In this document: piece after piece, positions 1-64,000 of the stretch
Position numbering within the stretch: the stretch's first letter is position 1
How the letters are laid out: the number at the start of each line of letters is the position of its first letter
NCBI GenBank assembly: GCA_030591585.1
Contig: JAUVAS010000002.1
Location: 1 to 64,000 of the forward strand
Source of the DNA: Flavobacterium sp.
GTDB lineage: Bacteria; Bacteroidota; Bacteroidia; Flavobacteriales; Flavobacteriaceae
Length of the DNA: 64,000 bases
Direction: 5' to 3'
The notes under the pieces: model-generated
Database searches by the model: none
Told to the model about the DNA's origin: nothing
Seen by the model: only the letters and a program-made list of their open reading frames with translations
Made by a program: the position numbers and the translations under genes

Positions 1-467
1 CATTGATGCGAAATATAATTCCTTCAAAAATTAGAATTATCGTACAATTGGTAGTCGTAGCTGCTTTGGTAATTATTGTGGATTTGGTATTAAAAGCATT
101 TGCTTATGAATTAAGTAAAACGCTTTCAGTATTTGTAGGATTGATTATTACCAACTGTATTATTATGGGACGTTTTGAAGCTTTTGCTTTAGCAAACAAA
201 CCTTGGCGATCATTTCTTGATGGCATTGGAAACGCTTTAGGTTACGCTTTAATACTTATTATAGTAGGTTTTTTCAGAGAATTATTAGGCTCTGGAACCT
301 TGTTAGGGATACAAGTATTAGGAGATCCTATAGAAAAAACTGGAGTGTATGCTTTTGGATATGAAAACAATGGATTTATGTTATTGTCACCAATGGCATT
401 AATTATAGTTGGACTTATTATTTGGGTACAACGATCAAGAAATAACACACTAATAGAAGACGAATAA
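1..467 (+). CDS. nqrD: Na+-translocating NADH:quinone reductase subunit D (5' partial)
   Basis: NqrD is an integral membrane subunit of the sodium-pumping NADH:ubiquinone oxidoreductase (Nqr). The reading frame is open from the window edge (first whole codon at 3) and lacks roughly the first 60 residues of a protein usually a little over 200 long. Visible family segments include [11 protein letters not shown], the [13 protein letters not shown] stretch and [13 protein letters not shown], within several hydrophobic membrane spans. It heads an interrupted nqrD-nqrE-nqrF run. The next gene, a four-helix-bundle element, begins 70 bp after the stop and separates it from nqrE. The call is firm; the true start lies outside the window. 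Confidence 0.95.
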
Positions 468-468
468 A

Positions 469-942
469 TCAGTAAGCAGTCTTCAGTACGCAGTGAAGCA
501 GTACTTAGAAGTCAGTTTGTGATTAAGAAAAAAATAAATGAAGTTTCAAGATTTGTTTGCGTATAAAAAATCATTTGAATTAGCAATGCAGATTTATGAA
601 ATTTCAAAAGCATTTCCAAAGGAAGAAAAGTATTCCTTGACAGATCAAGTAAGAAGATCTTCAAGAGCAGTTACAGCAGCAATTTCAGAATCCTATGGAA
701 AAAGAAAATATCCAAAGCATTTTGTTAGCAAATTAACTGACAGTGATTCGGAAAATTTAGAGACACAATCTTGGATTGCATTTGCAGAAGCTTGTGGATA
801 TATAAGTAAAAAAGAAAAATTAGAATTAATTAATAAAAGTGAAGAAGTAGGTAAGTTATTAAATTTTATGATGAATAATCCTGAAAAGTTTGGGGTTATA
901 TTGTCAAACTGATTACTGCGTACTGATTCACTGATTAACTGA
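469..942 (+). mobile_element. Single-ORF element with imperfect terminal inverted repeats, inserted between nqrD and nqrE
   Basis: The arms at about 469-519 and 905-942 are imperfect reverse complements. An identical 11-mer, CAGTACGCAGT, lies at 484-494 and its complement at 915-925. The 8-mer TCAGTTTG (512-519) pairs with 905-912 and overlaps the stop codon of the enclosed ORF. Short CAGT iterations fill both arms. The layout recalls the intervening sequences of some 23S rRNA genes, which carry the same protein family between pairing ends. That it is or was mobile is inferred. Confidence 0.6.
538..912 (+). CDS. Four-helix-bundle protein (23S rRNA intervening-sequence protein family)
   Basis: This 124-residue, entirely helical protein matches the S23/IVP-like family (a four-helix bundle also seen in the accessory Avd protein of diversity-generating retroelements). 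Family hallmarks are the N-terminal FQDLFAYKKSFELA, the central LTDQVRRSSRAVTAAISE and the SWIAFAEACGYI helix. Its biochemical role is unknown; nucleic-acid binding has been proposed for the family. It sits between nqrD and nqrE, co-directional with them, and is enclosed by imperfect inverted repeats that run into its stop codon. It is not part of the NQR complex and looks like a late insertion into the operon. Family call firm, function unknown. Confidence 0.88.
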   Translation: MKFQDLFAYKKSFELAMQIYEISKAFPKEEKYSLTDQVRRSSRAVTAAISESYGKRKYPKHFVSKLTDSDSENLETQSWIAFAEACGYISKKEKLELINKSEEVGKLLNFMMNNPEKFGVILSN

Positions 943-946
943 GAAT

Positions 947-1681
947 ATGGAACATTTAGAATTATTTTTTAAATCGATTTTTATAGACAATATGGTATTT
1001 GCTACATTCCTTGGAATGTGTTCATACCTTGCAGTTTCTAAAAAAGTATCAACCGCAGTAGGTTTAGGAGCAGCAGTTATATTTGTTTTAGCAGTAACCG
1101 TACCTTTAAACTGGTTATTAGATCAATATATATTACAAGAAGGAGCTTTAGTTTGGTTAGGCCCAGAATTTGCACAATACGATTTAAGTTTTCTTTCCTT
1201 CATTTTATTTATTGCTACCATTGCAACGATGGTACAATTAGTTGAAATAGTTGTTGAGAAATTTGCGCCTGACTTATATAATTCATTGGGTATCTTTTTA
1301 CCTCTAATTGCCGTAAACTGTGCAATTTTAGGAGGATCATTATTTATGCAATCTAGAGAGATTGAAACAATAGGTTTAGCTCTTAACTATGGTATTAGTT
1401 CAGGAATAGGATTTTTCTTAGCTATACTTGCTATTGCTGCAATTCGTGAAAAAATTAGATATTCTAATGTGCCAGCACCATTACGTGGTTTAGGAATTAC
1501 ATTTATAATAACGGGTCTAATGGCAATTGGATTTATGAGCTTTGGAGGTATGCTGACAAGTAGTGGAGAAGCTGAAGAATCTGAGTCTGAAGCTGTAGTA
1601 GTAAAAACAGAAGTAGTGAAAAAAGATAAAATCGAATCAACTCAAGTTGTCGTTGAAGTCTCTAAAATAACGAAGCAATAA
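947..1681 (+). CDS. nqrE: Na+-translocating NADH:quinone reductase subunit E
   Basis: NqrE is a membrane subunit of the sodium-pumping NADH dehydrogenase and is related to NqrD and the Rnf subunits. The protein opens with MEHLELFFKSIFIDN and has about six hydrophobic spans, including the typical FLGMCSYLAVSKK, LPLIAVNCAILGGSLF and AAIREKIRYSNVP segments. At 244 residues it is longer than the roughly 200 usual for the family. The extra 35-40 residues after FMSFGGM are hydrophilic and charged, rich in Glu, Lys and Val. The start is the ATG just outside the inverted repeat of the preceding element. nqrF follows after 1 bp, so the two are probably translationally coupled. Confidence 0.96.
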   Translation: MEHLELFFKSIFIDNMVFATFLGMCSYLAVSKKVSTAVGLGAAVIFVLAVTVPLNWLLDQYILQEGALVWLGPEFAQYDLSFLSFILFIATIATMVQLVEIVVEKFAPDLYNSLGIFLPLIAVNCAILGGSLFMQSREIETIGLALNYGISSGIGFFLAILAIAAIREKIRYSNVPAPLRGLGITFIITGLMAIGFMSFGGMLTSSGEAEESESEAVVVKTEVVKKDKIESTQVVVEVSKITKQ

Positions 1682-1682
1682 T

Positions 1683-2993
1683 ATGATCTTAGCAGCAAGC
1701 ACCTTAGGAGTAATCATTGCAACAGTTGTTGCCTTTTTGATATTAATATTATTATTAGTATCACTATTACTTTTTACTAAAGAAAAATTAGCACCATCGG
1801 GTCCTGTAAAAATAACCATCAATGGTGAAAAAGAAATTGAAGTTGCCTCAGGTTCAAATTTATTAACTACATTAAGTAGTAAAAAAATATTTCTACCTTC
1901 TGCATGTGGGGGTGGTGGAACTTGTGTTCAATGTGAATGTCACGTTTTAGAAGGGGGTGGAGAAGCATTACCTACTGAAACTCCACACTTTACACGTAAA
2001 GAGTTAAAAGAAGGAATTCGTTTGGCTTGTCAGGTTAAGGTGAAACAGAATATGAATATTACAATACCTGAAGAAGTATTCGGAATTAAAAAATGGGACG
2101 CTATCGTAGTTAGTAATTACAATGTTGCCTCATTTATCAAGGAATTTGTTGTTGAAATTCCAAAGGATATGGGTTATAAAGCAGGTGGATATATCCAAAT
2201 TGAAATCCCATCAGGTGAAGTGAAATTTTCAGACATGGACATAACAGCTCATCCTGAAGAACATGATATGCCAGATAAGTTTAAAGCAGAATGGGATAAA
2301 TTCAAACTTTGGCCATTGGTAATGAAGAATGATGAAACTGTAGAAAGAGCTTATTCTATGGCGTCTTATCCTGCTGAAGGACGAAAAATTATGCTGAATG
2401 TCCGTATTGCAACTCCACCATTTGATCGTAACATCAATGGTTGGATGAATGTAAATCCAGGGATAGCTTCTTCATATATTTTTAACCAAAAACCCGGTGA
2501 TAAAGTAATAATATCAGGTCCTTATGGTGAGTTCTTTATTAATGAGTCTGATGCAGAAATGTTATATGTTGGAGGTGGTGCAGGTATGGCACCAATGAGA
2601 TCACATTTATACCATTTATTCAGAACCTTAAAAACAGGTCGAAAAGTTACGTATTGGTATGGAGGACGATCAAAGGCAGAATTGTTTTATGTGGAACATT
2701 TTAGAGCTTTAGAAAAGGATTTTCCTAATTTTAAATTCTTTATTGCTTTATCAGATCCTGCAGAAGCAGATAATTGGAAAACAAAAACGGATATCAATGA
2801 TGAACAAGGCGACGGATTTGTAGGCTTTATACATCAAGTGGTAATAGATGAATATTTATCTAAACACGAAGCACCAGAAGATTTAGAATTATATTTCTGT
2901 GGTCCTCCATTAATGAACAATGCGGTTCAGAAAATGGGAGAAGATTTTGGTCTAGCAGATGAGAATATTCGCTTTGATGATTTTGGCGGATAA
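1683..2993 (+). CDS. nqrF: Na+-translocating NADH:quinone reductase subunit F (NADH-oxidising subunit)
   Basis: NqrF takes electrons from NADH via FAD and a 2Fe-2S cluster and passes them to the membrane subunits. One N-terminal membrane span (residues about 8-30) is followed by a ferredoxin domain with cluster ligands Cys75, Cys81, Cys84 and Cys116. Then come an FAD domain with RAYSMASYP and an NAD-binding domain with GGGAGMAPMRSH and CGPPLMNN. Its length of 436 and the DDFGG ending are typical. It begins 1 bp after nqrE, and a strong terminator follows, closing the nqr transcript. All cofactor residues are present, so the protein should be functional. Confidence 0.97.
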   Translation: MILAASTLGVIIATVVAFLILILLLVSLLLFTKEKLAPSGPVKITINGEKEIEVASGSNLLTTLSSKKIFLPSACGGGGTCVQCECHVLEGGGEALPTETPHFTRKELKEGIRLACQVKVKQNMNITIPEEVFGIKKWDAIVVSNYNVASFIKEFVVEIPKDMGYKAGGYIQIEIPSGEVKFSDMDITAHPEEHDMPDKFKAEWDKFKLWPLVMKNDETVERAYSMASYPAEGRKIMLNVRIATPPFDRNINGWMNVNPGIASSYIFNQKPGDKVIISGPYGEFFINESDAEMLYVGGGAGMAPMRSHLYHLFRTLKTGRKVTYWYGGRSKAELFYVEHFRALEKDFPNFKFFIALSDPAEADNWKTKTDINDEQGDGFVGFIHQVVIDEYLSKHEAPEDLELYFCGPPLMNNAVQKMGEDFGLADENIRFDDFGG

Positions 2994-3040
2994 TAAATTA
3001 AAATACTAAGGATAAAGCATTAATATTGTTTTGTTCTATA

Positions 3041-3083
3041 AAAATAAGCCATTCTGATTAAATTCAGAATGGCTTATTTTTTT
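3041..3083 (+). terminator. Rho-independent terminator after nqrF
   Basis: A perfect 17-bp stem (3041-3057 with 3064-3080, core AAGCCATTCTGA) with a 6-nt loop is followed by a run of T. It lies 48 bp after the nqrF stop and ends the nqr operon before the subtilase gene. Confidence 0.85.
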
Positions 3084-3124
3084 GAAATAAATAGACAAAA
3101 TACCGTAATTATCCGATTAAATGC

Positions 3125-3132
3125 TATATTTG
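3125..3132 (+). promoter_or_regulatory. Candidate -7 box upstream of the subtilase gene
   Basis: TATATTTG fits the Bacteroidota -7 consensus TAnnTTTG and lies 42 nt before the preferred ATG at 3175. No clear -33 TTTG is seen. The box lies inside the longer in-frame ORF starting at 3121, which supports the start at 3175. Confidence 0.4.
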
Positions 3133-3174
3133 TCTATTAAATTACATGCTGAAGCCCCTAAATCTATTAATATT

Positions 3175-6100
3175 ATGAAAAAAATTATCCTTTCAGTTCT
3201 ACTTATGTCATTGTTTTTAGGTGCACAAGCTCAAAATAAATATTCAGAACAAATTAATTCTATTAAGGACTCTTATAACCAAGAGAAATTAACTGAACTT
3301 TACACACAGTTTACAGAAAGAAATAAGATTCAAAAAGAAGAAGTAAAACGATATGCTTTATTAAATAATATCCCTATTCGTTTTGAAGATGATTTTGGAG
3401 TATTAAAAGAATTGCAATATATAACAGAAGACGGTACACCAATTTATTACACAACATTTAATGCAGATGCTGCAATTTCTACTAGAGCTAATTATTTGAA
3501 CACAGGAGGTGGATTAGGCTTAGATTTAAATGGAGATGATTTAACAGCCCATGTTTGGGATGCAGGTTTGGCAAGAACTACGCACCAAGAGTATGATGGC
3601 GCTGGAGGAAATAATAGATTTTCTATTGGAGATGGAACAACATCACTTCACTATCATTCAGCACATGTTACAGGGACTATTATGGCTTCTGGAGTAGAAG
3701 CTGCTGCAAAGGGGATGGCTTGGCAAGCAAATGTTGTAGGTTATGACTGGGATAATGATGAAGCTGAAGCTATTGCTGCTGCAGCTAATGGAATGCTAGT
3801 ATCTAATCACTCATATGGCTATGGAGCTAGTGGAATTCCTGATGACTGGTTTGGTCAATACGGTAGTGATGCTAGAGATTGGGATGATATAATGTATAAT
3901 GCTCCCTATTATTTAATGATGGTGGCTGCTGGAAATGATGGTAATGATAATTCCTCTAATGGAGCTCCATTAGATGGAAATTCTGCTTATGATAAATTAA
4001 GTGGTCATGCCACCGCAAAAAATAATTTAGTGGTTGCCAATGGTCAAGATGCTAGTATTAATGGGGATGGAAGTTTGAATTCAGTAAATATAAATTCATC
4101 AAGTAGTGAAGGACCTACAGATGATTATAGAATTAAGCCTGATATTACTGGTAACGGTACTGCTTTATATTCAACTTATGAAAGTTCAAATACTGCTTAT
4201 AATTCAATTACAGGAACCTCAATGGCATCACCTAATGTAACAGGAACCTTATTGATTTTACAAGAGCATTATAACAATTTAAATGCTAATTTTATGAGAG
4301 CTGCCACCCTAAAAGGTCTAGCACTTCATACAGCAGATGATGCAGGAGATAACGGGCCAGATGTAATTTATGGCTGGGGATTGTTAAATGCAAAGGTAGC
4401 TGCCGAAACAATTACAACTGATGCTACAGCAAGCGGAAATGCAATTATAAATGAGTTGTCATTATCACAGGGTCAAAGTTATCAAATTACTGTTCAATCT
4501 GATGGTGTAAATCCGTTATTGGCTTCTATATCTTGGACAGATCCAGCTCATGCAGTTATACCTGGAACCAATAATAATACTCCTGCTTTAATAAACGATT
4601 TAGATATAAGATTAGATAATGGAGCCACTTTTACCCCTTGGAGATTAACAAGTATAACAACTAACGGAACAGGTGATAATGTGGTTGATCCTTATGAAAG
4701 AATAGACATCAATGGAGCTTCAGGAACCTATACACTTACAGTAACTCATAAAGGAACACTTTCAAGTGGTTCTCAAAACTTTTCTTTAATTGTGACTGGC
4801 ATTATAGTGGTAGCACCTACACCAGTTATTGAATTCGAGACTACATTTAATACTACTAATGAGGACACTAATTGTAGTTTTATAGATATAGATGTTTCAT
4901 TAAATATAGCACAAGCACCTTCTGCAAATGCAGATGTTACCTTTTCAATTAATGGAAGTAGCACAGCGACTAGCGGATTGGATTTTGATTTATTAACACC
5001 AAGTGTAACTTTTCCAACAGGCTCAACAAACCCACAAACGATGACCCTAAGAGTTTACCATGACGGTTTTGTTGAAAGTGATGAAACCGTAATTATAGAT
5101 TTTACGGTAAATGCTAATGGAGGTGATGCAACTGGAGATACGAATGCGAATACCTTTACTTTAATTATAAATGATGATGATTTAGTTCCTATTGCATCAC
5201 AAACAAATACAATTGCCACCTATGATATGGAGGGTGGAGCAGCAGGTTGGCAAGACTTAGATGAGGACGGAGATGGAAATAGATGGTTACTTGTTAGTGG
5301 ACTCGCTTGGACTGGCATCGAGGGAGTGTTCTATGCGTCAGAGACTGATTTAACAATCCTAGGTAATCCTGGCTCAGGAACTGCAAATCCAGATAATTAC
5401 TTAATAAGCCCTGTACAGACAATATCTGCTTCGGCTATTAATGTGGCTTTTACCTACGGGATTGGCACCTATCTTGATGCCGACTATTACTCTATTTATT
5501 GGACGACTGATATTAGTAATGCTTCTACAATGAATAGCGGAATATTACTTGAGCAAGGATATACATTGAATCATGGTAGTGAAATACGTACTGTAAATAC
5601 AACAGCTATTGCAGGTCAAACAGGTTATTTAATTGTGAGACATCACAATTCAAACGGGAATACAGGTATGCTAATGTTTGATACTTTAACTATAGATGTT
5701 ACCACAGGAACAGAAGTTCAAACAGTTGTAAATAATGGCTCTACCAACGACTCACAAGATTTAGCTACATCTGGAACCATCTACACTTCAGATAGTGCAA
5801 CAGAAAAATTAATACTTGATATCACCAACAACCAAGCAGATGATTATGGTTGTTTAGATATCTCGGTATCTAGAGCTGGAACAGGAGCACAGTCTTACAA
5901 TGGGAGTATTGCCCCAGATTTTGTAATGGATAAAACATTTGATATAAGTCCTACAAATACTATTGCATCTGGAGATGTGAGTATCACCTTTTATTTTACG
6001 GAAACTGAAATTGCTGGGTGGGAATCTGCAACAGGATTAAACAGAAGTGTTTTAGTTGGAGCAAGAGAAGATGGAGGTTCTTTATTAGAAACAGCAACTT

Positions 6101-7908
6101 TAGCCATTGGTTCTTTTGGAACAAATGTAACTTTAACGGGTGCTTTTACAGGTCTTAGTGATAAATTTTTATTTGGATCTACAGGAGCTTTTGTTACTTG
6201 CTTTGGAGTTTCAAAAACGTGGAATGGTGCTAATTGGAGTCCAGGAGGAGCACCAGACGCTACAAGCTCTGTAGTTATTAATGGAAATTATGATACAGCT
6301 ACAGATGGAGATTTAGAAGTGTGCTCTTTAACGGTTAATAACAATAAAACACTAACCATAAATGCGGGTAATTATATTAGAATAAATGGCAATATAACGG
6401 TAGATGGAAGTTTGATAGTTGAACATCAGGGTAGTGTTGTTCAGGTTGATGGGAATGCCTTGGTAACCAATAATGGTGTTATTAATGTAGAGTTAACGAC
6501 TCCGGTTTTACAAACTCGAGATTTTATGGTAATGGGTAGTCCTATGACTTCAGAAGTAAGAGAGTTGCCAAATGGAGTTTTTGGCACTGCTTTTTTAGTA
6601 TTATCCAATACACCGGGTAATTTTATTCCTCATTCTGAAGTACCAGCAGGCGGGACTAATTTCGCAGATGATAATGGTGATGATTGGAATCAATTTGCCT
6701 CGGGACCTATTAATGTTGGCGAAGGGTATATAGTACGGCCTCAGTCTGGATATAGTGATCCAGCAAATATTACTTTTAATATGACCTATAGCTTAGGTAC
6801 ATTAAATAATGGAGACATAACAAGACCTGTTGTTTATAATAATGTTCCTGCTGGTATTAATCCAGATGGCACTCCAAATGTATATGCAAATCCCTACGCT
6901 TCGGCGATATCAGGAGTAGATTTTATTACTGACAATGCACTGGTGAACGAAATTTATTTTTGGGAGCATTTAACCCCTCCTAGTTCTTCTATTCCTGGCT
7001 ATGGAAGTATTAACTTTAGTATGGATGACATTTCGATGTTTAATACATCGATGCCGCTACCGGCCGCTAATGACCTTGGAACGAGCACAACACCTAATGG
7101 TATTATCTCTACAGGGCAAGGTTTTGGTATCAAGGCCTTTGGAGCAGGTACGGTAACCTTTACCAATTCGATGCGTCAAATCACGGGTAATACGACCTTA
7201 AGAAACCCTGTACAAGAACAAGGTATTGACCGTCTTACTTTGAGGGTATTTAATTTAGAATATGGAATAGGTAGTTATACAGGAATTGCTTTTAACCCAA
7301 TAACTTCACAGTCAATCGATGCTGGTTATGATAGTAACCGACTGGCTACTACCATTTCCTTGTATTCACATTTATTAGATGGAACCGAGCAATTAGGTAT
7401 TCAAACCAGAGAAGCCTTTGAGAGTGGTATGAAGATACCGATGGGCTTTGCGAGTCAGGTGAAAGCGGATGCTTATTATACGATTACTATCACGGATACA
7501 GAAGGGGAGAACTTAAATTTAGCCACAGTTTATTTAATAGATAATCAAGAGAATACAATCACAAATTTAAGTGAAGGAGATTATGAATTTAGGAGTGAAG
7601 AAGGTACATTTAATGGAAGATTTACACTTCAGTTTGAGCCAGAAGAGATATTGGATACTTCAGAAACTAGTATAGATGCGATTATGATATATCCGAATCC
7701 AACCCAAGGAATACTAACTATAATATCTCCACAATCAGATATTACAGAAGTGAGGATATATGATTTGAGAGGAAGAAAAATAACGAGTGTTTCCATAGAC
7801 AATCAAGGAACCTATCAAATAGATTTGTCAACCTTTGAGTCTGCTATGTATTTTGTAAAAATTACTACAGAGGATGGCTCTGTTACTAAACGAATAATCA
7901 AAGAATAA
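3175..7908 (+). CDS. Large secreted S8 subtilisin-like protease with Calx-beta and T9SS sorting domains
   Basis: This 1577-residue exported serine protease starts with a signal peptide (MKKIILSVLLMSLFLGAQAQ), which is why the ATG at 3175 is preferred over one 18 codons upstream. The S8 catalytic triad is visible: Asp129 in HVWDAG, His164 in HSAHVTGT and Ser349 in GTSMASPN. A proprotein-convertase-like beta domain follows, then a Calx-beta repeat with VESDETVIIDF, other beta-rich modules and, in the last 80 or so residues, a T9SS type A sorting domain (IYPNPTQG, YDLRGRK, FVKITTEDGS). It is therefore expected to be released or anchored at the cell surface by type IX secretion. It separates nqrF from its usual companions. 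The substrate is unknown. Confidence 0.93.
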   Translation: MKKIILSVLLMSLFLGAQAQNKYSEQINSIKDSYNQEKLTELYTQFTERNKIQKEEVKRYALLNNIPIRFEDDFGVLKELQYITEDGTPIYYTTFNADAAISTRANYLNTGGGLGLDLNGDDLTAHVWDAGLARTTHQEYDGAGGNNRFSIGDGTTSLHYHSAHVTGTIMASGVEAAAKGMAWQANVVGYDWDNDEAEAIAAAANGMLVSNHSYGYGASGIPDDWFGQYGSDARDWDDIMYNAPYYLMMVAAGNDGNDNSSNGAPLDGNSAYDKLSGHATAKNNLVVANGQDASINGDGSLNSVNINSSSSEGPTDDYRIKPDITGNGTALYSTYESSNTAYNSITGTSMASPNVTGTLLILQEHYNNLNANFMRAATLKGLALHTADDAGDNGPDVIYGWGLLNAKVAAETITTDATASGNAIINELSLSQGQSYQITVQSDGVNPLLASISWTDPAHAVIPGTNNNTPALINDLDIRLDNGATFTPWRLTSITTNGTGDNVVDPYERIDINGASGTYTLTVTHKGTLSSGSQNFSLIVTGIIVVAPTPVIEFETTFNTTNEDTNCSFIDIDVSLNIAQAPSANADVTFSINGSSTATSGLDFDLLTPSVTFPTGSTNPQTMTLRVYHDGFVESDETVIIDFTVNANGGDATGDTNANTFTLIINDDDLVPIASQTNTIATYDMEGGAAGWQDLDEDGDGNRWLLVSGLAWTGIEGVFYASETDLTILGNPGSGTANPDNYLISPVQTISASAINVAFTYGIGTYLDADYYSIYWTTDISNASTMNSGILLEQGYTLNHGSEIRTVNTTAIAGQTGYLIVRHHNSNGNTGMLMFDTLTIDVTTGTEVQTVVNNGSTNDSQDLATSGTIYTSDSATEKLILDITNNQADDYGCLDISVSRAGTGAQSYNGSIAPDFVMDKTFDISPTNTIASGDVSITFYFTETEIAGWESATGLNRSVLVGAREDGGSLLETATLAIGSFGTNVTLTGAFTGLSDKFLFGSTGAFVTCFGVSKTWNGANWSPGGAPDATSSVVINGNYDTATDGDLEVCSLTVNNNKTLTINAGNYIRINGNITVDGSLIVEHQGSVVQVDGNALVTNNGVINVELTTPVLQTRDFMVMGSPMTSEVRELPNGVFGTAFLVLSNTPGNFIPHSEVPAGGTNFADDNGDDWNQFASGPINVGEGYIVRPQSGYSDPANITFNMTYSLGTLNNGDITRPVVYNNVPAGINPDGTPNVYANPYASAISGVDFITDNALVNEIYFWEHLTPPSSSIPGYGSINFSMDDISMFNTSMPLPAANDLGTSTTPNGIISTGQGFGIKAFGAGTVTFTNSMRQITGNTTLRNPVQEQGIDRLTLRVFNLEYGIGSYTGIAFNPITSQSIDAGYDSNRLATTISLYSHLLDGTEQLGIQTREAFESGMKIPMGFASQVKADAYYTITITDTEGENLNLATVYLIDNQENTITNLSEGDYEFRSEEGTFNGRFTLQFEPEEILDTSETSIDAIMIYPNPTQGILTIISPQSDITEVRIYDLRGRKITSVSIDNQGTYQIDLSTFESAMYFVKITTEDGSVTKRIIKE

Positions 7909-7925
7909 CATTAATTTTATACCCT

Positions 7926-8024
7926 ATGAAATTTCTTAACCTACTTACTATTTTTATTATTAAGACCACGATTATAATTATTTCTGTTTTCTTACCGAAA
8001 CAAAAACAGATTGTAAATAAATAA
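7926..8024 (+). CDS. Possible 32-residue hydrophobic peptide
   Basis: This is a short ORF in the 249-bp gap between the subtilase and the NQR-associated gene. It begins MKFLNLLTIF and has one strongly hydrophobic Ile-rich segment followed by a Lys/Gln tail. No homologue is recognised, and Shine-Dalgarno support is not informative in this phylum. Such an ORF can arise by chance in A+T-rich DNA. The rest of the gap (8025-8157) shows no other structure. Confidence 0.15.
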   Translation: MKFLNLLTIFIIKTTIIIISVFLPKQKQIVNK

Positions 8025-8157
8025 TTTAATTGCTGCTATTTAGACCAGCCTGATATTATTTTGGAGGTTTTTTTTATTAAAATAATCATCATATTTGTAG
8101 TTATTAATAGTAAGAAACTATTATTTTTAACAAAGTATTGATTGTCTATTTTAAAGA

Positions 8158-8520
8158 ATGATGCAACCGCTTACCCAACAAGAATCTCATAACCTAGCCA
8201 TGAATATCGCTGGAGAAGAACTACAAAAGGAAGGCTATGAGTTTTTGGCAATTAATTCAGATATAAAAAAGAATCCACAATTTGTAGCCTTAAAAAACAA
8301 AGAAACTATTTTTGTGGTGGTTAGACCGGTTACTTCAGCTGAAGAAACAGAAAGCTATCAAAATATTAACGTGAAGCCTATCATTGATCACGCAAACAAA
8401 CACAATGCAAAAGTTTATTATGCAGGTGTTTGGTTGGGCCACGGAAAAGATATAAACCAACCCGTAATTAATGGAGAAGAATATTCTTTTGCTTATGTAG
8501 GTTTAATTGAAGTAAAATGA
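8158..8520 (+). CDS. NQR-associated small protein
   Basis: This 120-residue soluble protein with no signal peptide is often found between nqrF and apbE in flavobacteria, and is sometimes labelled as an NqrF-related protein because of that position. It has none of the cofactor motifs of NqrF. The sequence is a compact alpha/beta type with FVVVRPVTSAEE and KVYYAGVWLGHG; its function is unknown. Its stop overlaps the apbE start by 4 nt (ATGA), indicating coupling to the flavin transferase that matures NQR. Either of the two initial Met codons could be the start. Confidence 0.75.
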   Translation: MMQPLTQQESHNLAMNIAGEELQKEGYEFLAINSDIKKNPQFVALKNKETIFVVVRPVTSAEETESYQNINVKPIIDHANKHNAKVYYAGVWLGHGKDINQPVINGEEYSFAYVGLIEVK

Positions 8521-9524
8521 AAAAACTAGTTGCTTTACTATCATTATTTTTTATACTTTCTTGTGGAAATAAAACCCCACAAAATTTTATTAATCAAGGG
8601 GAAGCTTTTGGAACCACCTATGCTATTCAGACCTATTCCTTAGAAAAATTAGAACTTGAAAAAGGAATTGATTCAGTAATCTATGTAGTAAATAAATCGG
8701 TGAGTATTTATCTTCCTAAGAGTGATATTTCAAAAATAAATAGGGGAGATGCTTCTATTGTGGTTGATAAAACATTTATTGATAATTTTAATATTTCAGC
8801 TGAAGTTCATAAAAACACCAATGGATATTTTGACCCAACTATAGGAGTTCTACGGAATGCGTACGGGTTTGGAGACGCAAAACCTCTAATAGAAATGGAT
8901 CGTCTTATTCTTGATTCATTGTTGCAATATGTAGGTTTCAATAAAGTAAAATTAACTTCCGAAAACAAAATAGAAAAGCAATATCCAGAAATTTATTTCG
9001 ATTTTAATGCGGTGGCAAAAGGATATGGAATAGACCAAATAGGAAATTATCTAGAATCTAAAGGAATCTCCAATTACCTTATCGAATTAGGAGGTGAAAT
9101 ACTGGCTAAAGGAAAAAACCTTGATAAAAATAAACCTTGGGTAGTAGGGATAGAAAATGTTGATTCTCAATTAGAAGATCGTAGTTATTCTTCCATCGTT
9201 ATGTTACAAGATGAAGCCATGGCAGCATCTGGCAATTACCGAAAGTTTAGAATAGATTCTCTAACAGGTAAAAAATACGTTCACACGTTAAACCCAATTA
9301 CAGGTTCCGCAGAAAAAAGCGATGTAACCAGTGCAACGGTAATCGCTTCGACCTGTGCTGTGGCAGATGCGTATGCAACAGCTTTTATGGCATTAGGATT
9401 AGAAAAATCTAAAGAAGTTTTAAAAACATTAAATGGAATTGAAGCTTATCTAACCTACAACGACCAAAATAATAAAGAACAAGTTTTTGTGACAGAAGGA
9501 TTTAAAACTCATTTATTAGACTAA
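8517..9524 (+). CDS. apbE: FAD:protein FMN transferase (lipoprotein)
   Basis: ApbE attaches FMN covalently to Thr residues of target proteins; in NQR-bearing bacteria the targets are NqrB and NqrC. The protein has a lipoprotein signal with lipobox LSCGN (Cys16), so it acts on the periplasmic side. Family features include GTTYAIQTYS near the start, YFDPTIGVL, the FDFNAVAKGYGID motif, IELGGEILAKG, and the HTLNPITGSAEKSDVTSATVIA segment involved in metal/FAD binding. The length of 335 is normal. It overlaps the preceding gene by 4 nt, and its stop overlaps the convergent methyltransferase by 9 nt. Context and motifs agree. Confidence 0.95.
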   Translation: MKKLVALLSLFFILSCGNKTPQNFINQGEAFGTTYAIQTYSLEKLELEKGIDSVIYVVNKSVSIYLPKSDISKINRGDASIVVDKTFIDNFNISAEVHKNTNGYFDPTIGVLRNAYGFGDAKPLIEMDRLILDSLLQYVGFNKVKLTSENKIEKQYPEIYFDFNAVAKGYGIDQIGNYLESKGISNYLIELGGEILAKGKNLDKNKPWVVGIENVDSQLEDRSYSSIVMLQDEAMAASGNYRKFRIDSLTGKKYVHTLNPITGSAEKSDVTSATVIASTCAVADAYATAFMALGLEKSKEVLKTLNGIEAYLTYNDQNNKEQVFVTEGFKTHLLD

Positions 9525-10292
9525 CTTCTTGCAAACGGGAATAATCTCCTCTTTTGCCAAACGGTATGTGTCAATCTCAATTTCTGAAAGATTTTTAGTA
9601 TAATTTACTTCCAAAACATCAAAACCAATAGATCGTAATTTATCAAAATAATCACGCCCATACACTCTCACGTGGTCGTATTGTCCAAATATTTTAGCAC
9701 GTTTTTTTTTATCGCTAATAGTATCATCTTCAAAAGTAGTAGCTCTAGATAAATCTTGTGGGATTTGAAAAATTCCTATGCCACCAGGAGCTAATACCCT
9801 ATATAATTCTTGCATTGCCTTGGTGTCATCTGGAATATGTTCAAGTACATGATTGCAAAAAATGAAATCGAATTCATTGTCTTTAAAAGGCAAATTGCAT
9901 ATATCTGCTTTCACGTCGGCTAGCGGTGAATTTAAATCGGTAGTTATATAATCAAGATTTTCCATATTCTTGAAACGTTTGTAAAAAGCTTGTTCAGGAG
10001 CAAAATGGAGTAGTTTTATTTTTTTATCATTACTAAAAAAGGTAGTTTCATTTTCAAGATACAACCAAAATAAACGATGCCTTTCTAAAGATAAAGTTCC
10101 TGGAGCTAAAACGTTTTCACGAATTTTTTCATAACCGTAAGGGAGAAATTTTCGGTACGATTTCCCATCAATAGGATCGGTATATTTAGTTCCTTTTAAA
10201 AAAAAAGCAATAAAGGGATTTAAAATATAACTTAACCTTATAAGAAAAGGTCTTGGTAAGAAATTTAGAAAAAATTTAAATATTCTTTGCAT
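9516..10292 (-). CDS. Class I SAM-dependent methyltransferase
   Basis: This 258-residue protein has a methyltransferase core around residues 85-190: LHFAPEQAFYKRF (motif I region, with the usual Gly-rich loop weakened), DYITTDLN, a KADICNLPF acidic segment, FDFIFCNHVLEHIPD and the post-core LAPGGIGIFQIP. The FCNHVLEHI pattern is typical of methyltransferases acting on small molecules or glycans. A hydrophobic, basic N-terminus (PRPFLIRLSYILNPFIAFFLKG) could associate with the membrane. The substrate is unknown. It is downstream of a GxxExxY element on the same strand. Confidence 0.8.
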   Translation of the reverse strand: MQRIFKFFLNFLPRPFLIRLSYILNPFIAFFLKGTKYTDPIDGKSYRKFLPYGYEKIRENVLAPGTLSLERHRLFWLYLENETTFFSNDKKIKLLHFAPEQAFYKRFKNMENLDYITTDLNSPLADVKADICNLPFKDNEFDFIFCNHVLEHIPDDTKAMQELYRVLAPGGIGIFQIPQDLSRATTFEDDTISDKKKRAKIFGQYDHVRVYGRDYFDKLRSIGFDVLEVNYTKNLSEIEIDTYRLAKEEIIPVCKKLV

Positions 10293-10304
10293 TATTTAGT
10301 TGTT

Positions 10305-10763
10305 ACGCTGAGAGTCACAGAGGACCTCAGAGACTCACAGAGAGTTTTTAGTTGAATTAATAAACCTTTTTATTCCATTTTTTAAAAGTTTTGTGTGAAA
10401 GTTAATCAATAACCCTAATGGATAATTACCTAGTTTTAGATATGTTAATACTTGAGCTGAATGTACCTCTGTAAATGCTTCTACAGTTTTTAATTCGATT
10501 ACGACTTGGTCTTCTACTAATAAATCTATTCTATAACCGTGATCTAATTTTATTTCTTTAAAAATAATAGGTAATGCTTTTTCCTTTTCAACTTTTAAAC
10601 CTAATTGTCTTAGTTCATAAAGCAAGCATTCTTGATAAGCAGACTCTAATAATCCTGGCCCTAAAGTTCGATGAACTTCTATAGCTGCTCCAATTATTTT
10701 TTCAGTTAATTTATTATCCATTTTCTCTGTGTATCTCTGAGATCCTCTGTGAGTCTCTGCGGA
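10305..10763 (-). mobile_element. GxxExxY element: single ORF between terminal inverted repeats
   Basis: The arms at 10307-10345 and 10725-10761 pair as imperfect inverted repeats of nearly 40 bp. The plus-strand left arm contains TCACAGAGGACCTCAGAGAC and the complement of the right arm contains TCACAGAGGATCTCAGAGAT. Both arms are built from short CTCTGTG or CTCAGAG iterations. They bracket the GxxExxY gene closely (its start lies 4 nt inside the right arm). The element sits between a methyltransferase gene and map, all on the minus strand. Confidence 0.65.
10335..10721 (-). CDS. GxxExxY family protein (PD-(D/E)xK nuclease-like)
   Basis: This 128-residue protein contains the namesake motif GLLESAY (residues about 23-29) and a PD-(D/E)xK-type core, YRIDLLVEDQVVIELKT, with the Asp and Glu-x-Lys expected of the nuclease fold. 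The family is common in Bacteroidota as scattered single genes; no function has been established to my knowledge. Here it lies inside nearly 40-bp imperfect inverted repeats, and its C-terminal codons run into the left arm. The start is the ATG immediately inside the right arm. It is co-directional with its housekeeping neighbours and unrelated to them. Confidence 0.9.
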   Translation of the reverse strand: MDNKLTEKIIGAAIEVHRTLGPGLLESAYQECLLYELRQLGLKVEKEKALPIIFKEIKLDHGYRIDLLVEDQVVIELKTVEAFTEVHSAQVLTYLKLGNYPLGLLINFHTKLLKNGIKRFINSTKNSL

Positions 10764-10769
10764 ATAACG

Positions 10770-11573
10770 CTACACTCTAAATTCGTCCTCCTCATCACTC
10801 TCAATCCCCAAAGCCTCATAAATGTAAGCAAAAGTTGAAAGTAATTCAGGTTTGCCATTCACAATAGCAACATCGTGTTCAAAATGTGCACTGGGTTTTC
10901 TATCTTTAGTAAGAATTGTCCAACCATCTTTTAGCTGTTCAATACGTTTAGTACCTAGATTAATCATTGGTTCAATAGCAACAGTCATTCCTTCCACAAA
11001 TTTCTTTCCACGACCTCTACGTCCATAATTTGGCATTTCTGGATCTTCGTGCATTGTTTTTCCTAAACCGTGACCTACCAGTTCTCTAACGACTCCATAC
11101 CCGTGTGCTTCACAGTATTGTTGAATTGCATACCCTACATCCCCAACACGTTTTCCTATTTTAAGTTCTCGGATTCCAACGTACAGAGATTCCTTGGTGA
11201 TTTTAAGTAATTTTTCAACTTCAGGGGCAATTTCTCCAACGGCAAAAGTATAGGCGTGATCTCCATAAAAATCATGCTTTATAGCGCCACAATCTATTGA
11301 TATGATATCTCCTTCTTTTAATGGAGTGTCATTAGGGATTCCATGAACTATCTGAGCATTTGGGCTCATACAAAGGGTGTTTGGGAAATCATACAATCCT
11401 AAAAAACCAGGAATCGCCCCTTGTTCTCTAATAAAATCTTCAGCTAATTTATCTAAATATAATGTTGTAACCCCAGGTTTTACTTCACTGGCAAGCATTC
11501 CTAATGTTTTTGAAACTACTAAGGCAGCTTCCCGCATTAATTCAATTTCTTCTTTAGATTTAGGTATAATCAT
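10770..11573 (-). CDS. map: Type I methionine aminopeptidase
   Basis: This enzyme removes the initiator Met from nascent proteins using two divalent metals. The 267-residue sequence has the type I pattern: HGIPNDTPLKEGDIISIDCGA with the first Asp ligand, YGDHAYTFAVG with the second, LVGHGLGKTMHEDP with the His ligand, and AIEPMINLG plus FEHDVAIV with the two Glu ligands. It is slightly longer than the minimal 250 or so residues because of an acidic C-terminal tail (ESDEEDEFRV). It follows the HAD hydrolase gene on the minus strand after 9 bp, and a GxxExxY element lies just downstream. Confidence 0.96.
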   Translation of the reverse strand: MIIPKSKEEIELMREAALVVSKTLGMLASEVKPGVTTLYLDKLAEDFIREQGAIPGFLGLYDFPNTLCMSPNAQIVHGIPNDTPLKEGDIISIDCGAIKHDFYGDHAYTFAVGEIAPEVEKLLKITKESLYVGIRELKIGKRVGDVGYAIQQYCEAHGYGVVRELVGHGLGKTMHEDPEMPNYGRRGRGKKFVEGMTVAIEPMINLGTKRIEQLKDGWTILTKDRKPSAHFEHDVAIVNGKPELLSTFAYIYEALGIESDEEDEFRV

Positions 11574-11582
11574 AACTTGTTT

Positions 11583-11975
11583 TTATAAACCGAACCACTT
11601 TTTTTTCTGAATTACTGGTTTTTCACCGCCAATTAATTCTTGGTAAATTTCTCCCCAACCTAGCATTCCGCCAATATTTCTATCATCTATAAAAATATCA
11701 GCATTTATTTTCCGACTGTATTTTGGGTCGAATTGTTCTTCGGGAAAACTCTTGTTTACCGCATAAAATACAACTCCATTATCCTTACAAAAAGCTACAG
11801 CTTCTTCTAGCATTTTTCCATTTCTATAAGTCCATAATATAAGACGATGCCCTTTTTCTTGAAGCTTTTTTAAGGTGTCGAATGCAAACAACTTTTCCTT
11901 CCCTACTTTTGGATAGTCATCATCTACAATGGTTCCGTCAAAGTCAACAGCAATAGTAATAGTTTCTGAAATCAT
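11583..11975 (-). CDS. HAD-like hydrolase (small, capless)
   Basis: This protein of about 130 residues has the HAD signature: motif I AVDFDGTIVDDDYP with the nucleophile/acid Asp pair, motif II around RLILWTYRNG, and DIFIDDRNIGG as the acidic motif. It resembles the small Bacteroidota HAD hydrolases related to BT_0820. The substrate is unknown, though a sugar or nucleotide phosphate is plausible. The start is placed at MISETITIAVDFDG, since six upstream residues are not part of the conserved fold. It ends 9 bp before map on the same strand, so the two may be co-transcribed. Confidence 0.8.
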   Translation of the reverse strand: MISETITIAVDFDGTIVDDDYPKVGKEKLFAFDTLKKLQEKGHRLILWTYRNGKMLEEAVAFCKDNGVVFYAVNKSFPEEQFDPKYSRKINADIFIDDRNIGGMLGWGEIYQELIGGEKPVIQKKKWFGL

Positions 11976-12024
11976 AAATATGAATATTTGCAAAATTACG
12001 AAGAATTATAGTTTCATTCAAAGG

Positions 12025-12624
12025 CTATTCCTCGTAAGAATGTTTGTAGCCACTTTCATTTAAAATTGCAAGCATATCTTTTTCTAGCGTTTCTTGAGCA
12101 AGTTCTACATAGCGGCCTATTTCTGTTCCGTTTTTGTAAAATATAATAGTGGGAACATATTGGATATCAAACCCTTTTTCTAAATGATTTGGAGTTTCTT
12201 TTTCATGAGAAACGGAAATAATTTCTAATTGCGAATTATCATATTCAGCAGCAGATAGTATTTTGTATAAAGCTGGAACTTCCCTTTGGCTGTCACTACA
12301 CCAAGTACCCATAAAAACGGTAATAGAAATGCCTTTTAATTTTGGTTTTAAAGCTTCAATAGTGTTGGTATCTAATTGGTGAGCATAATAATTTTCTTTA
12401 TACCATTGCTTAAATTCTTTTTGCTCTAACCCTTGTTGGTTCACTTTTCCTAGAAGCATCATATTGTCATCTACGGTATCTTTTACAAGAATATTAAGCT
12501 CTGATTTATAGGCTAAGGTTGGCAAATTTTTCACCTCCTTCTCGGTATTTTCTTTTTTAGTTTTGGTAGTGTTATCACAAGCTATAATAGTAATTGCTAG
12601 AATAATGAAGAGTATTTTTTTCAT
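12025..12624 (-). CDS. Thioredoxin-fold lipoprotein
   Basis: This 199-residue protein starts with a lipoprotein signal (MKKILFIILAITIIACDN, lipobox IIAC), so it is predicted to face the periplasm or outer membrane. The C-terminal 100 or so residues have a TlpA/thioredoxin-like core: ISITVFMGTWCSDSQREVPAL, then YVPTIIFYKNGTEIGRYVE with the cis-Pro region VPT. The active site reads WCSDS instead of CxxC, leaving one redox Cys, which argues against an ordinary disulfide reductase. It is transcribed just after gpmI with a 5-bp gap. Confidence 0.78.
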   Translation of the reverse strand: MKKILFIILAITIIACDNTTKTKKENTEKEVKNLPTLAYKSELNILVKDTVDDNMMLLGKVNQQGLEQKEFKQWYKENYYAHQLDTNTIEALKPKLKGISITVFMGTWCSDSQREVPALYKILSAAEYDNSQLEIISVSHEKETPNHLEKGFDIQYVPTIIFYKNGTEIGRYVELAQETLEKDMLAILNESGYKHSYEE

Positions 12625-12629
12625 TTGTA

Positions 12630-14150
12630 TTATTTTATAATTATTGAATTTTGGGTCATTACTTTAGGCTTTTCAATTCCCATTAAATCTAATATAGTAG
12701 GAGCGATATCTCCTAAAATTCCATTTTTTATTTCAGAAATAATGGGGTCTATTAAAATTACTGGAACTGGATTGGTTGTGTGCGCTGTATTTGGAGAACC
12801 GTCTTCATTCATCATCATTTCGCAATTGCCATGATCGGCTAATAAAATGGTAGTATAGTCGTTTTCTAGGGCAGCTTCAATCACATTTTTAGCACAAGAA
12901 TCTATGGTTTCGCAGGCTTTAATTGCGGCTTCCATAATTCCGGTATGACCTACCATGTCTGTATTAGCAAAATTAAGGCATATAAAATCGGCTGATTGTA
13001 CATTGATTTCAGTAATTATTTTATCACGAACTTGGAGCGCACTCATCTCTGGTTGTAAGTCGTAAGTAGCTACTTTTGGAGAAGGGCAAAGAATACGAGA
13101 TTCTCCTTGAAATGGTTTTTCTCTTCCTCCCGAAAAGAAAAAAGTAACGTGGGCATATTTTTCGGTTTCAGCAATACGAATTTGCTTTTTGTTGTTTTTT
13201 TCTAAAATTTCCCCAAGAGTTTCTGTTACGTTTTCTTTGTTGTAGATTACTTTTATTTCTTCAAAAGAATGATCGTAATTAGTAAGCGTTACATAATAAA
13301 GAGGAATGCGATTCATCCCAAACTCTTCAAAATTTTCTTGTGTTAAAACTTGTGTAAGTTGTCTCCCTCGATCGGTTCTAAAATTAAAGAAAATGATGAC
13401 ATCATCTTTTTCAATTTTAGTGATAGGCTTCCCTTTTTTAGTAATAACAATGGGTTTAATAAATTCATCTGTAATTCCTTCCTCATAACTTTTCTTGATG
13501 CTTTCTACTGCATTGGTAGATTCATTCCCTTTTCCGAAGTGTAACAAATCATAAGCCTCCTTCACTCGTTCCCAGCGTTTGTCACGATCCATTGCGTAAT
13601 ATCTCCCGATTACAGAAGCTATTTTTCCGGTAGTTTTATCAAGATGATTTTCTAATTCCGAAATAAAACCAGCACCAGAATGCGGGTCTACATCACGGCC
13701 ATCTGTAAAGGCATGAACAAATACTTTTTTAAGTCCTTCAGTATGTGCAGCACTAATTAATCCTTTTAAATGATTGATATGTGAGTGCACACCACCATCT
13801 GAAACCAATCCTAAAAAATGAATGTTTTTATCGTATTTTTTAGCATAATTAAAAGCTTGTTGTAACACAGGTTCTTTTCCTAAAGTGTCATTTTTAATAG
13901 CAAGATTCACTTTTACTAGGTCTTGGTATACAATGCGACCAGCACCTAAATTCATATGTCCCACTTCGCTATTTCCCATTTGACCTTCTGGAAGACCAAC
14001 GTTTAAGCCGTCTGCTTTTAGTTGGGCATTGGGATATTTGTTGTAAAGTGAATCTATAAAAGGAGTATTGGCTTGTGCAATTGCAGAGGCTTTTGGGTCT
14101 TGTGTGATTCCCCAACCGTCTAGGATTAATAAAAGGACTTTTTTATTCAT
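12630..14150 (-). CDS. gpmI: 2,3-bisphosphoglycerate-independent phosphoglycerate mutase
   Basis: This glycolytic enzyme interconverts 3- and 2-phosphoglycerate through a phosphoserine intermediate with two Mn ions. The 506-residue sequence starts KVLLLILDGWGI (first metal Asp) and contains GQMGNSEVGHMNLGAG with the phosphorylated Ser. It then shows HAFTDGRDVDPHSG, GRYYAMDRDKRW, FFNFRTDRGRQL, NFANTDMVGHTG and LADHGNCEMM, covering both metal sites. Length and motif order are normal. It lies upstream of the thioredoxin-like lipoprotein on the minus strand. Confidence 0.97.
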   Translation of the reverse strand: MNKKVLLLILDGWGITQDPKASAIAQANTPFIDSLYNKYPNAQLKADGLNVGLPEGQMGNSEVGHMNLGAGRIVYQDLVKVNLAIKNDTLGKEPVLQQAFNYAKKYDKNIHFLGLVSDGGVHSHINHLKGLISAAHTEGLKKVFVHAFTDGRDVDPHSGAGFISELENHLDKTTGKIASVIGRYYAMDRDKRWERVKEAYDLLHFGKGNESTNAVESIKKSYEEGITDEFIKPIVITKKGKPITKIEKDDVIIFFNFRTDRGRQLTQVLTQENFEEFGMNRIPLYYVTLTNYDHSFEEIKVIYNKENVTETLGEILEKNNKKQIRIAETEKYAHVTFFFSGGREKPFQGESRILCPSPKVATYDLQPEMSALQVRDKIITEINVQSADFICLNFANTDMVGHTGIMEAAIKACETIDSCAKNVIEAALENDYTTILLADHGNCEMMMNEDGSPNTAHTTNPVPVILIDPIISEIKNGILGDIAPTILDLMGIEKPKVMTQNSIIIK

Positions 14151-14174
14151 GTTGCAAAGATAAAAACAATATCA

Positions 14175-14915
14175 CTAAAGTAATTCGGGATTAATATCTA
14201 ATATGTTTTGATTTCGGTATTTCTGAATGAATTCTGACGTAAAATATTCATTCCCTAAAATATTTTCTTCTTGAAAAATTTTAATAAGGTTTAGGTTTTT
14301 ATATTCCTGAAGCATTGGTTTAGATATGGGTTTATAACTAAAATGCCAAGGTTCGTATTTAAATCCTTTACGTGAAGGATTGTTGGTATAGACTTCGTAA
14401 AAGCCATGTTTTTCTGAATGTTCATTCAACCATTCTTTTAATTTGCAATAAGGACCGTCACCATAATAATGTTCTTCTTCTAAAACACTTTCGGGTCTTG
14501 GAAAATTTGCATCTATAATATCTATGTCGGTTCCCCAATGATGACGAGATGTTCCAGGAATGGTAGAATATTCAATTATTTTAGTAATGGCTTCGGAAGG
14601 TGATAATCCTTCTAAGATAAACTGCCGATACTTATTTTCGAAAATTTGTTTTTGTTTTTCGAAACTTCGATATGCAGAAACTACCTCAATATTAATTCCT
14701 TCTTTAGCGGCTTCATTTTTCATTTTCTGAAAAGCAACTTTCGTATCCTTTTGCATTTTTGAAGTATACGCATTGCCAATTATATCTGGATTTCCTTTTC
14801 CTATTAATTGATTTTTGGTGTATCTATTTTGAATGGATAAAAATGATTTCAGCGGAAATAATGAAACAAACAATCCGCTAAATCCAAGAGATTTTAAAAA
14901 CTGATTTCGGTTCAT
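14175..14915 (-). CDS. M15 family D-alanyl-D-alanine carboxypeptidase (VanY-like)
   Basis: This 246-residue exported zinc peptidase trims peptidoglycan stem peptides. The N-terminus (MNRNQFLKSLGFSGLFVSLFPL) looks like a signal sequence. The zinc-binding motifs of the M15B group are intact: SRHHWGTDIDI (the SxHxxGxxxD pattern) and EPWHFSY (the ExxWH pattern). The segment VVSAYRSFEKQKQIF, which precedes the site, is also typical. It starts 41 bp from the divergent T9SS sialidase-like gene and ends 25 bp before the gpmI start on the same strand. Confidence 0.88.
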   Translation of the reverse strand: MNRNQFLKSLGFSGLFVSLFPLKSFLSIQNRYTKNQLIGKGNPDIIGNAYTSKMQKDTKVAFQKMKNEAAKEGINIEVVSAYRSFEKQKQIFENKYRQFILEGLSPSEAITKIIEYSTIPGTSRHHWGTDIDIIDANFPRPESVLEEEHYYGDGPYCKLKEWLNEHSEKHGFYEVYTNNPSRKGFKYEPWHFSYKPISKPMLQEYKNLNLIKIFQEENILGNEYFTSEFIQKYRNQNILDINPELL

Positions 14916-14956
14916 TTAATTAATATTTATTGATTATTTTTATAGAAAATAAAGCT

Positions 14957-16516
14957 ATGAAAACTTTTAAAATTACAACGTTAATTTATTTAATTATTTT
15001 ATCAAGTACTTTAGTTATTTCTCAAAATGTAATGATTAGCAATTTACATAATCCAAACGAGCCATCTATTATGATGAATCCGCTAGATACTGACATTATT
15101 GTAGCTGGAGCAAATTTAAATAATTATTATTATAGTAGTGATGGTGGACTTAGCTGGAATGAAAATACCTTAGTCTCTTCAGCATACGGAGTGTGGGGAG
15201 ATCCTGTGATTGATGTAGACCCTGATGGGAATTTTTATTTCTTTCATTTATCAAATCCCGCTAGTGGTAATTGGATAGACCGTATTGTTTGTCAGAAGTC
15301 AATCGATAACGGACAAACATGGAACGACGGTAGCTATACTGGACTTAACGGAACAAAAGCACAGGACAAACATTGGAGTATTGTTGATAGAACTACAGGA
15401 ACCATTTATATTACTTGGACACAGTTTGATGTTTATGGAAGTTCTAGCAATAGTTGTAAAACAAAAATTATGTTTTCAAAATCTACCGATGGTGGAGATA
15501 CTTGGTCACAGGCGATTAGTATCAATATTGTAGATGGAAATTGTATAGATGAAGACGATACCGTTGAAGGCGCAGTACCTGCATTAGGACCTAACGGAGA
15601 AATTTATGTGGCTTGGGCAGGGCCTAATGGGATTGTTTTTAATAAATCGTTAGATGATGGAATTACTTGGTTAACTGAAGAAATAGCTATAGACCCTATG
15701 CCAGGAGGTTGGGATTATTCTATTCCAGGTATTGACAGGTCTAATGGTTTTCCTATCACCAAATGTGATTTAAGTGGAGGACCTAATCACGGGACTATTT
15801 ATGTAAATTGGTCAGACCAAAAAAATGGTACAACAGATACAGATGTATGGTTAACAAAATCTACAGACTCTGGAGAAACGTGGAGCACACCAGTGCGTGT
15901 AAATGATGACCCTGCGGGAAAGCAACAGTTTTTTACTTGGATGGATATTGACCAAACCAATGGTAATTTATTTTGTGTTTTCTATGACCGAAGAAATTAT
16001 AACGATACCAATACAGATGTGTATTTAGCGTATTCTACAGATGGAGGTGAAAGTTTTGTAAACCAACAAATAAGTGAAACTCCTTTTGTGCCTAGCTCTG
16101 GAGTTTTCTTTGGAGATTATACCAATATCACAGTGCATGATAATGTGGTGCGACCCATTTGGACAAGACTACATGGGGGGCAATTAAGTATTTGGACAGA
16201 TGTAACACCTTTTGAAATATTAAGCTCAGGCGAGTTTGAGACACAAAATGTAAATGAAGCGATTCAATACCCAAACCCTGCAACCAATAGGAGTTATGTG
16301 TCTTTTAAACTACACGAATTATCTAACGTTAGTTTAAAACTCTACGACCAACAAGGTAAAGAGGTTCATACCCTACTTGATAATGAACAAAAGGATTACG
16401 GAAAATATGTAATCCCGATTGATGTAGCTGCATTAAATTTACATACAGGCACATACCTTTGCAAACTTTCTGTAAATGGAAGCTCAAAAACGTTGAAGAT
16501 GATTGTGGTTAAGTAA
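14957..16516 (+). CDS. T9SS-exported sialidase-like BNR/Asp-box repeat protein
   Basis: This protein of about 519 residues is predicted to form a beta-propeller. Asp-box motifs repeat through it (SSDGGLSW, SIDNGQTW, STDGGDTW, SLDDGITW, STDSGETW, STDGGESF), six in all. A signal peptide (MKTFKITTLIYLIILSSTLVISQ) supports the start at 14957 over one nine codons upstream. The last 80 or so residues form a T9SS type A sorting domain (YPNPATNRSYVSF, YDQQGKEV, GTYLCKLSVNG). Asp boxes occur in sialidases and many non-catalytic propellers, and I do not see the Arg triad well enough to claim sialidase activity. It is the left border of the cassette-like region. Confidence 0.82.
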   Translation: MKTFKITTLIYLIILSSTLVISQNVMISNLHNPNEPSIMMNPLDTDIIVAGANLNNYYYSSDGGLSWNENTLVSSAYGVWGDPVIDVDPDGNFYFFHLSNPASGNWIDRIVCQKSIDNGQTWNDGSYTGLNGTKAQDKHWSIVDRTTGTIYITWTQFDVYGSSSNSCKTKIMFSKSTDGGDTWSQAISINIVDGNCIDEDDTVEGAVPALGPNGEIYVAWAGPNGIVFNKSLDDGITWLTEEIAIDPMPGGWDYSIPGIDRSNGFPITKCDLSGGPNHGTIYVNWSDQKNGTTDTDVWLTKSTDSGETWSTPVRVNDDPAGKQQFFTWMDIDQTNGNLFCVFYDRRNYNDTNTDVYLAYSTDGGESFVNQQISETPFVPSSGVFFGDYTNITVHDNVVRPIWTRLHGGQLSIWTDVTPFEILSSGEFETQNVNEAIQYPNPATNRSYVSFKLHELSNVSLKLYDQQGKEVHTLLDNEQKDYGKYVIPIDVAALNLHTGTYLCKLSVNGSSKTLKMIVVK

Positions 16517-16543
16517 ATTTACTGGAGCTGAGTATCATTTGTA

Positions 16544-16646
16544 AAAGATACCGATTACTGGCGCATCTGTTAGTCTTACGCAAAGAGTTGAAAAACAACT
16601 AAAAGATAGGTTTATCCCGAAATATAGGTTGATAAATGGTATCTTT
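16544..16646 (+). repeat. Imperfect palindrome A1 after the sialidase-like gene
   Basis: The 9-mer AAAGATACC (16544-16552) pairs exactly with GGTATCTTT (16638-16646), enclosing about 85 bp. An inner hairpin, AGTTG-aaaaa-CAACT, lies near 16586-16600. GTTGTAAGCAAG follows at 16662-16673; this 12-mer recurs on the minus strand near 61569-61580. It is listed as a weaker member of the palindromes that separate genes here. Confidence 0.45.
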
Positions 16647-16682
16647 GGTTATGATATAATAAGTTGTAAGCAAGCTGAAAAG

Positions 16683-16769
16683 AGCCAGCCACACAAACAG
16701 CACATTTGGTTTTTGCCGATACAAAAGCCAACACTGGAAAAACCAAAAGAGCTGTTTTTTTGCTAACGC
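16683..16769 (+). repeat. Imperfect palindrome A2 (cassette-boundary candidate)
   Basis: The arms AAACAGCACATTTGGTTTTT (16695-16714) and the complement of 16739-16758 agree at nearly all positions (shared core AAACAGCnCnTTTGGTTTTT). The centre carries AAGCCAACACTGG and the right edge TGCTAACGCTCG. Together with A1 it fills the 301-bp gap between the sialidase-like gene and the GIY-YIG gene; nothing else is seen in that gap. The right edge lies about 49 bp before the next ATG. Confidence 0.6.
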
Positions 16770-16817
16770 TCGATTGAAATTGAAGAAATTAAAAATGAAA
16801 TAAATTAGCAGAATTGA

Positions 16818-17285
16818 ATGATAAAGAAGAAACCGACTGAATTAAAAATATTCTTTGACCAACCAAAGACTTTTGAGTTACAAAACATCAAACCATTGAT
16901 GGGACTTGCTGGTCTTTACTTTATTTTCTCAAAAAAAACGCTAATTCAATATCCTTTCCAAAAATCACGATTACTCTACATTGGAATGAGTGAAAAAAAA
17001 ACCAATAGTATTGGAAGTAGGTTAACGGAACATTTTGATGGAAAAAGCAAAAATCTTGGGTTAGTAAATTATAGAAAAAGAGAACAACTATTCTTTACTT
17101 ATATAAACTTTGAGATGCTACGGAACTTTTGGTCGCATAGAATTGAAGACCTAGAGAGTTATTTTATACTTGATTTTGTAGAAAAATATGGAGTTTATCC
17201 TATTTGTAATAACAAATCGGGTTATGACATTTTAAATAAAAAACTAACAGCCAATTTCATAGTTGATTGGCAATACTTTGACTAA
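16818..17285 (+). CDS. GIY-YIG nuclease domain protein
   Basis: This 155-residue protein is made almost entirely of a GIY-YIG fold. The two signature strands read GLYFI and LLYIG (residues about 34-58). The catalytic Arg is in IGSRLTEHF, the metal-binding Glu in DLESYFI, and the C-terminal Asn in PICNNKSGYD. All conserved positions are therefore present, and a nicking or cutting activity on nucleic acid is expected. It is the first gene of a tight three-gene unit, with the next start 11 bp after its stop, followed by a zinc-hook ATPase. That pairing suggests a defence or restriction role; this is inference. Confidence 0.85.
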   Translation: MIKKKPTELKIFFDQPKTFELQNIKPLMGLAGLYFIFSKKTLIQYPFQKSRLLYIGMSEKKTNSIGSRLTEHFDGKSKNLGLVNYRKREQLFFTYINFEMLRNFWSHRIEDLESYFILDFVEKYGVYPICNNKSGYDILNKKLTANFIVDWQYFD

Positions 17286-17296
17286 AAATCTGAAAT

Positions 17297-17509
17297 ATGG
17301 ATAACCAAATAAAAAGTGGAAAAGACGTAATTGACGAATTTTTCGCAGAAATATTAAACGTTGAGGGAACTGATGAAAGCACAGTTAACAAATTGATTGA
17401 ATTATATGGCGAAAACAAATTGACTGATAGCAATATTCAAAATGCGTTGGAAGAATTAAAACAAGAAGCTATTAAGCCTAAAAAAATAAAAGAAGATGGC
17501 AAAGATTAA
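17297..17509 (+). CDS. Small acidic helical protein between nuclease and ATPase
   Basis: This 70-residue, highly charged protein is predicted to be helical (MDNQIKSGKDVIDEFFAEIL, later LEELKQEAIKPKKIKEDGK). I recognise no family. It starts 11 bp after the GIY-YIG gene, and its last 14 nt overlap the start of the ATPase gene, so it should be translationally coupled to the ATPase. It may be an adaptor, inhibitor or regulatory subunit of the unit. No transmembrane segment or metal site is seen. Confidence 0.7.
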   Translation: MDNQIKSGKDVIDEFFAEILNVEGTDESTVNKLIELYGENKLTDSNIQNALEELKQEAIKPKKIKEDGKD

Positions 17510-19904
17510 ATCAATAAAAATAAATGGATTAAGAGGCATTAGAGAGCCTTTGACTCTTGACTTAAATAAAAAATCTATTTTAGTTTATGGAGATAATGGT
17601 ACTGGAAAAAGTTCGTTAACCGATTCTTTTGAATGGTTTTTTTATAACAAAATAGAACATTTATCAAACGAAGAAATTGGAAGAAGAAAGGGACGTGATG
17701 CTTTACGAAACATTTTTATTCCAGATACTGAAGATGGTTTTATCGAACTAAATTTTGATGATAATAAATTAGACTCAAAAAAATCAATAGATAATTCATT
17801 GCGAACTTCTAGTTCCAATGACTCTGATGATTTCAATAATTTTATAGCTTCAACTTATTCAGAAAGGTTGATACTTCGCTATCGTGATTTGGTTCAATTT
17901 ATTATTGCTGGAAAAACAGATAAATTAAAAGAATTACAAAACATAATCGGTTTTTCAAATGTACAGAAAATTAGAGATTTGCTCAAAAGAAACGGTGCGA
18001 GAGTCGCACGGAATATTAAGTCTGCTAATTATGATAATCTTAAAAATGTACAACAAAGTACAATTCTTGAAAATCTAGGACAAAATGCTTACACAGACGA
18101 GCAATTATTTGACGGAGCGAATAAATTAATTGAACCGCTCAAATTAGAAATTGAAATCAAATCTCGTCAAGACATAAATACAATTCTTAAGAGGATTGAG
18201 AGTAAAGAAGATTCGGAACTTTTAAACCAGATAAACTTTTATACCAAGGTTAAAGAATCAGTTGCACGAATTGAAGGCAATATTGATAACATCCACACTA
18301 GTTACAGCATTTTTTACAATTCATTTGACAATTTAAAAAAAGACCCTGAAAAGGTTAAAAACCTTCAACTTCTTTCATTATTTCAAGAAGGTAAATTAGT
18401 ACTCACAAAAGATGTAGTCGAAGATGATTATTGCCCTCTTTGTCAGCAAGAGAAAAGTAAAGTTAACCTTTTGCAAGAGTTAAATTTAAGAATTAAAGAA
18501 TTAGAATTACTCAACAAGGAAAAGGAAAAAGTAGAGAGTAACTCTAAAGACCTTCAAGCCATTATCAAGCCAAATATTAATACTATTGAAGGCTTATTAA
18601 CAGAAAAACTCTTCGAAAAAGAAGATTACTCAAAACTAAAAGAATCCATTGAAGAAATTAAAAATTCTTTGAACACTTATATAGTTGAGACAAAAAAGGA
18701 ATTCACAGAGAGTTTATTGGATAAAGAAAAAATAAAACTTGACAAAAAAGGAATTGCAGTGTTAACCAATGGGTTAGTTAAGACAATTAGAGAGTTAACT
18801 GAAAGCAAGGAAGCTAATCTTAAATTCAAGGCATATACCAAACTTTTTCAATCAGCAAAATCATATGTAGAATATCTAAAAATTGAAAAGGAACAAAATG
18901 TTCTAGCTAATCAACAAGTTACGTTTGAGCTACTTTATGAAGATTTTATTAATAGGCAAGAAGAAGCACTTAATGTTTTTCTAACAATATTCTCTAATGA
19001 CATAAACGATTTTTACACAACAATGAATCCCAACGAAAAAGTTAAGGATATAAAATTAGTGCCATTAAAAAAGAATGACGAACTCGTTGGTATTACAATT
19101 GAATACAGTTTTTTTGATGAAACTCGCATACAACCAATCGCCTATTTAAGCGAAAGTCATATTAACTGTTTAGGGCTTTCATTCTTTTTAGCTTCGGTAA
19201 AAGCATTTAATAAAGAAAGTAAGTTTTTTATACTTGATGATGTAATTTCAAGTTTTGACCGTTCTCATAGATATAGATTTGCACAATTATTAGCGAATAA
19301 ATTTTCAGATTATCAAGTAATTTTATTAACTCACGAAAAGGATTTTTTTGAATTGGTTTCTAGTGAGGTTAAAAGCAAGGGGTGGGTTTTGAAAAATTTT
19401 AAATGGACAAAAGAAGAAGGAACAGGAATAGAAAGGGGAATTGCAGATATCAAAGATAGAATCAAAAAGAAAATTGAAGATAAAAACACAGATGGACTCG
19501 GTAACGATATTCGAGTTTACACAGAAAGAGTTATGAAACGTGTTGCATACGAACTCGAAGCCAAAGTATCCTACAGAAATAATGATATCAACGAAAAGAG
19601 AATGGCACCAGAACTACTAGATGCGGTTCAAAGTAAATTAAAAGCTAGTAATGAACTAAAGACTAAGGCAGACATCCCAAAAATAAAAGGAATGCCTATG
19701 TTTATTGGAAACACAACATCTCACGATAATGATTTTCAAGAAAGCATTGAGGATTTAGAGGCAATTTGGGATGATGTTAAAAATCTAATCCATAATTTCT
19801 ATTGTTCAGGTTGCGACAAATTTCTATCACTAAAATATTATGATAATGTGGAGAAAAAAATTAGATGTGGTTGCGGGAAATTAAAATATGAATGGAAGAA
19901 CTAA
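17496..19904 (+). CDS. SMC/Rad50-like AAA ATPase with zinc hook and C-terminal zinc finger
   Basis: This 802-residue ATPase has RecF/SMC-type architecture. The Walker A loop GDNGTGKSS is near residues 32-40. Long charged coiled-coil arms enclose a zinc-hook motif CPLC (Cys313, Cys316), as in Rad50 or RloC. The signature region AYLSESHINCLGLSFFLAS and Walker B FFILDDVISSFD (about 577-588) are followed by the His of LLTHEKDFF. The C-terminus adds a second metal-site candidate, Cys770 and Cys773 with Cys791 and Cys793. It overlaps the small upstream gene by 14 nt. No toxin or nuclease domain is recognised within it, so cleavage is probably supplied by the GIY-YIG partner. Its role in defence is inferred. 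Confidence 0.85.
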   Translation: MAKIKSIKINGLRGIREPLTLDLNKKSILVYGDNGTGKSSLTDSFEWFFYNKIEHLSNEEIGRRKGRDALRNIFIPDTEDGFIELNFDDNKLDSKKSIDNSLRTSSSNDSDDFNNFIASTYSERLILRYRDLVQFIIAGKTDKLKELQNIIGFSNVQKIRDLLKRNGARVARNIKSANYDNLKNVQQSTILENLGQNAYTDEQLFDGANKLIEPLKLEIEIKSRQDINTILKRIESKEDSELLNQINFYTKVKESVARIEGNIDNIHTSYSIFYNSFDNLKKDPEKVKNLQLLSLFQEGKLVLTKDVVEDDYCPLCQQEKSKVNLLQELNLRIKELELLNKEKEKVESNSKDLQAIIKPNINTIEGLLTEKLFEKEDYSKLKESIEEIKNSLNTYIVETKKEFTESLLDKEKIKLDKKGIAVLTNGLVKTIRELTESKEANLKFKAYTKLFQSAKSYVEYLKIEKEQNVLANQQVTFELLYEDFINRQEEALNVFLTIFSNDINDFYTTMNPNEKVKDIKLVPLKKNDELVGITIEYSFFDETRIQPIAYLSESHINCLGLSFFLASVKAFNKESKFFILDDVISSFDRSHRYRFAQLLANKFSDYQVILLTHEKDFFELVSSEVKSKGWVLKNFKWTKEEGTGIERGIADIKDRIKKKIEDKNTDGLGNDIRVYTERVMKRVAYELEAKVSYRNNDINEKRMAPELLDAVQSKLKASNELKTKADIPKIKGMPMFIGNTTSHDNDFQESIEDLEAIWDDVKNLIHNFYCSGCDKFLSLKYYDNVEKKIRCGCGKLKYEWKN

Positions 19905-19905
19905 A

Positions 19906-19998
19906 ATAGCCAACGCTAAAAGACATACACATTTACAATTCGCACCAGCCAACGCTAAAGCCAAAAATTGCAAAAGAGTATGTCTTTGCCATCGCTAT
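19906..19998 (+). repeat. Imperfect palindrome B1 after the ATPase gene
   Basis: The left arm from ATAGCCAACGCTAAAAGAC (19906 on) to about 19940 pairs with 19966-19998. Their shared core is AAAGACATAC and both arms end in AATT. It begins 1 nt after the ATPase stop. GCCAACGCTAAA occurs twice within it (19909-19920 and 19948-19959). Confidence 0.6.
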
Positions 19999-20020
19999 CA
20001 GCAGAACGGAAAGAAAGCCA

Positions 20021-20155
20021 GCTTACAACAAAGTATAAAAATAATAGCCGAGAAAGTAGTAAATATGAACATTGTAGCCCGCATAAAATTTTGTAGTAAA
20101 TTGAAAAATTATACTTCCGCAATCGGCTACTATTCTTATACAAACCGTTGTACCA
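20021..20155 (+). repeat. Imperfect palindrome B2 (cassette-boundary candidate)
   Basis: The left arm 20024-20050 (TACAAC, GTATAA, AATAGCCG) pairs with the right arm 20124-20152 (CGGCTACTATTC, TTATAC, GTTGTA) across about 70 bp. The right arm shares the 15-mer TATTCTTATACAAAC with palindrome E. Its final GTT (20147-20149) starts 32 nt before the next ATG. With B1 it fills the 274-bp gap; a 96-residue reading frame through it is not considered real. Confidence 0.65.
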
Positions 20156-20178
20156 CATTTGACCAAACGAACTACTGA

Positions 20179-22008
20179 ATGAATCAAGAAGTATATTTTA
20201 AAAATATTCGCGCTGAAATCTTAACAAATTTAGATAAATGCGAATCAGATTTAAAAATTGCAGTTGCGTGGTTTACTGATAAAAAAATCATAAAAAAAGT
20301 AAATGAATTAATTGATGACGACATAAGTGTAGAAATTATTATTTATGATGACCACGTAAACAAAAAAGAATTATTTGAACAACTTTATTACGGTAACGCA
20401 AAAATTTATTTATCTAAAAAATTAATGCATAATAAGTTTTGTGTCATTGATAACAAAACGGTTATAAATGGCTCATATAATTGGACTCTGAACGCATCTA
20501 CAAATGAAGAAAATATTCAAATAACATACGATAATTCCGAGTTTGCAGAAAGATTCAGTACTCAATTCGATAATCTTGTGAAATCCTGCAAACCAATTGA
20601 CGATTATTTCGAGTACTCTTTAGAAAACTTAAACAATATAAATTGGGAATTTAAAAATTACTTATCACAACATAGACAATCAAGATATCCATACTTCTAT
20701 TCTCTACAGAATCTTGAACTAACTGAATCAAATAAATTCTTCAAAAGTCTGAAACAAGGTTATTATTTAATAAAAAACGAGGACGAAGAACAAGAATTTT
20801 TGCGAACGAAGTATTTTATAGAATCAAAATATTCATTGAATAAAATAAATAAGATTTTAAACAAGAAAATCTCATTACCTGACTTTTACGATTATATTCC
20901 TTCTTTAAAAACTGACCTAAATACTACATTTTTTTTTAATCAAGAAGCTTATCCAGTAGAAACTTGGAATAGACACAGATATGTGTTCTATATTGATAAA
21001 AATGGAAGTTTAATTGGCGATAAAGTACCGTTTACTGATAAACTTCCAAATGGACTTTATCTACAAAATTTCTCAAACTTTGGTTCAAAGAAATACATAG
21101 TAGATATAGAATTGAAAAAGTTCGATTTAGATATGGTTTCTATAGAACTACACAAGGAAATAGGAATTTTCGGAGAAAAAAAAACAAAGAAATATAGAAA
21201 AGAATACAAATTTGGTTTAAAGAACTTTACAAATAATATTTTAGTTAATTTCAAATACGATCATTATGAAATAGATGAAGGAAATCATCAAGTAAATTTT
21301 ATAGAACTTCCGCATTTCCAAAAAGATTTAGAACAAGGCAAATTAATTTATTTAGATAAAAAACTAAAGGACTTTAAAAAATATCCTTATAAAATCACTT
21401 CATACGATTACAAGAGAAAAACACTAACCAAAAATCCTGAAATAATATTTCCCAAAAAAATAAATAGAGATGATTTTACTTTTTTGACTGATGACAATGA
21501 AGAATACCTTAGGCTATATGTTGCTTTATCTAACAATAAGTTTAGTTTTTCATATTTGAAATTATATGATATTAAGTTTTCAGAATTTGAGAAACTTAAA
21601 AGAGAATATTTCTACGGATACGCAAAATTTAAAAATGGATATTCTGGTCAATCTTTTTTAGAATACCAAGATAAACTAAAGCAACAAAAAGAGCAATTTC
21701 TGAATGATTTTAAAGGAGGAACATCTGAAAAAGAAGGTTGCTATGTAGCTACAATGGTATATGGTAATTATAACCATCCAAATGTGATAGTTTTGCGAAA
21801 ATTTAGAGATTATAACTTAAAAAATGTTCTAATAGGCAGGCTCTTTATCAAATATTATTATAGGTTTTCACCACAATATGTTGAGTATGTTAAGAATAAA
21901 AAACATCTGAATTTATTCTCGACAATTATAATAAAAGTGATAACACACGGAATAAAAACGTGGCACAACAACGGTAATTGTTGCACAAGCTCAAATAAAT
22001 CAAAATAA
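20179..22008 (+). CDS. Phospholipase D-like protein with C-terminal CFI-box domain
   Basis: This 609-residue protein has an N-terminal PLD-like domain (residues about 1-150) with one HKD motif, MHNKFCVIDNKTVINGSYNWT, giving His, Lys and Asp. Such single-motif proteins usually act as dimers, often as nucleases or phosphodiesterases. The long middle part is not recognised. Around residues 515-575 lies a CFI-box-type domain (CYVATMVYGNYNHPNVIVLR, then FRDY, IGRLFIKYYYRFSP). The last 15 or so codons (KTWHNNGNCCTSSNKSK) are low-complexity and read into palindromic repeat DNA, so the original stop may have been lost. It forms a one-gene unit between palindromes B2 and C. Confidence 0.75.
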   Translation: MNQEVYFKNIRAEILTNLDKCESDLKIAVAWFTDKKIIKKVNELIDDDISVEIIIYDDHVNKKELFEQLYYGNAKIYLSKKLMHNKFCVIDNKTVINGSYNWTLNASTNEENIQITYDNSEFAERFSTQFDNLVKSCKPIDDYFEYSLENLNNINWEFKNYLSQHRQSRYPYFYSLQNLELTESNKFFKSLKQGYYLIKNEDEEQEFLRTKYFIESKYSLNKINKILNKKISLPDFYDYIPSLKTDLNTTFFFNQEAYPVETWNRHRYVFYIDKNGSLIGDKVPFTDKLPNGLYLQNFSNFGSKKYIVDIELKKFDLDMVSIELHKEIGIFGEKKTKKYRKEYKFGLKNFTNNILVNFKYDHYEIDEGNHQVNFIELPHFQKDLEQGKLIYLDKKLKDFKKYPYKITSYDYKRKTLTKNPEIIFPKKINRDDFTFLTDDNEEYLRLYVALSNNKFSFSYLKLYDIKFSEFEKLKREYFYGYAKFKNGYSGQSFLEYQDKLKQQKEQFLNDFKGGTSEKEGCYVATMVYGNYNHPNVIVLRKFRDYNLKNVLIGRLFIKYYYRFSPQYVEYVKNKKHLNLFSTIIIKVITHGIKTWHNNGNCCTSSNKSK

Positions 22009-22114
22009 GTAACTAAAAAGCCTTGCTTCAACTTTTTCAACCTTTAATAACATAGCTGAGTTCAACCCCAAAGAAGCATCGCAATTAGTAGTTATAATAT
22101 AGCAGCTTAAAACC

Positions 22115-22183
22115 TGCTAACAACACAAATAAAGCTATATTTGAAAGTAAATCAATGAGTTTGTGCGCAGACTCCCGTTAGCC
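22115..22183 (+). repeat. Imperfect palindrome C (cassette-boundary candidate)
   Basis: GCTAAC (22116-22121) with ACACAAA pairs with TTTGTG (22160-22165) and GTTAGC (22177-22182), a compact site of about 69 bp. It ends 11 bp before the ATP-grasp ATG. It carries the 16-mer TGCGCAGACTCCCGTT (22164-22179), which is repeated exactly in site D on the other side of the gene. The stretch 22009-22114 shows no gene. Confidence 0.6.
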
Positions 22184-22193
22184 TTAATAAAAA

Positions 22194-23357
22194 ATGATAC
22201 TCATAGACAAACCATATATTTCAAGTTTTCTAATAAAAACGATTAAAGATAATAATTTTGAAGTCATTTCCACTAAAGAAGCAAAGTCATTGATTAATGA
22301 TGATTCTATGAATTGGATTTCTGAAAAGGATGCAATAAATAAAATTACAAACAGTCCAAACCCTCTTGTTTATACAAATTCTGAAAATTCATTATTATGG
22401 ATTTTCAACAACCTAAAAGCAACCACCCTCCCTAACCAAATAAGATTATTTAAAGACAAACTCAAATTTAGAGAATTAACAAAAGATTTATTTCCTGATT
22501 TTCTATTTAGAAAAATTAAAATAGATGAAATTCAAACATTAGATTTAGATGAATTAAAACTGCCATTTGTTATTAAGCCTTCTTTAGGTTTTTTTAGCAT
22601 TGGAGTGCATATAGTGTACAATAAATCTGATTGGAATGCTGCTCAAAAAGAATTAAACTATGATAATCTAAAAAGTATCTACCCTAAAGAAGTAATGGAT
22701 GCGTCAATATTCATTATTGAAGAATACATAAAAGGAGAAGAATTTGCTATAGATGCCTATTTTAATAAAGATGGAGAAGTAGTAATACTAAATATTCTTC
22801 ATCATAAATTTTCTTCAAGTTCTGATGTGAGCGACAGGGTGTATTCCACTTCTCAAAGCATAATTAATAAGTACAAAGAAGCCATTGAGGTGTTTTTAAA
22901 ACCAATAGGAAAAAAAGCAGCATTAAAAAATTTCCCTTTACATCTAGAGGTCAGAATTGATGAAAAAGGAACAATAAAACCAATAGAAATCAACCCGCAG
23001 AGATTTGGAGGATGGTGTACAACTGGTGATCTTTCGTGGTATGCATTTGGATTTAACTCCTATCAATACTTCATTCAAAATAAAAAGCCTAATTGGAAAG
23101 AAATTTTCAGAAACAGAGAAGATAAAATTTATAGTATTATTTTATTAAATAATAATTCAGGAATTAAATCTTTAGAAATTTCTTATTTTGATTTTGAAAT
23201 GCTTAAACAAGATTTAGAAAAGGTATTAGTTGTTAGAAAATTAGATTTCAATAAATATCCTGCATTTGGGCTCTTATTTACTGAAACAAGCATAGGAAAT
23301 GAAAGGGAACTAAATGAGATACTAAATTCTGATTTAAGTAAATATATTAGAAAATAG
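22194..23357 (+). CDS. ATP-grasp domain protein
   Basis: This 387-residue protein has an ATP-grasp ligase core. LKLPFVIKPSLGFFSIGVHIV carries the ATP-binding Lys, IIEEYIKGEEFAIDAYF the adenine-loop Glu, and HLEVRIDEKGTIKPIEINPQRFGG the metal-binding Glu and Asn. Such enzymes join a carboxylate to an amine, thiol or other nucleophile. The substrate cannot be told, and no biosynthetic partner is adjacent. The gene stands alone between palindromes C and D, which share an identical 16-bp direct repeat, so it looks like a self-contained cassette. The C-terminal 70 or so residues are not recognised. Confidence 0.82.
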   Translation: MILIDKPYISSFLIKTIKDNNFEVISTKEAKSLINDDSMNWISEKDAINKITNSPNPLVYTNSENSLLWIFNNLKATTLPNQIRLFKDKLKFRELTKDLFPDFLFRKIKIDEIQTLDLDELKLPFVIKPSLGFFSIGVHIVYNKSDWNAAQKELNYDNLKSIYPKEVMDASIFIIEEYIKGEEFAIDAYFNKDGEVVILNILHHKFSSSSDVSDRVYSTSQSIINKYKEAIEVFLKPIGKKAALKNFPLHLEVRIDEKGTIKPIEINPQRFGGWCTTGDLSWYAFGFNSYQYFIQNKKPNWKEIFRNREDKIYSIILLNNNSGIKSLEISYFDFEMLKQDLEKVLVVRKLDFNKYPAFGLLFTETSIGNERELNEILNSDLSKYIRK

Positions 23358-23486
23358 AAATTACTAAGGTTAACAAAAAATATAGGGCATGCCGCAGTTT
23401 GTAGTACTTAGAAAAGAATTAGTAAATTTAAACAATAGTGAAACCAAAGAAAATTATAGAATAAAGTGCGACATGCACCATATTCA

Positions 23487-23607
23487 AACCGTCAGACTGC
23501 GCAAAAACGTATTTTAAACAAAGGTGTATTCGGGGAGGTGATTGAGAAAAAATCAAATACAGGATTCTCAGAGCTTGAAATTTAGTTAATGCGCAGACTC
23601 CCGTTGG
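23487..23607 (+). repeat. Imperfect palindrome D (cassette-boundary candidate)
   Basis: AACCGTCAGACTGCGCA (23488-23504) pairs imperfectly with TGCGCAGACTCCCGTT (23590-23605) across about 85 bp. The right arm is the exact 16-bp direct repeat of site C. Its GTT (23603-23605) starts 31 nt before the next ATG. Nothing gene-like is seen in the 276-bp gap apart from this. Confidence 0.6.
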
Positions 23608-23633
23608 CAGCAATGAGCGACAAAACAAAATAA

Positions 23634-24023
23634 ATGAGTAAAATAGTAAAATACATATTATTTAGAACTGTTTTAGTAATAATTACTCTTCACACTGTTA
23701 TTCCTCATCCTCATTCAGATAAATTAACGGAGGAAAAACATCTTGAACTCCATAAAAAATCAACTTCATTATTTGGAATTATAAGGCTTGCTTTTCACGA
23801 GAGTGATGATGAGAGTTTAGACAGTCTCATTTATACTCAATATGAAAGTGTTAAGAAAGTAGATTCTAAGCATACGTATCCAAAAGTTTCTTTATTCAAT
23901 AACATTCAATCAATAGTTGAAAAAAGAGAAACGGAAAAAATAGTTAAATCGAGTACCAATAATTTTAACAGATTACTTTTTGTTAAACTGAATGGATTAA
24001 GAGGGCCACCCATATTGACTTAA
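23634..24023 (+). CDS. Small exported protein of the kind found beside metal-efflux genes
   Basis: This 129-residue protein has one N-terminal hydrophobic segment (VKYILFRTVLVIITLHTVIP), a His-rich start of the mature part (HPHSDKL, EEKHLELHKK) and the ending LRGPPILT. From memory, small Bacteroidota proteins with this HPHS start and RGPP end sit upstream of CusA/CzcA-type efflux systems. No such pump is present here, so this copy would be an orphan. Role unknown; a metal-binding or sensing function is possible. It is followed after 50 bp by a membrane protein gene in the same cassette-like unit. Confidence 0.55.
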   Translation: MSKIVKYILFRTVLVIITLHTVIPHPHSDKLTEEKHLELHKKSTSLFGIIRLAFHESDDESLDSLIYTQYESVKKVDSKHTYPKVSLFNNIQSIVEKRETEKIVKSSTNNFNRLLFVKLNGLRGPPILT

Positions 24024-24073
24024 TCAATTCAGTATTTAAAATAAAATAATAACAAAAAATAAAATTTAAAATT

Positions 24074-24577
24074 ATGGACGCAACTCATTTGCATTTAATA
24101 TTAACACATTTCCCAATAGTGGGAACAATTATCGGAATAGGAATTTTGGCTTATGGTCAATTTGACAAAAATGATGATATAAAAAAAGTAGCATTAGTAA
24201 CTTTTATATTAATGGCTATTTTAACAATACCTGTTTTTCTAACAGGCGAAGAAGCAGAAGAAACTGTTGAACATATCGCAGGAGTTTCAGAACAATTAAT
24301 TGAAAACCACGAAGAACTTGCTGAAAAAGCAATATGGTTAATGGGTCTTTTAGGAATTTTGTCAATTAGTAACTTTTTTGCGATTATCAAAAAGTTATCG
24401 TTTGCAAAAACTTTAAGTCTAATTATACTTGTCGTTTCATTAGGAACATTTGGACTTTTTGCAAAAGTAGGAAGTACAGGTGGAGAAATTAGACATTCTG
24501 AAATAAGAACAAGTAATGTGAATAATGAAAATGGAATATTTAATGGTGGTGAAAAAGAAGACCGCGATGATGATTAA
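24074..24577 (+). CDS. DUF2231-like membrane protein
   Basis: This 167-residue protein has about four membrane spans and the opening MDATHLHLILTHFPIVGTII, whose conserved His and HFP motif resemble small DUF2231-type membrane proteins. A Glu-rich loop (TGEEAEETVEHIAG, ENHEELAEKA) lies between spans two and three. The C-terminus is hydrophilic and acidic (EKEDRDDD). The function is not established; its neighbour suggests a link with metal homeostasis, but this is inference. It is the second gene of a two-gene unit that ends at palindrome E. Confidence 0.6.
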   Translation: MDATHLHLILTHFPIVGTIIGIGILAYGQFDKNDDIKKVALVTFILMAILTIPVFLTGEEAEETVEHIAGVSEQLIENHEELAEKAIWLMGLLGILSISNFFAIIKKLSFAKTLSLIILVVSLGTFGLFAKVGSTGGEIRHSEIRTSNVNNENGIFNGGEKEDRDDD

Positions 24578-24589
24578 ATAATCATTGCT

Positions 24590-24716
24590 ACCAGAAAAAT
24601 ATAAATGTAATAGCGGTTTTAATGCTAAATTTAAAGTTCATATCTTTGAATAAAGTTAGTGCTAAATTGAAAAAACAAAGCATTGAAATCCGCTATTATT
24701 CTTATACAAACACGTT
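24590..24716 (+). repeat. Imperfect palindrome E (cassette-boundary candidate)
   Basis: The left arm 24593-24624 (AATAGCGG, AATGC) pairs with the right arm 24680-24712 (GCATTG, CCGCTATTATTC, TTATACAAAC). The right arm matches palindrome B2 at 20 of 22 positions. The closing GTT at 24714-24716 starts 29 nt before the ATG of the FG-GAP gene. It starts 12 bp after the preceding stop. Confidence 0.65.
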
Positions 24717-24742
24717 TTTTTTAAATTTTAAACCCTTAATAA

Positions 24743-26467
24743 ATGAAAAATCTACAGATTGCAGTCTTATTAACAGCAGTATTTTTGAGTTCTCTACTTA
24801 CCAACGCGCAAACTGAATGTGCAAGCTTCATATTATCTCAGGAGGATATTGGTCTTAGCAGTGAAACATTTGGTGTTTCACTCGCTGATTTTGATGGTGA
24901 TGGTTGGAAAGATGTTGTTACCATTGATGCTTATGACAGGATAGAATTATATTTCAATAATGGTGATGGTACTTTTAATACGACTCCAATTGTTTTAGGT
25001 GGAAACTATTGGAGATTTGGTGTAGAAGTAATAGATATTGAAAATGATGGTGATTGGGATTTTATTACCTCTCCTTTTTCATCAAGCTCGGGTAACGGAA
25101 TGGAAATATGGGAAAATGACGGAGCAGGTAATTTTACTTTAAAAGGCACTATGGTTAATAACTCAAGTGGCTATGAATTTGCGGTAGGGGACTTAAATGG
25201 AGATGGATACACAGATGTATTTTTTCCTCATGGTGATGTTTCGATTATGCTAAATGACGGGACAGGAAATTTTGTAAGCAATGGTCAAACCAATATATAT
25301 GTAAGCTCCCCTGAAGGTGTGACACTTGCCGATTTTGATGCAGATGGCGATTTAGATGCTGTACTTGTTAGAGGAGGTGGTTCCGGTTTTGTTGGAAAAT
25401 ATTTTATCAATGATGGTACGGGACAATTTATAGATTCAGGTCAAGAACTCTCCTATGGATGCGAAGGTGTTGACGCAGGTGATATTGACGGTGATGGTGA
25501 CCTTGATATTGTTATTGCTCCCTGGAATGGGAGTGTTCACTTCTGGTTAAATGATGGTCTTGGTAATTTTTCATCTGGAGATGTTTTAAGTGAAGTAAGT
25601 GGGTTTTTTAACGACATTATCCTAGAAGATATTAATTTTGATGGTAATGTTGATGTATTAACAGATAGAAATATTTGGTTAAATGACCCTGATAACCCGG
25701 GAAGTTTTATTCTGCAAGATTTTACTATGAGTGCCAGTAATCATGATTTTGAAGTGGCAGACATTAACAATGATAATTTATTTGATATTTATCTGGGACG
25801 TTTTTCAAGTAGTGATGGAGATATAGTTTATTTAAGTGACGAACCGACTTTTATAGACGAAACAGCGACTATATGCTACGGAGAAAGCATATTTCTGCAA
25901 AATGATTGGCAAACAGAAGCGGGTGTATATTTAGACTACGTAGATTGTAATACATTAACTAGAACTACTCTTTCAATATATGATGAAATAAATATAGAAG
26001 TAACTCTAGTAGAAGGAACCCTTACTGCTACGGCTACCGGAGTTGACTATCAATGGTTAGATTGTGATGATGATTTTAATCCAATTGATGGTGAAACATC
26101 CCAATCATTTACACCAACATTTACAGGAAACTTTGCAGTAGAAATTACCGAAAATGGGACTTGCACCTCCATTTCAGAATGTTATTTAGTAATCTATTTG
26201 GGAATAAATGATAGTACTATTGATGAATTCACACTATATCCAAACCCAACAAACGGTGTTTTTTCTTTAGAAGTTAGTAGTGATTTATTTTTATCTACAG
26301 GACAATGTAATCTCAAGATCACTGACTTAACAGGTAAAACAATTATCAATTATCAGTTGTCAAATAAGCATTCAGAAATTGATATTTCAAATCAGCCAGC
26401 AGGTATTTATTTTATGATAATTCAGACTGATAAAGGATCAATCGTTAAAAAAATTATCAAGATTTAA
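24743..26467 (+). CDS. T9SS-exported FG-GAP/VCBS beta-propeller protein
   Basis: This 574-residue secreted protein has signal peptide MKNLQIAVLLTAVFLSSLLT. Seven Ca-binding repeat motifs follow (ADFDGDGWKDVV, DIENDGDWDFI, DLNGDGYTDVF, DFDADGDLDAV, DIDGDGDLDIV, DINFDGNVDVL, DINNDNLFDIY), which fits a seven-bladed propeller. A beta-sandwich module is next, then a T9SS type A sorting domain (YPNPTNGVFSLEV, ITDLTGKT, GIYFMIIQTDKGS). It is probably a surface or released adhesion or binding protein; the ligand is unknown. It forms the right border of the cassette-like region, 29 nt after the closing GTT of palindrome E. Confidence 0.85.
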   Translation: MKNLQIAVLLTAVFLSSLLTNAQTECASFILSQEDIGLSSETFGVSLADFDGDGWKDVVTIDAYDRIELYFNNGDGTFNTTPIVLGGNYWRFGVEVIDIENDGDWDFITSPFSSSSGNGMEIWENDGAGNFTLKGTMVNNSSGYEFAVGDLNGDGYTDVFFPHGDVSIMLNDGTGNFVSNGQTNIYVSSPEGVTLADFDADGDLDAVLVRGGGSGFVGKYFINDGTGQFIDSGQELSYGCEGVDAGDIDGDGDLDIVIAPWNGSVHFWLNDGLGNFSSGDVLSEVSGFFNDIILEDINFDGNVDVLTDRNIWLNDPDNPGSFILQDFTMSASNHDFEVADINNDNLFDIYLGRFSSSDGDIVYLSDEPTFIDETATICYGESIFLQNDWQTEAGVYLDYVDCNTLTRTTLSIYDEINIEVTLVEGTLTATATGVDYQWLDCDDDFNPIDGETSQSFTPTFTGNFAVEITENGTCTSISECYLVIYLGINDSTIDEFTLYPNPTNGVFSLEVSSDLFLSTGQCNLKITDLTGKTIINYQLSNKHSEIDISNQPAGIYFMIIQTDKGSIVKKIIKI

Positions 26468-26474
26468 ACATAAA

Positions 26475-26512
26475 TAAAAAAGTTCTGACCTAAAAAGTCA
26501 GAACTTTTTTTA
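26475..26512 (+). terminator. Rho-independent terminator after the FG-GAP gene
   Basis: AAAGTTCTGAC pairs with GTCAGAACTTT across a 7-nt loop and is followed by T residues. It lies 8 bp after the stop, and no palindrome of the cassette type follows this gene. Confidence 0.85.
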
Positions 26513-26567
26513 TAAATATAGCTGTTCTAAAAACAAGATTTATTAAATTGATTTCAGAAATTATTTA

Positions 26568-27272
26568 TTAAAAAACAGCGAGACTTGCCCCATTTTCCAA
26601 TTCATAAGGTTCTTTCCCTTGCTCAAAAATCCGTGCGCTAAGAGTTCCTCTTAAAGTAATAATAGTACCTTTTACTGCTAACCAACTCCCTTCACGAATA
26701 CCTACCACAGGAATGGTATTTTGCGAGTGATATTCTTTAATTCGAGTCTCTCTTGTTTCCCCCATATGTTTGCTTGTAGGATCTGGATCTAAATAATGAG
26801 GATTGATATTAAAAGGGATCACTCCCAAAGTTTTAAATGATGGAGGGTACGCAATAGGCATATCATTAGTAGTGCCCATCGTCGTTCCACAAATATTACT
26901 TCCTGCACTGGTTCCTAAATAGGGGAGTCCGTTAAAAATAGCCTTACGTAAAACTTGCATCACATTGTTTTTATACAATTGAGAAACCAATACAAACGTA
27001 TTACCGCCACCTACAAAAACTCCTTTGGCATTATTAATCGCTTCAATTGGGTTATCGAAAGTATGAATACCCACTATTTTTTTATCTATTTTAGAAAATG
27101 CTTCAGCAGCTATCTGAGTATATTCATCATGTGAAATCCCGCTAGGTCTCGCATAGGGAATGAAGAGTACTTCATCTGTTTCAGAAAAAAGGTTGGAGAT
27201 TTCAGAAAGTAAATACGATAAATAAGTGCCGCCATGAATGGTGGACGTACTTGCTACTAATAAATTTTTCAT
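26568..27272 (-). CDS. pepE: Peptidase E (alpha-aspartyl dipeptidase)
   Basis: This cytoplasmic S51 serine peptidase hydrolyses dipeptides with N-terminal Asp. The 234-residue sequence has the nucleophile elbow LGTSAGSNICG (Ser), the preceding GVFVGGGNTFVL loop and the INPHYLDPDP segment with the catalytic His region. Length matches the family. It is monocistronic on the minus strand, convergent with the FG-GAP gene. The call is strong. Confidence 0.92.
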   Translation of the reverse strand: MKNLLVASTSTIHGGTYLSYLLSEISNLFSETDEVLFIPYARPSGISHDEYTQIAAEAFSKIDKKIVGIHTFDNPIEAINNAKGVFVGGGNTFVLVSQLYKNNVMQVLRKAIFNGLPYLGTSAGSNICGTTMGTTNDMPIAYPPSFKTLGVIPFNINPHYLDPDPTSKHMGETRETRIKEYHSQNTIPVVGIREGSWLAVKGTIITLRGTLSARIFEQGKEPYELENGASLAVF

Positions 27273-27355
27273 AAGTAAAAATAAAGACGTAAATTTAACA
27301 AACCCTAAGTAATTCTTTAAGATTTTTATAAGAAATGATTCTTTAAATTTGGAAA

Positions 27356-28162
27356 ATGAGCAAACGATTACTTTTTATATTATTTATTCTTATTTCGATA
27401 ACTTCAATTTCGCAAGAAATAGAACGTATTAAAATATCGGGAAAAATTACTGCATCTAAAGGGGAAGATGTTGAGGGAATAAATATTTATAACAAATCTT
27501 CACAAATGGGAACTATTACTTCTAACGCTGGAGAATTTGAAATTATGGTTGCTGAAAACGATCGGGTTTTTATTTCCGCAATGCAGTTTCAAAGGTTTAC
27601 TGTAATTGTTGACGAAGGAATTATTAAGCATAAAAAAATGTTTATTTATTTAAACCCCGTTATAAACCAGTTAGATGAGGTGATTATTCGTCCGTTTGAT
27701 ATTTCTGGTAATATCGTGGCAGACGTAAGGCGAGTGAACGTGACAGGCATTAATCATAATTGGGATTTGTCGTATGAAAACCTAGAATTTGGTTATGAGT
27801 TTGCTGCAGATGCTCAAACTACAATAAAAGGGAATAAAGCAGAAGAGGCCTACTTTAATGGCTCTGTACAAAGTGGTGGGAATATTTTAGGATTGGCTAG
27901 TTTGTTTTTTAAGAAGGATAAAAAAACCGAAAGACAAGTAATTTCCGAAAAGGAATTAGTGACCGATGCTGTTCAGAAAAGATTTGGAAATACTTATATT
28001 TCAAAAACATTCAATATTCCCGAAGAAAAAGTAAATGAGTTTATCTATTTTGTGGAAGAAAACGGATTGGATAAAAATCTATTAAAAGCTGAAAATGAAT
28101 TATTATTAATAGAATATCTTCACGAGCAAAGCAACGTGTATCTATTGCAAAGCAAAGAGTAA
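27356..28162 (+). CDS. Exported protein with carboxypeptidase-like regulatory domain
   Basis: This 268-residue protein begins with a signal peptide (MSKRLLFILFILISITSISQ). A CarboxypepD-reg-like beta-sandwich follows (residues about 25-110: ISGKITASKGEDVEGINIYN, GTITSNAGEFEI, FIYLNPVINQLDEVIIRP), the fold seen at the N-terminus of TonB-dependent transporters, but no receptor barrel follows. The C-terminal half is charged and unrecognised. It is probably periplasmic or outer-membrane associated. It is followed on the same strand by a DUF6702-like gene and an M1 peptidase. Confidence 0.78.
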   Translation: MSKRLLFILFILISITSISQEIERIKISGKITASKGEDVEGINIYNKSSQMGTITSNAGEFEIMVAENDRVFISAMQFQRFTVIVDEGIIKHKKMFIYLNPVINQLDEVIIRPFDISGNIVADVRRVNVTGINHNWDLSYENLEFGYEFAADAQTTIKGNKAEEAYFNGSVQSGGNILGLASLFFKKDKKTERQVISEKELVTDAVQKRFGNTYISKTFNIPEEKVNEFIYFVEENGLDKNLLKAENELLLIEYLHEQSNVYLLQSKE

Positions 28163-28215
28163 AATATTTTTTTAATTTTATTGTAACTTTATAAACTCAA
28201 CAGAGTCTTATTTAT

Positions 28216-28719
28216 ATGAAATTTTTCAAAATAGCCCTCCTGCTTTTTATTTTTCCTTTACTATTGAGTTCTTCTTCTCATAAGTTTTATGTGAGTACCA
28301 CCAATATTGAGTTTGTAAAAGAAAAACAAGTAATTCAGGTGATCACAAAAATATTTACGGAAGATATTGAGCAAGCATTGCAAGCAAGATATAGCCCTTC
28401 AATTTCATTAGATTCTAAAAAAGAAACAAAAACGGATGAAGATTTTTTATTGAAGTATTTGCTTCAGAAAATAAAAATAAAAGTAAATGGAGATCCTGTA
28501 ACACTTAATTATATTGGAAAAGAATACGATATGGATATTACAAATGTATATTTTGAAATTGAGGATATTTCAGAATTAAAATCAATTGAAATTGAAAATA
28601 AAGTATTGATAGATATGTTCCCAGGGCAACAAAATATAATTCATTTAAAAACACCAGAAAACAGAAGAAATCTTATTCTTGATAGGGCAAACCCTAAAGG
28701 TGTGTTAAACTTTAAGTAA
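28216..28719 (+). CDS. DUF6702-like exported protein
   Basis: This 167-residue protein has a signal peptide (MKFFKIALLLFIFPLLLSSS) and mature part starting SHKFYVSTTNIEF. The beta-rich sequence with QVITKIFTEDIEQAL and LIDMFPGQQNIIHLK matches a flavobacterial family usually placed next to M1 metallopeptidase genes, as here, where the peptidase starts 63 bp downstream. Function unknown; a partner or periplasmic helper of the peptidase is an inference from synteny. Confidence 0.7.
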   Translation: MKFFKIALLLFIFPLLLSSSSHKFYVSTTNIEFVKEKQVIQVITKIFTEDIEQALQARYSPSISLDSKKETKTDEDFLLKYLLQKIKIKVNGDPVTLNYIGKEYDMDITNVYFEIEDISELKSIEIENKVLIDMFPGQQNIIHLKTPENRRNLILDRANPKGVLNFK

Positions 28720-28782
28720 ACAATTTCTAATATCCTCAATAAAAACTATTTTTAAATCCTAAAACAAACAATCACTATATCT

Positions 28783-31080
28783 ATGAGACTTTTAAAATTA
28801 CTATCACTAGTTGTTATTTTCTTAGCAACGGGAATGGGATATTCTCAAGAAGAAGAGGAAGAAGCTAGAGAACCAGGACATTATAATAATAATTCGTTTA
28901 AACAATTATACGAAGAGTTTTCTACTCCTAATCAATATCGTTCTGCTAGTGGGGCGCCTGGACCGCAATATTATCAACAACAAGCGGATTATGTAATGGA
29001 TATTGTTTTAGATGATAAAAACAAAAAATTAATGGGTCAAGAAACCATTACATACACCAATAACTCACCAGATGTGTTGGAATATTTATGGGTTCAGTTA
29101 GATCAAAATATGCGAGCTAAAGATTCTAAAACCCCTTTAATCCAGTCTAGTGGAGCATCTCCTGTAGAAATGGCAGGCAGTTTTGTAAATCAATATATGG
29201 GAGAAGGGTTTGATGGCGGATTTAATATTGAAGAAGTTAAATCTAACGGGAGCATTCTTGATTACACCATCAACCGTACCATGATGCGTGTTGAAATGTC
29301 TGAAAATTTAAAACCTGGTGAAAAATTTACCTTCTCTATAAAATGGTGGTATAACATTAACGATCATGTAAATGGTCGTGGGCGTAGTGGCTATGAGCAA
29401 TTTGAGGATGGAAATAGAAACTATGTAATCGCTCAGTTTTTTCCAAGAATGGCAGTTTATAACGATGTTGAAGGATGGCAAAACAGTCAGTTTTGGGGAA
29501 GAGATGAATTTGCTCTAGCTTTTGGAGATTACGAAGTGAATATTACGGTACCAGCAGATCATATAATGGACGGTACAGGAGAACTTCAAAACCGTAAAGA
29601 AGTTTTTACCAAAGAAATGATGAAACGCTATAATCAAGCAAAAAAGTCTTATGATACACCTGTTATAATTGTCACACAAGAAGAAGCGGAGGCAGCTTCA
29701 GCTAGTTTTAATACCAATATAAAAACTTGGAAATTTAAAGCCAAAAATGTTCGTGATTTTGCCTTTGCAACTTCCCGAAGATATATCTGGGATATGATGG
29801 CTGTTAAAGTTGGTGAAAGAGATGTGATGGCCGTTTCAATGTATCCTAAAGAAGGAAATCCACTTTGGGAGGATTGGTCAACAAGATTAGTTGCAAGTAC
29901 CTTAATTTCTTATTCTCGAATGACATTTGATTATCCTTATCCGAAAGCGATTTCAGTTCACGCGAAACAACAAGGAATGGAATATCCTATGATTTGTTGG
30001 AATTATGGAAGACCAGATGAAGATGGAAACTATAGTGAACGTACAAAATATGGGATGTTTGGTGTAATTATTCACGAAGTAGGGCATAATTATTTTCCAA
30101 TGATTATTAATAGTGATGAACGTCAATGGACTTGGATGGACGAAGGAATTAATACGTTTGTTCAACTAACAGCACAACAGGATTTTGGCGAATTATATCC
30201 TGAAGCAATTGCTCCCAATAAAAATTACCCACATAGAAGAGGTACTCCTAAGAGTGTTATTGGCTATATGTCTGGTGACCAAAGTAGTATTGCACCCATT
30301 ATGACAAAAGGGTTGAATACTTTTAATTTTGGTTCGAATGGCTATTCAAAACCTGCCGCGGGATTAACTATTTTACGTGAAACCATTATGGGTCGTGAAT
30401 TATTTGATTATGCTTTTAAGACCTATGCAAACCGCTGGATGTTTAAACACCCTTCTCCTGAAGATTTCTTTAGAACAATGGAAGACGCTTCAGCTACAGA
30501 TTTAGATTGGTTTTGGAGAGGATGGTTTTATACCACTAATGTAGTTGACTTAGGAGTGAAAGAAGTGAAAACATATTATGTTACTTCAAAAATGAATCAA
30601 CAGATAAAGGATATGATGGCAGCTAGAGGAATGTCTGAAAGTGATTTGCCTCCTTTGGTTTATTTGGTTGAAGAAGGAAGTGAGGACTTTGAAGAAAGTA
30701 TGCGTACAGTAACTCTTGACGATGTAAGTACTTTGCAAGAATATATTATGGATAATTTAACTCCAGAAGAACGAGTAAACCTTAAAAAACCAACATTCTT
30801 TTATGAAGTTACTTTTGAAAATCGAGGAGGAATTCCAATGCCAATTATAGCAGAATATACCTATAGTGATGGTTCTACAGAACGGATTACTTATCCAGCA
30901 CAGATTTGGAAAACAAGTACAGACTCTGTAGGGAAGGTTATTGCATCTGATAAAGAAATTACTAAAATTGTAGTGGATCCAGATGAAGAAACTTCAGATA
31001 TTGACACGTCAAACAATACCTGGCCTAAACGTAAAAAACTTGGTGAGTTTGATTCTTTTAAAGAAAAAGTAAAAGGATAA
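28783..31080 (+). CDS. M1 family metallopeptidase (exported)
   Basis: This 765-residue zinc aminopeptidase-like protein has a signal peptide (MRLLKLLSLVVIFLATGMGYSQ). The zinc site is complete: HEVGHNYF gives HExxH, followed by the distal Glu in WTWMDEG. The substrate-binding part YPMICWNYGRP stands where M1 enzymes have their GxMEN loop, so the canonical exopeptidase motif is altered. N-terminal beta-sandwich segments (YVMDIVLDDKNKKLMGQETI) fit the family. It probably degrades peptides in the periplasm or at the outer membrane. It follows the DUF6702-like gene. Confidence 0.9.
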   Translation: MRLLKLLSLVVIFLATGMGYSQEEEEEAREPGHYNNNSFKQLYEEFSTPNQYRSASGAPGPQYYQQQADYVMDIVLDDKNKKLMGQETITYTNNSPDVLEYLWVQLDQNMRAKDSKTPLIQSSGASPVEMAGSFVNQYMGEGFDGGFNIEEVKSNGSILDYTINRTMMRVEMSENLKPGEKFTFSIKWWYNINDHVNGRGRSGYEQFEDGNRNYVIAQFFPRMAVYNDVEGWQNSQFWGRDEFALAFGDYEVNITVPADHIMDGTGELQNRKEVFTKEMMKRYNQAKKSYDTPVIIVTQEEAEAASASFNTNIKTWKFKAKNVRDFAFATSRRYIWDMMAVKVGERDVMAVSMYPKEGNPLWEDWSTRLVASTLISYSRMTFDYPYPKAISVHAKQQGMEYPMICWNYGRPDEDGNYSERTKYGMFGVIIHEVGHNYFPMIINSDERQWTWMDEGINTFVQLTAQQDFGELYPEAIAPNKNYPHRRGTPKSVIGYMSGDQSSIAPIMTKGLNTFNFGSNGYSKPAAGLTILRETIMGRELFDYAFKTYANRWMFKHPSPEDFFRTMEDASATDLDWFWRGWFYTTNVVDLGVKEVKTYYVTSKMNQQIKDMMAARGMSESDLPPLVYLVEEGSEDFEESMRTVTLDDVSTLQEYIMDNLTPEERVNLKKPTFFYEVTFENRGGIPMPIIAEYTYSDGSTERITYPAQIWKTSTDSVGKVIASDKEITKIVVDPDEETSDIDTSNNTWPKRKKLGEFDSFKEKVKG

Positions 31081-31089
31081 ATTAAAACT

Positions 31090-31140
31090 GTCACCCTGAG
31101 CTTGCCTGCACTGAGCGTAGTCGAAGTGTCGAAGGGGTTC
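31090..31140. repeat. Dispersed REP-like repeat
   Basis: TCACCCTGAGCTTGCC followed by CTGAGCGTAGTCGAAGTGTC and GAAGGGGTTC matches a type of short repeat (CTGAGCG, GTCGAAG) scattered between genes in many bacteria. The remainder of this 348-bp gap, 31141-31373, holds CTTTTGTC-type low-complexity sequence and no gene that I can support. Confidence 0.5.
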
Positions 31141-31373
31141 TATATTGCAAATTAGTAGTGTCCGATTAAAGTTTTTACGTTTTCTTAAAAATCTATATAT
31201 AGTAGTAGATTCAAGCTTTATTAAAAATAGACATCTTACTTTTCTGTTTTTTATTACATAAACAAAATAACATAAGGCACTGTTTGTGTGATAGTTAAAA
31301 TCAAGTCTTTTATCTTTTGTCTTTCAGCGGAGCGGTCTTTAGTCTTTTGTCGGACAACAGTGATTGCAAATAA

Positions 31374-31409
31374 TAAAAGCCTCAACATTTTTAAATATTG
31401 AGGCTTTTA
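31374..31409 (-). terminator. Terminator of the haem-binding protein gene
   Basis: The stem 31374-31390 with 31393-31409 (core AAAAGCCTCAA with TTGAGGCTTTT, one mismatch) lies 20 bp past the stop of the minus-strand gene. A-rich sequence on the plus strand supplies U residues to the minus transcript. It could act in both directions. Confidence 0.75.
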
Positions 31410-31428
31410 CTTTATAAAATAGTTTGTA

Positions 31429-31890
31429 TTAATCGTATAAAGAATCTAACATTTCATCAGCCCAATTTACTAGAGCTTCTCTATCTTCTTCAGATAATTT
31501 AGCTTCAGGGTGTAATAAAACGTATTTTTCTAATGGCATTTCACCTTCTGAAATTACAGTAGAGAGATCATCTAAAAGTTCTCCTTTATCAGATCTGTTA
31601 ATTGTATTCCATTCAGAAAAATTTAATTCTTCCCGTGCTTCTTTTATATCGTCATAAACTAACCATTTAATTGGTGCAATATTTGAGTACCAAGGAAATT
31701 TTGATTCATTCGAGTGGCAATCATAACAAGCAGATTTTAGTATGGATGCAATATTTTCTGGCACTTTATTAGTAAGTAATAAATCGTCAGGATTTTCAGC
31801 GCTAACCATAGGCTTATCACTTGGGTATAACTGTAGTAATACAATAGCGACCACTAAAGCATAGCCTAAAAATTTTATTTTATTTTTCAT
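31429..31890 (-). CDS. Haem-binding (cytochrome c-like) exported protein
   Basis: This protein of about 153 residues has an N-terminal membrane anchor or signal (MKNKIKFLGYALVVAIVLLQ) and one c-type haem motif CYDCH in the context SACYDCHSNESKFPWYSNIAP. That matches the haem-binding domain family common in Bacteroidota. The later SEEDREALVNWADEML helix is typical. The start at 31890 is preferred, because the 21 upstream residues are not signal-like. It forms a pair with the next minus-strand haem protein gene (23-bp gap) and probably works in the periplasm; the redox partner is unknown. Confidence 0.82.
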   Translation of the reverse strand: MKNKIKFLGYALVVAIVLLQLYPSDKPMVSAENPDDLLLTNKVPENIASILKSACYDCHSNESKFPWYSNIAPIKWLVYDDIKEAREELNFSEWNTINRSDKGELLDDLSTVISEGEMPLEKYVLLHPEAKLSEEDREALVNWADEMLDSLYD

Positions 31891-31913
31891 AATAGAATGA
31901 TTAAATGAAAAAA

Positions 31914-32342
31914 TTATTCTCCTTTCATCATTGAACTTGTTTGAGAAGCCCAATCGCTTAAAAGTTTAGATTCTTCGTCTGTGAGTTTTTTGTCTGGGTA
32001 TTTATCTAAAAATTTTTGAGGAGGCATTTTATCCTTGCTCAACATCTTCGTTATTTTGTCAAGTTTACTTATTACTTTTCCAGTAGAATACTCCCCATTG
32101 GTAAGTTTGTCAAAATTCATCTTAGACTTGCTTTTCCCAGGTTTAGTCTCGTCACTATGACACCCCATACATTTAGTATCTAGAATAGCTTTAATGTTTT
32201 CTGGTATGTCAAGGGTTTCTATGGAAACGGAAGTGATTTCAGTATAATTTTTAGTTGTATCATTTGTGAAAGAGAAAAGTATGAAGGATATACTTAAAAT
32301 TAATAGTGGTACTGCAATTTTCAATTTGTTTTTCATTTTCAT
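31914..32342 (-). CDS. Small cytochrome c-like exported protein
   Basis: This 142-residue protein has a signal peptide (KLKIAVPLLILSISFILFSF) and one CxxCH motif, CMGCHSDET. A Lys-rich central part and SKDKMPPQKFLDKYPDKKLT provide the likely distal Met ligand region (KMPP). The closing LLSDWASQ helix resembles that of the neighbouring haem protein, suggesting duplication. It lies upstream of that gene on the minus strand. Its role in electron transfer is inferred from the haem motif alone. Confidence 0.82.
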   Translation of the reverse strand: MKMKNKLKIAVPLLILSISFILFSFTNDTTKNYTEITSVSIETLDIPENIKAILDTKCMGCHSDETKPGKSKSKMNFDKLTNGEYSTGKVISKLDKITKMLSKDKMPPQKFLDKYPDKKLTDEESKLLSDWASQTSSMMKGE

Positions 32343-32408
32343 ATAAATTAGTGATTATACACAAATATAAACATTTTTAATTGAGGATGATTCAATGCCC
32401 AAAATCCC

Positions 32409-32416
32409 TATATTTG
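32409..32416 (+). promoter_or_regulatory. -7 box of a leaderless tatA transcript
   Basis: TATATTTG (TAnnTTTG) lies only 4 nt before the tatA ATG at 32421, so transcription would begin at or next to the start codon. No better upstream box is seen. Confidence 0.5.
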
Positions 32417-32420
32417 CAGT

Positions 32421-32744
32421 ATGAATTTTCTATTAATTCCTATATTTATAAGTGGTGCAGAGATTTTCTTTATTCTCTTTATAGTACTTATGATTTTTGG
32501 TGCAGATAAAGTGCCAGAAATTGCTCGGGGTTTAGGAAAAGGAATGCGTCAAATTAAAGATGCTACCAATGATATTAAAAGTGAAATTACTAAAAGTGCT
32601 GAAAAAGAAGGCATTGATTTTAATGCTCATAAAAATACAATAAGAGATTTCACCAATGATATCACAGGAAATGTTTCTAAAGAAGCTGGGAAAATTAAAG
32701 ATGATATTGAGAAGATAACAGGTCCTATTAAACGAAAATTCTAA
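32421..32744 (+). CDS. tatA: Twin-arginine translocase subunit TatA/TatB-like
   Basis: This 107-residue protein has the TatA layout: a short N-terminal membrane helix (AEIFFILFIVLMIFGADKVPEI), the FGADKVPEIARGLGKG hinge and amphipathic helix, then a long charged helical tail (SEITKSAEKEGIDFN). It forms part of the pore that exports folded proteins. The start is secure, since the next Met lies within the membrane helix. The -7 promoter box ends 4 nt before the ATG. It converges on the O-methyltransferase gene with no gap between the stop codons. Confidence 0.92.
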   Translation: MNFLLIPIFISGAEIFFILFIVLMIFGADKVPEIARGLGKGMRQIKDATNDIKSEITKSAEKEGIDFNAHKNTIRDFTNDITGNVSKEAGKIKDDIEKITGPIKRKF

Positions 32745-33386
32745 TTACTTTACCCTAGAAATTGTTAAGCCATCTCTTATTGGCAATAAGACCGTTTCTA
32801 ACATAGGATGCTCATTCATTAATTTGTTGTACAAAACCAATGATTTTGTGTCTTTGTCATTTTCAGAAATAGGTTCTAAAACTTTCCCACTCCACAACAC
32901 ATTGTCACTTAAAATTACAGATCCTTTTTGTAACTTCGGAAGAATAAGCTCTAAATACTTTGGGTAATTTTGCTTATCAGCATCTATGAAAACCAAATCG
33001 AAAGTGATATTTAAAGTTGGAATAACTTCTGAAGCTTTTCCAATATGTTGAATAATTTGATTGCCATAATCAGATTTGTCAAAATATTTTCTCTGAAAAT
33101 CATACAACTCCTCATTGGTGTCAATGGTATGAAGCTCTCCTTCTTTTTGAATTCCTTCTGCTAAACACAACGCTGAATACCCAGTGTAAGTTCCAATTTC
33201 AAGAATATTTTTTGGATTGATTAATTTAGAAAGCATACTCAAAATTCTTCCCTGAAAATGTCCGCTTAACATCCTAGGAGCTAAGACTTTTTGCCAAGTT
33301 TCACGACTGAGCTTTTGAAGTAACTCAGGTTCTGTTTGAGAATGAGCAACTACATAATCGTCTAATTTTTCAGGAATAAAATGCAT
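32745..33386 (-). CDS. Class I SAM-dependent O-methyltransferase (COMT-like)
   Basis: This 213-residue enzyme resembles the metal-dependent catechol/caffeoyl-CoA O-methyltransferase group. Motif I is ILEIGTYTGYSALCLAEG, motif II HTIDTNEE, and the metal site FDLVFIDADKQNYPKYLE with VILSDNVLWSGKV. Its start overlaps the stop of the ACMSD-like gene by 1 nt, so it is the last gene of the kynurenine operon. A phenolic intermediate of that pathway is a plausible substrate, but this is inference from position. Confidence 0.85.
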   Translation of the reverse strand: MHFIPEKLDDYVVAHSQTEPELLQKLSRETWQKVLAPRMLSGHFQGRILSMLSKLINPKNILEIGTYTGYSALCLAEGIQKEGELHTIDTNEELYDFQRKYFDKSDYGNQIIQHIGKASEVIPTLNITFDLVFIDADKQNYPKYLELILPKLQKGSVILSDNVLWSGKVLEPISENDKDTKSLVLYNKLMNEHPMLETVLLPIRDGLTISRVK

Positions 33387-34474
33387 TAGCCAATTATTTT
33401 CTGAATCAATTCTTGTTTCGCTTTTTCATCATCACCAAATAACCATTGTAATACATTGTCATCCCAAATTTTATCACATTCGTCAACAGTCAATATATTT
33501 TGTTCTTGTGCTAAATCAAGAATTTTTCCAGGATAGGAAGATTGATTCTCACTTTCCATTTCACCTAAAGGATAAGGATCATCTAATCCCATTACAATTT
33601 GTTTTGAGGTCTGATTTTTTACAATTAACTGTAAAGAACCAGTATCGTGAACCAAGGTGTCAAAAAAGATGTTTTTATGTCCAACAGATTTTCTTGGGTG
33701 TGTTTTCCCTTCAAATAAATCGGGTCTACCATCAAATCCTTGAATACGCCTTCCTAAGTTCATTTGTGCCAATTGACCTCCGTGAGCAAAGCAAGTTCTC
33801 ATATTCGGAAACTTATCTGCATAACCATTTAAAGTAAAAAAGTGATAGGCATCTGCGCATTGTGCTAACATCCAAATTAAATGAAATCGCCAAGCAGTGT
33901 TTTCTAGTTTGATAAATTTTTCACCATCATAAGGGTGGATTTCAACAGCTAGATTGTACTTATTTGCCATTTCGAAAATAGGCTCGTTTTCTTCATCAAA
34001 AATACAACGCCACGTTCCAATAGTGTCCATGTAATGTGTAGGGAGGCATAATAATCGCATTCCTAATTCTTCCACACAGCGCTCAATTTCCCAAAGAGCA
34101 CCTCTTCCATAACCAGGATGTACCACAAAACCACAAGTAAATTTTGAAGGGTTGTCATGTTGAACTTTTGCATTAAAATCATTTTGAAAACGCAAGGCTT
34201 GTTTCATTTCTTCTAGGCGCAATCCATTTCCATACAATTGCGAAAGATTCAATACAACCGCATGATCAATTTTGAATTTCTCCATCCATTCTAGCTTCTC
34301 GTCTAAAAAGAAACTAGAATCTGTTACGGGGCGTTTCCAGTTTTTCTGAAGCATAAAATTACGATCCTTATCTACCCAAAAAATACCTTTCTCTTTCATA
34401 AAAGCAGGGATTTCTTCTGGATAAGGAAGTAAATGAGAATGACCGTTGATTCTTAGTTTTCGCTTTTGAGACAT
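33386..34474 (-). CDS. Amidohydrolase-family decarboxylase (ACMSD-like)
   Basis: This 362-residue metal-dependent enzyme is related to 2-amino-3-carboxymuconate-6-semialdehyde decarboxylase, which removes CO2 from the ring-cleavage product of 3-hydroxyanthranilate. Metal ligands are visible as HxH in INGHSHLLP, His in VEIHPYDGE, and Asp in GLDDPYPLGE. FAHGGQLAQ supplies the catalytic His. It sits between an SDR gene and a COMT-like gene in the kynurenine operon, which supports the assignment. A 16-bp-arm palindrome lies in the 80-bp gap before it. Confidence 0.88.
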   Translation of the reverse strand: MSQKRKLRINGHSHLLPYPEEIPAFMKEKGIFWVDKDRNFMLQKNWKRPVTDSSFFLDEKLEWMEKFKIDHAVVLNLSQLYGNGLRLEEMKQALRFQNDFNAKVQHDNPSKFTCGFVVHPGYGRGALWEIERCVEELGMRLLCLPTHYMDTIGTWRCIFDEENEPIFEMANKYNLAVEIHPYDGEKFIKLENTAWRFHLIWMLAQCADAYHFFTLNGYADKFPNMRTCFAHGGQLAQMNLGRRIQGFDGRPDLFEGKTHPRKSVGHKNIFFDTLVHDTGSLQLIVKNQTSKQIVMGLDDPYPLGEMESENQSSYPGKILDLAQEQNILTVDECDKIWDDNVLQWLFGDDEKAKQELIQKIIG

Positions 34475-34515
34475 AGAAGAGTAATTTTTAAAAATGTAAG
34501 ATACTATTAATTAGC

Positions 34516-34548
34516 AGACCTAACAGGTTTTTAAAACCTGTTAGGTCT
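34516..34548. repeat. Perfect palindrome between SDR and ACMSD-like genes
   Basis: AGACCTAACAGGTTTT pairs exactly with AAAACCTGTTAGGTCT (arms 34516-34531 and 34533-34548). It looks like a dispersed flavobacterial repeat and could act as an intra-operon terminator, attenuator or mRNA-stability hairpin. Confidence 0.75.
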
Positions 34549-34554
34549 AAACAA

Positions 34555-35337
34555 TTACAAAGATTTTGTCCGTCCACCATCAACAGGCAAATTAATCCCA
34601 TTGATATATCCAGCAGCGTCACTGGCTAAAAAAGCAACTGTATAGGCAATCTCTTCAGGTTGTGCAAAACGTCTAGCAGGCACAATGCTTTTCATAAATT
34701 CTCCTGCTTCTTGAGCAGATTTCCCTATTTTTTTTCCAATATTTACCATTATCTGATCTAGTCTATCTGTTGCTGTCGCTCCAGGAAGTACATTGTTTAC
34801 TGTGATACCAAAGGGGCCTAATTCTCCAGCCAATGTTTTGCTCCAATTAGCAACGGCACCACGAATGGTATTGCTTACACCCAATCCTTCGATAGGTTGT
34901 TTTACCGATGTGGAGATAATGTTGATAATTCTACCATATCCATTTTCTTTCATTCCAGAAACAACTGCTTGTACTAAAATATGATTACAAAGTAAATGCT
35001 GGCTAAAGGCATTTTCAAATTCTGAAAGATCCGCATTAATTATAGGGCCTCCTTTTGGACCTCCAGTATTGTTTAACAGGATATGGTAGTTTTTTGTAAT
35101 GCCTTTTGAAAGGATTTCCTTTAAAGCTACAGTATCACTAAAATCAGCAACTAGATAATTGTGATTTTGTCCATTGTCTGTAGGTAATTCTGAAAGGACT
35201 TGTTTTAGTTTTTCTTCATTTCTAGCTACTAAAGTTATTGAAGCTCCTAACGAAGCTAATTCTATAGCGGAAGCTTTTCCTATTCCTGCGGTACTTCCGC
35301 AGAGTAAGGCGTTTTTATTTTTGAAATTTAAGTTCAT
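34555..35337 (-). CDS. SDR-family protein lacking the catalytic Tyr and Lys
   Basis: This 260-residue Rossmann-fold protein has the N-terminal cofactor loop LLCGSTAGIGKAS, LLNNTGGPKGG in place of the usual NNAG, and the C-terminal FLASDAAGYINGINLPVDGG. At the catalytic site the sequence after IISTS reads VKQPIEGLGVSNTIRGAVANW. Ser and Arg stand where the YxxxK Tyr and Lys belong. It is therefore either catalytically different or uses another residue. It is in the kynurenine operon; its step there is not known. Confidence 0.85.
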   Translation of the reverse strand: MNLNFKNKNALLCGSTAGIGKASAIELASLGASITLVARNEEKLKQVLSELPTDNGQNHNYLVADFSDTVALKEILSKGITKNYHILLNNTGGPKGGPIINADLSEFENAFSQHLLCNHILVQAVVSGMKENGYGRIINIISTSVKQPIEGLGVSNTIRGAVANWSKTLAGELGPFGITVNNVLPGATATDRLDQIMVNIGKKIGKSAQEAGEFMKSIVPARRFAQPEEIAYTVAFLASDAAGYINGINLPVDGGRTKSL

Positions 35338-35360
35338 AGTTTTTTATTCATTATTAATAT

Positions 35361-35416
35361 GTCTGATCGATCGCAGTCGAGACCTAAAAAAATCTCTCGA
35401 CTGCGTTCGAGGAGAC
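35361..35416. repeat. REP-like hairpin, copy 1 (between ALDH and SDR)
   Basis: GTCTGATCGATCGCAGTCGA (35361 on) pairs with the complement of CTCTCGACTGCGTTCGAGGA (35394 on). It lies immediately after the aldehyde dehydrogenase stop and before the SDR start. A near-identical copy is at 38745-38815 in the same operon. Confidence 0.75.
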
Positions 35417-35417
35417 A

Positions 35418-36863
35418 TTAATCATACTTTATACACACATTTTTAGCTTCGGTAAAAAACTTTAAGGCTTCAAATCCACCTTCACGTCCAACACCACTAC
35501 TTTTAATTCCACCAAAAGGAGTTCGTAAATCTCTATTGAGCCATGTGTTTACCCATACAATTCCTGCTTCTAATTGTTTTGAAACTCTCATAGTACGGTC
35601 TAAATTACTGGTCCAAAGGGTTGCTGAAAGTCCATACTTTACACTGTTTGCCATTTTTAAAACTTCTTCTTCATTTTCAAAAGGCATCATAGTAACTACG
35701 GGCCCAAAAATTTCTTCTTGATTCACACGACATTGATAATCTAATATTTCGATTACGGTTGGTTCTAAATAATACCCGTTTTCGGAACCTTCAATAATTA
35801 CTTGATTTCCGCCACAAAGTATTTTTCCACCTTCTTCTTTAGCGAGGTCGATATACGATTTTACTTTTTCTAAATGGGGTCTAGAAACCAAAGCTCCTAT
35901 ATTCGTTTCAGTTTCAAAAGGGTTGCCTACTTTTAGTTTTTTTACTTTTTCAACAAAGTCTTTTTTAAATTTTGAATAGATGGATTTCTCTACAAAAATT
36001 CTACTTCCGCAAAGGCAAATCTGTCCTTGATTAGCAAAAGAAGATTTTACAGTTACCGAAAGCATTTTTTCGTAATTACAATCTGCAAAGATGAGGTTGG
36101 GGTTTTTTCCGCCCAATTCCAACGATAACTTTTTAAACATAGGAGCTGCAGTTCTAGCAATGTGTTCGCCAGTTTGTGTGCCGCCCGTAAACGAAATCGC
36201 TTTTATATCTGGATGAGCCACTATAGCCTGACCTGCGGAAGGGCCTGTACCATGGACAATATTTAAAACTCCCTTTGGTAATCCTGCTTTGGTGCAAATA
36301 TCACCTAATAAATAAGCAGTCATTGGTGTAACTTCGCTAGGTTTGGCGACTACGGTATTTCCTGCGGCTAGGGCAGGAGCTATTTTCCACGTAAATAGAT
36401 AGAGTGGAAGATTCCAAGGTGAAATACAACCCACCACACCAATAGGTTGACGAATAGTAAAATTCATGGTATTAAGTCCTACACTTTCGTGAGCTTCACT
36501 TGCAAATTGTGTGATTGCGTGAGCAAAAAAACGGAAGTTACTCGAGGCTCTAGGAATATCCACTACTTTTGCTAAAGTCAAAGGTTTACCATTATCAAGA
36601 GCTTCTGCTTCAGCTAAAGAATCTAAATTTTCTTCAATCAATGAAGCTATTTTCATTAAAATATTACTTCTTTCTTCGATAGTAGAATTAGACCAAGAAG
36701 GAAAGGCATCTTTAGCAGCACTATATGCTCTTTCCACATCTTCTGAAGAAGAATAGGCGATTTTAGAATATACTTCTCCTTTTGACGGATTGTAATTATC
36801 TAGCCAATCTCCCGAAAAAGGTTCGCAATATTCTCCGTTGATATAGTTTAATATTTTTTTCAT
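35418..36863 (-). CDS. Aldehyde dehydrogenase (probable 2-aminomuconic-6-semialdehyde dehydrogenase)
   Basis: This 481-residue NAD(P)-dependent enzyme has all ALDH signatures: CISPWNLPL, the NAD-loop FTGGTQTGEHI, the general-base Glu in LELGGKNPNLIF, the catalytic Cys in NQGQICLCGSR, and EEIFGPVVTMMPF. Its position after the RidA-like and kmo genes points to oxidation of 2-aminomuconate semialdehyde in the kynurenine meta-cleavage route. Substrate assignment is by context; ALDH family membership is certain. Confidence 0.92.
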   Translation of the reverse strand: MKKILNYINGEYCEPFSGDWLDNYNPSKGEVYSKIAYSSSEDVERAYSAAKDAFPSWSNSTIEERSNILMKIASLIEENLDSLAEAEALDNGKPLTLAKVVDIPRASSNFRFFAHAITQFASEAHESVGLNTMNFTIRQPIGVVGCISPWNLPLYLFTWKIAPALAAGNTVVAKPSEVTPMTAYLLGDICTKAGLPKGVLNIVHGTGPSAGQAIVAHPDIKAISFTGGTQTGEHIARTAAPMFKKLSLELGGKNPNLIFADCNYEKMLSVTVKSSFANQGQICLCGSRIFVEKSIYSKFKKDFVEKVKKLKVGNPFETETNIGALVSRPHLEKVKSYIDLAKEEGGKILCGGNQVIIEGSENGYYLEPTVIEILDYQCRVNQEEIFGPVVTMMPFENEEEVLKMANSVKYGLSATLWTSNLDRTMRVSKQLEAGIVWVNTWLNRDLRTPFGGIKSSGVGREGGFEALKFFTEAKNVCIKYD

Positions 36864-36916
36864 TTTATGCCCTGAAAATGGGTGATTTTATATAATTACT
36901 TCATTTTACCTAAAAC

Positions 36917-37333
36917 CTACTGCTTTTTAAACGCCATCACCTTAATTTCCACGACCAAATGTGGATGTGGTAGCTGGTGAACCGCAACAGTCGTTCTGGT
37001 GGGACCTGTTTCTTTACTAAAATATTGAGCATACACTTCGTTATAACCTGCAAAGTCATTCATATTTACAAGAAATGAAGTCACATCAACTACATCTTCA
37101 AGAGTAGCGCCCTCGGTTGCTAAAAAGTCTTTTATATTTTCTATTACAGCTTTGGTTTGTTCTTTAATATCTAATCGAACCGTTCCCATTTCATCTACTT
37201 GATGTACGCCTGCAAAGGTGTTATCTGCCAGTCTCGAACTGGTGCCCGATATAAAAATAAAATCTCCAACTCGTTTTACGTGTGGATAAGCTCCTCTTGG
37301 TGTTGCTTTACCTTCTACTAATCTATTTTTCAT
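36917..37333 (-). CDS. RidA-family protein (probable 2-aminomuconate deaminase)
   Basis: This 138-residue RidA/YjgF/UK114-fold protein has [43 protein letters not shown] with the conserved Arg, and [11 protein letters not shown] with the Glu. In kynurenine operons such proteins act as 2-aminomuconate deaminases, producing 4-oxalocrotonate. It starts 4 nt after the kmo stop, so the two are coupled. Family certain, substrate by context. Confidence 0.88.
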
Positions 37334-37336
37334 ATT

Positions 37337-38734
37337 TTATAAATTTTTTGCAACATCATCATCGTGTAAAATATCTTTGGTTTCAGAAAGTACTAAGGTA
37401 AGTTTTTCTTCTAAACTCATAAAGTCTGTTAGTTTTCCATCGTCTAATAAATTTAGGATAGCTTTATCTTGAGCACGTCCTCGTTTCATTGCTACTGAAT
37501 ACGGAATATCTGCATTAAAAGTTACTAGGGAATATTTTGAATTGTACTTATCTGGGTAAGTATCTTCGAAAGCAATTTCTAATTTTCTTTTTTCTTGAAA
37601 CAATGGATTTGCCGTATGCTCTTTCATTTCATAGAAATTATCAATGGCTAAATCGGCAATCGCATCCGTATCTTTTTTACGTTCTTTTTGATATTCTGAA
37701 AAGATGGTTTCCCAATTTCCTTCATATTTTTCAATGTATTTATCCAATACCACTACATCTTCAAATGAAGCGATCATTCCCTGCCCGTAAAACGGAACAA
37801 TGGCATGAGCAGCATCCCCCATAATAATGGTTTTTCCGAAGGTAGACCAAGGATAACATTTTACGGTTCCTAAATGTCCTGTTGGGTTTTCAAAAAACTC
37901 TTCCGCTAAATTGGGCATTAAAGCTTTTGCATCTGGGAATTCTCTTTCGAAATATTCAGTTACTTTTTCAGGAGTATTTAGTTTTTCAAAATTATCTGTT
38001 CCAGTTTCATGTGCCAGAAAAAGAGTTACGGTAAAGCTTCCGTCAAGATTAGGAAGTGAAATCAACATGTTTTCACCTCTTGGCCAAATGTGTAAGGCAT
38101 TATTATCGGTTTTATATCCACCGCTTTCCGTGGCAGGAATCGTAAGTTCTTTATAACTATGACTCAACCAATCTATAGAGAAACTCATCCGAAGTTGTTT
38201 GTTAATAAACATATTATTTCGCATTACAGACCCTGCGCCATCAGTACCAATAACAATATCTGCGGTATGGATAATTTTTTCTTTGGTGTTATAGTCTTTA
38301 AAAACTGCCTTTGTATTTTCTAAATCTACCGATTGACAACTCTGATTAAAAACTAACTCTACATTCGGTAATTTTTCTGCAGCATCAAGTAGCAACATAT
38401 TCAAACCAGGTCTGGAAATCGAATTGATGTATTTGTCTTCTCGTCCACTATAAAGGCTCATGAATTTATTTCCTTGGGTGTCATGAATCTTACGTCCAAG
38501 CATCGGCAAGCATAGTTTTTTTACTTCATCTTGCAATCCTACCATTCGCATCGCTTTCATTCCACGATCTGAAAATGCCAAGTTAATAGAACGCCCCGCA
38601 TCTTGTTCTACTTTCCGTAAATCGGGACGTTTTTCTACGAGTTTCACTTGATAGCCTCGTTGCCCTAATCGTACTGCTAGAAGACTTCCGCAGAGACCTG
38701 CTCCTATGATTAATATGTTTTCTTTTTTACTCAT
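37337..38734 (-). CDS. kmo: Kynurenine 3-monooxygenase
   Basis: This FAD-dependent monooxygenase hydroxylates L-kynurenine to 3-hydroxykynurenine. The 465-residue protein has the dinucleotide-binding loop LIIGAGLCGSLLAVRLGQRG, an FAD-binding VIGTDGAGSVMR segment, and the distal GDAAHAIVPFYGQGMIASFED motif characteristic of KMO. It is second in the operon after kynU. A REP-like hairpin lies between the two. The protein appears complete. Confidence 0.95.
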   Translation of the reverse strand: MSKKENILIIGAGLCGSLLAVRLGQRGYQVKLVEKRPDLRKVEQDAGRSINLAFSDRGMKAMRMVGLQDEVKKLCLPMLGRKIHDTQGNKFMSLYSGREDKYINSISRPGLNMLLLDAAEKLPNVELVFNQSCQSVDLENTKAVFKDYNTKEKIIHTADIVIGTDGAGSVMRNNMFINKQLRMSFSIDWLSHSYKELTIPATESGGYKTDNNALHIWPRGENMLISLPNLDGSFTVTLFLAHETGTDNFEKLNTPEKVTEYFEREFPDAKALMPNLAEEFFENPTGHLGTVKCYPWSTFGKTIIMGDAAHAIVPFYGQGMIASFEDVVVLDKYIEKYEGNWETIFSEYQKERKKDTDAIADLAIDNFYEMKEHTANPLFQEKRKLEIAFEDTYPDKYNSKYSLVTFNADIPYSVAMKRGRAQDKAILNLLDDGKLTDFMSLEEKLTLVLSETKDILHDDDVAKNL

Positions 38735-38744
38735 AATTAATTTT

Positions 38745-38815
38745 GTCTGGTCGAGCGCAGTCGAGACCTTAATACTTTTCTATAGCTTTAACCTCTCGAC
38801 TGCGCTCGAGGAGAC
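38745..38815. repeat. REP-like hairpin, copy 2 (between kynU and kmo)
   Basis: GTCTGGTCGAGCGCAGTCGA (38745 on) pairs with the complement of CTCTCGACTGCGCTCGAGGA (38793 on) across a 24-bp loop. The right arm ends 2 bp from the kynU stop codon, the same placement as copy 1 after the aldehyde dehydrogenase. Confidence 0.75.
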
Positions 38816-38817
38816 AT

Positions 38818-40080
38818 TTAGCTTAATATTTTTTCCAATCGTTCCACAAACTTGTATACATCTACAAAACTATTATAAAGTGGGGCAGGAGCTACTCTAA
38901 TTACATCGGGCTCTCGCCAATCACTAATTACACCAGCTTCTGTAAGTTGGGTATGTAATTTTTTGTCTGCGTTTTTTACTTGTATGGATAATTGACAACC
39001 TCTTTCGTCTGGATTTTTTGGAGTGATGATGTTGATTCTTTCATCATTCAATTCATTAACTAAAAATTCTAAATACCCAGTTAATTTTTTAGATTTTGTT
39101 CTAATATTTTCAAAACCTGCTTCTTCAAAAATGTCTAACGAAGCTCTAATGGCTGCCATAGATAAAATTGCAGGATTACTTAATTGCCAACCTTCTGCAC
39201 CCGATAAGGCATCAAAATCGTGACGCATATTAAAGCGTGTTTGTTTATTATGCCCCCACCAGCCTGTAAACCTGTTTAGGTCTGGATTATTAGCATGACG
39301 TTCGTGTACAAAGCATCCTCCTAAACTTCCGGGTCCGCTATTAAGATATTTATAAGTACACCAAACGGCAAAATCTGCTCCTGATTCGTGTAAGTTAGGT
39401 TGAATGTTTCCAGCACCGTGTGCTAAATCAAATCCAACCATGCAATTGTGTTGATGTCCTAAATGGGTTATTTTTTTTAATGGAAAGGATTGTCCTGTGT
39501 AGTAGTTAGTGTTTCCAATCATTACTAAAGCAATTTCATCTCCTTGCTCTTTCATGATTTCTTCTAAATCTTCGAAGCGGCAAAGTTCTTCTCCCTCGCG
39601 AGGTTTCCACAAAATGAGTCCGTCATTTGGATTGAATCCGTGAAATTTTATCTGACTCTCCACTGCATATTTATCTGAAGGAAAGGCATCACTTTCAATA
39701 ACAATTTTATATTTGGTTTTTGTAGGCTGGTAAAACGAAACCATCATAAAATGAAGATTTGCGGTTAGACTATTCATAATTATCACTTCGGAAGGTTTGG
39801 CTCCTACAATTTTAGCCATTGAATTGGTTAGGGATTCGTGATAGGGTAGCCAAGGGTTTTCGGCATCTGTATGACCTTCTACTCCAAATTTTGCCCAATC
39901 ATTGAGTTCTTGTTGTAAATATTCTGATGTTTTTTTAGGTTGTAATCCTAATGAGTTTCCACAGAGATAAACGAGTTTTTCTCCTGTTTCATTTGTTGGA
40001 ATAAGAAATTGTTCTCTATAGCTTTTTAAAAAATCTTGTTGATCTTGTTGTTGCGCGTAACTTAGATTGTTTTCAAACAT
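38818..40080 (-). CDS. kynU: Kynureninase
   Basis: This PLP enzyme cleaves kynurenine or 3-hydroxykynurenine to (3-hydroxy)anthranilate and alanine. Features in the 420-residue sequence are YLCGNSLGLQPK, the cofactor-binding FDLAHGAGNIQ with Asp, and the PLP Lys in WCTYKYLNSGPGSLGG. GWWGHNKQTRFNM and a C-terminal DWREPDVIRVAPAPLYN follow. It is first in the operon and probably carries the promoter. A REP-like hairpin immediately follows its stop. Complete and well conserved. Confidence 0.96.
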   Translation of the reverse strand: MFENNLSYAQQQDQQDFLKSYREQFLIPTNETGEKLVYLCGNSLGLQPKKTSEYLQQELNDWAKFGVEGHTDAENPWLPYHESLTNSMAKIVGAKPSEVIIMNSLTANLHFMMVSFYQPTKTKYKIVIESDAFPSDKYAVESQIKFHGFNPNDGLILWKPREGEELCRFEDLEEIMKEQGDEIALVMIGNTNYYTGQSFPLKKITHLGHQHNCMVGFDLAHGAGNIQPNLHESGADFAVWCTYKYLNSGPGSLGGCFVHERHANNPDLNRFTGWWGHNKQTRFNMRHDFDALSGAEGWQLSNPAILSMAAIRASLDIFEEAGFENIRTKSKKLTGYLEFLVNELNDERINIITPKNPDERGCQLSIQVKNADKKLHTQLTEAGVISDWREPDVIRVAPAPLYNSFVDVYKFVERLEKILS

Positions 40081-40113
40081 TCAAATGATTAATTTAGCTT
40101 TATACTAATAAAA

Positions 40114-40121
40114 CAAAAATA
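40114..40121 (-). promoter_or_regulatory. Candidate -7 box of the kynurenine operon
   Basis: On the minus strand the sequence reads TATTTTTG, fitting TAnnTTTG, 33 nt before the kynU ATG in the divergent gap with the methyltransferase gene. No good -33 box is seen. Confidence 0.45.
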
Positions 40122-40143
40122 GGAATTAAAATTTTTATAAAAG

Positions 40144-40941
40144 ATGGATTTCAAAAAAGCATTTGAAACAAATAGAGAGACTTGGAATAAAAAAGTTGCG
40201 ATACATTCTGAAAGTGATTTTTATAATTTAGAAGAATTTAAAAAAGGAAAAAACTCACTTCATAGTTATGAATTAGGAGCATTGGGCGATGTTTCTGGAA
40301 AATCTTTATTGCATTTGCAGTGTCATTTTGGGCAAGACACTTTAAGTTGGGTTAGAATGGGAGCAAGGTGTACGGGAATTGACCTTTCTGAAGAAGGAAT
40401 CTGTTTGGCAAAAGAATTGAATTTAGAACTTGGACTTGATGCAGCTTTTGTTTGTTGTAATGTTTTGGATACTTCGGAATTTATTAAAGAACAATTTGAT
40501 ATAGTTTTTACAAGTTTTGGAGCGATTTGTTGGTTGCCAGATTTACAACCTTGGGCGCAAATGATTTCTGAAAGATTAAAACAAGGCGGTGTGTTTTACA
40601 TAGCCGATTTTCATCCAATACCGTGGATGTTTGATTATACAGAAAACCCACCAGTTTTAAAATATGGATATCAGCAAAAAGAAGCGATTTACGAAGAATA
40701 TAATGGAACGTATGCAGATGAAAGTTCAGCAATGATAAGTAAAGATTTTACTTGGAATCACAGTTTAGGAGAAGTAATAACTTCTTTGGCAAAGGCAGGT
40801 TTAGCAATCGATTATTTAAATGAATACGATGCAACTCCCTATAATATTTTTCCAGGTTTAAAAAAGAATAAAAATGGAATGTTTGAATTTGAAACTAGTA
40901 AGTATCCGTTGGTTTTTGAAGTAAAAGCAATAAAAAAGTAG
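40144..40941 (+). CDS. Class I SAM-dependent methyltransferase
   Basis: This 265-residue methyltransferase has motif I LLHLQCHFGQDTLSWVRMGA, motif II CTGIDLSEEGI, an acidic CCNVLD segment and FDIVFTSFGAICWLPD. The LHLQCHFGQDTL pattern is shared by a widespread group of small-molecule methyltransferases with unassigned substrates. It is divergent from kynU (63-bp gap) and converges on the lipoprotein gene. No partner gene helps to assign its substrate. Confidence 0.85.
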   Translation: MDFKKAFETNRETWNKKVAIHSESDFYNLEEFKKGKNSLHSYELGALGDVSGKSLLHLQCHFGQDTLSWVRMGARCTGIDLSEEGICLAKELNLELGLDAAFVCCNVLDTSEFIKEQFDIVFTSFGAICWLPDLQPWAQMISERLKQGGVFYIADFHPIPWMFDYTENPPVLKYGYQQKEAIYEEYNGTYADESSAMISKDFTWNHSLGEVITSLAKAGLAIDYLNEYDATPYNIFPGLKKNKNGMFEFETSKYPLVFEVKAIKK

Positions 40942-40942
40942 A

Positions 40943-41629
40943 TTAATTTTTTACGGAGATACCTGTAAAATAAATACTAAAAAAACCAATACTATCTTTT
41001 CTAGTTTTTGATAATGTGATGTTACTGAAAGTTTCTTCATTTTCCCAAGTGGTAGAAAAATTTACTTTTTTCTGGTTTTCTTTTCTAAAACTCCATTCTT
41101 TAATTGTATAGTTTTTATTAAAATAGAGATCATACGCGTCCCCTGGAGTATAACCGCCCTCATTTCCATAAACAGCTGTTAATAGATTAAGTGTGTTTCC
41201 AGAAATTGGAGCTATAACTTGTTGTTTTTTAGTAAAAGTAACACCCGAATCTGTAACTAGATTAAATGGAGCCAACAACCAAAATTTATCGTTTATAAAG
41301 GCTTTGTCTGTATTTTGAGAAAGACTGTCAATAGATTTTCTATTATATTGAATAGTGTCTTTTGCTGTTATCATTTTTATATTACCCGTTTTCGGATTCC
41401 AAACCCAAGAACGAAATGAAGTTTTTTCTCCACGTTTTACATTGAAAGTGTAATTTATTTCTGAAACAGTTTTCCAGTTTTGAAAACCATAATGACTGGC
41501 AATTTTTTCAGCAGTTGTAAGTTCAATATTTTCTTCAACTTGATTTGTACTCTTGGTGTCTTGAGAGTTTTTATTATTACAAGCTATAAATAAGCTGAAT
41601 ATTAAAACTGAATATATAAGTTTTTTCAT
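40943..41629 (-). CDS. Uncharacterised lipoprotein
   Basis: This 228-residue protein has a lipoprotein signal MKKLIYSVLIFSLFIACNN (lipobox FIAC). The mature part is beta-rich: SEINYTFNVKRGEKTSFRSW, WVWNPKTGNIKMIT, KDKFWLLAPF-like segments and GGYTPGDAYDLYFNKNYTIK. It is reminiscent of LolA-like or outer-membrane lipoprotein folds, but I do not recognise the family with certainty. It is probably attached to the outer membrane. It lies next to msrA on the minus strand, 46 bp apart. Confidence 0.6.
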   Translation of the reverse strand: MKKLIYSVLIFSLFIACNNKNSQDTKSTNQVEENIELTTAEKIASHYGFQNWKTVSEINYTFNVKRGEKTSFRSWVWNPKTGNIKMITAKDTIQYNRKSIDSLSQNTDKAFINDKFWLLAPFNLVTDSGVTFTKKQQVIAPISGNTLNLLTAVYGNEGGYTPGDAYDLYFNKNYTIKEWSFRKENQKKVNFSTTWENEETFSNITLSKTRKDSIGFFSIYFTGISVKN

Positions 41630-41675
41630 GGTTTAATTTTGAGATAAAAATATAGAAACTAAATATAGAGATCAA

Positions 41676-42347
41676 TTAATGTTTAGCGTTTTCTTTCAAT
41701 AATTCAGGAAATTGTTTCTGAAACCTTCTTAATCTAGGTATTGATACATTTTGAATGTATGGGTTTTCTGGATGCAATTTTTCATAATCTTGATGGTAGG
41801 CTTCTGCAATCCAAAATTTTTGAAATGGCATTACTTCAGCAGCTACACTCTTACCTTCCAATTGTTTATTTAAATAATTGATTTTATCTTCTATGATTTT
41901 CTTTTCTTCATTATTTTGATAAAAAATGATAGAACGATATTGAGAGCCTCTATCACCACCTTGACCATTTACTTGGCTGATGTTTTGCGAACCAAAATAT
42001 ACATCTATCAATTGCTCAAAGCTTATGATTTTAGGATCATAAATAATTTTATTAGCTTCTGCGTGTCCTGTACGTCCAGTATTGCTAGCTTCGTAAGTTG
42101 GGTTTTGTGTATGACCTCCACTATAGCCCGAAATAGCTTCTTCTACTCCTTTTACACTTTCATAAATAGCTTCTACACACCAAAAACAACCACTGGAAAA
42201 GTAAGCTCGTTTAAAGCCATCTTGATTCTCAACCTGAACAGGAATTTGTTTTTTTAGATAGCTAACTTCTTTTTTAGAGTTAGATTGACAGGCTACTTGA
42301 ATAGCAAATAAAGTAGATAGTAAAGTGAAAAGAAATAATTTTTTCAT
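41676..42347 (-). CDS. msrA: Peptide-methionine (S)-S-oxide reductase (exported)
   Basis: MsrA reduces methionine-S-sulfoxide in proteins. The catalytic motif SSGCFWCVEAIYE has the active-site Cys. Downstream, YSGGHTQNPTYEA, VYFGSQNISQVNGQGGDRGSQYRS and EAYHQDYEKLHPE are all typical. The start is placed at MKKLFLFTLLSTLFAIQVAC, giving a lipoprotein signal (VACQS) that puts this enzyme outside the cytoplasm; 12 upstream residues in frame are not needed. A TAnnTTTG box lies 34 nt upstream. The msrB partner is not adjacent. Confidence 0.93.
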   Translation of the reverse strand: MKKLFLFTLLSTLFAIQVACQSNSKKEVSYLKKQIPVQVENQDGFKRAYFSSGCFWCVEAIYESVKGVEEAISGYSGGHTQNPTYEASNTGRTGHAEANKIIYDPKIISFEQLIDVYFGSQNISQVNGQGGDRGSQYRSIIFYQNNEEKKIIEDKINYLNKQLEGKSVAAEVMPFQKFWIAEAYHQDYEKLHPENPYIQNVSIPRLRRFQKQFPELLKENAKH

Positions 42348-42380
42348 AATAGTTAAATATTTTGAATAAGTCGGGATATT

Positions 42381-42388
42381 CAAAAATA
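42381..42388 (-). promoter_or_regulatory. Candidate -7 box of msrA
   Basis: The minus strand reads TATTTTTG (TAnnTTTG) 34 nt before the msrA ATG, just downstream of the terminator at 42410-42435. That placement supports a new transcription unit here. Confidence 0.45.
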
Positions 42389-42409
42389 CCTTTCTTTTTG
42401 GACATAAAA

Positions 42410-42435
42410 AAAGCCTTCATTTAAATGAAGGCTTT
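42410..42435 (-). terminator. Rho-independent terminator after the zinc-ribbon-like gene
   Basis: AAAGCCTTCATTT and AAATGAAGGCTTT form a perfect 13-bp stem without spacer. A residues flank it on the plus strand (U-tract in the minus transcript). It separates the 42460-44337 pair of genes from msrA. Confidence 0.8.
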
Positions 42436-42459
42436 AGCAATGTATATTTTTGTAATGGA

Positions 42460-43239
42460 TTACAATTTTTTAAATAGTTTTTCCATTTTTTCTTGCTCTT
42501 CGGTGGCTAATTCTAAATCTACTAAAATTCTTCCACTATGCTCATCAGTAATTATTTTTTTACGACTTGCAATTTCCATTTGGATTTGTGGTGGAATAGT
42601 AAAGAAAGATCCTCCTGAAGCACCACGATCAATAGCAACAACTGCTAATCCGTTTTTTGCATTTAATCTAATTTTCTGATATGCTTTTGTTAAACGATCT
42701 TCAATTTTTTTCTCGAAAGTAGCAGATTTTTTAAGCAATGCTTCTTCTTCTTTTTCAGTTTCAGCTAAAATTTCATCAAGCTCCCCTTGTTTATGTTTCA
42801 AGTGATCTTCACGATCTTTTAGTTTAGATTTAGTTTCTTTAATTACTTCTTTTTTTTGCTCTATTTGAGCTTTAAATTCTCTAATGTGTTTTTCATCTAA
42901 TTCAATTTCTAATTCTTGAAATTCAATTTCCTTACTTAAAGAATTGTATTCACGATTGTTACGAACGTTATCTTGTTGTTTTGTGTATTTTTTGATAAGG
43001 ACTTTAGACTCTTCTATCTGATTTTTCTTATTTGAAATATCATTTTCAACAACCTCAACTCCTTCTATTAGCTTTTCAAGACGTGTATTCATTCCTGCTA
43101 ATTCATCTTCAAGATCTTCAACCTCTAAAGGAAGTTCCCCACGGATGTCACGAATTTTGTCAATTCGAGAATCTATAAGTTGTAAATCAAATAAAGCTCT
43201 TAACTTCTCTTCTACAGTGATTTCTGTTTTCTTTGCCAT
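42460..43239 (-). CDS. Zinc-ribbon family coiled-coil protein without the zinc cysteines
   Basis: This 259-residue protein has a long coiled coil (residues about 10-195: LFDLQLIDSRIDKIR, NNREYNSLSKEIEFQELEIE) and a short C-terminal domain. In other bacteria that domain carries a C4 zinc ribbon ending CGRIL. Here the domain reads AIDRGASGGSFFTIPPQ and ITDEHSGRILVD, so all four expected Cys positions are replaced while the fold pattern (IPPQ, GRIL) is kept. The family has been linked to ribosome and protein quality roles. It follows the Nif3-like gene on the minus strand with a 3-bp gap. Confidence 0.82.
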   Translation of the reverse strand: MAKKTEITVEEKLRALFDLQLIDSRIDKIRDIRGELPLEVEDLEDELAGMNTRLEKLIEGVEVVENDISNKKNQIEESKVLIKKYTKQQDNVRNNREYNSLSKEIEFQELEIELDEKHIREFKAQIEQKKEVIKETKSKLKDREDHLKHKQGELDEILAETEKEEEALLKKSATFEKKIEDRLTKAYQKIRLNAKNGLAVVAIDRGASGGSFFTIPPQIQMEIASRKKIITDEHSGRILVDLELATEEQEKMEKLFKKL

Positions 43240-43242
43240 ACT

Positions 43243-44337
43243 TTAAAAATAGGTGATTGGATTGGTGTCTATTTGTGATAAAACGACTGCAAAAGTACTA
43301 ATTTTTTTATTAAGGAAAGAAACTAAAAGCTCTTTTGTGTACTGTTCACTTTCATAATGTCCAATGTCTGCCAATAGAAGGTTATTTTCGGCTTTAAAAA
43401 AGTCATGATATTTAAGATCTGCAGTAACAAAAACATCTGCGCCAGCTTGTTTGGCTTCATTAATTGCAAAACTTCCGCTACCTCCTAAAACGCCAACTTT
43501 AGAAATTAATTTGTTAGTTAATTTAGAATGACGGACACATTTTGTATTCATCGTTTCTTTTAAGTATTTTAGGAAATCTTCTTCAGACATTGGAGTGTCC
43601 AATTCGCCAATCATTCCCATTCCTATTTGTTGGTTGGTATTTTCTAATGTAGTTACCTCGTAGGCAACTTCTTCATACGGATGGGATTTAAATAATGCTT
43701 TTAAGACTTGAGACTGAACATGTTTTTGGAAAGTAACTCCAATTTGTACTTCTTTTTCAAACCTAATTTCTCCTCTTTCACCTACAACAGGGTTAGAGTT
43801 TTCATTTCCTCTAAAGCTTCCTGTTCCATCTATATTAAAAGAACAATTACTGTAATTACCTATATTTCCTGCTCCTGCATTGAATAATGCATCTCGTACT
43901 TTTTCAACACTTTCAATAGGAACATAAGTGAAAAGCTTTTGAATGGTGTTTCTCTTTGGAATTAAAATTTTTCTTTTTTCTAATTTGAGCTTATCACAAA
44001 TCATTGCATTTACCCCATTCCAAGAATTATCTAATGCAGTGTGCATAGAAAAGATAGCAATATTGTTTTGGATAGCTTTAATCACAACGCGCTCTACATA
44101 ATTTTTACCAGTAATTTTTTTTAATCCCGAAAAAATAATGGGATGAAAACTAACAATTAGGTTACATTTATTGGCAATGGCTTCGTCTACCACGCTTTCT
44201 AAAGTGTCTAAAGTAATAAGTATACCAGAAACAGTTTCCTCTTGATCACCCACGAGTAGCCCCGTGTTGTCAAAGTCTTCAGAATAGGAGAGAGGTGCTA
44301 ATTCTTCGAGCAGAGAAATGACTTCTTTAATCTTCAT
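43243..44337 (-). CDS. Nif3-like dinuclear metal centre protein (YbgI/YqfO type)
   Basis: This 364-residue protein of the Nif3/GTP cyclohydrolase I type 2-like family shows metal-binding SEDFDNTGLLVGD, LIVSFHPIIFSGLKKI, FSMHTALDNSWNGVN and the C-terminal LLADIGHYESEQYTKELL. The middle PII-like insertion (residues about 125-235) is the longer YqfO arrangement. Its function is unsettled (proposed hydrolase or metal chaperone). It is usually paired with the coiled-coil zinc-ribbon gene, as here with 3 bp between them. Confidence 0.9.
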   Translation of the reverse strand: MKIKEVISLLEELAPLSYSEDFDNTGLLVGDQEETVSGILITLDTLESVVDEAIANKCNLIVSFHPIIFSGLKKITGKNYVERVVIKAIQNNIAIFSMHTALDNSWNGVNAMICDKLKLEKRKILIPKRNTIQKLFTYVPIESVEKVRDALFNAGAGNIGNYSNCSFNIDGTGSFRGNENSNPVVGERGEIRFEKEVQIGVTFQKHVQSQVLKALFKSHPYEEVAYEVTTLENTNQQIGMGMIGELDTPMSEEDFLKYLKETMNTKCVRHSKLTNKLISKVGVLGGSGSFAINEAKQAGADVFVTADLKYHDFFKAENNLLLADIGHYESEQYTKELLVSFLNKKISTFAVVLSQIDTNPITYF

Positions 44338-44415
44338 AATTATTTAATTTAGGGTAAATATAATGCATTCCTTTTTTGAAATAAAAATTGAGCTACTCAT
44401 TCTAAAGGGAAATTG

Positions 44416-44423
44416 TATTTTTG
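44416..44423 (+). promoter_or_regulatory. -7 box of a leaderless lpxK transcript
   Basis: TATTTTTG (TAnnTTTG) lies 4 nt before the lpxK ATG at 44428, the same spacing as at tatA. Transcription would begin near the start codon. Confidence 0.5.
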
Positions 44424-44427
44424 CGGT

Positions 44428-45438
44428 ATGAACATTCTTCGGAAAATACTTTTCCCTTTTTCTTGCTTGTATGGTGGTATTACCACCCTGCGTAATTTGT
44501 TTTATGATAAAGGCTGGTTTAAAAGTAAATCGTATAACACTCCTGTTATTTGTGTAGGGAACCTTTCTACTGGTGGAACAGGAAAATCACCTATGATAGA
44601 GCTTTTAATTAGTTTTCTGAAAAAAGAGTACCAAGTGGCTGTTTTAAGTCGTGGATATAAAAGAAAAACTACCGGATTTAAAGAAGTGCTAAGCAATAGT
44701 ACTGCTGAAGAAGTTGGTGATGAGCCCCTTCAATTTAAACAAAATTTTCCAGATACTACCATAGCTGTTTGTGTTGATAGACAAGAAGGAATTGAAAAAT
44801 TAATAATAAAGGCAGATGTGATTTTATTAGATGATGCTTTTCAGCATAGAAAAGTAAAAGCATCCACTTATATTTTGTTAACCACGTTTAATGATTTATA
44901 TAGTAACGATTATATTTTGCCAACTGGAAACTTACGAGAGTCTAGAAAAGGGGCAGAAAGAGCAGATGTTATTTTAGTAACAAAATGTCCAGAAGGAGTT
45001 GCTTATGCTAAGTTACAAGAAATTCAGTTTCTACTGAATTTAAAACCACACCAGAAAATATATTTTTCAAAAATAGGATATGATGATAATATTTTTGGTA
45101 TTTCTGAAACACTTCCGTTAGACTATTTAAAGAATAAAGAATTTACTTTAGTTACAGGTATTGCAAATCCAAAGCCATTAGTACGTTATTTAAAAAGGAA
45201 AGAATTAATATTTGAACATTCAAATTTTTCAGATCATCATCATTTTTCTACTTCAGAAATAAAGCAACTAAAAAAGAAAGAGATTATTCTTACTACTGAA
45301 AAAGATTTTATGCGTCTGCAGCCTAAACTTGATAAATTTGCAATTTATTATTTACCAATAAAGACGATCATATTAAAAGAGCAAGAGGAATTTTTAAAAG
45401 AATATATTATTGAAGAAATCGAAAATTTTGGGAAATAA
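44428..45438 (+). CDS. lpxK: Tetraacyldisaccharide 4'-kinase
   Basis: LpxK phosphorylates the 4' position of the lipid A precursor at the inner membrane. The protein starts MNILRKILFPFSCLYGGIT, with the membrane-associated N-terminal helix. Walker A GNLSTGGTGKSP, AVLSRGYKRKT, LLDDAFQHRKV and LPTGNLRES are all diagnostic. The ATG at 44428 is chosen rather than one five codons upstream, which would overlap the promoter box. Its stop is 3 bp from that of the convergent histidine kinase gene. Confidence 0.95.
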   Translation: MNILRKILFPFSCLYGGITTLRNLFYDKGWFKSKSYNTPVICVGNLSTGGTGKSPMIELLISFLKKEYQVAVLSRGYKRKTTGFKEVLSNSTAEEVGDEPLQFKQNFPDTTIAVCVDRQEGIEKLIIKADVILLDDAFQHRKVKASTYILLTTFNDLYSNDYILPTGNLRESRKGAERADVILVTKCPEGVAYAKLQEIQFLLNLKPHQKIYFSKIGYDDNIFGISETLPLDYLKNKEFTLVTGIANPKPLVRYLKRKELIFEHSNFSDHHHFSTSEIKQLKKKEIILTTEKDFMRLQPKLDKFAIYYLPIKTIILKEQEEFLKEYIIEEIENFGK

Positions 45439-45441
45439 ATT

Positions 45442-47691
45442 TTATTCAATAGCGGTTTTACTAGCTTCGAGTGTTCTGTAAATTTTTTCGAAGAAGTTTT
45501 CTGGTTTAAATGGTTTTGGGATTATTTCATTAAACCCTGCCTTGTAAAATTCATCTAAATTTTCGTCGATTGTAACTGCGGTTAAAGCAATAATTGGAAT
45601 TTGCTTGTTAAACTCTCTTATTTTCTCTGTGGTTTCAATACCGCTTATTCCTGGCATATGAATATCCATTAAAATTACTTCAAAATTATTCTCGTGTACC
45701 ATTTTAATAGCATCCATACCATTGTCAGCAACTTTACAAATAAATTTGTTCTTTTCAAGAATTTTCTTAGTAATCATTTGATTAATTTTATTATCCTCAA
45801 CCACTAAAATTGAAACATTCTCTAAAGCTTTATAATCAACTTTGAATTTTGCTTTTTCAAGGTTAATATCTTCATTATGTTCTTCAGAAACATTAAACGA
45901 AATATCAAACCAGAATTTGGATCCTTTACCTAAGGTGCTTTCTAGATAAATTTTACTGTTCATTAATTCCAGTAAGTTTTTGACAATAGAAAGCCCAAGC
46001 CCAGAACCACCAAATTTTCTGTTAATTTGGAGTGATCCTTGATTAAAGGTTTCAAAAATACTTTTCTGTTTTTTCTTAGAAATCCCTACTCCTGTATCTT
46101 CAATTTCAATTTTTAAGTTTACTTTGTCTTTAAAGCTGTTATTTAACTGAACACGGATAGTAACTTCCCCGTTTTGAGTGAACTTTACAGAGTTTCCAAT
46201 TAAATTAATAAGTACCTGAGAAAGTTTTAATGGATCGCCAATTAATTTTTCAGGAATACTTTCATCATATTCAAAATGTAAGCTATTTTTGCGGTCTTCG
46301 GCAGTTTTCTTCAATGCTATTAAAACGTCATTAATACGTTTTTTAAGGCTGAATGTTGTTTTTTCTATTTCAACTTTATTAGCTTCTAGTTTGTTTAAAT
46401 CTAGAATGTTATTAATTAGGGAAAGTAAATATTCACCAGAAAATTTTAAGGAGTTTAAGTGTTCTTTTTGTTCTGGTTTAGGGTCTTCTTCTTGTAATAA
46501 ATGCGTTAAGCCAGTAACGGCATAAAGGGGTGTTCTTAACTCGTGTGTAATGGTAGAGAGAAATTGTGCTTTGGCTAATGACGCTCTTTCTGCTTTTTCT
46601 TTAGCTAGTGTTAACTCAATATTTTTGTCTTTTAAAAGATCATTTGCTTTTGCTCTAAGGTTGTTGTTTTTAAATAAAGATAATGCTAGTAATGAGAGAA
46701 TAATAATTAAGGCTACACTCAAGCCCGTAGTCATTTTACTAAAATTAATTGATTTTTGTTTTTTATCTAATTCATCTTGTAATGAGGTGATAATTTCATT
46801 AAAATCTCCAACATTTGAGTTTCTATCAATGTCTGCGGAAATAGTGTTTATATAAACAGTATGGATAGAATCTTTTTTTTGTGAATATATATTTAAATAA
46901 TTGCTAGCCAGTTCAAGTTTTCCTTCTCTTATAGCAATTAAAGAGGATGCTTTATAGCTTTCAATTTTTAATTCAGAAAAGGAATTAACTTCAATAATAG
47001 CCAATGCTTTTGTTAATGTTTTTTTTGCGTGGTTTAAATTACTATTGTTTTTCGAGTCATTTAATAATAGCAGTGATTCGGTTTCTTTAAGGTAAAGGGA
47101 AGCTTCTGTATTTAATAACCTATTCGAAATTAGATAAGGTAATGCTGCTTCAAAATAATTAATTGCCACATTTGGGTTCTCTCTTTTTAATTCAAGATTC
47201 CCGAAAGCAACCAAAATTAAAACTTGGTTTTTTTCGTCTTTTACTTCCTCGAAAATTTTATCAGCATCTTTTAGATATTTTTCAGCATCACTAAACTTTT
47301 TTGTTTGAGTTAAAATTAATCCATAAAGTTGATAGGCTTTTGCTTGCTGAATTTTGTCACCCGTATCTTTTAATTGGGTTATAGCCTTAATAACACCTGA
47401 AGATGCTTTATTATAATTGTGTAAATTGTAATGAAACTCTGCAAAGCTGATGTTTACACTTGCTTTTAGTAAAATGTTTTTTGAAGGAGTAACAAGATCT
47501 CTGGCTTTATTAAGATTGATTATCGCAGTATTAAAATCTTGGGTAAATAATGCTTTGCTTGCCTCCTCCTGGTAACCTCTTACTAGTGATAAGGTGTCTT
47601 GTTTAACCTCTTGAGTGTAACCATTTACAACTGATAAGAGGTAAATGATTACAGGGATTATTAGCAAGTGTTTTTTTAAAAAATTACTCAT
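45442..47691 (-). CDS. TPR-containing hybrid sensor histidine kinase/response regulator
   Basis: This 749-residue hybrid two-component protein has a signal anchor, an N-terminal periplasmic region of tetratricopeptide-like repeats (residues about 35-290), and a membrane span near 320-342. A coiled coil leads into HisKA with FLSTITHELRTPL (phospho-His about 388), and HATPase motifs follow (NLIGNSVKFTQNG, DTGVGISKK, GGSGLGLSIVK). A receiver domain closes the protein, with VVEDNKINQ, the phospho-Asp in LMDIHMPG (about 674) and the conserved Lys in PKPF. There is no output domain, so the receiver probably signals onward or back. The ligand is unknown. Confidence 0.93.
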   Translation of the reverse strand: MSNFLKKHLLIIPVIIYLLSVVNGYTQEVKQDTLSLVRGYQEEASKALFTQDFNTAIINLNKARDLVTPSKNILLKASVNISFAEFHYNLHNYNKASSGVIKAITQLKDTGDKIQQAKAYQLYGLILTQTKKFSDAEKYLKDADKIFEEVKDEKNQVLILVAFGNLELKRENPNVAINYFEAALPYLISNRLLNTEASLYLKETESLLLLNDSKNNSNLNHAKKTLTKALAIIEVNSFSELKIESYKASSLIAIREGKLELASNYLNIYSQKKDSIHTVYINTISADIDRNSNVGDFNEIITSLQDELDKKQKSINFSKMTTGLSVALIIILSLLALSLFKNNNLRAKANDLLKDKNIELTLAKEKAERASLAKAQFLSTITHELRTPLYAVTGLTHLLQEEDPKPEQKEHLNSLKFSGEYLLSLINNILDLNKLEANKVEIEKTTFSLKKRINDVLIALKKTAEDRKNSLHFEYDESIPEKLIGDPLKLSQVLINLIGNSVKFTQNGEVTIRVQLNNSFKDKVNLKIEIEDTGVGISKKKQKSIFETFNQGSLQINRKFGGSGLGLSIVKNLLELMNSKIYLESTLGKGSKFWFDISFNVSEEHNEDINLEKAKFKVDYKALENVSILVVEDNKINQMITKKILEKNKFICKVADNGMDAIKMVHENNFEVILMDIHMPGISGIETTEKIREFNKQIPIIALTAVTIDENLDEFYKAGFNEIIPKPFKPENFFEKIYRTLEASKTAIE

Positions 47692-47722
47692 AAAAGTACT
47701 TGTACTTTAGTGCTAAATATAC

Positions 47723-48721
47723 TTATTTCTTAGATATTTGTAGGATTAAATCTATTATTCTTGATGAATATCCAATTTCATTATCATACCAGCCTATAAT
47801 TTTCACCATTTTTCCAATTACTGAAGTCATTCCAGCATCAAAGATACAAGAATGTTTATTGCCAATTATATCTACTGAAACAATAGGGTCTTCGGTGTAT
47901 TGAAGAATGTTTTTATAGTTGTTTTCTGATGCTTTTTTGAATATTTTATTTATAGATTCAATACTAACTTCTTTTTTTACATTTATGGTAATGTCTGTTA
48001 AAGATCCATTAGGAACAGGGACTCTAATGCCACAACCTCCAATAACAGCATCCAATTCAGGAAATATTTTTGTTAATGCCTTAGCAGCTCCTGTTGTTGT
48101 AGGTACAATAGACTGGCTTGCAGCACGGGCCCTTCGTAGATCTCTATGAGGTTGATCGTGTAAACTTTGGTCGGTTGTATAGGAATGTACTGTTGTGATA
48201 TAGGCTTGTTCAATTCCACAAAAATCATTGATTATTTGTAGCATTGGCGCTGCATTATTAGTAGTACACGATGCGTTTGAAATAATGGCATCTTCTGAAG
48301 TGATGATGTTATCATTCACTCCCATAACCACCATTTTAATTGAATCGTCTGGGGAAGGAACCGATAAAATTACTTTTTTTGCTCCATTTGTAATGTGATT
48401 TTGAAGATGCTCTCTGGTTTTAAACTTTCCTGAACATTCAATAACAACATCAAGTTTTTCCCAATTTATATTTTCAATATTTTTTTCTGAAGTAAATCGA
48501 ATGAATTTTTTAGCAACAATTATTTCATTATCAGTATGACTAATTTCTTCTTCTAAGACACCGTGAATACTATCGTATTTTAACAGATGACTCATTGTTT
48601 TGGTATCTGATAGGTCATTAATAGCAACCACTTGAATAGAAGGATGATTAAGTAATAACCTAAACAATGTTCTGCCTATGCGTCCAAATCCGTTGATGCC
48701 AATTTTAATAGTCTTTTCCAT
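47723..48721 (-). CDS. gap: Glyceraldehyde-3-phosphate dehydrogenase, type I
   Basis: This 332-residue enzyme of glycolysis or gluconeogenesis has the NAD-binding start IGINGFGRIGRTLFRL and the adenosine-binding AINDLSDTKTM (Asp favours NAD). The catalytic Cys is in SNASCTTNNAAPM, with TVHSYTTDQSLHD and VPTTTGAAKALTKIFPEL for phosphate binding, and WYDNEIGYSSR near the end. The sequence is complete. It lies on the minus strand just downstream of lipA, with a 12-bp gap. Confidence 0.95.
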   Translation of the reverse strand: MEKTIKIGINGFGRIGRTLFRLLLNHPSIQVVAINDLSDTKTMSHLLKYDSIHGVLEEEISHTDNEIIVAKKFIRFTSEKNIENINWEKLDVVIECSGKFKTREHLQNHITNGAKKVILSVPSPDDSIKMVVMGVNDNIITSEDAIISNASCTTNNAAPMLQIINDFCGIEQAYITTVHSYTTDQSLHDQPHRDLRRARAASQSIVPTTTGAAKALTKIFPELDAVIGGCGIRVPVPNGSLTDITINVKKEVSIESINKIFKKASENNYKNILQYTEDPIVSVDIIGNKHSCIFDAGMTSVIGKMVKIIGWYDNEIGYSSRIIDLILQISKK

Positions 48722-48733
48722 AATTTTTGACTA

Positions 48734-49606
48734 TTATTTCAAGTGTTTTTGTGCTTTATAAGAAGAGCGTACCAAAGCACCACTTTCCACATGGCGGAAA
48801 CCCATTTCCAATCCAATGGTTTCGTATTTTTTAAACTGTTCTGGAGTAATAAATTCTTTAACAGAAAGATGTTTTTTTGAAGGTTGTAAATATTGACCAA
48901 TGGTAATTATATCAAGACCAACATTTCGTAAATCCTTCATGGTTTGTAACACTTCATCTTCAGTTTCTCCTAAACCTAACATAATTCCACTTTTTGTGCG
49001 GGGAGCACCTTGGTCTTTTAAATATTTTAAAACTTCTAAACTGCGTTCGTATTTCGCTTGGATTCTCACTTCTCTGGAAAGTCGTTTTACCGTTTCCATA
49101 TTATGAGAAATAATCTCTGGTTTTACTGCTAAAATTCTATCTAAATTTCGTGTTTCCCCTTGAAAATCTGGAATTAAAGTTTCCAAAGTAGTATTTGGGT
49201 TCATTCTTCTAATGGCTTTTACGGTTTCTGCCCAAAGAATAGATCCCATATCTTTTAAATCATCACGATCTACAGAGGTAATTACAGCGTGTTTTATTTC
49301 CATTAATTTAATAGAACGTGCTATTTTTTCAGGTTCATCCCAATCTACTGTTTCAGGTCTTCCTGTTTTTACGCCACAAAATCCACAAGAACGAGTGCAG
49401 ATATTGCCAAGTATCATAAAGGTTGCAGTACCTTCTGTCCAGCATTCGCCCATATTTGGACAACTCCCAGAAGTGCAAATGGTATTGAGTTGGTACTTAT
49501 CTACTAAGTTTCTTAGGTTGGTGTATTTTTTACCTGTAGGAAGCTTTACCCGTAGCCATTTTGGCTTGGGGGTATATTGTTTTTTTTCTGTAGTTTCTAT
49601 ACTCAT
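48734..49606 (-). CDS. lipA: Lipoyl synthase
   Basis: LipA is a radical SAM enzyme that inserts two sulfurs into octanoyl groups on lipoyl domains. Both cluster motifs are present: the auxiliary [13 protein letters not shown] and the radical [12 protein letters not shown] (CxxxCxxC). [12 protein letters not shown] and a closing [13 protein letters not shown] are also present, the latter with the RSSY serine ligand. The start at 49606 (MSIETTEKK) is preferred; 14 upstream codons are not conserved. It is followed by the gap gene on the same strand. Confidence 0.95.
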
Positions 49607-49682
49607 ATTAGGTGGCAAATATACGAAGATTCTGTTATTAAATTTCACAAAGTACTAAGATAGCAAACACCAAAAAAAAGTT

Positions 49683-50255
49683 TTAATCGGTATGATTTTC
49701 GGTAATAATTTCAGACAATAATTTTCTAGCCCTAAGCAGTCTTACTTTTACATTATTAAGAGGTTCATTTAGTTTTTCTGCAATTTCTAAATAACTCATT
49801 TCCTGAAAATAACGCAAGTTAATTACATCTTGATAATGGGGTTTTAATTGCTTGATATAATTCAATAATTCAGCAAGGTTTTGCTTTGTTATTAGTTTGT
49901 CTTCAGGAGTAGGAGCATCATCAGGAATTTTCTTTACTTGCTCATCTGAAGTGTCTGAAGACTGTAAATGAATGGCAGCATTTTTCATTCTGCTTTTGTC
50001 AATCTGAATGTTTTTTGAAATGGTTATTAGCCAAGTTCCAAATTCATATTTTTCATTAAAAGTTTCTATTTTATCAAAGGCTTTTGAAAAACTTTCAATA
50101 GTAATATCCTCGGCTTCATATTCATTTTTAACTCTCTTTAACTGAAAACCATAAACGTCATTCCAAAAATAATCTAACAAAAAGTTGAAAGCAGATTGTG
50201 AGCCTTTTTTTGCTTCTTTAATCTGAATTAATATAGTTGTTTTTGTTATTTCCAC
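49683..50255 (-). CDS. RNA polymerase sigma-70 factor, ECF type
   Basis: This 190-residue sigma factor has region 2 around residues 15-85 (FNFLLDYFWNDVYGFQLKRV, AEDITIESFSKAFDKIETF, FGTWLITISKNIQID). Region 4 lies around 125-180 (YQDVINLRYFQEMSYLEIAEKLNEPLNNVKVRLLRARKLL in outline). No anti-sigma gene is adjacent. The start overlaps the end of the GT2 gene by 10 nt, implying that the two are co-transcribed and coupled. The regulon is unknown. Confidence 0.9.
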   Translation of the reverse strand: MEITKTTILIQIKEAKKGSQSAFNFLLDYFWNDVYGFQLKRVKNEYEAEDITIESFSKAFDKIETFNEKYEFGTWLITISKNIQIDKSRMKNAAIHLQSSDTSDEQVKKIPDDAPTPEDKLITKQNLAELLNYIKQLKPHYQDVINLRYFQEMSYLEIAEKLNEPLNNVKVRLLRARKLLSEIITENHTD

Positions 50256-51340
50256 TGAGTAGTTTTTGAGGCACTATTGGAAATAAAGATACTCAATTGT
50301 GTGAGAACTAAAAATAATTCCCAAAAAGGCAATAGATAGATAAGGTCTTTTTGCTTGAGTTTTGAAGCCGCTTTACCAATAATTAGATATTGAATTAATA
50401 GTCTAAAGGTAATAATGATAACTGGAATTTCCCAATCTAATACTAGCAAAGTAGCAATAGATAACAGCCAAAACAAAAGTTGTGAAGTATAGTATAATCC
50501 CAATAAAAATTGGTGTTGAAATTTATAATGTTTTGCGGTACTTATGTGTCTTTTTTTCTGAAGAATCCAGTCTTTCCAAGAATTTTTCGGAATAGAATAA
50601 GTGAAAGATTCTTCCGAAAAACAAATAGCCGTATTCTTCTTTGTAGCCACCTGATTTACAAATAAATCATCATCTCCTGAAGGGATGTCCATATGCGACA
50701 TAAACCCGTTAGCATCAAAAAACAACTTGCTGGTATACGCAAGATTTCTCCCAACGCCCATATAAGGCATTCCAGCTTTAGCATACGAAAAATATTGAAC
50801 CGCAGTCATTAAAGTTTCAAAATGAATCAGTTTATTTAAAAAACCGGATTTTTTTTGATACCCTCCAAATCCTAAGACAAGTTGTGTGTCATTTTTTAAT
50901 TGAGAAGCCATTTCTTGCAACCACTTTTTTGAAGAAGGCTTGCAATCTGCATCGGTAAAGATTAATCTAGGGTTGGATGCTTTTTTAATTCCGAGGGTAA
51001 GCGCATATTTTTTACTTCCCCAAAAAGCTTCGTTATTTTCAACATCTACTATTCTTATACGTAAGTTATCTTTAGCAAAAGATTCCATTACTTCTAAAGT
51101 ATTATCGTAAGAGGCATCATTAATTAGAATAATTTCGAAATCTGGATACTCTTGTTCTAGCCAAAAAGGAATATGAGATTTTAAATTTTCGGCTTCATTT
51201 TTTGCGCATATAATTAGTGAAACAGGAAATAAATCTCCATCACTTTTATTAGGTGGTTTTATAAAAGAAAATCTTGAAAAAAGAAGATAATAAAAACAGT
51301 TTATAAGTACTACAAAACCAAATATGTAAAGTAATACCAT
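50246..51340 (-). CDS. Family 2 glycosyltransferase, membrane-bound
   Basis: This 364-residue protein has an N-terminal membrane span, a GT-A domain with VSLIICAKNEAENLKSHIP, EIILINDASYDNTL and the DxD-type LIFTDADCKPS. The acceptor-site Asp lies in SGDDDLFVN, and a QxxRH-like QKKRHIS motif precedes C-terminal membrane spans (about 280-360). These features match processive or lipid-linked GT2 enzymes. Donor and acceptor are not known. It precedes and overlaps the ECF sigma gene by 10 nt. Confidence 0.87.
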   Translation of the reverse strand: MVLLYIFGFVVLINCFYYLLFSRFSFIKPPNKSDGDLFPVSLIICAKNEAENLKSHIPFWLEQEYPDFEIILINDASYDNTLEVMESFAKDNLRIRIVDVENNEAFWGSKKYALTLGIKKASNPRLIFTDADCKPSSKKWLQEMASQLKNDTQLVLGFGGYQKKSGFLNKLIHFETLMTAVQYFSYAKAGMPYMGVGRNLAYTSKLFFDANGFMSHMDIPSGDDDLFVNQVATKKNTAICFSEESFTYSIPKNSWKDWILQKKRHISTAKHYKFQHQFLLGLYYTSQLLFWLLSIATLLVLDWEIPVIIITFRLLIQYLIIGKAASKLKQKDLIYLLPFWELFLVLTQLSIFISNSASKTTQWK

Positions 51341-51352
51341 AAAAAGAATGTA

Positions 51353-51556
51353 TTATTTTTTGTGATCTTCGGTACAAGAATCAAATTTATCTGGTGTTTT
51401 TCCACAGAAGCCACAAGATTCTCCTTCTTTGTTTAAAAACGGACTTTGGCTGGCACAAGTTCCCGCAAATTTCCCGTCTTTTTTTGCCCATATTTTTATA
51501 GCAATTCCAGCGAAGGCAAAAAGTAATAATCCAATAGTGATTAAAAAGATTCCCAT
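51353..51556 (-). CDS. Small membrane protein with Cys-rich tail
   Basis: This 67-residue protein has one N-terminal membrane helix (GIFLITIGLLLFAFAGIAIK) and a short tail with five Cys (GTCASQ, ESCGFCGKTPDKFDSC). It is a small protein type that I have seen conserved across flavobacteria without a function. The CGFCG pair could bind metal or form a disulfide. It lies 12 bp upstream of the GT2 gene on the same strand, so it may be the first gene of that unit. Confidence 0.7.
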   Translation of the reverse strand: MGIFLITIGLLLFAFAGIAIKIWAKKDGKFAGTCASQSPFLNKEGESCGFCGKTPDKFDSCTEDHKK

Positions 51557-51638
51557 AACAAATAATTAAAGTGCAAAAATACAATCTTTCTTACAGATTT
51601 AAGATCAATTTTAGTATTTTTAGCAAGAATTAGATACT

Positions 51639-52262
51639 GTGAAAATGAAATATACATACCGTGTTTTTAGTGTGATTTTTTTGTTATTTATATTGGCTTC
51701 TTGTAAAGAAAAATCAAATAAAAATCAAGAAAATAATTCAGAAAACAATCAAGGAAAAGAAATTACGACTATAATTAAACCTCATATTGCTACTCCAGAA
51801 GATAGGAAAAAGGCGAAAAGTGTTTTGATAAAAATGATGTTAATGCCTGAAACAAAACTTTTTGTAAGTGCTATGGTAACAGCGGGGTTAACAGATATGC
51901 TCTCAAAACAAGATGGCCCTTTTACAGTGCTAGCTCCATCAAATGATGCTTTTGAGAAAAAATCTGAAGGAGGAATGGACTTGTTATTTGCGAATGATAA
52001 TAAGGAGATGTTAATTAATCTAATTAACAACCATATTATTGAAGGGAAATTGGATTATTTAACTCTTGTTCAAGAAGTAAATAATAATAGAGGCAACTAT
52101 AAATTAACAACATTATCTGGGAATTCTCTCGCGGTATCAATGAACGGAAACGACATTGTAATCGAAGATGAAAATGGAGTAAAAGCATTGCTTGTAAAAA
52201 AAGATATAAAAGGATCCAATGGAGTAATTCATATATTGAATTCGGTATTTAATGTAGATTAA
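51639..52262 (+). CDS. Fasciclin-domain lipoprotein
   Basis: This 207-residue protein has a lipoprotein signal (VIFLLFILASCKEK, lipobox LASC), an Asn/Glu-rich linker and one fasciclin (FAS1) domain (residues about 65-205). The domain shows ALTVTAGLTDML-like TAGLTDMLSKQDGPFTVLAP with SNDAFEK, the LINNHIIEGKL block, and the closing NGVIHILNSVF. FAS1 domains mediate adhesion in many organisms. It is probably on the outer membrane surface. Its stop overlaps the convergent murB stop by 4 nt. Confidence 0.9.
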   Translation: MKMKYTYRVFSVIFLLFILASCKEKSNKNQENNSENNQGKEITTIIKPHIATPEDRKKAKSVLIKMMLMPETKLFVSAMVTAGLTDMLSKQDGPFTVLAPSNDAFEKKSEGGMDLLFANDNKEMLINLINNHIIEGKLDYLTLVQEVNNNRGNYKLTTLSGNSLAVSMNGNDIVIEDENGVKALLVKKDIKGSNGVIHILNSVFNVD

Positions 52263-53272
52263 ATAATATTCACTTCAGAAGAAATAGTGATTCCAAATAG
52301 TTTTTCCACTTTGTTTTGAATTTTCTTAGAAAGTTCTAAAATTTCATTCCCTGATGCATTCCCATAATTTACCAATACTAATGCTTGTTTTTCATGAACC
52401 CCAGCATCACCATATCGTTTTCCTTTAAATCCAGCGTGCTCTATTAACCAGCCTGCAGGTATTTTCATTTCATCATCTGAAATTGTATAATAAGGAGCAT
52501 TTGGATATTGTTTGATAAATTTATTAAATAGCTTTTTAGATATAATTGGATTTTTAAAAAAACTTCCGCTATTCCCAATAATATTTGGATCTGGAAGTTT
52601 GGATTGACGAATTTTTATTACTGCTTCAGAAATATCTTTAAGACTAGGGTTTAAAATATCACTATTTGATAATTGCTCCTGAATGGCTCCATAATCAATA
52701 TTCTTTTTATGATTGTTCTTAGTGAGTTTAAAAACTACTTCAGTGATAATGTATTTTCTTTTTAATTCATTTTTTAAAATAGAATTTCGATAGGCAAATT
52801 GACAATCTGAATTTGAAAATTCTTTTTCAGATAAATCGGTTAACGAAATAGCTTTACAACTTTCAAAAACATCTTTTAACTCTACGCCATAAGCACCAAT
52901 GTTTTGAATAGGCGCAGTACCTACATTTCCAGGGATTAACGATAAGTTTTCTACACCACCATAATTGTTTTTAATGCAATATTGAACAAAATCAGGCCAG
53001 TTTTCACCGCCCATTGCAGAAAGAGTCACGTGATGTTCATCTTCAGAAATTATTTTAATTCCTTTAAAATTAATATGAATTACTAAGGCATCAATATCTT
53101 TGGTAAGTAGCATGTTACTGCCGCCACCAAGAATAAAGATGTTTTGATGAACCTTACTTTTTAAAGCAATAATAAGCTCTGATTTTGAAGAAATGGATAC
53201 AAAAAAACGAGCTGCACATTCAATACCAAATGTGTTGTAGTTTTTTAACGATTTATGTTCTTCAATTTTCAT
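52259..53272 (-). CDS. murB: UDP-N-acetylenolpyruvoylglucosamine reductase
   Basis: MurB reduces the enolpyruvyl group to form UDP-N-acetylmuramate in peptidoglycan synthesis, using FAD and NADPH. The 337-residue type I protein shows NTFGIECAARFFV, FILGGGSNMLLT, SLIPGNVGTAPIQNIGAYG and FAYRNSILK. The proton-donating Ser is in GNSGSFFKNP, and PAGWLIEHAGFKGKRYGDAG completes the set. It abuts the aminotransferase gene (1-nt overlap) on the minus strand, so the two form an operon. Confidence 0.95.
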   Translation of the reverse strand: MKIEEHKSLKNYNTFGIECAARFFVSISSKSELIIALKSKVHQNIFILGGGSNMLLTKDIDALVIHINFKGIKIISEDEHHVTLSAMGGENWPDFVQYCIKNNYGGVENLSLIPGNVGTAPIQNIGAYGVELKDVFESCKAISLTDLSEKEFSNSDCQFAYRNSILKNELKRKYIITEVVFKLTKNNHKKNIDYGAIQEQLSNSDILNPSLKDISEAVIKIRQSKLPDPNIIGNSGSFFKNPIISKKLFNKFIKQYPNAPYYTISDDEMKIPAGWLIEHAGFKGKRYGDAGVHEKQALVLVNYGNASGNEILELSKKIQNKVEKLFGITISSEVNII

Positions 53273-54462
53273 TAATTTGGGTATTGTTGTAATGCAGTTT
53301 TTAAAATTTCAACAGATTTTATTAAATCTTCTTTTTTTAATACATAGGCAATTCTAACTTGATTTAAGCCAACGCCTTGAGAGGAGTAAAATCCTGCTGC
53401 TGGTGCCACCATAATCGTTTCTCCATTAAGATCAAATTCTTCTAAAAGCCATTGGGCAAAATTATCACTGTTTTTTACTGGAAGTTCTACAATACAATAA
53501 AAAGCACCTTTAGGAACTCCCACTTTTACATTAGGAATTTCCTGTAAATGCTTGACCAATGTATCTCTACGGTCTTTATACTCTACAATCACCTCGTCAA
53601 AATAACTTTGAGGGGTGTCTAAAGCAGCCTCGCTAGCAATTTGCGCATAGGTTGGCGGACTTAATCGTGCTTGTGCAAATTTTAATGCGGTAGCAATAAC
53701 TTCTGTGTTTTTTGAAACCAGACAACCAATCCTTGCACCACACATACTGTATCTTTTAGAAACAGAATCGATAATAATCCCGTTTTGAGCAAGGCTTTCT
53801 TCTTGTAGTATTGAATAATGTTCTAAACCATCATAAGTAAATTCACGATACACCTCGTCTGCTACCAAAAATAAATCGTGTTTTAAAACAATGGAAGCTA
53901 GTTTTTGAATTTCTTCTTTTGAATACAAATATCCTGTTGGATTTCCAGGATTACAAATTAGTATTGCTTTGGTTCTTGGAGTTATTAATTTTTCAAATTC
54001 TGAAATAGGGGGAAGTGCAAAATTATCTTCAATTTTAGAAATTACAGGAACAATTTTCACACCAGAAGCAGTTGCAAACCCATTGTAATTTGCGTAAAAT
54101 GGTTCTGGAATAATTATTTCATCTCCTTGGTCAGCAATGCTTCCCATGGCAAAAAGTAAGGCTTCACTTCCGCCAGTAGTAACAATAATATCGTTTGCAT
54201 CAACAGGTATTTTATTTTTTTTATAATAGGCTGATATTTTTTCTCTGTATTCCTGAGACCCTTCAGAACGGGAATACGCAATCACACTCAATTTGTTATT
54301 TGTAACAGCATCTAAGGCAACTTTCGGCGTCTTAATATCTGGCTGCCCAATGTTTAAATGGTATATTTTTTTTCCTGCTTTGATAGCTTTTTCAGAAAAA
54401 GGAACCAACTTTCTAATCGGTGATTCCGGCATACTTTTTCCTTTATTCGATATTGAAGGCAT
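53272..54462 (-). CDS. PLP-dependent class I/II aminotransferase
   Basis: This protein of about 396 residues shows fold type I aminotransferase motifs: NIGQPDIKTP, VTTGGSEALLFAMG, ICNPGNPTGYLYS, the Asp in LFLVADEVYREFTY and the PLP Lys in DSVSKRYSMCGARIGC. It resembles aspartate or aromatic aminotransferases of the I-gamma type; substrate not resolved. The start at 54462 (MPSISNKGKSMPES) is preferred over one ten codons upstream. It forms a unit with murB. Confidence 0.9.
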   Translation of the reverse strand: MPSISNKGKSMPESPIRKLVPFSEKAIKAGKKIYHLNIGQPDIKTPKVALDAVTNNKLSVIAYSRSEGSQEYREKISAYYKKNKIPVDANDIIVTTGGSEALLFAMGSIADQGDEIIIPEPFYANYNGFATASGVKIVPVISKIEDNFALPPISEFEKLITPRTKAILICNPGNPTGYLYSKEEIQKLASIVLKHDLFLVADEVYREFTYDGLEHYSILQEESLAQNGIIIDSVSKRYSMCGARIGCLVSKNTEVIATALKFAQARLSPPTYAQIASEAALDTPQSYFDEVIVEYKDRRDTLVKHLQEIPNVKVGVPKGAFYCIVELPVKNSDNFAQWLLEEFDLNGETIMVAPAAGFYSSQGVGLNQVRIAYVLKKEDLIKSVEILKTALQQYPN

Positions 54463-54555
54463 ATTATATAAATTTAGACAACAAAGTTGCAAAATATTTC
54501 TTAAAACTTACCCTTATTTATATCTCTTTTGTTATTTTTAGCTCACTTGAGATTA

Positions 54556-55893
54556 TTGAAAACTACTAGAAAAATAAAAAGAGTATTTATCCTTCTAAGT
54601 ATCCTATTTTGTATCTCTGCAAAAGGATATTCACAAGGCGGTTTTACATTACCACAAGATTTAGAAAAAGATAAAATTTCTTTTAGATTAATAAATAATT
54701 TAGTGGTGATTCCTGTAGATGTAAATGGTACCATGCTCACTTTTTTATTAGATACAGGAGTGAAATCAACAATAATGTTTAGTGTTTCTGAAGTAGATTC
54801 ACTTCAGTTAAACAACGCAACCTCTGTGAAACTTAGAGGATTAGGAGCAGGAGGGACTATCCCCGCATTAAGAAGTAAAAATAATAGAATAAAAATTGGA
54901 GATGCTGTAGATGATAGCCATACGCTATATGTCATTTTTGATAAATCTCTCAACTTATCTACACGTATGGGAATTCCTGTTCACGGGATTATTGGTTATG
55001 AGTTTTTTAAAAATTTGGTGGTAAAGACGAATTATACTTCAAAAAAACTTACTTTTTATAACCCAATTACGTATCAAGCTGAAAAATGTAATAAATGTGA
55101 ACTATTTGATCTTATATTTCAAAATAAGAAAGCATATATGGATATTGATGTGGAGGCTTCGGGTTTTTCTAAGGAAGTTACTCTATTAATAGATTCTGGA
55201 TCAAGTGATGCTATTTGGCTTTTTGATGAAAAAGATTTTATCGATACTACTTTAAAAAAATCTTTTGATGACTTTTTAGGTCAAGGATTAAGTGGGTCTA
55301 TATTTGGGAAAAGATCAAAATTAGCAAAAATTAATATCGGTAGTTTTGAACTTAAAAATGTGAAAGTTGCATTTCCAGATAAAAAATCTATGGGAAACAT
55401 AAAGTTTTTTGACGAACGAGAAGGGAGTTTAGGTGGAGATATTTTAAAACGTTTTACAGTTATTTATAATTACCCAGATAAAACAATTTCATTAAAAAAG
55501 AATGCTCAATTTAAAGCTCCTTTTCATTATAATATGAGCGGGATAACCTTAAAACATGATGGAGTGGTAGTGGTGAAAGAAAAAAGCACTGTTAATAATG
55601 GTGTAAATACAGACGCTAGTAGTGCTGTAAGTATTTCGCTTTCTGATATTTATAGTTTTTATTTAGCTCCAAGGTTTATTGTATCAGAAATTAGAGAAGG
55701 ATCTCCTGCAGCTTTGGCAGGAATCTTAAAAGGAGATGAAATTATTTCGGTAAACGGAAAAGATACCTATAGATACAAATTACGTGATTTAATAGGTTTG
55801 TTTGCTTCTAGAGCTGGTAAAAAAATTATGTTAAAGATAAAACGAAACGGGATTGTTTTTAAAAAGAAGTTTTATTTAAAAGAAGTTTTATGA
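54556..55893 (+). CDS. Exported aspartyl protease-like protein with PDZ domain (TTG start)
   Basis: This protein of about 445 residues has two retropepsin-type motifs, FLLDTGVKSTIMF and LLIDSGSSDAIWLF, giving a pepsin-like pair of Asp residues in one chain. A C-terminal PDZ domain follows (REGSPAALAGILKGDEIISVNG, about 390-440). No ATG fits. TTG at 54556 gives a good signal peptide (MKTTRKIKRVFILLSILFCI when read as Met), better than a TTG nine codons earlier. Probably periplasmic or surface-exposed; the substrate is unknown. It is divergent from the aminotransferase gene. Confidence 0.85.
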   Translation: MKTTRKIKRVFILLSILFCISAKGYSQGGFTLPQDLEKDKISFRLINNLVVIPVDVNGTMLTFLLDTGVKSTIMFSVSEVDSLQLNNATSVKLRGLGAGGTIPALRSKNNRIKIGDAVDDSHTLYVIFDKSLNLSTRMGIPVHGIIGYEFFKNLVVKTNYTSKKLTFYNPITYQAEKCNKCELFDLIFQNKKAYMDIDVEASGFSKEVTLLIDSGSSDAIWLFDEKDFIDTTLKKSFDDFLGQGLSGSIFGKRSKLAKINIGSFELKNVKVAFPDKKSMGNIKFFDEREGSLGGDILKRFTVIYNYPDKTISLKKNAQFKAPFHYNMSGITLKHDGVVVVKEKSTVNNGVNTDASSAVSISLSDIYSFYLAPRFIVSEIREGSPAALAGILKGDEIISVNGKDTYRYKLRDLIGLFASRAGKKIMLKIKRNGIVFKKKFYLKEVL

Positions 55894-55894
55894 A

Positions 55895-55933
55895 AAAAAA
55901 ACTGGCATCAAAATTAATTGAAACCAGTTTTAT
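55895..55933. terminator. Convergent terminator between the aspartyl protease and DUF1573 genes
   Basis: AAAAACTGG (55896-55904) pairs with CCAGTTTT (55924-55931) around an A+T-rich loop. A-rich sequence to the left and T-rich to the right would serve both strands. Confidence 0.6.
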
Positions 55934-55952
55934 AAATATATCGAATGATTTA

Positions 55953-56354
55953 TTATTTAGTTTTTTCTAAAACACTTTTTCCATCTGCTAAGATTTTACC
56001 TTTAATTTTTAAAGATTTAATGGGTTCGTCAGCGTTAGAATAAACCGTTACTGTTTTTCTAATAGGCCCTACACGTTTCGTGTCGTATTTTACAGATATA
56101 GTACTTGACTCACCTGGTGCAATAGGACCATCAGGTTTTGAAGGTACGGTACAACCACAAGATGATTTTACTTGCGATATAATTAAGGGCTGATCTCCAG
56201 TATTAGTAAATTCAAAAACACGAACACCATCACTACCTTTTTCTATTTCACCATAATCTATGGTTTCTGCTTTAAATTCAATTTTTGCTTGTGCATTTGC
56301 TTGTTGAGCAAAACCTACGATAGCTATTAAAGCTATAACTATTATTTTTTTCAT
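55953..56354 (-). CDS. DUF1573 domain exported protein
   Basis: This 133-residue protein has a signal peptide (MKKIIVIALIAIVGFAQQANA) and one DUF1573 immunoglobulin-like domain: GVRVFEFTNTGDQPLIISQV, the paired Cys in SSCGCTVP, and GESSTISVKYDTKRVGP. Such proteins are frequent in Bacteroidota and periplasmic, with unknown function; the fold resembles ASH/MSP-type beta-sandwiches. It is monocistronic and divergent from valS. Confidence 0.88.
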   Translation of the reverse strand: MKKIIVIALIAIVGFAQQANAQAKIEFKAETIDYGEIEKGSDGVRVFEFTNTGDQPLIISQVKSSCGCTVPSKPDGPIAPGESSTISVKYDTKRVGPIRKTVTVYSNADEPIKSLKIKGKILADGKSVLEKTK

Positions 56355-56442
56355 TTTTATTGATTTAAGGATACTGCAATGTAAAAAACTTTAAAACATT
56401 CGCAAAACAATTTATTCACTTTTATAATCTTATGGTTATAAC

Positions 56443-56450
56443 TACTTTTG
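56443..56450 (+). promoter_or_regulatory. Candidate -7 box of valS
   Basis: TACTTTTG fits TAnnTTTG and lies 28 nt before the valS ATG. No clear -33 element is seen. Confidence 0.45.
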
Positions 56451-56478
56451 TAAATTATATTTCAAAAATTAGACCAAA

Positions 56479-59115
56479 ATGGCTTTAGAAGCAATAAATA
56501 GCTCTCAAAATGTAGAAGATAAGTGGTATAGCTACTGGATGGAAAACAATTATTTCCATTCAGAAGTAGATGAAAGAGAACCTTATACTATCGTAATTCC
56601 ACCACCAAATGTTACAGGAATCTTACATATGGGGCATATGCTCAATAATACCATACAAGATGTATTAATTCGTCGTGCACGTTTACAAGGGAAAAATGCT
56701 TGTTGGGTTCCTGGGACAGACCATGCTTCAATTGCTACAGAAGCTAAAGTAGTTGCCAAATTAAAAGAACAGGGAATCGATAAAAACGACTTAACAAGAG
56801 AAGAGTTTTTAAAACATGCTTGGGATTGGACTCACGAATATGGAGGAGTTATTTTAGAACAACTAAAGAAATTAGGATGTTCTTGCGATTGGGATCGTAC
56901 CAAGTTTACTTTGGATGAGGATATGAGCGAAGCTGTGATAAAAACCTTCGTAAATCTTTACAACAAAGGGCTTATTTACCGTGGCTACCGAATGGTAAAT
57001 TGGGATCCAGAAGCGAAAACTACATTATCTGACGAAGAAGTAGAATACGTAGAGCAAAACGGAAAGTTATACTACATCAATTATAAAGTTGAAGGCTCTA
57101 ATGAGGTTTTGACAGTGGCTACTACTAGACCTGAAACAATTTTGGGAGATACCGCAATTTGTATTAATCCGAACGATGAACGGTTTACTCATCTGAAAGG
57201 TAAAAAAGCAATAGTACCTATATGCAATAGAGTAATTCCTATAATTGAAGACGATTATGTTGATGTAGAATTTGGGACGGGTTGTTTAAAAGTGACCCCT
57301 GCTCACGATATGAACGATAAAGCATTAGGTGATAAACACAATCTTGAAGTAATCGATATTTTTAATGAAGATGCAACATTGAATAGTTTCGGATTGCATT
57401 ATCAAGGGAAAGATCGCTTTGTGGTAAGAAAAGAGATTTCTGAAGAATTAAAACAATTAGGATGCTTATCTAAAGTTGAAGATTATATAAATAATGTAGG
57501 AGTTTCTGAAAGAACCAAAGCAGTAATTGAGCCAAGACTATCAGATCAATGGTTTTTGAAAATGGAAGAGATGGTAAAGCCAGCTTTAAAATCTGTTCTA
57601 GTTGATGGAGATATAAAATTATATCCTAAAAAGATTGAAAACACGTACCGTCACTGGTTAGAAAACATAAGAGATTGGAATATATCTCGTCAATTGAGAT
57701 GGGGACAACAAATCCCTGCATATTTCTATGGAGATGGAAAAGAGGATTTTGTAGTTGCAGAAAATATTGAAGAGGCATTAGTTTTGGCTCAAGAAAAGAT
57801 TGAAGGCCGAACATTGAAGGTCGAAGATTTAAGACAAGAAAACGATGTAGTAGATACCTGGTTCTCCGCTTGGTTATGGCCAATTTCAGTTTTTGACGGA
57901 ATAAGAAATCCAGATAATAAAGAAATCAATTATTACTATCCAACCAACGATTTGGTAACGGGTCCAGATATTATTTTCTTTTGGGTAGCACGTATGATTT
58001 TTGCAGGTTATGAATTTAGAAATGAAAAACCGTTTAATAATGTATATTTTACTGGAATAGTAAGAGATAGGCAAGGACGAAAAATGTCTAAATCTTTAGG
58101 AAATTCTCCAGACGCATTAAAATTAATAGATGATTATAGTGCCGATGCCGTTAGAGCAGGTATGATGTTGTTGAGTTCTGGAGCAGGTAACGATTTACTT
58201 TTTGATGAATCTAAATTACAACAAGGGAAAGCGTTTAAAAATAAAATAATTAACGCTTATAAATTAGTGAGTGGTTGGGAAATTAACAACACGATTGAGC
58301 AACCAGCATCTAGCAAAATTGCTTTAGAGTGGTTTGATGCTAAGTTTCAAAGTGCCTTTGCCGAAATGGAAGACCATTTTTCTAAATACCGACTTTCAGA
58401 TGCTTTAATGACTGCTTATAAGCTCATTTGGGACGATTTTTGTTCTTGGTTATTGGAAATGGTAAAGCCAGGGTATCAACAACCTATCGACAGAAAAACA
58501 TTTGATTCGATAATTGAAGCTTTCGAAAATAATTTAAAAATATTGAATCCGTTTATGCCATTTATTACAGAAGAAATTTGGCATCAAATAGCAGATAGAA
58601 CTAAGGAAGAAGCGTTGATTGTTTCAAGTTATCCTTCAGTTAAATCTATAAATACTGAAATTTTAAAAGACTTCGAAATTACTTCCGAAGTGATTTCAGG
58701 AATACGAACTATTAGAAAAGAAAAAAACATTTCGTTTAAAGAAACCATCAATTTATCTGTGATAAACAATATTAATGCTTCTACTTCATTTGATTCTGTA
58801 ATTAAGAAAATGGGGAATATTGAGGAGTTAAATTATATTTCAGAAAAGATGGAGGGAGCTTTGACTTATCGTGTAAAATCTAACGAATATTTTATTCCGA
58901 TGGAAGGAGCGATTAATGTAGAAGATGAAATTGTGAAGCTTACTGAAGAGTTAAAATACACCGAAGGCTTTTTAAGAAGTGTACAAGGAAAACTTAAAAA
59001 TGAACGTTTTGTAAACAATGCGCCAGAGAAAGTTATTACTATGGAACGTCAAAAAGAGGCAGATGCTTTGGCTAAAATTGAGACTTTAAAGAGTAGCCTT
59101 AACGGCTTGCTTTAG
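56479..59115 (+). CDS. valS: Valyl-tRNA synthetase
   Basis: This class I synthetase charges tRNA-Val and edits mischarged Thr. The 878-residue protein has the HIGH-type motif in PPPNVTGILHMGHML, the editing (CP1) domain with TTRPETILGDTAI, GPDIIFFWVARMI and KMSKSLGNSPD. An anticodon-binding domain follows, then a C-terminal coiled coil (EDEIVKLTEELKYTEGFL) typical of ValS. Length is normal. The gap to upp (59116-59230) has only purine-rich sequence. Confidence 0.97.
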   Translation: MALEAINSSQNVEDKWYSYWMENNYFHSEVDEREPYTIVIPPPNVTGILHMGHMLNNTIQDVLIRRARLQGKNACWVPGTDHASIATEAKVVAKLKEQGIDKNDLTREEFLKHAWDWTHEYGGVILEQLKKLGCSCDWDRTKFTLDEDMSEAVIKTFVNLYNKGLIYRGYRMVNWDPEAKTTLSDEEVEYVEQNGKLYYINYKVEGSNEVLTVATTRPETILGDTAICINPNDERFTHLKGKKAIVPICNRVIPIIEDDYVDVEFGTGCLKVTPAHDMNDKALGDKHNLEVIDIFNEDATLNSFGLHYQGKDRFVVRKEISEELKQLGCLSKVEDYINNVGVSERTKAVIEPRLSDQWFLKMEEMVKPALKSVLVDGDIKLYPKKIENTYRHWLENIRDWNISRQLRWGQQIPAYFYGDGKEDFVVAENIEEALVLAQEKIEGRTLKVEDLRQENDVVDTWFSAWLWPISVFDGIRNPDNKEINYYYPTNDLVTGPDIIFFWVARMIFAGYEFRNEKPFNNVYFTGIVRDRQGRKMSKSLGNSPDALKLIDDYSADAVRAGMMLLSSGAGNDLLFDESKLQQGKAFKNKIINAYKLVSGWEINNTIEQPASSKIALEWFDAKFQSAFAEMEDHFSKYRLSDALMTAYKLIWDDFCSWLLEMVKPGYQQPIDRKTFDSIIEAFENNLKILNPFMPFITEEIWHQIADRTKEEALIVSSYPSVKSINTEILKDFEITSEVISGIRTIRKEKNISFKETINLSVINNINASTSFDSVIKKMGNIEELNYISEKMEGALTYRVKSNEYFIPMEGAINVEDEIVKLTEELKYTEGFLRSVQGKLKNERFVNNAPEKVITMERQKEADALAKIETLKSSLNGLL

Positions 59116-59230
59116 TTTGTTGTTGAAAAGAAAAAGAAGAGAGAAAAAAGAGAAGAGATGATGCTTCCAATTTTACATCATTATTGCTACTATATTTTTT
59201 AAAAAACTTTTGCGGCTTAGCGAGAAATAA

Positions 59231-59884
59231 CTATATTTTCTCTCCAAAAGCCAAATCACCAGCATCACCTAATCCGGGAACAATATATCCTTTATCGTTT
59301 AATTCATCATCAATGGCAGCAATCCAAAGGTGTGTATTTTCCGGAAAATGATTTTTAATATAGTCAATACCTTCTACAGAACCAATAACAGAGACCACAT
59401 GTATTTCGCCAATGTTTCGCTGTTTTTTTATAGCTTCATAAACTGCAACTAGCGACTGACCCGTTGCTAGCATAGGGTCTGCCAAAAGTAACGTTTTGTT
59501 ATTAAAATCTGGAGCAGCAAAGTACTCAACTACAATCTCAAATTTTTTATCATTGTTTGGGTGATGGCGATACGCAGAAATAAAAGCACTTTCGGCATCA
59601 TCAAAATAATTTAACAATCCTTGATGTAAGGGGAGACCAGCTCTTAAGATAGAGCATAAAACAATTTTATTTGAAAGTAGATTAACGTTTTTTGTTCCTA
59701 AGCAAGTAGTGATATTTGTTGGATTATAATTTAAATGTTTGCTCAATTCATAACCAAGAATTTCACCAATACGTTCTATGTTTCTTCTGAAACGTAAGGA
59801 GTCTTTTTGAATTGTTACCTCTCTAATTTCAGAAATAAACTTGTTTAAAATGGAGTTTTCTTTTTCTAAATGATGAATAATCAT
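59231..59884 (-). CDS. upp: Uracil phosphoribosyltransferase
   Basis: This salvage enzyme makes UMP from uracil and PRPP. The 217-residue sequence has the PRPP-binding loop LLADPMLATGQS, the ILRAGLPLHQGLL segment and the C-terminal uracil-binding IVPGLGDAGDLAFG. It is the longer Bacteroidota form with an N-terminal HHLEKENSILNKFI segment. It is on the minus strand, 8 bp after the VOC gene, so it may share a transcript with it. Confidence 0.95.
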   Translation of the reverse strand: MIIHHLEKENSILNKFISEIREVTIQKDSLRFRRNIERIGEILGYELSKHLNYNPTNITTCLGTKNVNLLSNKIVLCSILRAGLPLHQGLLNYFDDAESAFISAYRHHPNNDKKFEIVVEYFAAPDFNNKTLLLADPMLATGQSLVAVYEAIKKQRNIGEIHVVSVIGSVEGIDYIKNHFPENTHLWIAAIDDELNDKGYIVPGLGDAGDLAFGEKI

Positions 59885-59892
59885 AGCTATTT

Positions 59893-60264
59893 TTATATGT
59901 GTTGGTCTATTAATATAACATTACCATCAGGATCTTTTAGTACTAAGCTTGCTGGTCCAGAGGTGTTTTCATCAGCTTCGGTTTCTAATATAAGACCTTT
60001 GCTTTTAAGGTGTTTTTGAATTTCTCTAACATCATCAAAAAATTCAAGTTGTTTTGCATTTTCATCCCAACCAGGGTTGAAAGTTATGATGTTATTTTCA
60101 AACATGCCTTGAAATAATCCTATTAATGAATTTCCATTTTTCATAATAAGATAATTCATTTCTAAACCACCTCCAAATACTGTAAAGCCAAGGTTTCCGT
60201 AAAATGTTTTGGAAACATTAATATCTTTAACATTTAAGCTTATGGAGAATGCACCTAGTTTCAT
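59893..60264 (-). CDS. VOC-family (glyoxalase-like) protein
   Basis: This 123-residue single-domain protein of the vicinal oxygen chelate superfamily shows LGAFSISLNVKDINVSKTFY, YGNLGFTVFGGG, and the closing PASLVLKDPDGNVILIDQH with the final metal-site region. Members include glyoxalases, dioxygenases and resistance proteins; no substrate can be read from the sequence. It starts 7 bp after the stop of a small membrane protein gene. Confidence 0.87.
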   Translation of the reverse strand: MKLGAFSISLNVKDINVSKTFYGNLGFTVFGGGLEMNYLIMKNGNSLIGLFQGMFENNIITFNPGWDENAKQLEFFDDVREIQKHLKSKGLILETEADENTSGPASLVLKDPDGNVILIDQHI

Positions 60265-60271
60265 AGTATCT

Positions 60272-60766
60272 TTATTTTCTGTTCTTGTAAATAATTATTC
60301 CAATTACTAGATAAAGGATTAGTCCAGAAAAAACATATATTGAATTATAAAAGGGGTTTTCTTTCAGGAACTCATAATAATTACTTGAATTATTTAAATA
60401 AACATCTGCTCTGAGTTTATTGTTTATTATAGGTTGAATAAATTGTAGAACTTGAGCCGTTATTAATAGAAAAAATGAATATTTAAAGATATTCAAATCG
60501 GAAACTCTACTTGTTTTGATAATTTTAAGAAGAAGAAGAATTCCTATAAGTTGTATCGAAAAACTTGTTAGTTCAGAAACCCATTCAATAAATTTTGGGT
60601 TTACACTAAAATTAAAGCAAATATCTTTTAGTATTCTTTCAAATAGAAAAGCAATACTTCCAATTCCTAGCCAAGCGAAAATCCCAATTCCAATGAGTAA
60701 AATCGGATTTTTTTCAGTGCTTTTTGATTCTGTTTTTAAACTATTATCAAAGTTGGAATCTAACAT
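60272..60766 (-). CDS. Uncharacterised four-span membrane protein
   Basis: This 164-residue hydrophobic protein has about four membrane spans (near residues 22-45, 65-82, 94-112 and 142-160) and a hydrophilic N-terminus (MLDSNFDNSLKTESKSTEK). I recognise no family, though the overall form recalls small DUF-type or truncated CPBP-like membrane proteins. Its start lies 30 nt after a GTT that closes a palindromic repeat, the same spacing as in the 20-24.7 kb region, so it may be a cassette gene. Confidence 0.5.
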   Translation of the reverse strand: MLDSNFDNSLKTESKSTEKNPILLIGIGIFAWLGIGSIAFLFERILKDICFNFSVNPKFIEWVSELTSFSIQLIGILLLLKIIKTSRVSDLNIFKYSFFLLITAQVLQFIQPIINNKLRADVYLNNSSNYYEFLKENPFYNSIYVFSGLILYLVIGIIIYKNRK

Positions 60767-60788
60767 TCGGTTTTGTGTTTTTAATTGT

Positions 60789-60930
60789 GGCTTAACGGTT
60801 TTGAATCGTATGTTTGTGTTGCGGACAAATCCGATAGGATTTTTCCGTTAAAGACCGAAGATAATAAATAAGCTTGAATTTCCGATAGGAAATTCAACCG
60901 CAATGGATTATAGGCGGTGTTGTAAGCTGG
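60789..60930 (-). repeat. Palindrome F2 with twin GATA-loop hairpins (cassette-boundary candidate)
   Basis: There are two consecutive hairpins: CGGACAAATCC-gata-GGATTTTTCCG (60822-60847, one mismatch) and TTGAATTTCC-gata-GGAAATTCAA (60874-60897, perfect). They are nested in outer arms GTTGCGG (60818-60824) with CCGCAAT (60898-60904) and GCTTAAC (60790-60796) with GTTGTAAGC (60919-60927). On the minus strand the closing GTT is 30 nt before the next ATG. Confidence 0.6.
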
Positions 60931-60937
60931 GTTTTTA

Positions 60938-61549
60938 TCAGATATTGGATTTGGTAAGAATATAAGTTGTAATTGAAATTAAACTAATTGAAATAATAAG
61001 AGCAAAAATTAATATTTTCCAAATAGGTTTATTCCTATGTTCTAATTCAATTGGATAAAATTTTTCAAATCGGAGAAACAAGACAAGCCCTCCAACTAAT
61101 GCTCCAATTTGCAATAACAGCATTATAATATTTACATCTGTGAGACTTATTAAGAAAATAAATAAGAGTGCATATGCAAAACCAAATATCAGGACAGATT
61201 TTGACTTTTTTTTATTCTCTAATTTCCTAAAATTATATGACATCATAATTGCTCCACAGATAGCTGTGAAAAATGTAGAAAAAAGAATTATAGATTTTTG
61301 AGAATACAGTTCAGGAAGTTTTTGCTGTCTTTCTAATTCTAACTTTTCATTTCGTTTATCCTCTTCATATTCTTTCAGAGCAGGAGTCGTTTCTTCGGAA
61401 AACCCTCTTTTATTCAGTTCGTTAATTGCAGAATTAAATGCTTCTTCTTGGTAACTTTCTTTATTATTTAGTATGTCAAATAACTCTTTGTCAGATGAGT
61501 TTGACATTCTTTCATTAAATTCATTAAATTCATTAAATTCATTTTCCAT
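60938..61549 (-). CDS. Uncharacterised membrane protein with NEF tripeptide repeats
   Basis: This 203-residue protein begins MENEFNEFNEFNERMSN, encoded by a 9-bp tandem repeat. A helical soluble segment follows (SDKELFDILNNKESYQEEAF, INELNKRGF). About four membrane spans come after it (near 85-105, 120-140, 145-163 and 178-198). I recognise no family. The gene is enclosed by palindromic repeats F1 and F2, and its start is 31 nt after the GTT closing F1. Function unknown. Confidence 0.5.
   Translation of the reverse strand: MENEFNEFNEFNERMSNSSDKELFDILNNKESYQEEAFNSAINELNKRGFSEETTPALKEYEEDKRNEKLELERQQKLPELYSQKSIILFSTFFTAICGAIMMSYNFRKLENKKKSKSVLIFGFAYALLFIFLISLTDVNIIMLLLQIGALVGGLVLFLRFEKFYPIELEHRNKPIWKILIFALIISISLISITTYILTKSNI
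61513..61539. repeat. 9-bp tandem repeat at the start of a membrane protein gene
   Basis: CATTAAATT is repeated three times without interruption, encoding Asn-Glu-Phe units at the N-terminus of the minus-strand gene. Slippage by whole units would keep the frame. Confidence 0.85.
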
Positions 61550-61568
61550 TTAGCGATTCAGTTTTAAC

Positions 61569-61660
61569 CTTGCTTACAACCTAGGGATAAACACAAATCT
61601 GTGTTTACATTTATTAAATACACACCTATCTAAAGGTATAAACTCAAAGATAATAAATAA
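61569..61660 (-). repeat. Repeat F1 (cassette-boundary candidate)
   Basis: The hairpin TAAACACA (61588-61595) with TGTGTTTA (61600-61607) lies beside GCTTACAAC (61572-61580). On the minus strand the latter reads GTTGTAAGC, and its G is 31 nt before the ATG of the membrane protein gene. The 12-mer GTTGTAAGCAAG recurs at 16662-16673 on the plus strand. The outer arms are weak. Confidence 0.45.
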
Positions 61661-61666
61661 TATGAT

Positions 61667-61933
61667 TTATTTTCGGTATAAAAAATAGTGATTGGCACAT
61701 TCAATATATTGTTCTTTGGCTTCGTCTGGAGTTAAGCCCTGTGCTTGAAAAAGCGCATTTGTTTTAAAGGCGTTGATAAGTGGAGTTCTGCTACTGGGCG
61801 TGTCTTGGTCGTTGGTGGCAACTTTATAATAAGAATAAAGGCGCAACAATAAGTCTGCAGGAAAGGGCTCCTTATGAGCATTGATGCTCTTTACAGTTTT
61901 TCTAAAGATGATATCTAACTCTTCTGAAGTCAT
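61667..61933 (-). CDS. Acyl-CoA-binding protein
   Basis: This 88-residue protein of the ACBP family binds acyl-CoA esters in the cytoplasm. Recognisable parts are LDIIFRKTVKSINA, the LLLRLYSYYKVATNDQD helix with the conserved Tyr and Lys (YKVAT), and AKEQYIECANHYF. The eukaryotic-type family is patchy in bacteria but common in Bacteroidota. It overlaps the psd stop by 4 nt, coupling it to phospholipid synthesis genes, which fits a role in fatty acyl supply. Confidence 0.9.
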   Translation of the reverse strand: MTSEELDIIFRKTVKSINAHKEPFPADLLLRLYSYYKVATNDQDTPSSRTPLINAFKTNALFQAQGLTPDEAKEQYIECANHYFLYRK

Positions 61934-62580
61934 TGTTGTGCTAAGATAGTTATTCCTCCTGTTACTTTTTGGTTTAAAGAAACATTTACTTTAGTTCCTA
62001 AAGGTAAAAAAATATCTACTCTTGATCCAAATTTTATAAAGCCACTATCTGAAGCTTGCTCAACCTCTTGTCCTTCTTCAGCATAATTTACAATTCGTCT
62101 TGCCAAAGCTCCAGCTATTTGGCGGTGTAAGACATCTCCAAATTCAGGGGTTTTAACAACCACAGTGGTGCGTTCGTTTTCTTCAGAAGATTTAGGATGC
62201 CAAGCCACCAAAAATTTGCCTGGATGGTATTTGCTAAAAACTACATTACCACCAGCAGGGTAGCGAGTTACATGTACATTTAATGGCGACATAAATACCG
62301 AAATCTGTAAACGTTGGTCTTTAAAATATTCTTTTTCAAAAACCTCTTCTATCACCACCACCTTTCCATCTACTGGTGACAAAATATGATGATTGTCTAA
62401 AGTGAATTTTCGTTCTGGATTTCTGAAAAACTGTAAAATTAGAATCAATAGTACCAATGTGATTAGGATGACTCCTTTTTCAATCATTTCGTTATCAATT
62501 AAAAAATGTGCAGTCAAGCTTAAGACAGCACAGATTAAAAATGCAATGGTTATTATTTTATATCCTTCTTTATGAAACAT
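61930..62580 (-). CDS. psd: Phosphatidylserine decarboxylase family protein
   Basis: This 216-residue enzyme forms phosphatidylethanolamine from phosphatidylserine using a pyruvoyl group. It has two N-terminal membrane spans, HHILSPVDGKVVVIEE, SVFMSPLNVHVTRYPAGG and the self-cleavage site region SDSGFIKFGSRVDIFLP, where the Gly-Ser bond gives the pyruvoyl Ser. This is the short bacterial/archaeal type. It overlaps cdsA by 11 nt and the ACBP gene by 4 nt, forming a tight lipid operon. Confidence 0.92.
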   Translation of the reverse strand: MFHKEGYKIITIAFLICAVLSLTAHFLIDNEMIEKGVILITLVLLILILQFFRNPERKFTLDNHHILSPVDGKVVVIEEVFEKEYFKDQRLQISVFMSPLNVHVTRYPAGGNVVFSKYHPGKFLVAWHPKSSEENERTTVVVKTPEFGDVLHRQIAGALARRIVNYAEEGQEVEQASDSGFIKFGSRVDIFLPLGTKVNVSLNQKVTGGITILAQQ

Positions 62581-63379
62581 AATTTACTATTATTAAAAAT
62601 AAATAAATAAACGGACTTGCATAAATAATACTGTCAAGTCTGTCGTATACACCGCCGTGTCCGGGCATTATTTTTCCGCTGTCTTTTACTCCAGCCAAGC
62701 GTTTAAATTTAGATTGAATTAAATCGCCTGTGGTTCCTAAAACGGAAATAATAATTGCCAAAAATAACCAAATTGTTAGACTGAATAAAGAAGTATATTT
62801 AAAAATAAAAAAACTAATTACTAATGCGCCTATCATTCCGCCTAAAAAACCTTCGATTGTTTTTTTAGGAGATACTTTTTCTAATAATTTATGTTTTCCA
62901 AAGCGTTTGCCTATTAAGTAAGCAAAGGTGTCGTTAGACCAGGCTAAAATAAAAACACCGAGTATTGTTTTAGGTTCAAATTCTTCACCTGTAGAAGGAA
63001 TCAACGATAAAAATAAAAAGCCACTAATAATGTAAAATAAAATACAGAAATAACGTCTTTTCTTAAAAAATGAAAGCTTATTTTGAAGAATAACATCTTT
63101 AAATAAAAATAAATTAACCAATAAAGTAATGCCGAGTAACGGTATTATAATAGAGTTACTCACTCCTTGGTAACTTATAAAATAAAAGGAAATAGCAAGT
63201 AGTAAATATGCTATATACCCTTTTAGTTTTACCAATTGTAAAAACTCGTTGAGGGTAAGTGTGGCAAGAATAAAAAGAAGTAAGATAAATGCTAAAGGAG
63301 CGTCAAATGCTAAAAGTGTAAAGAAAATAAGTGAAACATAGAGAACACTTGATAAAAACCGAACAATAACTTCTTTCAT
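62570..63379 (-). CDS. cdsA: Phosphatidate cytidylyltransferase (CDP-diacylglycerol synthase)
   Basis: CdsA makes CDP-diacylglycerol from phosphatidate and CTP in the inner membrane. This protein of about 269 residues has some seven or eight membrane spans and the signature near the C-terminus: KDSGKIMPGHGGVYDRLDS with the two metal-binding Asp. FLGGMIGALVIS and LAWSNDTFAYLIGKRFGKHK are also typical. The start is placed at MKEVIVRFLSS; ten upstream residues are possible. It overlaps psd by 11 nt and supplies that pathway. Confidence 0.94.
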   Translation of the reverse strand: MKEVIVRFLSSVLYVSLIFFTLLAFDAPLAFILLLFILATLTLNEFLQLVKLKGYIAYLLLAISFYFISYQGVSNSIIIPLLGITLLVNLFLFKDVILQNKLSFFKKRRYFCILFYIISGFLFLSLIPSTGEEFEPKTILGVFILAWSNDTFAYLIGKRFGKHKLLEKVSPKKTIEGFLGGMIGALVISFFIFKYTSLFSLTIWLFLAIIISVLGTTGDLIQSKFKRLAGVKDSGKIMPGHGGVYDRLDSIIYASPFIYLFLIIVNYVS

Positions 63380-63480
63380 ATGTTTGATCTTATTGTTTTT
63401 AACAGCCATCCCTATAGTTAATGGGATTGTTCGCTATTAATTATTTTTCGTTGGTGAAAAAACAGTAAACCTACGTTGTT

Positions 63481-63999
63481 TTATAGGTCTTCCAGTAGCA
63501 GCAAATATAAGTTTTTTGTGCTACTTCCATAACTCATGAAATCTTTTTCTTTTTCGGTCTCAAAGTCTCGTATAGTGGTGATATTACTAGGAATTAAATT
63601 TTTACTTTGATTTTTAATTTTACGCATTCCTTCACTAATGGTGTCTATTAACTGACTTGTAGTGGCAAAAACGATAAATTTTGAAGGAAGCTCATTTAGT
63701 TTTTTTTCTTTTATCTGATTGGATGAAAATAAAATAGAACCATTGTTAGCAATTAGCGATTCGCAAGTGGTTAGAAAAAAGGATTCACTTTCGGGGTTAC
63801 CGGTATTAAATTTTGCATTATTAAAGCGTGAAGCTAGTCTATTATTAATACAATAAATATCAGATTCTTTTATATTATTTTCGTCTAAAATATCTTTGAA
63901 AGCTTCAGTAATTTCATCCATATTTAAGCAATACAGGAATTTACCTCCGTTTTTGTTGAAATTATAAGTAAATTTTTCGTCTGTAGGAGCTTTTTCGTT
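63481..63999 (-). CDS. LUD (LutC-like) domain protein, 5' partial
   Basis: The frame runs off the right edge: 26 codons upstream of the Met at 63921 are open and read as conserved protein (DEKFTYNFNKNGGKFLYC), so the gene is longer than the Met-initiated ORF. The visible 172 residues include SFFLTTCESLIANNGSIL, SNQIKEKKLNELPSKFIVFA and RDFETEKEKDFMSYGSSTKN, matching LUD-domain proteins related to lactate utilisation LutC. The role in this lineage is unclear. It precedes cdsA on the same strand. Confidence 0.85.
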   Translation of the reverse strand, partial: NEKAPTDEKFTYNFNKNGGKFLYCLNMDEITEAFKDILDENNIKESDIYCINNRLASRFNNAKFNTGNPESESFFLTTCESLIANNGSILFSSNQIKEKKLNELPSKFIVFATTSQLIDTISEGMRKIKNQSKNLIPSNITTIRDFETEKEKDFMSYGSSTKNLYLLLLEDL

Positions 64000-64000
64000 T

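Follow-up and report, generated by a model that had tools for sequence, protein, structure and literature searches.

A GxxExxY gene between inverted four-site arrays: a candidate repeat-dispersing element with a predicted Cas4/RecB-like nuclease

The window, a 64,000-nucleotide stretch of a Flavobacterium sp. contig (JAUVAS010000002.1), carries an ORF for a GxxExxY protein of 128 aa on its minus strand (10335..10721), with matches to the profiles TIGR04256 (157.3 bits against a cut-off of 35, E 1.8e-46) and PF13366 (150.6 bits against a cut-off of 22, E 2.9e-44). The gene belongs to an element of about 470 bp (10299..10768, minus strand) lodged between two further minus-strand genes, a junction that is empty in congeners. 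On one side map, encoding type I methionyl aminopeptidase (MAP; 10770..11573, TIGR00500), ends 1 nt from the element; on the other, a class I SAM methyltransferase gene (9516..10292, PF08241) starts 6 nt from it.

Inspection of the sequence and an inverted-repeat search delimited two arms of 45 nt each, upstream (10724..10768) and downstream (10299..10343) of the gene, 84% complementary and separated by 380 nt. Each consists of exactly four CACAGAG-like 7-mers in a 10-bp register: CTCTGTG, CTCTGAG, CTCTGTG and CTCTGCG at 10725, 10735, 10745 and 10755 in the upstream arm, and CGCTGAG, CACAGAG, CTCAGAG and CACAGAG at 10306, 10316, 10326 and 10336 in the downstream one. The outer edge reads GTTATTC upstream (GAATAAC at 10762-10768) and GTTGTTA downstream (10299-10305); the upstream edge and the four-unit layout are common to gene-less arrays. 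The gapped inverted-repeat score of the locus was 31, and none of 190 block-shuffled flank pairs reached 20. An Rfam search of the locus gave no match, and a terminator scan found none at the arms. A sequence-only reading of this DNA had described inverted arms of iterated CTCTGTG/CTCAGAG words at 10307-10345 and 10725-10761, and both the inversion and the words were borne out, with the arms slightly longer and their ends displaced by a few bases. It was also right that the 3' codons of the gene lie in one arm (the downstream arm overlaps the stop codon and the final two codons) and that the ATG is close to the other, the distance to the last 7-mer being 3 nt and not 4.

Alignments showed D66, E76 and K78 of the protein to be invariant and Q90 and Y94, which make up a Q-x3-Y motif, to be invariant or nearly so; the PD-(D/E)xK residues previously noticed in the enclosed protein (D66, E76-x-K78, Q90-x3-Y94) are indeed there. 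An AlphaFold2 model had a pLDDT of 93.6 and a pTM of 0.87, and its top Foldseek matches were 4ic1 (SSO0001), AdnAB and lambda exonuclease, with a best E of 4.8e-4 and TM-scores of only 0.42-0.49. SSO0001 is a Cas4 protein from Sulfolobus. Sequence searches of the PDB, with the single protein and with a profile, returned nothing relevant, and a Pfam scan of the window protein gave PF13366 only, with no HUH (Y1) transposase. From residues and model, an active RecB/Cas4-type PD-(D/E)xK nuclease is the straightforward prediction. Within the open-access PMC literature GxxExxY was mentioned in only two papers, in passing and with no role described; the array sequences and PDDEXK_3 were not found there, nor was any description of such an element.

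Sampling of GxxExxY loci covered relatives, 296 Bacteroidota genomes and named genomes spread over many phyla. A TIGR04256 match above the curated cut-off occurred in 149 of the 296 Bacteroidota genomes, and the family is also present outside this phylum. For 190 unique loci with both flanks, inverted arms (score at least 16) were detected in 71%, whereas the controls gave 1.6% for block-shuffled flanks and none for 65 neighbouring ORFs; some 29% of the loci had no significant arms. CRCARAG-type words recur in records titled Anaerolineales, Chloroflexota, Omnitrophota, Planctomycetota and Acidobacteria, and likewise Nitrospinota, Opitutaceae, and Alpha- and Betaproteobacteria. The sequence-only reading would have been abandoned had the flanks of GxxExxY genes been unrelated between loci and genomes; related inverted arms were found across genera and phyla. 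Among plasmid records with GxxExxY, arms surrounded the gene in two. Two genomes each held a close tandem of two GxxExxY genes 540-740 bp apart (L240, G149:C4; L241, G253:C1). At two other loci (L384 in G295, L385 in G304) stop codons interrupt the gene while at least one arm is still visible, decay of a kind expected of selfish elements.

The arms have a regular internal design. At GxxExxY loci their autocorrelation was maximal at lags of 10, 21 and 31 and their spectrum at 10.5 bp, whereas control DNA 260-320 nt upstream was flat and lacked this period. Across arrays the 7-mers follow one another in steps of 9-12 bp, and four-unit arms are symmetrically spaced (10-11-10, 9-12-9 or 9-11-9), implying two pairs 20-21 bp, or two helical turns, apart. 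Of 39 gene-less arrays in the genus, 34 have exactly four units and none has more; their linkers vary and their edge is conserved. Judged by its sequence, this layout resembles several sites for protein binding lined up along one face of the DNA double helix, and does not look like a slippage product. The terminal repeats proposed earlier proved more specific than generic ones, being a fixed four-site module whose word varies with the protein clade. Mismatches within the arms, counted over all GxxExxY loci that have them, showed no G-U excess (200 G-U against 210 A-C), which gives no support to selection acting on an RNA stem of the sense strand.

Protein clades differ in their arm words, among them CACAGAG, CGCAAAGGCGC, CATTAAGG, CGCAGATTT and CACTAATTA. 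Over all locus pairs, protein identity correlated with the 6-mer similarity of the near flanks (Mantel r 0.35, reached in 0 of 500 permutations; phylogeny enters our cross-genome statistics only through the within-family check given below), as compared with an r of 0.07 for flanks 220-330 nt away. At 138 of 144 loci, the two arms were more like each other than either was like the arms of clade neighbours. The claim that arms evolve in concert rests mainly on this last result, because in the genome G347 mirrored 7-mers of the same copy were alike no more than by chance (0.55 against 0.52), while linkers were alike (0.50 against 0.30). The correlation of word and protein fits direct recognition together with joint inheritance; inheritance alone is a possible cause. 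Words that track the protein, the 10.5-bp repeat and the lack of a G-U bias together probably point to recognition of double-stranded DNA rather than RNA.

An earlier suggestion was to look for empty sites, and these exist: 13 congeneric genomes have the map-methyltransferase junction intact and free of the element, with the MAP stop and the methyltransferase start next to each other. Comparison of the window copy with these sites revealed no clear junction product, and the C-terminal tail of MAP is shorter here than in its nearest relatives. A genome of another genus (G031) has a GxxExxY gene with CACAGAG arms of its own at the same junction (L079, G031:C15:498045-499274); that element lies directly behind the MAP stop codon, and its edges are unlike those of the window copy. 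It may have arisen by a separate insertion into a preferred site, and its position makes an insertion hotspot after stop codons possible.

Many genomes contain scattered four-site arrays and palindromic pairs that enclose no gene, and gene-less arrays also occur in the genome of the window. We counted arrays genome-wide in the 296 genomes by a search for a two-unit pattern, with the reversed pattern as control. Mean hits were 2.4 (control 2.3) in genomes lacking a GxxExxY gene and 41.5 (control 2.0) in those with at least six, and hits correlated with gene number (Spearman 0.53, against -0.15 for the control), a relationship that is partly built in, since the two arms of each gene contribute about six pattern hits. 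Inside families the correlation ranged from 0.45 to 0.78. After subtraction of six hits per gene, 31 of the 296 genomes retained at least eight, and six of these had no detected GxxExxY gene. Many arrays with no detected gene of the present clade were likewise seen in the congeners G009, G011 and G015, which are incomplete MAGs, as are many of the sampled genomes; array-bearing genomes of this sort may merely miss the relevant contig. One gene-less four-site array in the window's genus (L024, G000:C98:22563-22606) is placed in frame within an ORF, near its N-terminus, in a stretch resembling a signal peptide; G009 and G015 also have arrays at this place, and several other congeners have none there.

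In G347, a three-unit pattern gave 97 matches and its control none. The copies read out are palindromes, mostly of 101 bp, in which a 29-bp central palindrome (TCCTCCTACGC..GCGTAGGAGGA) has four units on either side. Among 16 sequence-distinct full copies recovered, several belong to a single local tandem cluster; the 11 that lie elsewhere have unrelated flanks (mean identity 28% over 40 nt) and showed no target-site duplication, flank identity at k 2-10 equalling that of permuted pairs. The palindrome of about 101 bp also stands on both sides of a GxxExxY gene (G347:C2:117619-117969); the remaining GxxExxY genes of this genome have other words. The surrounding region (L449, G347:C2:117050-119200) places a GxxExxY gene amid tandem units of about 194 bp, each with one such palindrome.

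A second gene family occurs in a comparable setting. At 562-879 on the plus strand, the window holds a gene for a four-helix-bundle protein of the TIGR02436 (23S IVS/S23p) family, flanked by inverted arms at 483-494 and 915-926 (TCAGTACGCAGT). Free-standing TIGR02436 loci had inverted arms in 71% of 31 cases, with a period of 7 nt instead of 10.5. One gene junction appears to be occupied differently in two genomes (L322 in G009, L112 in G014), by CACAGAG arrays paired back to back in one of them and by a TIGR02436 element in the other, so different kinds of element may use the same sites.

Among known systems, REP/REPIN sequences with their RAYT (tnpA-REP) enzymes offer a close parallel, having one gene between inverted copies of a short repeat, further gene-less copies of this repeat scattered singly or as palindromic doublets, and no target duplication seen. 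A gene flanked by a repeat that is dispersed in the same genome, as in RAYT systems, was found in G347. However, the RAYT enzyme is an HUH tyrosine transposase and not a Cas4/RecB-like PD-(D/E)xK protein, and a REP is an imperfect palindrome tagged with GTAG or CGTC, whereas we observed a four-site array of 7-mers. That tag at the base of the repeat is a criterion taken from PMC3733652; by eye, the arrays contain no GTAG or CGTC tag, their edges being TATT/AACC and their units CACAGAG. The enzyme and the untagged repeats therefore place the element outside RAYT.

The intervening sequence (IVS) of 23S rRNA encoding S23p (four-helix bundle, TIGR02436), as in Coxiella burnetii, is similar in having a single small ORF and inverted terminal repeats and in being called selfish, and it is reported to have heptameric repeats upstream of the ORF (PMC4990558). 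The GxxExxY element differs in fold, in its 10.5-bp period, in its protein-gene neighbours and in giving no sign of RNA selection; the window element is not in a 23S rRNA gene and has no TIGR02436 match. Cas4/RecB-type nucleases, solo Cas4 among them (PMC5704561), share the fold and the D, E-x-K and Q-x3-Y residues, and 4ic1 was the best PDB match; the GxxExxY protein, however, has only 128 aa, and the passages searched in that paper yielded no description of dispersed arrays for solo Cas4. MITEs and insertion sequences resemble the present case in having short non-autonomous copies with the ends of the gene-bearing element; here there is no DDE transposase, no target-site duplication (G347 copies), and there are internal four-site arrays. 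The element thus works like a repeat-dispersal element yet fits no described family that we found in open-access PMC.

We consider it probable that the window copy is one of a widespread set of very small selfish repeat elements, with a Cas4/RecB-like nuclease gene, inverted four-site arrays at the ends and spreading assisted by the nuclease. The idea of a minimal mobile element accordingly stands as anatomy and as comparative genomics (related arms, empty sites, dispersed gene-less arrays). Its operation might be as follows. The GxxExxY protein would be likely to bind the four-site array, probably in the form of two dimers; the bound nuclease would make or process a break, either at the end of the element or in an extruded hairpin, and host repair or replication would then copy the element elsewhere with no target duplication. 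Single arrays and back-to-back palindromic pairs would spread as non-autonomous copies, much as REP/REPIN do with RAYT transposases. Binding of the arrays by the nuclease is probable; that it cuts them we infer, and that it drives the spread is the explanation we put first. By analogy, the best reading would be a REP/RAYT-like dispersal system with an unrelated PD-(D/E)xK enzyme.

Other explanations deserve weighing. Another enzyme, e.g., a RAYT/IS200-type transposase or a phage recombinase, might mobilise the element in trans, with GxxExxY as a passenger or with a maintenance function that needs the same arrays. Genomes rich in arrays with no detected GxxExxY gene (G163, G193, G228 and others) agree with this, as does the unrelated TIGR02436 family in its own inverted periodic arms with other words, which means that arms of this sort can also enclose a single gene that encodes no nuclease. 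However, a shared external enzyme does not predict arm words that follow the GxxExxY protein sequence, and periods of 7 and 10.5 indicate that the two families have no common arm design; we regard mobilisation in trans as rather unlikely, though the most serious rival. The arrays might instead be regulatory or chromosome-organising binding sites, for GxxExxY or some other protein, that become more numerous through ordinary duplication and form no part of a mobile element, their helical phasing and free linkers resembling operator or iteron sites. This seems improbable given the G347 palindromes in unrelated flanks, the otherwise intact junction that lacks the window copy in 13 congeners and the C98 array in frame within the N-terminus of a gene.

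An RNA-level element, whose arms would pair in the transcript and undergo RNase III cleavage in the manner of 23S rRNA intervening sequences, would suit a lone ORF between inverted arms in a co-directional gene cluster, like the Coxiella IVS (PMC4990558), but we deem it very improbable: the missing G-U bias counts against the RNA-duplex reading of the arms, the period is 10.5 whereas A-form RNA has 11 or more, solo arrays have no partner to pair with, and Rfam gave no match. The short repeated words are what simple tandem-repeat slippage leaves, but an origin of the arms by slippage or chance has almost no credibility beside a unit number fixed at four with freely variable linkers, and the cross-genome comparison (arms in 71% of homologous loci against about 1-2% of shuffled flanks) already contradicts it.

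Returning to nuclease-assisted spreading, we propose, tentatively and at somewhat less than even confidence, that bacteria have an undescribed class of repeat-dispersing elements in which GxxExxY proteins serve as the dedicated enzymes; these elements would employ a Cas4-like nuclease and a helically phased four-site array, with a word specificity that diversifies with the protein across phyla. If this is true, the GxxExxY (TIGR04256) family would gain a substrate and a function, and a set of intergenic repeats in many phyla would be explained. The family would also supply compact nucleases with target words evident from the flanks of their genes, and with them ready material for working out how DNA is recognised, and REP-like repeat dispersal would have arisen with a second, unrelated enzyme.
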